Positions 1 through 21,349 of a DNA stretch of 21,349 bases are shown piece by piece (positions within the stretch are counted from its first letter, which is position 1; each line of letters begins with the position of its first letter). The DNA lies in the IMG/VR virus record IMGVR_UViG_3300031772_000338, positions 1-21,349 of that record; one strand, written 5' to 3'. The notes below the pieces were generated by a model that saw nothing but the letters and a program-made list of their open reading frames with translations, did no database searches and was not told where the DNA came from. The DNA comes from a virus. The position numbers and the translations under genes are program-made.

Positions 1-536
1 GTGATAAACAGTGTCGCACCAACCCCGTTGATCGCTGTCTGGATAGCCGCTGCAACAGTTGCCGCCGAGTCACCGCCAGTGAAAGGCACTGCGATGTTAC
101 CGCCACCAACGCCGCCGCCGCTGTCGAACTCAAAGACAGTCGCAGTGTTGGTGCCATCATTCAGCGTGAAGGTCTCACCGTCGACAAGGAGTGAGCCTGC
201 AACTGTCGTGATGGTACCCGTCGCAGCCACTGCCGCTGGAATCAGGATATCGGTCAGGATCTGACTTCGGAAGAGAAATCTCTTCTCCTCAATGTCGTTC
301 AGGTCCGTATTCAGGTCGAAGATCGCCCTCTTCTTGGAGTTGACCGTGGGGATGTCGTCGTACCAGTTACCCGCACCGTCATCGTAGATGGCTCGCTTCA
401 ACTGCGAACGAACCGAATTCAAATCGTCCTGTAGGTTGGTCGACCCAGATTGAAGAGTCAACCCAGCAGAAAGAGTGTCGTTGTAGACATCAGAAGCGTA
501 GATCTGCGTGTCTTGGTCAATAAAAGTGCGGCCCAC
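1..536 (-). CDS. Putative tail/baseplate structural protein, 5' part (3' end outside window)
   Basis: The minus strand is open from a GTG at 534-536 to the left edge: 178 codons plus two bases with no stop. The start is chosen because AGGAG lies six bases upstream of this GTG, and no ATG suits. The N-terminal ~110 residues are polar and probably helical, with many Asp and Asn (RTFIDQDTQIYASDVYND near the start). From about residue 115 there is a beta-rich, Gly/Thr-rich segment (DGETFTLNDGTNTATVFEF, then GGDSAATVAAAIQTAIN). That type of repeat is familiar from phage tail, fibre and baseplate proteins and some large surface proteins. A TTTATAC element lies about 45 bases upstream, so the gene may have its own promoter. 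The real gene is on the minus strand; an open frame on the opposite strand is a shadow. The exact structural role is not known. Confidence 0.8.
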   Translation of the reverse strand, partial: MGRTFIDQDTQIYASDVYNDTLSAGLTLQSGSTNLQDDLNSVRSQLKRAIYDDGAGNWYDDIPTVNSKKRAIFDLNTDLNDIEEKRFLFRSQILTDILIPAAVAATGTITTVAGSLLVDGETFTLNDGTNTATVFEFDSGGGVGGGNIAVPFTGGDSAATVAAAIQTAINGVGATLFI

Positions 537-579
537 GTCTTACTCCTAGATAGGGTGTGTAGCTCTTCAACAAAGTAGA

Positions 580-592
580 GGTATAAATGGTT
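580..592 (-). promoter_or_regulatory. Candidate phage promoter element (TTTATAC), copy 1
   Basis: On the coding (minus) strand the gap after the 107-aa gene reads ACCATTTATACCTC, starting right after the TGA stop. Nearly the same words occur just after stops at 6572-6583 (CCATTTATACGG) and 10326-10336 (GTTTTTATACCGC). These are three of very few intergenic gaps in the window. This copy lies about 45 bases upstream of the GTG start of the gene at the left edge. No matching -35 box is evident. Promoter function is inferred from position and recurrence only. Confidence 0.4.
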
Positions 593-915
593 CAAGGCGC
601 AGTGATGATGTAATCCGCAGTCAAGTGGTTCCTAGCCCTAGGAGCCACCTGAGTGATTATCGAATCGTAACCAGTGCCAGCCCCCCCGCTCTCAACGACC
701 ATGTAGTCGTCGAGAATCGCTAGTCGAACTCCGTTTAGGTAGACCTGGATAGTAAGAAACGGAAGGTTGTGCACATACTTCTCGGTCCCAGGGACCTTGA
801 AAGTTGTGTTCACACCATTCTTGACTCCGATCAGACCTTGGCCCGTGCGATACCGACCGACGGCTATAAATAGCTGCTGGGCAGTTTGCAGGTTCAGGTA
901 GTTGATCAAATACAC
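592..915 (-). CDS. Small beta-rich putative neck/tail protein (107 aa)
   Basis: Starts at a GTG; the frame is closed by a TGA 27 bases further upstream and there is no ATG near the N-terminus. Upstream lies a G-rich stretch (GGTGGGGG), a weak ribosome-binding site. The protein reads as alternating beta strands (NTTFKVP, LTIQVYLNGVRL, DDYMVVE, LTADYIITAP). The pattern of VYLNGxR followed by DDYxV and a final TADYI is familiar from small phage neck, adaptor or fibre-associated proteins, in which an 'expected value' beta domain is repeated. No catalytic motif or membrane segment is visible. It follows the 207-aa gene by 30 bases and is probably co-transcribed. The function is otherwise unknown and the start is uncertain (TTG two codons in is possible). 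Confidence 0.7.
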   Translation of the reverse strand: MYLINYLNLQTAQQLFIAVGRYRTGQGLIGVKNGVNTTFKVPGTEKYVHNLPFLTIQVYLNGVRLAILDDYMVVESGGAGTGYDSIITQVAPRARNHLTADYIITAP

Positions 916-945
916 GAGGCACGACCCCCACCGGTTGAATCAGAA

Positions 946-1569
946 TCAACGGGGGAAAGCGTACGTAAACGACGCACTAAACTGGACCGTTCCTACTATC
1001 CCGCGAACCCAAATGGATGACACAGTGCCATCGAACCCAGAGATATCCTTACCGGCTGGAATGGTGATCTCTGGCCCCCCCTCCTGAAGGATTAGCCCTA
1101 GAGCGTTGGTTGTGTCCAGGTTGAGCACCCTAAAGTTAGACATCGCTCGTGGAAGATCGATCTGAGTGACCGACGTAATAGCCGACGCCGTGAAGCCAGT
1201 CATGGCCGGTCCTACGTATGTAGGTAGAACCAGAGTTGCTGCCCCTGGACTAGGTAGCTCAGCGTTACTCTCATCCAAATAGACGAGCTTCAACCAAAAG
1301 TAGTCCGTATCAGACAAGCCGTAGTTGGACGGCTTGATGATGACACGAACATTCTCACCCGGTTGAATCACGTTGTGCGGACCTGCCACAGCAGAGTCCA
1401 CGAATCCCGTCCTACCTGTGGAGATAACCGTTGTGGAAAACGACCCGAACGGATTGGTGTCCGTTTTGAGTCGATACCCCGCCACGCCCGAGCTGAGAGG
1501 CTTGAGAGGGGTGATGAGATCGATGATGCCCGGCTTGCGGCGAAGGATTGAAAATAGACGCGCAGTCAT
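946..1569 (-). CDS. Unrecognised structural-type protein (207 aa)
   Basis: The ATG at 1569 overlaps the TGA of the upstream zinc-ribbon gene (ATGA), so the start is well supported and translation is probably coupled. The N-terminus is basic (TARLFSILRRKPG). The rest is rich in Ser, Thr, Gly, Val and Ile, in alternating strand-like stretches (VRVIIKPSNYG, YFWLKLVYLDE, FRVLNLDTT, IWVRGIVGTVQFSASFTYAF). There is no signal peptide, helix bundle or enzyme motif. The middle (DYFWLKLVYLDESNAELPSPGAATL) resembles an immunoglobulin-like or jelly-roll beta sandwich, as in neck or head-completion proteins, but no family can be named. Its place among phage structural genes is the main functional hint. 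Confidence 0.75.
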   Translation of the reverse strand: MTARLFSILRRKPGIIDLITPLKPLSSGVAGYRLKTDTNPFGSFSTTVISTGRTGFVDSAVAGPHNVIQPGENVRVIIKPSNYGLSDTDYFWLKLVYLDESNAELPSPGAATLVLPTYVGPAMTGFTASAITSVTQIDLPRAMSNFRVLNLDTTNALGLILQEGGPEITIPAGKDISGFDGTVSSIWVRGIVGTVQFSASFTYAFPR

Positions 1570-1979
1570 GTTGCCACCCGTTCCTTACTGACTAGAGGAA
1601 CATAGGAAGAAGCTGCGGCATTGCCCTTATCCGAACGAGCTGCCTCCTGCGCTTCTTTCCACGTCCCAGTCTCCACACCCTTATAGTTGGGCTGCAACTT
1701 TGAGGTGCGGACGTGATCCTTACGACGCTTCGTCAACAAAGGAATGCGAGCCTTACGGTACGCATTCTCCTTGATAGACTTCGAGGCCCACCCCCCGCTC
1801 TCACCCTCCTTGAGGATGAAACCCAAGGCACCTGGAGCGAAGCCGAGTTGAGCTGGCTTGCCACAACCAGCACAGCTCATGGGCTTGGACCCCGCCTTGA
1901 CTTGGTCGTACTCCGAGTACGTCAAACGACGGTCTTCTACACGACCACAATCATGGCATTCAACTTGATAGGTTGGCAT
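1566..1979 (-). CDS. FmdB-type zinc-ribbon protein (137 aa)
   Basis: The N-terminus MPTYQVECHDCG is typical of FmdB/CxxC regulatory-type zinc ribbons, with Cys8-x2-Cys11 and a second pair Cys36-x2-Cys39 completing one Zn site. After residue ~45 the family domain ends. A Gly-rich linker follows (FAPGALGFILKEGESGGWASKS), then a basic tail with many Lys/Arg (YRKARIPLLTKRRKDH), which could bind nucleic acid. GAGG precedes the ATG by seven bases. The stop overlaps the next gene's start by four bases. FmdB-like ribbons occur in many phage genomes, often beside structural genes, but their role is not settled. A structural, scaffold-chaperone or regulatory function are all possible. Confidence is high for the zinc ribbon and low for function. 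Confidence 0.8.
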   Translation of the reverse strand: MPTYQVECHDCGRVEDRRLTYSEYDQVKAGSKPMSCAGCGKPAQLGFAPGALGFILKEGESGGWASKSIKENAYRKARIPLLTKRRKDHVRTSKLQPNYKGVETGTWKEAQEAARSDKGNAAASSYVPLVSKERVAT

Positions 1980-1988
1980 GTCTCATCC

Positions 1989-2807
1989 TCATTTTAGCGG
2001 GACCTTCCAAGTACGGACTGTCCCGAACACTGCTGCAACGTGCTTGCACACGCGATTCACACCAAGAGGGTCCTTGATCACGGGTACTGTCGCAGTCCCC
2101 CGTGGTTTCCCATCTAGGTACTTCTCACTCTTAGAGTGGTGCTCTGAACCCAACCAACGCCAGGCCTGGCACGAACAAGTGAACTTGACATCCATCTTAG
2201 ACAGGTCGGTGACCCTGCCCTTACGACTAGCCTTCATCTTGACCGTCTTGGGCCCGTTCCCACAGTCTACAGAAAAGAGCCAGCGGAGGTTCGCAACATC
2301 CACACGCTTGACAGCTACGGAGCACGTATTGGAACGCTCAGTAACCTTGTCAGAGAGGCCGGTCTCAATCTCCCCGATACGCTTGGCCACCTTCACTGGC
2401 AGGTTGAAATTGACCTCTACCTCAGGGCCAACCTCTACCAACCAGCTCTGCGCCACTCTCCATATGAGGGAAGCGTTGTGAGCGTTTGGGATACCGTCTC
2501 GGTAAGGGTACTTCGTTTTGCTCGTCTCATCCGGCCCAGGTCGAACCATGGTTGGTCCACCCCTCGAATGGTCGATCTGGTCCGACTTGGACTGGTCCTT
2601 CAAGAGGTCGTCTGCGTCATCAACCCTGTATATCGACTCATCGTCAGTACCCTGCTCACGGGGACCCTCTCCAGAGGGTTTCGCAAACGTGGAGGTACCA
2701 GGGATCTCTGGATCCAAAGACACGCCCTTCCCACCGGGGTCCCCGACAGGAAGCTTGGCCTCTCCTACCACCCCATAAGGTGGCCTTGTGACGAGTGGTT
2801 GAGACAT
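1989..2807 (-). CDS. SWIM-type zinc-finger protein (272 aa)
   Basis: The C-terminal part carries FTCSCQAW, about 40 residues, then VCKHVAAVF. This is the CxC-x(n)-CxH signature of SWIM zinc fingers; from the chosen ATG the ligands are Cys211, Cys213, Cys254 and His256. The first ~100 residues are Pro/Gly/Asp-rich and look disordered (VGDPGGKGVSLDPEIPGTST). Residues ~105-200 form a mixed alpha/beta region (SLIWRVAQSWLVEVGPEVEVN; CSVAVKRVDVANLRWLFSVDCG). SWIM domains bind DNA or proteins in transposases, SWI2/SNF2 proteins and plant FAR1-type factors. The ATG at 2807, eight bases after the preceding stop, is preferred over an in-frame GTG at 2858 that would overlap the 687-aa gene; neither has a strong ribosome-binding site. 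What it does in a phage structural cluster is unknown. Confidence 0.8.
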   Translation of the reverse strand: MSQPLVTRPPYGVVGEAKLPVGDPGGKGVSLDPEIPGTSTFAKPSGEGPREQGTDDESIYRVDDADDLLKDQSKSDQIDHSRGGPTMVRPGPDETSKTKYPYRDGIPNAHNASLIWRVAQSWLVEVGPEVEVNFNLPVKVAKRIGEIETGLSDKVTERSNTCSVAVKRVDVANLRWLFSVDCGNGPKTVKMKASRKGRVTDLSKMDVKFTCSCQAWRWLGSEHHSKSEKYLDGKPRGTATVPVIKDPLGVNRVCKHVAAVFGTVRTWKVPLK

Positions 2808-2815
2808 TCGGAAGA

Positions 2816-4879
2816 TCAGATCTTGTTCAGCTTGGGGAGCTTCTGGCTCGCCTGCCACTCGTTGATCTGCTTCAGGATCTTATTGAGCGGAGGGAAGCCG
2901 GGGTTGAAAGCCTTGGTCAGAACCGCCTTCATGGCCTCCATGGCCTCATCGTCATCCCGGTCTGCGTACTTACGCAGCTTGTCCTCAGCCTCTTGCATCG
3001 CCTTGAGGAAGATCCCCAACCTGTAGATGTTGGGGCTCCTCTCCCTCTTCGCATCCTTCTGGTCCTGCTGCGTCAGGTAGCTAGACAAGATGAGAAAGAA
3101 AGTCGAGACCTTGGCGTTAGACGCCGCCGACTTGAACTGGTCCTTGTGTTCTTCGGTCTGAGCCTTCCACTCCTTCGCATCCTCAGGGTCCATATTCTTG
3201 GTCGGGTCCGCAGGCTTACCCTCCTCGAATCGACTCAGGTGCTCTTCGTCACCGGACGCTTGAAGGATGCGGTCAGCTTCCTGCGCGCTTATCACGGTCA
3301 GTTTCGTTACCTCTACGGGCTTCTGTTGAAGGGTCGGCTGAAGCGTGATCTCATCCCCAGATTTCGTGTACATGGGAGTCTCGCTGTACCGAAGTACTCC
3401 GCCCTTCTTGCTACTTGGACGAACATTCCCACTGGAAACATAGACATTCCAAGCCTCGCCGGACTTCTTCGGGGCACTCTCAACCGTAAGTACACGACCC
3501 TTACCTAGGGTGGGCCCATCAACCTTCACTTGCTGGCCTTCACGCAAACGCATGAAGATTGCGGCATCAGAAGAGGAAGCGGCCTTGAAATTGTCCTTAT
3601 GCTCCTCTGTCATCGCCTTCCACGTAGCGGCATCGTCCTCAGACATGTTCTTGGTCGGGTCCGCAGGCTTACCCTCCTCAAACCGAGTGAAGATGTTTTG
3701 AGCTGCTTCCTTGAAGGCTTTGTCGTAATCTGAAGCGTAGTGCCCACCGTTGTAGACATCCTCGTCCGCAACCTCTACCTCGAACTTACGCCAAGCATCT
3801 TCGGCTTTCTTACCTGACATGATCGTCTTGGTGCTGGGCCAATAGAGAACGAGGTCACCCTTCTTGAAGGCTGCCCCATCCACGTCTTTGCCAGGGTACT
3901 TGGCATGAATCCAACGAGGGTCACCAGAAGCAGCCTCTTTGATCTCCTCACTCGCTGAGAAGCTTAGAGCTGGCTTGCCACCTGACATCGTAGCGAAAGT
4001 CTTGAACACACGGACCAAGTAACCTACTTCAAGGTCATAGGCTCGACCGACCATCCCAAGCCCATCCACAACCCCTAGAAGGGAAAAGAACACCTTCTTC
4101 GTGTTCCCTGAGGCGTAGGCAGCCATGGCCTTACGAGTGCTGATCAAGATCTTGTCGAGACCCTCACCAACTACAGCGTCCCCTTGAGGGGGCGGGGGAG
4201 CTAGAGTAGCCGCTGCCTTGAACTCGTCCTTGTGCTCTTCGGTCTGAGACTTCCACTCTTTGGCGTCCTCAGGGCTCATGTTCTTGGTCGGGTCCGCAGG
4301 CTTACCCTCCTCAAACCTGCTACGACGGGCATCGTCCCCAGCAGAGGCCGTAACCGCCCCTGCAATGGCTTGAAGGGCCTCTGCAATCTTCGACGCACTA
4401 GGACTTACCCCACGTCGTTCTTCGTCTTCAATGACGCTGGCGACATGCCGTAGCGCAGTTGCAACATCACTTCCCGTGGCTAGTTTTCGCATGGTCATCT
4501 CCTGAGGCGCTACTTGAGGGGCCCGACGGTCAAATTGGCGGATACGCACATCCTTGAGTGCAGTCTCTAACTCCACGACTTTCTCAGGTCGAAGTCCTTG
4601 CTTCAACTCCTCATAGTCGATACGAGACGCAGCCAAGGCCGTCGCATCCAAAGCTTTGTCGAGACGAAATAGAGAGTCAGGGATCCCGTAAAGAAGGTCC
4701 CCGGCAATCTCATGGATGTGAGCTTTATGGGTAGAGCCCATAATCAGACGGGTAGCCTGGTCTATGTACCCTTTGAGCTGCGAACATCGCAATCGAGCAT
4801 CGGTCAGCTCTTCCATCAAATAGACGAGAGCCGACCCCTCTTTGTGGCCAGGACCAGACCCGCTGATTGGATGTGTCAT
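2816..4879 (-). CDS. Multidomain protein with three identical-type 36-aa modules (687 aa)
   Basis: No family is recognised overall, but the architecture is clear. Residues 1-185 are helical and charged. Module 1 is at 188-223, a second domain at ~235-395, module 2 at 399-434, a strand-rich SH3-like segment at ~442-520, module 3 at 550-585, and a helical C-terminus at ~590-687. Each module begins RFEEGKPADPTKNM and continues as a predicted helix ending HKDxFKxA. The second domain contains VDGLGMVGRAYDLEVGYL, and KKGDLVLYWP near 339-348. No signal peptide or transmembrane segment is seen. The ATG lacks a good ribosome-binding site; a small CTAACGGGTTAG hairpin lies just upstream. Placed after a 380-aa structural-type gene, it may be a virion or assembly protein, but this is inference from position only. 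Confidence 0.8.
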   Translation of the reverse strand: MTHPISGSGPGHKEGSALVYLMEELTDARLRCSQLKGYIDQATRLIMGSTHKAHIHEIAGDLLYGIPDSLFRLDKALDATALAASRIDYEELKQGLRPEKVVELETALKDVRIRQFDRRAPQVAPQEMTMRKLATGSDVATALRHVASVIEDEERRGVSPSASKIAEALQAIAGAVTASAGDDARRSRFEEGKPADPTKNMSPEDAKEWKSQTEEHKDEFKAAATLAPPPPQGDAVVGEGLDKILISTRKAMAAYASGNTKKVFFSLLGVVDGLGMVGRAYDLEVGYLVRVFKTFATMSGGKPALSFSASEEIKEAASGDPRWIHAKYPGKDVDGAAFKKGDLVLYWPSTKTIMSGKKAEDAWRKFEVEVADEDVYNGGHYASDYDKAFKEAAQNIFTRFEEGKPADPTKNMSEDDAATWKAMTEEHKDNFKAASSSDAAIFMRLREGQQVKVDGPTLGKGRVLTVESAPKKSGEAWNVYVSSGNVRPSSKKGGVLRYSETPMYTKSGDEITLQPTLQQKPVEVTKLTVISAQEADRILQASGDEEHLSRFEEGKPADPTKNMDPEDAKEWKAQTEEHKDQFKSAASNAKVSTFFLILSSYLTQQDQKDAKRERSPNIYRLGIFLKAMQEAEDKLRKYADRDDDEAMEAMKAVLTKAFNPGFPPLNKILKQINEWQASQKLPKLNKI
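3125..3232 (-). repeat. RFEEGKPADPTKN module, copy 3
   Basis: Encodes residues 550-585 of the 687-aa protein. It begins RFEEGKPADPTKNMDPEDAK and ends EEHKDQFKSA. A 32-base block (3195-3226, plus-strand start ttcttggtcgggtccgcagg) is identical in all three copies. Confidence 0.95.
3578..3685 (-). repeat. RFEEGKPADPTKN module, copy 2
   Basis: Encodes residues 399-434 of the 687-aa protein. It begins RFEEGKPADPTKNMSEDDAA and ends EEHKDNFKAA. The identical 32-base block is at 3648-3679. The match to copy 1 extends to about 40 bases. Confidence 0.95.
4211..4318 (-). repeat. RFEEGKPADPTKN module, copy 1
   Basis: Encodes residues 188-223 of the 687-aa protein. It begins RFEEGKPADPTKNMSPEDAK and ends EEHKDEFKAA. 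The identical 32-base block is at 4281-4312. It follows an Ala-rich helical stretch and precedes a Pro-rich linker (APPPPQG). Confidence 0.95.
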
Positions 4880-4924
4880 TGACTAACCCGTTAGCACAAG
4901 AGGACTAGCAGGATAGGGGGCACC

Positions 4925-6067
4925 TCAAGACTGAAAAGCAGCCGGGAACTCCTCCAAGACAAGCCTCTTGAAATCGTCACTTTCCGCAGCAAAAATAGCT
5001 CGAACCACGTCCAAACGATCCGAGTAGTTGAGTTGGATTCGAGCCAAACGACGCTTCCAGTGCTCATTGAAGTCGTAGTCACCAGGAAAGTCCGAACACA
5101 AAGCTTTAGCCACGATCCTGCGCGCATCCATAGTGCCCACGGGTACCTGACTCGGAGCGTCTACAAGTTTCCCCACCTGACTAGGAGCGTCTGCAAGTTT
5201 CGACTCCACCTGACTTGCAAAAGCACGCTTGGGTCCGTTGGTATTGCGGAAAGAGATCCCCTCAGCCGAAACTTGACTCATGACAACTTTCCCACTGTCC
5301 AACCCACTCAAGTCTGTGATCTGTGTGCTACCACCGCCACCCACTGAGAGGGTTGTAGTGAAACCGTCCGTCTGTGTGGTCCCAGATACCTTATGTACCT
5401 TACCTACAACCTGATGGACATCGCTGACTGGTTGCACATAAGCTGACCTCTTCGCTTCCTTCGTTAGGAGGTACTCCTCCCTGGCTTCGGGGGAAAGACG
5501 TGAGAGGTACTGATTCTCGGAAAGGCCCTGCCCAGGCTCAATCTTGACCGACTCCGCCTTGGAGATAGCTGCCCCTGCATGGGAGAGGTCAGTCGTGGCC
5601 TTGGTCGGGGTCTTAAAGGCTCGTGCGACAGGCCGGGGGTCCTGAGGTTCAATCTCAGTACTCAGAGCCCGCTGACCCGCCGTCTGCATAACCGAAGCCG
5701 TCCGGTCACTCCGAGTCATCACAACCCGCTCATCAGACTGGACCGTAACGGCCATGCTCTTTGACGGAGGCTGAGTACTACTCTGTGTGGTATTCACCGC
5801 AGGACGGATTCCGATGTTCGCCGAAACCGGAACTTGGGCCAAAGCGTCCGGGTCATACTGAGAGCTGGGCGTCAACCAACCAAGGCGAATCGCACCACGA
5901 AGCGTAGGCATCGTATACCTAGCCTCATTAAAAGCAACCGTCGTACCATCGAACAAGATCTCCGACCCCTCAGGGATGTTCACCCCAGTCGAACCTAGAG
6001 CGAAACTCCTGGTTGAGGTGAAACTCTCGAACTTGTTGGGTACATATTTGATCTGTTCTGTATTCAT
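4925..6067 (-). CDS. Conserved-type phage structural/head-associated protein (380 aa)
   Basis: A perfect AGGAGG lies upstream of the ATG, fixing the start. The N-terminal ~65 residues form a strand-rich domain (SFALGSTGVNIPEGSEILFDGTTV, then TMPTLRGAIRLGWLTP). The 'dG-t-v ... mp-LRGAI-GW' pattern is one I associate with conserved proteins of phage head gene clusters; no function is assigned to it. Residues ~85-300 are Ser/Thr/Gln-rich and probably disordered, with a Gly-rich stretch (SVGGGGSTQITDLSGLDSG) and a ten-residue tandem repeat (DAPSQVGKL). The C-terminal ~65 residues look folded and helical (FNEHWKRRLARIQLNYSDRL, then FKRLVLEEFPAAF). It lies downstream of the HU gene and its terminator and 45 bases upstream of the 687-aa gene. 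A head-internal or head-completion role is plausible but unproven. Confidence 0.8.
   Translation of the reverse strand: MNTEQIKYVPNKFESFTSTRSFALGSTGVNIPEGSEILFDGTTVAFNEARYTMPTLRGAIRLGWLTPSSQYDPDALAQVPVSANIGIRPAVNTTQSSTQPPSKSMAVTVQSDERVVMTRSDRTASVMQTAGQRALSTEIEPQDPRPVARAFKTPTKATTDLSHAGAAISKAESVKIEPGQGLSENQYLSRLSPEAREEYLLTKEAKRSAYVQPVSDVHQVVGKVHKVSGTTQTDGFTTTLSVGGGGSTQITDLSGLDSGKVVMSQVSAEGISFRNTNGPKRAFASQVESKLADAPSQVGKLVDAPSQVPVGTMDARRIVAKALCSDFPGDYDFNEHWKRRLARIQLNYSDRLDVVRAIFAAESDDFKRLVLEEFPAAFQS
5146..5205 (-). repeat. 30-bp tandem repeat (two copies) in the 380-aa gene
   Basis: Two adjacent 30-base units start acctgact(c/a)ggagcgtct on the plus strand, at 5146-5175 and 5176-5205. They encode the repeated DAPSQVGKL-type decapeptide. 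A third partial copy (acctgact) starts near 5209. In-frame units allow copy-number change without frameshift. Confidence 0.85.
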
Positions 6068-6097
6068 CTTGTCCTCCTATAGGGGGCCTATGACAAG
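6068..6097 (-). promoter_or_regulatory. Hairpin enclosing the ribosome-binding site of the 380-aa gene
   Basis: On the minus strand CTTGTC (6092-6097) pairs with GACAAG (6068-6073), directly before the ATG. Inside this, ATAGG (6087-6091) pairs with CCTAT (6079-6083) around a CCC loop. The Shine-Dalgarno bases AGGAG (6074-6078) sit in the bulge between the two stems. The pairing is visible; a role in controlling translation is inferred. Confidence 0.45.
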
Positions 6098-6099
6098 TG

Positions 6100-6143
6100 G
6101 ATTAAACAGAACGAGGGTGGGGGCCTCGCGCCACCACCCTCGT
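6100..6143 (-). terminator. Rho-independent terminator after the HU gene
   Basis: A perfect 10-bp stem ACGAGGGTGG/CCACCCTCGT (6111-6120 with 6134-6143) closes a 13-base loop. On the minus strand it is followed by the T-rich tail TCTGTTTAA. It lies 25 bases beyond the HU stop codon. The orientation fits minus-strand transcription, although the T-run is interrupted. Confidence 0.75.
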
Positions 6144-6168
6144 CAGAAGTACCGAGAAAGTACTCAGT

Positions 6169-6486
6169 TCACTTCTTCTTGATCGCCTGCACCTGGCCAA
6201 CTTCGACCTTCAGAGCGCGGAAGAAACGAGCCTTGAGCTTCTTGCCCTCTGGCTTCGCCGCAATCGTGATCTGCGCACCCGTAAGAGGGTTGCGGCCCTT
6301 ACGCTCAGAACGCTTAGGCGTCTTCACCACGGCAATCTTGACGATGCCAGGAAAAGAAAAGGTCTTGTTCTTCTTCAACTCGCGGACGGACACCTCTTTG
6401 AGAGCATCGACCACCAAACGCACCTGAGTACGGTTGAGGTCCGGTACGCGCTTCGAGATTTCCTTGACCATTTCTGTTTTGTTCAT
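6169..6486 (-). CDS. HU/IHF-family DNA-binding protein (105 aa)
   Basis: The sequence from MNKTEMVKEISKRV through NRTQVRLVVDALKEV, FSFPGIVKIAVVKTPKR and RKGRNPLTGAQITI follows the HU/IHF fold from end to end. It has the two-helix dimerisation body, the beta strands, and the DNA-gripping arm containing the characteristic GRNPLTG. The C-terminal helix is KLKARFFRALK, followed by a short basic tail ending in KKK. At 105 aa it is slightly longer than bacterial HU (about 90). The ATG at 6486 is chosen because GGAAGG lies seven bases upstream and alignment starts there; an in-frame extension upstream would include junk. It would bend or compact DNA, perhaps phage DNA in the cell or in the head. A TTTATAC element lies upstream and a terminator downstream, so it can be a single-gene transcript. 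Confidence 0.93.
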   Translation of the reverse strand: MNKTEMVKEISKRVPDLNRTQVRLVVDALKEVSVRELKKNKTFSFPGIVKIAVVKTPKRSERKGRNPLTGAQITIAAKPEGKKLKARFFRALKVEVGQVQAIKKK

Positions 6487-6571
6487 TTTGATACCTTCCA
6501 ATTTCATCGGGGGCAGTAACGAGGGTGCCATCTCTGGTACCAAGCATCTGTGCCCTGTACACCATGGGATC

Positions 6572-6583
6572 CGTATAAATGGA
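6572..6583 (-). promoter_or_regulatory. Candidate phage promoter element (TTTATAC), copy 2
   Basis: The coding strand reads CCATTTATACGG, a few bases after the TGA of the 146-aa gene and about 87 bases upstream of the HU start. Ten bases (CCATTTATAC) match copy 1 exactly. Promoter function is inferred. Confidence 0.4.
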
Positions 6584-6586
6584 AAA

Positions 6587-7027
6587 TCAGCCCTCTAGCG
6601 AGGGTTCCTCTTGCGTGGGCAATTGAAAGTCAGGCACCCCAGACTTGCCCTCATTCATTACTCTGAGCGTCTCCGACACTATGGAGACGCTCTTGCTCTG
6701 AGCATCGAGGTAGTACTGGAGAGTGCATGCTATCGAGTACCAAACACTAAGAACTGCCTCATGCTCAGAAGATCCAATCCCCGACCAAGCTTGATCAAAA
6801 GGCCATGGCTTGTAATCGACCTCTACACTAGAGGTACCCATCCCTGAGAGAGTGACTTTGAGCACCCACTCAGTAGAGGTTTCGGGTACCTCTGAACCAG
6901 GCTCGCTAGGTAGCTCAAGGTCCGATAGGCTGCAACTCAAGTCAAAAGACACCCTAGTAACAGCACTCGGGTCTTGAGCAGACCCAAACTCATGGAGCGC
7001 CTTCGCAATCTTGGTTAGAAGAGTCAT
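6587..7027 (-). CDS. Unrecognised protein (146 aa)
   Basis: Not recognised. The N-terminus from ATG 7027 is helical (MTLLTKIAKALHEFG). It is followed by a strand-rich, acidic middle (RVSFDLSCSLSDLELPSEPG; STEWVLKVTLSGMGTSSVEVDY). A helical part carries three aromatic residues near a Cys (AVLSVWYSIACTLQYYLDAQ), and the Pro/Glu-rich C-terminus looks disordered. The frame could also open at GTG or TTG up to 7048, inside the tail of the terminator hairpin. None of these starts has a clear ribosome-binding site, so the ATG is chosen by default. It sits between the terminators that end the capsid transcript and the HU gene, so its own transcription may depend on read-through. It could be a small virion or chaperone-like protein. 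Confidence 0.6.
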   Translation of the reverse strand: MTLLTKIAKALHEFGSAQDPSAVTRVSFDLSCSLSDLELPSEPGSEVPETSTEWVLKVTLSGMGTSSVEVDYKPWPFDQAWSGIGSSEHEAVLSVWYSIACTLQYYLDAQSKSVSIVSETLRVMNEGKSGVPDFQLPTQEEPSLEG

Positions 7028-7046
7028 GGAGGCTTGGTACACCGCC

Positions 7047-7085
7047 AAAGCAAAAGGCCGCTTAGGATTTCTCCTGAGCGGCCTT
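7047..7085 (-). terminator. Strong rho-independent terminator, distal copy after capsid gene
   Basis: A 14-bp stem (7054-7067 with 7072-7085, one T-G wobble) closes a four-base loop. The outer arm is AAGGCCGCT/AGCGGCCTT. On the minus strand it runs into TTTTGCTTT. This is the strongest hairpin seen in the window. The orientation fits minus-strand transcription. Confidence 0.85.
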
Positions 7086-7105
7086 GGACAAGCGTACCTG
7101 TCGAC

Positions 7106-7204
7106 TCAATCTGTGCTGCGAGGTCGACCTACTGTCCGTGGGTGATGAATGCCGTACTCCTTGAGATACCTGCTCACAGTCTGCAAGTGGCGCTTTTTGC
7201 GAGC
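7106..7204 (-). pseudogene. Helix-turn-helix-like remnant or micro-ORF
   Basis: Between the two terminators the minus strand is open for 32 codons (7109-7204) between a TAA and a TGA. The peptide ends RHLQTVSRYLKEYGI, then GRPRSTD. TVSRYLKEYGI looks like the recognition helix of a helix-turn-helix, and GRPR is an AT-hook-like basic motif. No ATG is present (only a TTG) and no ribosome-binding site is visible. The first helix of a full domain is missing. It may be a decayed DNA-binding gene or chance. The 223-base gap between 7049 and 7271 otherwise contains only the two terminators. Confidence 0.3.
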
Positions 7205-7243
7205 TTAAAAGCCGAAGGTCACTCAGTTTCCCGAGTGACCTTC
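7205..7243 (-). terminator. Rho-independent terminator directly after capsid gene
   Basis: A perfect 11-bp stem GAAGGTCACTC/GAGTGACCTTC (7214-7224 with 7233-7243) closes an eight-base loop. On the minus strand it is followed after three bases by TTTTAA. It begins 28 bases beyond the major capsid stop codon. Confidence 0.8.
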
Positions 7244-7271
7244 TAAGTCGTTGACTTCGTTACGAAAACGG

Positions 7272-8144
7272 TCAGACGCGGGTGACAACCAAGCGGGTGA
7301 GACCGCGTGGGTTGAAGGCACCGATGCCGATATTCTCAAAGCAACTGAAGCCAATTGTGCGGGCCTTGGGGTCATCCGCCGACAGAACGGTCAGTTCTGT
7401 ACGGACAGGGAACCTGCCGAAGTTCTCCGGCTCAGCACACACGTAGATGAAGCCAGCGGGTACCAAGCGGCTCGTGATGATCTGAGCGCCCCAGAGGGTT
7501 GCTTGGAGACCAGTCTTGAGCAACACAGCCTGCGACTCGATATCCAGGATGTCGCGACCGAACTTGCGGATATCCGCGTAGTCGGTTGCGTTCATGTAGA
7601 TACGGGCCACACGAAGGTCGTGACGCTCGATTTCCGCGAAGGCATCCGCAAGGACGCTCGGGGAAACAGGGGCCACCACGTTGATGTCCGGGTTCGTCTG
7701 ACCAGCGAGGGTATCGAAGCCCGAGACAGCAATGCTGTCAAGAACCGCAAACACACGCTCGTCTTCCGCAGCCTGGATCTGAGCCTTCGCCAGGTCCTGA
7801 GCACGCTCGATGAGATCGAAACGACGCTCCTTGATCTGGGTGAGGGGGATCTCAGGGTTCGAGGCGATCTCGAACAAGGGGAAGATCACACGACGGGGCT
7901 TCTGGATCGCGAGGATGTTTTCACCCTCTTCACCAACCACGTACGCTGTGACATCCGGGTCCTTGTCATAGATCGGCAAGGCTCCGTCGGGAAGCTGCTC
8001 GACTGCGAAGGTCTTGCGACCCACAGCCGTGTAGTCACGACGCAGACGAAGGGGCTGAATCATCGAAGCAGCAAGCTTGGCTCGACCAGCGGCTGTCTTG
8101 ATGTACTCAGAAATGATCTGTTGCTTGATGTCGTTGCTAACCAT
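7272..8144 (-). CDS. Major capsid protein, HK97 fold (290 aa)
   Basis: The protein has the layout of a phage major capsid protein. There is a short helical N-terminal arm (IISEYIKTAAGRAKLAASM, then PLRLRRDY), an E-loop-like segment with ALPIYDKDPDVTAYVV and a P-domain helix (RRFDLIERAQDLAKAQIQAA). The A-domain core contains RIYMNATDYADIR and LWGAQIITSRLVPAGFIYV. The closing strands are TIGFSCFENIGIGAFNPRG. I recognise this set from HK97-type capsid proteins of large phages. At 290 aa it is compact, with no long delta domain, consistent with a separate scaffold protein upstream. GGAAGGA precedes the ATG by about ten bases. It follows the decoration-like gene by 17 bases, and two terminators follow it. 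The TTTATAC element upstream of the scaffold gene could drive this three-gene unit. Confidence 0.93.
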   Translation of the reverse strand: MVSNDIKQQIISEYIKTAAGRAKLAASMIQPLRLRRDYTAVGRKTFAVEQLPDGALPIYDKDPDVTAYVVGEEGENILAIQKPRRVIFPLFEIASNPEIPLTQIKERRFDLIERAQDLAKAQIQAAEDERVFAVLDSIAVSGFDTLAGQTNPDINVVAPVSPSVLADAFAEIERHDLRVARIYMNATDYADIRKFGRDILDIESQAVLLKTGLQATLWGAQIITSRLVPAGFIYVCAEPENFGRFPVRTELTVLSADDPKARTIGFSCFENIGIGAFNPRGLTRLVVTRV

Positions 8145-8161
8145 GATGTGCCGTCCTTCCT

Positions 8162-8779
8162 TCAGACCCTAAGGTCAAGCACGAGCATGGGGGTGTTGGC
8201 GTCAGGGGACGCCTTCACAACACCCATGATGGTTGGCGTTGCACCCTGCAAAGTCTCGTAAGAGTCTGCCGAGCGATTTGTGAGTAGTCCGTTGGCACTT
8301 GCATAGAGCAAGTCACCAGCGGCGTAGGTCAAAGCTGTTCCAGCGGAACCGCCCTGAAGTTGCTGTGTCTCGTACAGGGTCACCCCTACGCACGAGCCCG
8401 ATCCACTCACATACGGTCCACGACCGCTGGCTACGCCAGGCGTGTTCTCGTATGCATTGCCCACAGCGTCATTCAAGAAAATGCCCAGGGGGCGAATTCC
8501 TGCAAGGAAGGTGGGGCCCGAGGTCACCACTGGTCCGCCAGTGATGTTGTTGCCAGCCTGGGGACGGGTAAAGGCGACAGAACCGCCCAATACTCCGACC
8601 TTCGTGATGCTGGCAAGCGTTGTGGATTTGACGTTGGTGCTCGTGTAGACCGTAGGATTCGCCTGGGTGAACGCATCTGCTGCCAACGCGCCAACGCTGT
8701 TGCGTGTGACGACGTGGAAGAGCTGTACTCGACCAGAAGTTTCCTTGAAGTCACCCGAGCTTTGTCCGCGCAATGACAT
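8162..8779 (-). CDS. Decoration/head-stabilisation-like protein (205 aa)
   Basis: A strong AAGGAG lies five bases before the ATG. The protein is almost entirely beta-type and Gly/Ser/Thr/Ala-rich, with no Trp and one Cys. The C-terminal part reads LTYAAGDLLYASANGLLTN, then IMGVVKASP and a final strand LVLDLRV. This pattern, a YAxGDxLxxSxxGxxT loop followed by xxGxVxxxP, also occurs in the three tandem paralogues at 19.1-21.0 kb. Its place directly upstream of the major capsid gene and downstream of a scaffold candidate is where phages usually encode capsid decoration or stabilisation proteins. The assignment rests on position and fold type, not on a named family motif. A head fibre base is an alternative. 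Confidence 0.75.
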   Translation of the reverse strand: MSLRGQSSGDFKETSGRVQLFHVVTRNSVGALAADAFTQANPTVYTSTNVKSTTLASITKVGVLGGSVAFTRPQAGNNITGGPVVTSGPTFLAGIRPLGIFLNDAVGNAYENTPGVASGRGPYVSGSGSCVGVTLYETQQLQGGSAGTALTYAAGDLLYASANGLLTNRSADSYETLQGATPTIMGVVKASPDANTPMLVLDLRV

Positions 8780-8831
8780 GTGTTCTCCTTAGCGTGGAAA
8801 GCGGGTACCCTCATTCTCATCTACATCTATG

Positions 8832-8848
8832 CAACCCTTAACGGGTTG
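8832..8848 (-). other. Short hairpin in the scaffold-decoration gap
   Basis: CAACCC (8832-8837) pairs with GGGTTG (8843-8848) around five bases, within the 93-base gap between the scaffold-like and decoration-like genes. There is no T-run on either side, so it is not called a terminator. It may be an mRNA processing or stability element. The rest of the gap holds the decoration gene's ribosome-binding site. Confidence 0.3.
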
Positions 8849-8872
8849 AGGAGTCGCTAGCCTACAGAAGGT

Positions 8873-10297
8873 TCAAGAACCGAATGTAGACCTGACATCA
8901 GGTGCAGTGCTCCACATCGAAGAAAGGTTCGAGACTTCATCTCGATTACCTGCCGAAGGGAGACCACCAAGCTGGCTCACACCCTGGGTAGGGCGAGTTC
9001 CAACGGTACGGGTCGAGGCTGTGCGAACCACATGAGCCTGCTTCTGCTGGCTCTGTGCTTGCTGAGCATCCTCAGACTCTTGAGTGGCGAAGAGCTGCTT
9101 GAGAACAGCATCATCTGCCGTCATGGAGAACTCACCCATATCCATGGTGGGGGCTTCCATCTCGATACCTACGTCAGAAACGCAGGGGTCGTCTTGCTGA
9201 GACAGCATTTGGTCGATGAGCTGGGCATCGGCCTGTTGCTGAACCTGGGCCTGTTGCTGAACCTGGGCCTGTTGCATAGGAGCCTGGCCCTGTTGCATAG
9301 GAGCCTGGCCCTGTTGCTGCATGGCAGGAGCCATACAAGCTTGGGCGGCAAGAGCCGCTGCCTGAACAGGGTCCTTACCGTCGGCCATCGCCTGCTTCAT
9401 AGCGAAGTAGATGGCCTTGGCTTGCTTCTCCTGTTGCTGGGCCTGGTCCTGCTGAACCTGGTCCTGGGCCTGCTTCTGCTCTTGCTGACCCTGGTCCTGT
9501 TGACCCTGGTCCTGCTGAGCCTGGATCATCTGAGGGGCCTGGCCCTGGAGACCCTGTTGTGCCTGTTGCAGCATAGCGGCAACTTGCTGCTGCATCTGTT
9601 GCAGTTGAGCAATCTGCTGTTGCTGTTGGCCTTGCTTCTGCTGACCCTGGTCCTGTTGACCCTGGTCCTGTTGCTGGGCCTGCTTCTGCTCTTGCTGACC
9701 CTGGTCCTGTTGACCCTGGTCCTGCTGAGCCTTCTTCTCAAGCCAAGGTGGGAGGCCCTTGCCATCCCACTTCTCGCCCTTGTCGTCCTTCTTGTCGTCC
9801 TTCTTGTCGTCCTTGTCCTGGGCCTGCTTCTGACCCTGGTCCTCTTCGTCCTGGTCCTCGGCTGCAAGACGCTTGTAGGTCGCAGCAAGGTGGATATCAG
9901 AGAGGTGCATCAGAGTCTCAGCCTGAGCTTCCACAGACCCCTCTGAGGCGGTCTTAGGGAGCATGGCGCGAGCCACACTCACAGCAAGGGCTGCCTTGGC
10001 AAGCAGAGTAGCCTCACTGCTGGCAGTCTTCTCAGGGTGGTTGAAGGTGTCAGAACGCATTTCGGGCATCCCGATTTCGTTCCGTTTGACTTGGTCCCCA
10101 CTGTACTCAGCCTCCCAGGTACCTGCCGATGGATGTGGATCCTCAGCAAAGGTAGAAGGGTCCCCGATGACATACTTGTCAGCAGAGGGTTGGGCCTTGA
10201 CGTGGTCCTGATTCATCAGGTAGGGGTCCGCATTTTTGGTATGATTCGCCTTCTTGGCGATCTCATCGCGGTTCCAGGTAGTGCGCTCGCGGGGCAT
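8873..10297 (-). CDS. Gln-rich scaffold-like head assembly protein (474 aa)
   Basis: Three regions are visible. Residues 1-150 hold a conserved-looking part containing TWEAEYSGDQVKRNEIGMPE, DTFNHPEKTAS and an Ala-rich helical stretch (LLAKAALAVSVARAMLPKTA). Residues ~185-355 are extreme low complexity, dominated by Gln with DQGQQDQGQQEQKQAQ-type repeats, preceded by a Lys/Asp run (KDDKKDDKKDDKG). The C-terminal ~110 residues are acidic, then Ser/Thr-rich. The position, directly between protease and decoration/capsid genes, is the classic place for scaffold protein. I associate the KRNEIGMPE motif with proteins at this location in related phages. The repeated KTAS-E context might be protease sites (inference). 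AAAGGA precedes the ATG, and a TTTATAC element lies about 31 bases upstream. Confidence 0.75.
   Translation of the reverse strand: MPRERTTWNRDEIAKKANHTKNADPYLMNQDHVKAQPSADKYVIGDPSTFAEDPHPSAGTWEAEYSGDQVKRNEIGMPEMRSDTFNHPEKTASSEATLLAKAALAVSVARAMLPKTASEGSVEAQAETLMHLSDIHLAATYKRLAAEDQDEEDQGQKQAQDKDDKKDDKKDDKGEKWDGKGLPPWLEKKAQQDQGQQDQGQQEQKQAQQQDQGQQDQGQQKQGQQQQQIAQLQQMQQQVAAMLQQAQQGLQGQAPQMIQAQQDQGQQDQGQQEQKQAQDQVQQDQAQQQEKQAKAIYFAMKQAMADGKDPVQAAALAAQACMAPAMQQQGQAPMQQGQAPMQQAQVQQQAQVQQQADAQLIDQMLSQQDDPCVSDVGIEMEAPTMDMGEFSMTADDAVLKQLFATQESEDAQQAQSQQKQAHVVRTASTRTVGTRPTQGVSQLGGLPSAGNRDEVSNLSSMWSTAPDVRSTFGS
9464..9732 (-). repeat. 59-bp perfect direct repeat and Gln-codon repeats in the scaffold-like gene
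   Basis: Bases 9464-9522 and 9674-9732 are identical over 59 bases and encode QAQQDQGQQDQGQQEQKQAQ. The offset is 210 bases (70 codons), so recombination between copies would delete or duplicate an in-frame block. Nearby, 21-base units around 9270-9312 (GQAPMQQ) and 18-base units around 9238-9275 (AQVQQQ) are also tandemly duplicated. Confidence 0.9.
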
Positions 10298-10325
10298 TGC
10301 AGGATCCTTTCCTTGGGATAGAGAG

Positions 10326-10336
10326 CGGTATAAAAA
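10326..10336 (-). promoter_or_regulatory. Candidate phage promoter element (TTTATAC), copy 3
   Basis: The coding strand reads GTTTTTATACCGC, a few bases after the protease TGA and about 31 bases before the scaffold-like gene's ATG. It would place transcription start at the scaffold-decoration-capsid unit, which needs very high expression. Function is inferred from the match to copies 1 and 2. Confidence 0.4.
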
Positions 10337-10342
10337 CTTCCG

Positions 10343-11956
10343 TCAGAGGCCCATCGAGAACAGCTTGCTCTTCTCGACCAGCAAGGCCCTCTCCGAGTCC
10401 GTTGGTACCCGACCCATGACTTTGCGACATGCTTCGAGGAACCGATTCACATTTGGATATGGGGCCATTCCGCCTACGGCGATCACGGTCCTATAAACTC
10501 TAGCCTCACCGGCCATTGACGCTCTCTTCTGGAATCGGCTGATAAGACGATCCACAACGAGTATCTCGGGGCCGGTAAACCTGTTGGCCTTACGGACAGC
10601 CTCCCACCCTCCGATAGAGTGGAAAATCATGCCTGCAAGAATCGACCGGGCAACAAGAACGTCACGAACATTAGCGAGTACCAACCTAGCTCGGTCACGC
10701 CACTCGGAATATTGCAGTGCCGACTTGATGAGCGACTCATTGGACTGATTCTCGTCCAGGATGGACTTTGTCTTGTCCGCCTCAGACTTCGAGAGTTGAT
10801 CTTTGAGTTTCTCCGTAACCTTGTCGACTAGAGTATTATACAGATCATCGACGTGCTTCTTGAGCGGATCGGTCTCTGACTTTGAATCTTGAGCCGGAGC
10901 CTCCAAGCCATCGTCAAAAGAGACCTTGCGTTGGCCAAGTCTCTCCTGGTGAAGTTGAGTCGCTCTACTCAGAGTTGAATTCGCAACTGGAGCCCTCAGA
11001 TACCCTATGGATGGCCCGTCGTAAAGATAGGCAAGATTATCCGAAGGGATCGCCCTCTGCGGTTGACGACGTGCGGCCTTCTGCATGAAGGTCGCGTCAC
11101 CAACTTCAACTGGCATCTGAAAGGCTGCCTGCATCTTGTATCTGGTCTCGACTGCCTCAGCCAACTTCGGGTCCAAGATGTTACGGAGTACCGCACCCCT
11201 AAAGGCTGGATTCGCTACCCAAGAAGCCTCGATAAACTTAACCGACCCTGGCTCATCTGACACGTGCCCACAGAGTTCGGCAACCTTACGGCTCTGACCA
11301 CGTGCATCCAAGAAGGTGTGACCCTTCTCGTACTTGATGTGCCCGCAGAGTTGGGGTTCATCGGCGGCGACGTTACCGCACTTAGAACAGATCGTTGCAG
11401 AAACAGAACACCCCATAGAGAGGGTGCCAAGATGACCCGTCGTGATCGCAGCTACCAAAGCCTTGTGCTTACGCTCTGTAGCGACAAGGATATCGATGTA
11501 GATCGAGTCTCCAATGTCCCTAGCGGCTGCGTCTATGATCCGACCCTTACTTAGCTCAGGTAGCTGGATATGCTCGACGTAGTTTTGACCGCCAACAAAA
11601 GTTCGGAAAGAGGAGAGAAGAAGCTTGCGCTCAAAGGCATCGTGGTTGTTGTTGACGTACTTCGTCGAACCAACCCCAATGTAGAAGTCAGGGTATTTAC
11701 GATCAACCTGAACCCCGTCGAACATGACCTTACCCAGAGGCATCCCTGTTGGGGTCTCTGTGTCAACGGACGCCACGATTGTGCAATGACTGAGGAGGTA
11801 TTTAGAGGCGTCGTACTGACCTAGAACCACCTGAGTCGCTTTGCGTACTGCAAAGGTCGGAGTGGGGCTGATCGCAACATGCCGAATCTCCTCCCACCCC
11901 TGTGAGGTCATCTCCGGGTGAATAACCGTAGCCTTGGCGTACTTGGAAAAGGCCAT
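10343..11956 (-). CDS. Prohead protease with Cys/His insertion and C-terminal scaffold-like extension (537 aa)
   Basis: Residues ~55-255 match the caudovirus prohead maturation protease fold. NNNHDAFERKLL is followed by a candidate catalytic His129 in NYVEHIQ, then SKGRIIDA and YIDILVAT, then GTLSMGCSV with candidate nucleophile Ser180, and FIEASWVANPAF. Immediately after the Ser comes a metal-binding-type insertion: Cys190-x2-Cys193 (ICSKCGN), Cys204/His206 and Cys229/His231. I recall this SMGC...CSxCGN arrangement from proteases of other large phages. Residues ~330-430 are polar and helical (DDLYNTLVDKVTEKLKDQL). A helical C-terminal domain (AVGGMAPYPNVNRFLEACRK) follows. The ATG touches the preceding TAA. 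It would cleave scaffold and perhaps capsid inside the prohead. The catalytic residues are proposed by pattern, not alignment. Confidence 0.88.
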   Translation of the reverse strand: MAFSKYAKATVIHPEMTSQGWEEIRHVAISPTPTFAVRKATQVVLGQYDASKYLLSHCTIVASVDTETPTGMPLGKVMFDGVQVDRKYPDFYIGVGSTKYVNNNHDAFERKLLLSSFRTFVGGQNYVEHIQLPELSKGRIIDAAARDIGDSIYIDILVATERKHKALVAAITTGHLGTLSMGCSVSATICSKCGNVAADEPQLCGHIKYEKGHTFLDARGQSRKVAELCGHVSDEPGSVKFIEASWVANPAFRGAVLRNILDPKLAEAVETRYKMQAAFQMPVEVGDATFMQKAARRQPQRAIPSDNLAYLYDGPSIGYLRAPVANSTLSRATQLHQERLGQRKVSFDDGLEAPAQDSKSETDPLKKHVDDLYNTLVDKVTEKLKDQLSKSEADKTKSILDENQSNESLIKSALQYSEWRDRARLVLANVRDVLVARSILAGMIFHSIGGWEAVRKANRFTGPEILVVDRLISRFQKRASMAGEARVYRTVIAVGGMAPYPNVNRFLEACRKVMGRVPTDSERALLVEKSKLFSMGL

Positions 11957-12688
11957 TTAGCAGCTCACTCCGAACCAATCATGGGGTTCTCCCGTAGGTG
12001 CCAGTACGGAGCTTGGGTCAATCAAATAGAGGCACTTGGGGCACGCAAACAACTTGTGTTTGGAACCCTCCTGCATCCGATATGTCGCTCGACGCATCCG
12101 CGTCGCACATTTCGGACAAGCAGGCTTACCTGTCTTGAGGTCTTCGGATGTCGCCCGATACTGACGATTCTGAGCAACCCAGTAGGCCGCTGATCTCTCA
12201 GCGTGAGCTTGAATCCGCAGGTCCCCCGCATTGCGAGCGAACCTGTAGAACTTAGACACCTCATCTCGAAGAGCCTCATCGTTGACGTTGGGCTGGTACA
12301 TCCGATAGAGGTTGTCGTAGGCCAGGACCTCACTAGCAGCGACATGCCAGTGCTGGGCCAACTTCACATAGAAGTTGGGTTGAAACTCCATGGTCCTCCA
12401 GTGCGAGGATGCCCCAGCCTGCTTCCTCGCCCTCTCAATTTCGACCGTCATGTAACTCTGGTCAAAAGAAGGTGGTAGGAACCGAATGAAGTTCGAGGCA
12501 ACCCGAACCACATCATCAGGGAAAACACGCTCGTTACCAAAGGGCCACTGGACGTCAATAACTCCAAGACCCTTGTGTACCGCCGTGACTGTACCAACAT
12601 ACGGAGACAGGTCCCCAGTGATGACATTGATCTTGTGGACCGTGTCACCCTGGGTAAAGTCTTTAGTAAGCTTCCAATAGTCGATCAC
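11957..12688 (-). CDS. SH3/KOW-like plus zinc-ribbon protein (243 aa)
   Basis: The N-terminal ~65 residues read as a small barrel of the SH3/KOW kind (GDTVHKINVITGD, then VGTVTAVHKGLGVIDVQWP, then RVFPDDVVRV). The middle (~75-180) is helical with many aromatic residues (FYVKLAQHWHVAASEVLAYD). Residues 191-219 form a zinc ribbon with Cys191-x2-Cys194 and Cys216-x2-Cys219. The C-terminus ends in Cys. The start is a GTG with GAGG eight bases upstream. The stop abuts the protease ATG, so the two are probably translated together. It lies between an 864-aa head-cluster protein and the protease. No catalytic motif is visible. It could be a head-assembly partner or a nucleic-acid-binding protein. The domain descriptions come from sequence pattern only. 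Confidence 0.72.
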   Translation of the reverse strand: MIDYWKLTKDFTQGDTVHKINVITGDLSPYVGTVTAVHKGLGVIDVQWPFGNERVFPDDVVRVASNFIRFLPPSFDQSYMTVEIERARKQAGASSHWRTMEFQPNFYVKLAQHWHVAASEVLAYDNLYRMYQPNVNDEALRDEVSKFYRFARNAGDLRIQAHAERSAAYWVAQNRQYRATSEDLKTGKPACPKCATRMRRATYRMQEGSKHKLFACPKCLYLIDPSSVLAPTGEPHDWFGVSC

Positions 12689-12705
12689 GAAGGTACCTCA
12701 GAGGG

Positions 12706-15300
12706 TCAAGGAGCGAGAGGACGGCCCGTTGTCGACTTACCAGTGGCAACCGCCTGGCTCTGGTCATCCTTGAACTGACTCATGTAACCAGACTCGTCCG
12801 CATCGATCTGCTTGGGAGCCATGGGGGCGTTGAACGTCACCATGTACCTCTCATCAGAGTCCTGCTGGATGACCTTGGCTTCCTTGAGTACCTGAATCTG
12901 ACGCTCGGAGAGAGACTCGGGGCCAAAGGCTGCCTTCTCGATCTCATCCGCTGTACGGTCCAGGTCATTCACCAAATCACGAGCGTCATTGATGGTCATG
13001 CCCCACTTCTTGTAGGTCTTCTGGATGGTCTCAGCCATCTTGTCAAGACGTGTGAGGATGATGTTGGCGTCTACAGCAGCGAACTTGATTGTCATAGCTC
13101 CCTCTACTTGCACTAAAGAGACCCTCTGAGTCTCAGGTTTAGGTGAGGACGAAACCCGTTCGACCTGCCCTCGATCTGTTGGATAAGAAGAATAGGCAGC
13201 CTGCTTGCCACCCAAGAGCTTGTCGAGCTTGTCCCGGACCTTTGAGGTATGCCCCTCATCCTTTGGCGGACGTACAAGACTATATTGAGGAGGGCGTTGA
13301 GGCTCCTTGGGGGGCACAGGGGGGTTGCCCTTCTTGTGCTCACTCCATTGCGCGACAAGTTTTTCATGTCGCTTCACCGCTTTCTCATATGAACTGAGCT
13401 TACGGTCATAAGTCTCAGCCTCCATCTCCGCAAAAGGCTCTGTAAGAGCTTTAGCCTTAGAGGCGCTCATATTTGAGATGGCGTGCCTGATCCTGACCTG
13501 AAAAATCGTCGAGGGGTCCTCAAGACCTTGCACAATGTCAGGCGGGTAGTGTTTGGACTGTTGAGTGAAGAAGCGGCGTGCCTCTGCCATCTTAGACATG
13601 ATCTGACTCGGACTGTCCTTCTCCGAAATCCTATCCGGGCCAGACCCCTGGAGGTACTTGCCCAAAGCCTCTTTGTAGTCTTGGCCTTGGAATGCTGCGA
13701 CAGCGAGTACCTTTGCAGAGGGGCCCTTCAACTTCTCGACAAGACTGGCCCGAGTCTTAGCTGAGGCGTTTTGGTCGGGCTTCACTACTTGAGGTCGAGT
13801 GCCAAACCGCTCATCGACCTCGCTATCGTCCTCAGTGTCGTCCTCAGTGTCGTCCTCACTAGAGGTGGCGAAAACGTCCTTGGCCTTCTCCTTGGCCATA
13901 CGCAATGTCTCGTCTGGGCTCTTGCCCTTGGACTGGAGCATGAAGTCCGTGATCTGACCGGCAAGTTTCGACGGAGCCCCGCTCTCTTTGAGTGCTCCAA
14001 TAGCCCTAGATCGAAGAGCCACTCTCGCGCCAAGTACAGCCATACGATGCTTCTGTGTCGCCTCGACTTGAGCTTCGGGGGACAGAGAATCAAGACTCAC
14101 ATCCTTACCTTGAACAGTCACAGTAGAGGGTGGTTTGATTTTGCCCGGGTCTAAGCTCCAATCCTTAACCTTCTCAAGCTCTGACTCAAGGTCGTCAACC
14201 TTCATCGGCCCGATCGACTTGAAGTCATGAAAATTGGAGACCAACTCTCGGATATCGTCAGGGTGCATGCCAATGAATTTCCCTGCCATCCGAGGAGGGA
14301 ATGTGTCGATCACCAGTTGTCGAGCCTCGAACAACTCCGACTTGCTAGGCACTCGGCGAGCGGGCCCCTTCTTGTCCTTCTTACCCCCATCACTCTCACC
14401 TCCACCATCAGGAGAGGGTGGAGGCGATTCAGGAGAATCCCCGTCAGGTTTGGGCTCCGACACACCCTCTTCTGCCTTGGGAGCTTCTGCCTTGGGAGCT
14501 TCTGCCTTGGGAGCTTCTGCCTTGGGAGCTTCTGCCGGCTTACTCAGCTTGGTGAGATCTTGGATAACCTTGAGTACAGCCGGTGAGACTGGAGGGAGAC
14601 CTTTCGGCCCCTCAGGCTTGGTCTCAGGCTCAACCTTGGGTTCAGGCTCAACCTTGGGTTCAGACTCGGACCCAAGGTCCTTTGGCTTCTTGCCTTTTGC
14701 CTTGCTCTTCGAGTCTGGGCTCTTAACCTTGGTCTTGGCCTTCGCCAGAGCCTTCTCGGCAACCTCTAACAGGTCCCCAAGAGTCTTGACGTTAGGGGGT
14801 AGATTCTTCTCGAAGGTGTCCGCAGGGAAGTTAGGGTTTCCCTTGGCAAGACCACCAAGGTCAGACTTGGGATCGAGCAAGGTCTTGAATCTGGACTCCA
14901 GAGCCGGATCCTCTCGAACCCTCTGTGCAAGAGTCTGAGTCTCCTCTTCCCACCTGTCCTCGGATTTGTACTTCTCGTACTCCCCACCACGCTCACGAAG
15001 AGTGTCTTTAGACACGTCAACGATCTTACCATCATCTTTACGACGGACCTTGACCGTATCCGTCTCCTTTGCCCGCCGAACAATGCGAGTGAGACTCACC
15101 GACCCCCCGATGGACTTGTAGTTCAAGGAGAGGTCTGGGTCCCTCTTCGAGTCGTCCTCTAGGTCAGGATCGCGATCAACTTCCATGCGCTCCCGTCGCT
15201 TATCGCGGCGAGGGGGTTTCTTCTTGGGGAGAGGACGGACAAGGCGCTCCGCCTCCTCGTCCTCTCTCTCCCCATGGTCCTTGGTCCCATAGACATGCAT
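12706..15300 (-). CDS. Large low-complexity head-cluster protein (864 aa)
   Basis: The N-terminal ~60 residues are extremely charged (KKKPPRRDKRRERMEVDRD). Residues ~60-200 contain a possible folded part (GSVSLTRIVRRAKETDTVKV). Residues ~205-320 are Pro/Lys/Glu-rich with tandem EPKVEP and PKAEA repeats. Residues ~325-470 and ~510-620 look helical, separated by an acidic EDDTEDDTEDD stretch. The C-terminal ~115 residues form a separate helical domain (ILTRLDKMAETIQKTYKKWG, then DLDRTADEIE, DSDERYMVTF). A similar 'RLDK-A ... DSDE-YM' domain is one I associate with uncharacterised phage head-region proteins. The ATG has a weak ribosome-binding site and follows the portal stop by 29 bases. It may be an internal head or scaffold-type protein; this is inference from composition and location. 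Confidence 0.72.
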   Translation of the reverse strand: MHVYGTKDHGEREDEEAERLVRPLPKKKPPRRDKRRERMEVDRDPDLEDDSKRDPDLSLNYKSIGGSVSLTRIVRRAKETDTVKVRRKDDGKIVDVSKDTLRERGGEYEKYKSEDRWEEETQTLAQRVREDPALESRFKTLLDPKSDLGGLAKGNPNFPADTFEKNLPPNVKTLGDLLEVAEKALAKAKTKVKSPDSKSKAKGKKPKDLGSESEPKVEPEPKVEPETKPEGPKGLPPVSPAVLKVIQDLTKLSKPAEAPKAEAPKAEAPKAEAPKAEEGVSEPKPDGDSPESPPPSPDGGGESDGGKKDKKGPARRVPSKSELFEARQLVIDTFPPRMAGKFIGMHPDDIRELVSNFHDFKSIGPMKVDDLESELEKVKDWSLDPGKIKPPSTVTVQGKDVSLDSLSPEAQVEATQKHRMAVLGARVALRSRAIGALKESGAPSKLAGQITDFMLQSKGKSPDETLRMAKEKAKDVFATSSEDDTEDDTEDDSEVDERFGTRPQVVKPDQNASAKTRASLVEKLKGPSAKVLAVAAFQGQDYKEALGKYLQGSGPDRISEKDSPSQIMSKMAEARRFFTQQSKHYPPDIVQGLEDPSTIFQVRIRHAISNMSASKAKALTEPFAEMEAETYDRKLSSYEKAVKRHEKLVAQWSEHKKGNPPVPPKEPQRPPQYSLVRPPKDEGHTSKVRDKLDKLLGGKQAAYSSYPTDRGQVERVSSSPKPETQRVSLVQVEGAMTIKFAAVDANIILTRLDKMAETIQKTYKKWGMTINDARDLVNDLDRTADEIEKAAFGPESLSERQIQVLKEAKVIQQDSDERYMVTFNAPMAPKQIDADESGYMSQFKDDQSQAVATGKSTTGRPLAP
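13828..13858 (-). repeat. 12-bp tandem repeat (2.6 copies) encoding EDDT
   Basis: The unit gtcctcagtgtc occurs at 13828-13839 and 13840-13851, followed by a partial copy. It encodes the acidic EDDTEDDTEDD stretch of the 864-aa protein. Confidence 0.85.
14470..14536 (-). repeat. 15-bp tandem repeat (4.5 copies) encoding PKAEA
   Basis: The unit ttctgccttgggagc is repeated exactly four times (14470-14529) plus seven bases. It encodes APKAE pentapeptides at about residues 255-277 of the 864-aa protein. The identity at synonymous positions points to recent slippage. Confidence 0.95.
14625..14660 (-). repeat. 18-bp tandem repeat (two copies) encoding EPKVEP
   Basis: The unit caggctcaaccttgggtt occurs at 14625-14642 and 14643-14660. 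It encodes the EPKVEPEPKVEP stretch of the 864-aa protein. Confidence 0.88.
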
Positions 15301-15329
15301 CTACTGACGCCACAGACCAAAAGGATTAC

Positions 15330-18300
15330 CTAGAAGCGGCTATCCTCAGCCGGGGCGTCCTTCTTGATCTTCAGGTTCATGTACTTCGCAAGCTTGTCGG
15401 CAATATCGGTCTTTTCTGCGAGTACCCGACCAACTTCACCGTAGATTGCGCGGACAGACTCGTTGAATACCGCGTCATTGACGGTGAACATGTCTCGTTC
15501 GATCTTCTCCTTCGTGTCTGCCGGATCGATGTTGAACATCTCAAGGATAAGGTCGATGGAGACCGAACCCTTCTGGTAGAGATTGAAGAGGGCGTCGTAA
15601 GTGTCCTGACTGTCGCGTAGTGCCAATCGAGTGAAGCTGAGTCTAGGGATCAGGACAACTTCCTGACCCCACTCGTCAATCTCCACAAACCCCTTGCGTC
15701 GAGCAACAGGTTTGAAAATGGTCTCCTCTACATAGTCCTGAATGATCTCCCGGAACAACATGTACCGGGTATTGATCACTTCGAGCTTGACCCTATCGCC
15801 AGCAAACGTGCTCTCTCCATTGAGGAGAGACTCAGTCACACCCAAACCAGCGTAGAGCTGCTTGTCTGTGATCTCGTACTCGGAGGACAGGTCAAGAAGG
15901 CGGTCCCTCGAACCAATCTCCTCCCAATGGACCTCGTAGTTGGCCACGATCGAGTAGTCAGGATCGACAAGTGACAGGTCAACCTGCTCCCGTAGGTCAT
16001 CCGTATCCACGTCACTGAGATTCTCTCCCCAAATTACTCGCTTGGGTGTCATCGCACGACTTGCAATCAAAGTCTGTGCCTGACGAAGTTTTTCGCGATA
16101 GTACAAGACCCGTAAGCAGTTGAAACTACTGACGTTTTCGGAAAAGAAGGTATGGTCCTCATGCACGTTGAGGCTATAGACCGGACCTTCATGCTGTGCC
16201 GAGTTAACCTTCGCAACACGGTAGTAGAGTTTACCTTCTACAAACTTGTGTCGAGATCCGGAACGACCGTTCTTCCACACATCAGGCTCCTTGCGCTTGG
16301 CGAGAAACCCTGACTCAAAGAACCGCTTGACCGATGGGCCGTGTGTAAAATGAACCGCGTACATCTCTTTGGCGAAGCTCATACGCCCATCGGCTTGCTT
16401 CACCCAACGACGCTCGGTCTTACCCTTCGAGACGGGGAAGCCTAGCGAGGTACAGAGAAGGAACGTCTGGTCCATGAGCACCTTGTTGGTACCGTTGAAC
16501 CGAACAGAGACGCTGCCATCTTTCTTGGTAGTTACGTCCCCGTCTGAGTCCACAAAGCCTCGCAACAACCCTTCGAGGAACTCTTTGGGGCTGTCGAAGA
16601 TCCACCCTGGCAAGTGCTTGTCTTCAGAGGTGTGGCCGAAGTTGGTGGCCATCCAACGGACAAGAGCGTCTTGACGACCACCCATATGGACGCCAGAAGC
16701 CATTGAGCTTTCGGACCAAGACACCTTGAGCTTATCCAACATGGGTTTGATGTGCTGCTCAATGGACACTACAGACGCAGGTTCATTGGGGCCGTACGTG
16801 AAGCCTAGGTCCCCGTAATCAAGCCCACCCTGCTTGGAGATATGACCGTCCCCAAGCCAGTAGCCGAGGAAATACCCGAAATCTGTGTCTAACGTCAACC
16901 ATCGAGGGAAGCTCTTGGTGTAATCAGCCGAAGTTGATACACGAACACCCTTGACGTTTGGATCAAAGACAATCGACTTACCTTTAGTGATAACGGTATA
17001 ATACCCAAAAGAGGTTAGCTGAGAACGAATCTCCTTGAGTGCAACAGGGTGCAAACCAAAGCGCTCGCAAACTTCAGCGGATCGCATAGTTACGGGGCCA
17101 GTCAAAGTAGAGGCCCAAGCAAGGATTGAGTTCAAATCTCCGGTACGGCCAATCTTCCTCGGATCCGTCTGCTCCTTTTTATAGGAGACTGAAAACATGT
17201 GTTGGGCCTTATCGATTACGCTCAACTGAAGCTCGGACTCCCCACCAGACTTCTTAGCTTTGTAGTCCCCACTGATGCCGTCCATGAAGGAGGCCAGGTC
17301 TACAGACTGACCATAGGACTCGGTAAGAGGTATCTGAGCCACGCCGAGGTAGTCTCCGGGTTGGATGTCCTTCGCTTCCAGCTCAACCGTCACATCCCCA
17401 CGAAGGGCAGGGTAACGATGGTCTGAAGTTGAAGCGATGGTCTCCCCGATCTTAGCAACCTCAAGGAGGGTTACGTCGCCTGAGAATTTGCGAACACCGA
17501 TCTCAAACTCTCGCCAAACCCCCTTGTGACTGAGAACCGTATCTGTGTCGGGGTCCAGGTCTTCGATGGGTACCTGTTGTACCTCACCGTTACGCTTGGT
17601 AAGCACCTCAGTGCCTGCAAGGTGACAACGGTCGAGTAAACTAGACCCCAACTCCTCACCTGCATTGCGCCTAGCAGCCAGGTGATAACAGAAAGAGCCC
17701 TCATCAGGGTCTGTGCCAAGAGGGATCATCTTGCCAGATTCGATGAAATCACGAACCTCGACGGGCATCTCCATGGCCATCTCTTCAGCGCCTTCGTCAC
17801 CGGACTTTGCACGCTCAATGAGTGCTCGGTCTCGGTCACTAGGGATCAGCTCGATCCGAACCTTGTCTGTGAAACTGAAGGTCGTGAGCTTCACTTGGTC
17901 AATGGGCAGGATGACAAGACGGGACCACCCGCTGTAGTGCTTCTGGTAGTACCCCAACTCCCGTTCCTCACGGTCAGGAAGTTCGGATACCACATCCTTG
18001 TCTCTCTCCTCGCCCGTCCCATCATCATGAAGGACAGCTTCCTTCACTCGCTCAACCTGGTGGCCTACGTTCTCAGGCACATCCACCGTTGAGTCCTCAG
18101 CAAAAATGAAGACGTTGCCATCAAGCCAGTAGTGGCGGCTAGCCGTAATCAAACGCTGGAACAGCTTGATTCGGCTACACATCTGAGTGAAAAAGGAATG
18201 GATGTAGTTCGCATAGTGGTCAGCATCCCTGAAACCATCAGGGCACTTGCTAGGCTTAGGCTTCGCAAGACGAACCTTGCTCATCGGCAGTTCAGTGTGC

Positions 18301-18647
18301 AGGTCAATAGCCTGCGCTACGATAGGGTCTGTGTGATAGAAGTGCCGGTAAATCTCCCTCTTCTCTCGTAGGGACTGAGGCAGCTCAAGGAAATCAGTAG
18401 AGAGCTGAGGGGAGAAGAACGGGGCGGTGCCTGATTGGACAGTGTTAGCACCTGAGATGTTGTTGGTGCCGAACGAGCCGTAAGACCCTCCACCAATATT
18501 CGCCTGAATTCGACGTGCAACTTTCTCTTTCTCAGAGAGGTTGGTGAGACGCCCCCGTGAAGCGTAAGGCGCATGCGGGTACCTTCCAGGTACCGTATTG
18601 GCCATAACACTCCGGGTGTTGTTTACATTCGTGTAGCGAGTTGACAT
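15330..18647 (-). CDS. Portal protein precursor interrupted by an intein (1105 aa; 602 aa after splicing)
   Basis: Extein residues 1-340 and 844-1105 read as a phage portal protein. Key segments are REIYRHFYHTDPIVAQAIDL, the join SSLLDR/CLRVLYYREKLRQAQ, SRAMTPKRVIW, EQVDLSLVDPDYSIV, LLDLSSEYEITDKQLYAGLG, LEVINTRYMLFREIIQDYVE and LSFTRLALRDSQDTYDALF. The last parts cover the stem/wing and clip-adjacent helices. The portal forms the dodecameric DNA-entry ring at one capsid vertex and nucleates head assembly. Residues 341-843 are an intein (separate entry). The ATG overlaps the preceding stop as TGATG, so translation is probably coupled. The 602-aa spliced length is normal for large-phage portals. 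Recognition is from remembered conserved segments, with good agreement across the C-terminal half. Confidence 0.93.
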   Translation of the reverse strand: MSTRYTNVNNTRSVMANTVPGRYPHAPYASRGRLTNLSEKEKVARRIQANIGGGSYGSFGTNNISGANTVQSGTAPFFSPQLSTDFLELPQSLREKREIYRHFYHTDPIVAQAIDLHTELPMSKVRLAKPKPSKCPDGFRDADHYANYIHSFFTQMCSRIKLFQRLITASRHYWLDGNVFIFAEDSTVDVPENVGHQVERVKEAVLHDDGTGEERDKDVVSELPDREERELGYYQKHYSGWSRLVILPIDQVKLTTFSFTDKVRIELIPSDRDRALIERAKSGDEGAEEMAMEMPVEVRDFIESGKMIPLGTDPDEGSFCYHLAARRNAGEELGSSLLDRCHLAGTEVLTKRNGEVQQVPIEDLDPDTDTVLSHKGVWREFEIGVRKFSGDVTLLEVAKIGETIASTSDHRYPALRGDVTVELEAKDIQPGDYLGVAQIPLTESYGQSVDLASFMDGISGDYKAKKSGGESELQLSVIDKAQHMFSVSYKKEQTDPRKIGRTGDLNSILAWASTLTGPVTMRSAEVCERFGLHPVALKEIRSQLTSFGYYTVITKGKSIVFDPNVKGVRVSTSADYTKSFPRWLTLDTDFGYFLGYWLGDGHISKQGGLDYGDLGFTYGPNEPASVVSIEQHIKPMLDKLKVSWSESSMASGVHMGGRQDALVRWMATNFGHTSEDKHLPGWIFDSPKEFLEGLLRGFVDSDGDVTTKKDGSVSVRFNGTNKVLMDQTFLLCTSLGFPVSKGKTERRWVKQADGRMSFAKEMYAVHFTHGPSVKRFFESGFLAKRKEPDVWKNGRSGSRHKFVEGKLYYRVAKVNSAQHEGPVYSLNVHEDHTFFSENVSSFNCLRVLYYREKLRQAQTLIASRAMTPKRVIWGENLSDVDTDDLREQVDLSLVDPDYSIVANYEVHWEEIGSRDRLLDLSSEYEITDKQLYAGLGVTESLLNGESTFAGDRVKLEVINTRYMLFREIIQDYVEETIFKPVARRKGFVEIDEWGQEVVLIPRLSFTRLALRDSQDTYDALFNLYQKGSVSIDLILEMFNIDPADTKEKIERDMFTVNDAVFNESVRAIYGEVGRVLAEKTDIADKLAKYMNLKIKKDAPAEDSRF
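16119..17627 (-). mobile_element. Intein with LAGLIDADG homing endonuclease in the portal gene (503 aa)
   Basis: The intein starts at Cys341 (block A, CHLAGTEVLT) and ends at Asn843 before extein Cys844. Block B is TSDHRYPAL with His410; IQPGDYLGV follows near residue 435. A helix-turn-helix-like stretch (MRSAEVCERFGLHPVALKEI, from residue 521) could contact DNA. The two LAGLIDADG motifs are FLGYWLGDGH (Asp600) and LRGFVDSDGDV (Asp702), about 100 residues apart as expected for a monomeric two-motif enzyme. Block F is VYSLNVHEDHTFF, and block G ends SSFN/C. Removal leaves LLDR-CLRVL, a continuous portal sequence. All splicing residues are present except the usual penultimate His, which is Phe842. 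The endonuclease acids are intact, so mobility into intein-free portal alleles is plausible. Confidence 0.95.
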
Positions 18648-19099
18648 CAGTCGTCCCCATAAAGATCATTCAAGTCTGCTGAGACAGTGCTTCTAGCCAA
18701 CAGGCTGTCAATTACAGCTTCTGTATCAGAGGATTCGAAAAGACCGTACACGTCACGGGTTGTCTGAGCCTTGGCTGCACGACGACTGGAGTCTGCCTCT
18801 CGTCTCTCTTGAATTTCCTTACGCTCCTGTGCCTCCCTAGCGTTCTTCTTCGTATTGAAGAGGGCTCTGTCCACTGCCTCAGTACGTTTGGCCCCTTGGA
18901 CCACGGAGCCAGCAAACCGACGACCGGCATTGGAGATAGCCACATAGTTAGGAGTCGCATCCTCTGCCGGATTACGGCGAGCTTTGGCGTACATTAGACC
19001 GTACACGCGATGCAGTTTCTCCGCACTTGCTACCATCTCCCTACGGAGTTTGGAGGCTTCCTTGAACAAGTCCTCTTGAGACATGGAGTCTATATTCAT
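18647..19099 (-). CDS. Small charged helical protein upstream of portal (150 aa)
   Basis: No family recognised. The sequence is mostly helical and highly charged: LFKEASKLRREMVASAEKLH near the N-terminus, a possible coiled-coil centre rich in Lys, Arg and Glu (NTKKNAREAQERKEIQERRE), and an acidic C-terminus (LNDLYGDD). There is no Cys, Trp, membrane segment or signal peptide. The ATG overlaps the stop of the upstream paralogue by four bases (ATGA), and its own TGA overlaps the portal ATG, so it is locked into a translationally coupled chain with the portal. A portal-associated or assembly chaperone role would suit the position but is inference only. Confidence 0.75.
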   Translation of the reverse strand: MNIDSMSQEDLFKEASKLRREMVASAEKLHRVYGLMYAKARRNPAEDATPNYVAISNAGRRFAGSVVQGAKRTEAVDRALFNTKKNAREAQERKEIQERREADSSRRAAKAQTTRDVYGLFESSDTEAVIDSLLARSTVSADLNDLYGDD

Positions 19100-19611
19100 A
19101 TGGATGTCTGTATCCCCAGGAAGTTCCGGTTCGACGCCTTTGGGGTTTGCGCCACGAAACCGGAGAAGAAAGCGGGTGCCCTAGGGTCCCCAGAGAGAGT
19201 TAGCTCGTCCTCTTTGGTCCAGAGCCCACGCTTAGAGAAGTACAGGATGTCTTGAGCAGCGTAGACCAGAGGGACAAGCGGGCCGGACACACGAGATGCA
19301 TAGGTGTAACGCTCGTAAGACGACGTAGCGATGAGGCTACCCCCTGATAGCATAGTTGCGTAACGGTAGTAGAGTTGAGATCTAGTCGTGGCTGCAAAGT
19401 CGTCTCCAGGCTCATCTGAGCCCCAAACCAGAAATCCGCCGTAGAGCCCCTGAGAGTAAGTGACCACTCTTTCATCAGGTGTCGAACCCACCCACTGTAC
19501 GCCCTGACCACCAGGCCATCCTTGGCCAACCATGCTCTGAGAGACGACCACAGTTTGGGTGTCGCCCTTGAAAAACACGACGCATTCTCGTGACCGCAGA
19601 ATTTCTGGCAT
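19096..19611 (-). CDS. Capsid-surface-like paralogue C (171 aa)
   Basis: This is the third, in transcription order, of three tandem paralogues. Shared landmarks are an N-terminal RSRECVVFFKGDTQTV, GWPGGQGVQWV, LYGGFLVWGSDE, SYERYTYASRVSGPLVPLVY, DILYFSKRGLWTKEDELTL, GDPR and a closing strand FLGIQTSI. The protein is all-beta in character, about 170 aa, with no signal peptide or membrane segment. Its C-terminal half matches the pattern of the 205-aa decoration-like protein at 8.2-8.8 kb (YAxxDxLxxSxxGxxT then xGxVxxxP). The ATG is two bases before the stop of paralogue B. It diverges most from the other two in the DPR-to-end region. A head-surface or vertex protein is inferred. Confidence 0.78.
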   Translation of the reverse strand: MPEILRSRECVVFFKGDTQTVVVSQSMVGQGWPGGQGVQWVGSTPDERVVTYSQGLYGGFLVWGSDEPGDDFAATTRSQLYYRYATMLSGGSLIATSSYERYTYASRVSGPLVPLVYAAQDILYFSKRGLWTKEDELTLSGDPRAPAFFSGFVAQTPKASNRNFLGIQTSI

Positions 19612-19613
19612 GG

Positions 19614-20138
19614 TTAGATCGATGTCTGAATGGTTAGGTAAAAATTGTTCTCAACGGTTGGAGTCTGCGCCACTGAACCGACGTAGTACCCGTTTGACCC
19701 CCTAGGGTCTCCAGAGAGGGTCCACTCATCCTGATTGGTCCAGTACCCTCGAAGGGAAAACCGAAGCCGTTCTCCGGTCACATATGTCAAAGGCACCAAA
19801 GGACCGGATACACGAGATACATAGGTGTAACGCTCGTAAGTTCGGGTAGCGATTAACCAGCCTCCGACTCCAAGAACCGCTGTACCGTACGTTGGCTGCC
19901 AGGCCGTAAGCGATGTCAGTTGGTCAGAGGCCTCGTTAGAACCCCACACAAGAAACCCGCCGTAGAGGCCGTCAGAAGGTCCCACCAGGAACTCATCATG
20001 GTTGGAGTCAACCCACTGAACGGCTTGTCCTCCTTGCCACCCTTGCTGAGCCAGCGTGGCCGTGATGGACACGGGGAAAGCATCACCTTTGAACAAGGTG
20101 TAGCAATCACGGTCTCTCGGGAATTTAGTGGTCATCAT
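19614..20138 (-). CDS. Capsid-surface-like paralogue B (174 aa)
   Basis: The middle member of the triplet, with DRDCYTLFKGDAFPV, GWQGGQAVQWVDSNHDEFLV, LYGGFLVWGSNE, TYERYTYVSRVSGPLVPLTY, LRFSLRGYWTNQDEWTL, SGDPRGSNGYYVGSVAQTP and LTIQTSI. It is clearly closest to paralogue C in the first two thirds and to paralogue A around the DEWTL/DPRG loop. Two adjacent ATGs (20136-20138 and 20133-20135) overlap the stop of the HNH-like ORF; AAAGG lies upstream, and the first is chosen. A longer open frame upstream runs through the HNH gene in another frame and is not used. All-beta, no catalytic motif, presumably a virion protein. Confidence 0.78.
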   Translation of the reverse strand: MMTTKFPRDRDCYTLFKGDAFPVSITATLAQQGWQGGQAVQWVDSNHDEFLVGPSDGLYGGFLVWGSNEASDQLTSLTAWQPTYGTAVLGVGGWLIATRTYERYTYVSRVSGPLVPLTYVTGERLRFSLRGYWTNQDEWTLSGDPRGSNGYYVGSVAQTPTVENNFYLTIQTSI

Positions 20139-20479
20139 GCAACCTTTTGCATACGTGCTTGAGTGCGAATACGGTGACAGCAAGCACAAACCAACTCGCA
20201 CTTAGCCAACTCAAGAAGGACAAGAGACCATTTATTCAAGTTGTTGAGCCACGACTGTCGATTTCTTTTGGCAGTACCCCTCTGCTCATTCAGATGGGTA
20301 GACCGGTAGTTTAAGGCCCCCAACCTGTTACGGATTGTCACATCAGGATTGGCCCGACGAAGACGAACACGCTCCTGATCGCATTGAAGGCAATGAGCGC
20401 CTCTCCCGGTAGAGGACTGCGTACTCTTGACAAAATCTTCAAGGTTTTTCGGGGTTTGGCATTTCGAGCATATTTTCAT
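20135..20479 (-). CDS. Degenerate HNH-endonuclease-like ORF (114 aa)
   Basis: The N-terminus MKICSKCQTPKNLEDF with Cys4/Cys7 and Cys30/Cys33 (HCLQC) is the zinc-ribbon start of a common small phage HNH family. The end, ELAKCELVCACCHRIRTQAR, matches that family's final motif, normally VCANCHR. Two features are odd. The segment that usually precedes this, holding a CxxC pair and a catalytic DH, is absent: the text jumps from NRQSWLNNLNK to WSLVLLELAKC. The usual Asn of the ANCHR motif is Cys100. The ORF is still open and joined to both neighbours by four-base overlaps. It is probably a deleted, inactive homing endonuclease lodged between paralogues, perhaps retained as a DNA-binding peptide. 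The family comparison is from memory. Confidence 0.75.
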   Translation of the reverse strand: MKICSKCQTPKNLEDFVKSTQSSTGRGAHCLQCDQERVRLRRANPDVTIRNRLGALNYRSTHLNEQRGTAKRNRQSWLNNLNKWSLVLLELAKCELVCACCHRIRTQARMQKVA

Positions 20480-20997
20480 ATTGACACCTGGATTCCCATA
20501 TAACCAGAAGTCAATACACTAGGTGCCTGGGTCACGTACCCAATGTAATAGGTGTTAGCGCCCCGAGGGTCAGAGGATAAAGTCCACTCGTCCTCAGACG
20601 TGAAGTACCCACGTAGAGAGAACACCAACCGGTCACTTGCAGCGTACACAATAGGTACCAGCGGGCCAGGTCCTGTCCTTGAGGCGTAGGTGTACTTCTC
20701 AAAAGTGGTCGTAAGGATATGCCAGCCACCCGCACACGCAGTGGCGAATCGGTAGTAGGGTTGGTTCCGAGTCATCGAAGTGTATTGGTCAGACTCCTCG
20801 TCCGAACCAAACAACACGAACCCAGCGTAGTACCCGTCAGAGATCCCTACAGAAAACTCGTCTCTGATGGAAGGTACCCAACGGACACCTTGGCCGCCAC
20901 GCCAACCAGATACTACCATCGGCTCGCTTACAACCACAGGGTAGGTATCGCCCTTAACGAGCACTACGCAATCCCGAGTTCGTGCCTGCTCCGGCAT
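20476..20997 (-). CDS. Capsid-surface-like paralogue A (173 aa)
   Basis: First of the triplet. Landmarks are TRDCVVLVKGDTYPV, GWRGGQGVRWVPSIRDEFSV, YYAGFVLFGSDEESDQYTS, FEKYTYASRTGPGPLVPIVY, RLVFSLRGYFTSEDEWTL, SSDPRGANTYYIGYVTQAP and MGIQVSI. The start chosen is the ATG at 20997, overlapping the preceding TGA as TGATG. A longer reading frame adds 15 residues that overlap the upstream gene and lack counterparts in the paralogues. Its stop overlaps the HNH-like ATG. Fold type and family are as for the other two: an all-beta, single-domain, decoration- or vertex-type virion protein by inference, not recognised as a named family. Confidence 0.8.
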   Translation of the reverse strand: MPEQARTRDCVVLVKGDTYPVVVSEPMVVSGWRGGQGVRWVPSIRDEFSVGISDGYYAGFVLFGSDEESDQYTSMTRNQPYYRFATACAGGWHILTTTFEKYTYASRTGPGPLVPIVYAASDRLVFSLRGYFTSEDEWTLSSDPRGANTYYIGYVTQAPSVLTSGYMGIQVSI

Positions 20998-21349
20998 CAG
21001 ATCGTCTCGACTTCCTTCTTGCGACCCGGCAGTTGTGACCACGCCGAAACGAGGGTGCTAAGGAGCATAGTCTGAACTGGGCTGCCCTGTACAACCTGTT
21101 CCCAATCTCCACCACTCTGATTGAACGCCAAACGGATCGAGAGGAAGTCGTCTTTGGTCAGATGAGTGTCAGGTCCAGACGAGTGGTCAATGAACTGGCG
21201 GATCAGACGGTCGGCAAAAACCAGCGGTTGGCTCGGTTCCGAGTCGAAAGCGGTCTTCGAGTTGAGCTTGTCGATGACCTTGCCATCGACTAGGTACACG
21301 TCCTCCAAAGCTGGAACAAGATACTGACTACGAAGGGTCGAGGCTTCAT
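20997..21349 (-). CDS. Unrecognised protein, C-terminal part (5' end outside window)
   Basis: The minus-strand frame is open to the right edge of the window without a stop, giving at least 117 codons. No start is needed inside the window, although a TTG at 21308 and an out-of-frame ATG at the edge exist. Visible parts are TLRSQYLVPALEDVYLVDGK, KTAFDSEPSQPLVFADRLIR, KDDFLSIRLAFNQSGGDWEQ and a basic end (LPGRKKEVETI). The mix of helix and strand looks like a normal globular protein. Nothing identifies a terminase or other known packaging protein, although this is where a terminase might be expected upstream of a portal. Its TGA overlaps the ATG of paralogue A. Confidence 0.7.
   Translation of the reverse strand, partial: EASTLRSQYLVPALEDVYLVDGKVIDKLNSKTAFDSEPSQPLVFADRLIRQFIDHSSGPDTHLTKDDFLSIRLAFNQSGGDWEQVVQGSPVQTMLLSTLVSAWSQLPGRKKEVETI

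Follow-up and report, generated by a model that had tools for sequence, protein, structure and literature searches.

Why would a phage protein carry three nearly identical copies of one short peptide between clearly different domains? The question is raised by a 21,349-base virus record with phage head genes for a capsid protein, a protease and a portal (the window, that is, the whole stretch of DNA analysed), in which a 687-aa protein is encoded at 2816-4879 (-). The preliminary description had reported three near-identical modules in this protein with spacings of about 175 and 115 residues, and both statements hold. Each module comprises 37 residues, starting at residues 188, 399 and 550, copies 2 and 3 being 81% and 89% identical to copy 1 over 36 residues, and the stretches between them measure 174 and 114 residues. 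With E-values from 5.9e-22 to 2.8e-17 the three copies are not a product of chance, and a search for a fourth across the whole window found none. Copy 1 (residues 188-224; 4208-4318 (-)) reads RFEEG...FKAAA and has the upstream flank VTASAGDDARRS, copy 2 (residues 399-435; 3575-3685 (-)) reads RFEEG...FKAAS after FKEAAQNIFT, and copy 3 (residues 550-586; 3122-3232 (-)) reads RFEEG...FKSAA after LQASGDEEHLS.

Pfam and PHROG scans gave the 687-aa protein no family of its own. By comparison with relatives it can be mapped as D1-M1-D2-D3-M2-D4-M3-D5, an architecture of what we call class A and propose to be an inner-head polyprotein. The helical N-terminal domain D1 (residues 1-187; 4319-4879 (-)) is a stand-alone gene in four other loci, and the helical D2 (residues 225-312; 3944-4207 (-)) is rearranged in five, one of which (L050) has it twice in the order D1-M-D2-M-D3-D2-M. 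D3 (residues 313-398; 3686-3943 (-)), a GDPRWIHAKYPGK domain predicted to be beta/alpha with a core pLDDT of about 92, is shuffled in ten loci, and the C-terminal helical domain D5 (residues 587-687; 2819-3121 (-)) is a separate gene of 118-130 aa in four. D4 (residues 436-549; 3233-3574 (-)) is poorly predicted, with pLDDT mostly below 50, and no relative of it was found among the fetched loci. The earlier claim that the modules separate clearly different domains thus stands, as D1-D3 and D5 match different gene sets and are reordered or separate in relatives, D4 being the domain without a relative. A structure prediction had also been suggested as a check; in the resulting model each module has a confident short helical core (pLDDT 76-91 in ten-residue blocks) with flanks below 50, and a fold search with the whole model returned generic helical hairpins only, with no domain named.

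The module is not a peculiarity of this protein. The profile search from the three copies that the preliminary description had called for was run, the initial profile being built from the window's copies, and it gave matches in other contigs. In a wide profile scan the module was found in 72 viral loci, mostly of huge phages, on contigs of up to 536 kb, and about 60 related huge-phage contigs carry it in otherwise unrelated proteins; the initial impression of similar segments in further proteins of large phages was correct. The outcome that would have refuted the observation, namely that the modules form part of a single known repeat fold and are confined to this protein, was looked for and did not occur. 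Beyond phages there is almost no spread: the module appeared in two metagenome-assembled bacterial contigs, and a plasmid scan found none. Among 50,697 phage records a single one has it, the uncultured LR745208 (485 kb), and a literature search with the module's peptide string gave no match. All 50 records that were searched whole carry the module, with one to five matches each, the shorter of these records being possibly fragments. Since 46 of the 50 also have the window's protease and 46 a relative of its major capsid protein (80-97% identical), the module marks one huge-phage clade. The nearest named relatives of the capsid protein belong to Tunturiibacter phage Tunturi_5 (48%) and Bacillus phage G (38%), in whose head regions no convincing match to the module was found.

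Across the 50 records and the architecture map, the module sits in proteins of unrelated architecture, which supports the earlier suggestion of a portable tag, whether it serves for binding, spacing or recognition by a protease. Two of these proteins (L013 and L080) contain a DUF2958 domain. Several other features were observed in this set. The large distal module proteins of 16 loci end in a conserved domain that contains two GLYGF-type repeats; one of these proteins (L012) starts with a C39-type peptidase domain. The string (Q)PLxTRRDYG in the N-terminal parts of L011, L012 and L072 resembles SMIQPLRLRRDY near the N-terminus of the capsid protein (7272-8144), and a CEKLPEGPMRDNC linker in L013 and L088, with up to three per protein, often ends near KTA[SG].

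Among 84 distinct copies of the module, mean pS is 0.66 within proteins and 0.76 between them, whereas pN is 0.16 and 0.22, respectively, and no pair of distinct copies has a pS below 0.1. A8, D9, P10, W22 and K34 are invariant in the 43 aligned copies. Since synonymous sites are near saturation and yet the peptide is conserved, selection acts on the module peptide itself. This contrast and the invariant residues argue against both a recently mobile DNA element and a neutral spacer. An in-frame element like the Rickettsia palindromic elements, spread by DNA copying and tolerated by the protein, would explain dispersed in-frame copies in many genes and tandem arrays, but it would not explain saturated synonymous sites under a conserved peptide or the near confinement to one phage clade. 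As the ends of the window's modules, when checked, had no inverted repeat either, we consider such an element very improbable. Still harder to believe is that the module belongs to the OAS1 C-terminal domain family. The Pfam match to PF10421 (OAS1_C) is of gathering level (E=4.2e-6, 26.9 bits vs a cut-off of 19.9, residues 405-436), but it involves only positions 141-172 of the 188 in the profile, which is the module itself, and a PDB search with the module profile gave nothing significant, the OAS1 chain having E=1.4. This match is best read as a shared DPT-N-helix-W turn. A Pfam match to DUF2280 likewise covers only the turn-helix of the module; it and the OAS1_C match were taken as convergence, and a match to the HMG box was sub-threshold.

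The position of the module within proteins bears on a further alternative, a passive spacer, meaning a soluble acidic or helical linker that is reused by recombination and has no specific partner and no cutting. The module does lie between shuffled domains, and the low-confidence flanks in the model would be consistent with disorder. Spacers tolerate change, however, whereas in the module W22, A8-D9-P10 and K34 are fixed and pN is a fraction of pS. Proteins carry one to four copies, often in tandem, at N-terminal, internal or C-terminal positions, and the terminal copies separate nothing, so that we regard the spacer as improbable. In nine of the 32 non-class-A proteins, and in none of the 27 of class A, the first module begins at residue 6-17; the last module falls within 15 residues of the C-terminus in ten proteins, including L062, which is itself clipped by the end of the fetched stretch. 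These N- and C-terminal placements suggest that the module is more than a spacer, and thus we propose a targeting role modelled on the capsid-targeting sequence (CTS) of phage T4 (PMC5694885). The N-terminal position of the T4 type is not the rule here, the module being internal or C-terminal in most non-class-A proteins and in all 27 of class A. Such an additional role is favoured because N-terminal copies occur in non-capsid-adjacent proteins.

What surrounds the module is as telling as the module itself. In 100 copies read together with their flanks, F-K-[TSA]-A-[AS] is the usual end of the module, and on the upstream side an A-[AS] with a short acidic stretch after it is frequent. Of 80 independent modules, 45 have an A[AS] followed by an acidic residue 3-18 aa upstream, a pattern that 400 trials with positions drawn at random in the same proteins yielded 10.0 ± 3.0 times (maximum 19). 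On the downstream side, 60 of about 73 have an A at K+2, and in tandem arrays (L059) adjacent copies share a single junction. The pattern has exceptions: in 19 of the 80 independent modules (about 24%) the preceding 30 aa contain no A[ASG], in the window K is missing from its expected position upstream of two of the three copies, and some modules end in KKDA, KER or DSS instead of KxA[AS]. Soon after the A[AS] junction a short DPWK peptide, often forming the last residues of the protein, was seen in ten loci; it is possibly a second small tag.

Motifs of this kind are also concentrated in head genes beyond the modules. Counted on simple longest-ORF gene calls, with expectations from composition shuffles, KTA[ASG] occurs 76 times in 20 head clusters plus the window, against 8.4 expected (about 9-fold), and six times in 400 kb off the head genes of six phages, which is chance level (5.2 expected). 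Only poly-Q precedes the KTA tripeptide, which is among the most enriched in the head clusters. With the modules masked, the module proteins still hold 67 KTA[ASG] against 5.0 expected (about 13-fold), and scrambled versions of the motif are not enriched in these masked proteins. When one protein per family is taken, [KR]TA[ASG] amounts to 12.0 against 2.7 in head clusters and to 10.0 against 9.5 in the background. We infer that the motif is a cleavage site, and we place the putative scissile bond at A|[AS].

The enriched families are those of the module protein, a Q-rich scaffold-like protein, a 380-aa neighbour and the capsid protein; enrichment was sought and not found in the portal, 8165-8779 and 19096-21042 paralogue families. 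The Q-rich protein (8873-10297 (-)), presumably a scaffold by its composition and position, has three [KR]TAS motifs (9014-9025, 9944-9955 and 10019-10030), and the 380-aa neighbour (4925-6067 (-)) has one RTAS (5693-5704), its family holding 11 [KR]TA[ASG] against 1.7 expected. The major capsid protein (7272-8144 (-); phrog_2522, E=1.5e-51; N-terminal IKTAAGRAKLAAS) carries a K-T-A-A near its N-terminus (8088-8099 (-)) that is conserved among orthologs and is weak evidence by itself; because the entire N-terminus is conserved, it was dropped as proof of a cleavage motif. A PHROG scan of the neighbours returned nothing for most of them. The portal ORF (15330-18647 (-), 1105 aa) seems to contain an intein (sequence ...VHEDHTFFSENVSSFNC...), and its similarity to portal proteins picks up again after about residue 860. 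At 19096-21042 (-) there are three nearby paralogues of about 170-190 aa each, without the head motif, and scans of 19099-19611 and 19617-20138 gave no family.

In Tunturi_5, a cultured acidobacterial phage, a broader form of the motif, [KR][TSAEQG]A[ASG], is enriched in the annotated ejection protein (9 vs 1.4 expected), in gp348 (7 vs 1.5) and in gp350, and is absent from gp336-338. The non-head region of this phage is itself moderately enriched in K[TSAEQ]A[AS] (13 vs 4.0), which weakens the contrast between head and background. One Tunturi_5 protein annotated as an ADP-ribosyltransferase, gp205 (L222:44708-47269), has four K[TSAEQ]A[AS] sites against 0.23 expected, and by analogy it may be packaged and processed cargo like Alt of T4.

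A candidate for the enzyme that would cut at these sites is encoded in the window at 10343-11956 (-). Two features of head-maturation proteases of clan SH, the profile match and the fold of T4 gp21 or assemblin, are found in this ORF: it matches phrog_18299 (E=3.3e-10 over residues 108-256), and its model has T4 gp21 (5jbl) as best PDB match, with Z 8.2 and an rmsd of 3.2 over 126 residues, followed in ranks 2-19 exclusively by herpesvirus proteases. It is 41% identical to Tunturi_5 gp331, annotated as head maturation protease, and the invariant H57, H129 and S180 suggest the active site. Moreover, between residues 258 and 406 A294 and A295 are the sole invariant residues in 26 aligned orthologs, with K or R preceding them in nearly all, in a region (272-323) where the pLDDT is below 50. 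This K-A-A (residues 293-295; 11072-11080 (-)), at the boundary between the catalytic and the C-terminal domain, is a candidate self-cleavage site, its features being those expected if the protease cut itself by the same K-x-A rule. Orthologs in at least five relatives (G012, G017, G037, G047 and G048, among others) have frames of 900-1483 aa with the protease in pieces, which suggests inteins or other insertions in many relatives.

Of the possibilities listed in the preliminary description for a portable tag, the protease-recognition segment is thus the favoured one, given the spread to unrelated proteins, the bracketing of the modules, the concentration of the motif in head genes and its occurrence between the two domains of the protease itself. 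Virion proteomics, in which cleavage near the modules was to be looked for, was sought for this clade and none was found, nor does the Tunturi paper mention mass spectrometry. We think it probable, though far from assured, that the module is part of a protease-bracketed targeting and linker cassette excised by the head protease, and that the co-packaged inner-head proteins form a processed polyprotein. The module would be the core of a portable cassette of about 42-50 residues, used in head-packaged proteins of this one clade and laid out as x-A|[SA]-(acidic, 4-13 aa)-[ES]-RFEEGKPADPT..M..EDA..W.......KDxFK-[TSA]-A|[AS]. The uncut chain would first join prohead assembly; the predicted head-maturation protease would then cut K-x-A|[AS]-type sites on either side of each module, freeing the domains, and the module peptides would be discarded. 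Fusion, fission and reordering, as seen for D1, D2, D3 and D5, should be tolerated by a chain whose parts are later separated. Since the module also begins or ends unrelated proteins, it most likely would have a second function as a tag for capsid targeting or scaffold binding, to be cut off once the protein has been imported.

A tag that is never cut has to be weighed at this point. The module could be a short helical binding peptide, with a face formed by W and F-K, that docks to one common partner (the scaffold, the inner wall of the capsid or the protease) and tethers inner-head proteins. A conserved core of 37 residues with five invariant positions far exceeds the needs of a protease, the helical core is confidently predicted, placement at N- and C-termini is typical for tags, and the helical body and KD..K tail are common to other tag families. 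Docking alone leaves unexplained, however, the A|[AS] junctions on both sides of the module, the motif enrichment across head proteins and its presence at the protease boundary, and we consider it unlikely as a full account. It is compatible with the cleavable cassette, in which it fits best as the targeting half.

The other tag families extend the picture. A second one, FKxxNPxLSxexLxEIAxqWexNKDVVKDK, is found in nine class A or D1 proteins and is C-terminal where D1 is a separate gene. The link between its profile and that of the module is suggestive and weak (hhalign probability 34%, E 4e-4 in a one-profile database). A third, KFERG...PPESVKK, has a head like that of the module and a different body. 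It is conceivable, and to us somewhat less probable than the excised cassette itself, that interchangeable protease-bracketed tags (RFEEG/PADPT core, NKDVVKDKH, FERG...PPESVKK) constitute a general packaging system of a widespread huge-phage clade, in which almost any domain could be fused into Gag-like head polyproteins, imported as one chain and released in the capsid as effectors and nucleoid proteins.

These results bear on the question of how the capsid of a huge phage comes to be loaded with many kinds of protein. If the excised cassette is real, a tag that can be read from the sequence together with a predicted cut motif would make it possible to list, from the DNA sequence only, which proteins an uncultured huge phage is likely to package. 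In addition, the fast-shuffling multi-domain proteins of huge phages would be explained as processed polyproteins, and a cleavable packaging tag would become available for capsid engineering. The cleavage rule K/R-x-A|[AS] is predicted for the gp21/assemblin-like proteases of a capsid lineage to which Tunturi_5 and, at a greater distance, Bacillus phage G belong.

Several known systems share parts of this design. The predicted fold of the window's protease resembles herpesvirus assemblin, with a sequence identity of only about 10%. Herpesviruses cut at an A|S scissile bond, and their sites lie in protease-scaffold precursors and not in portable cassettes. The T4 CTS is a short portable peptide found on several unrelated inner-head proteins and on Alt, with a protease site, and is removed in the prohead by gp21 (PMC5694885). 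The module, too, occurs in proteins of unrelated architecture, which are presumably packaged, and a putative protease motif is enriched at its borders. However, the T4 peptide has 10-20 residues and is N-terminal, whereas the module has a core of 37 residues with a conserved helical body, takes any position in one to four copies, often in tandem and often bracketed on both sides, and its cleavage is predicted. In the giant phage SPN3US, inner-head proteins are also cut repeatedly by a phage protease, gp245, with a P3-x-P1 motif A-X-E and a preference for Ser at P1' (PMC10052503), a layout like that of the putative motif of our clade. The identified gp245 cuts yield N-terminal propeptides, self-cleavage aside (PMC10052503), and the long propeptides are thought to target (PMC5694885). 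The motif of our clade would be K/R-x-A|[AS] and not A-X-E, and what is repeated there is a conserved cassette placed between domains. Finally, the polyvalent proteins of phages are multi-domain, fast-shuffling and predicted to be packaged and injected, and their authors drew a parallel to viral polyproteins, proposing release by embedded peptidases (PMC5512222). The module proteins share with them the multiple distinct domains in fast-shuffling combinatorial architectures, and to judge from gene position and motif they may be packaged and delivered to the host as well. They differ in that one conserved cassette, in several copies, separates the domains, and in that the proposed cutter would be a trans-acting head protease instead of an embedded domain.
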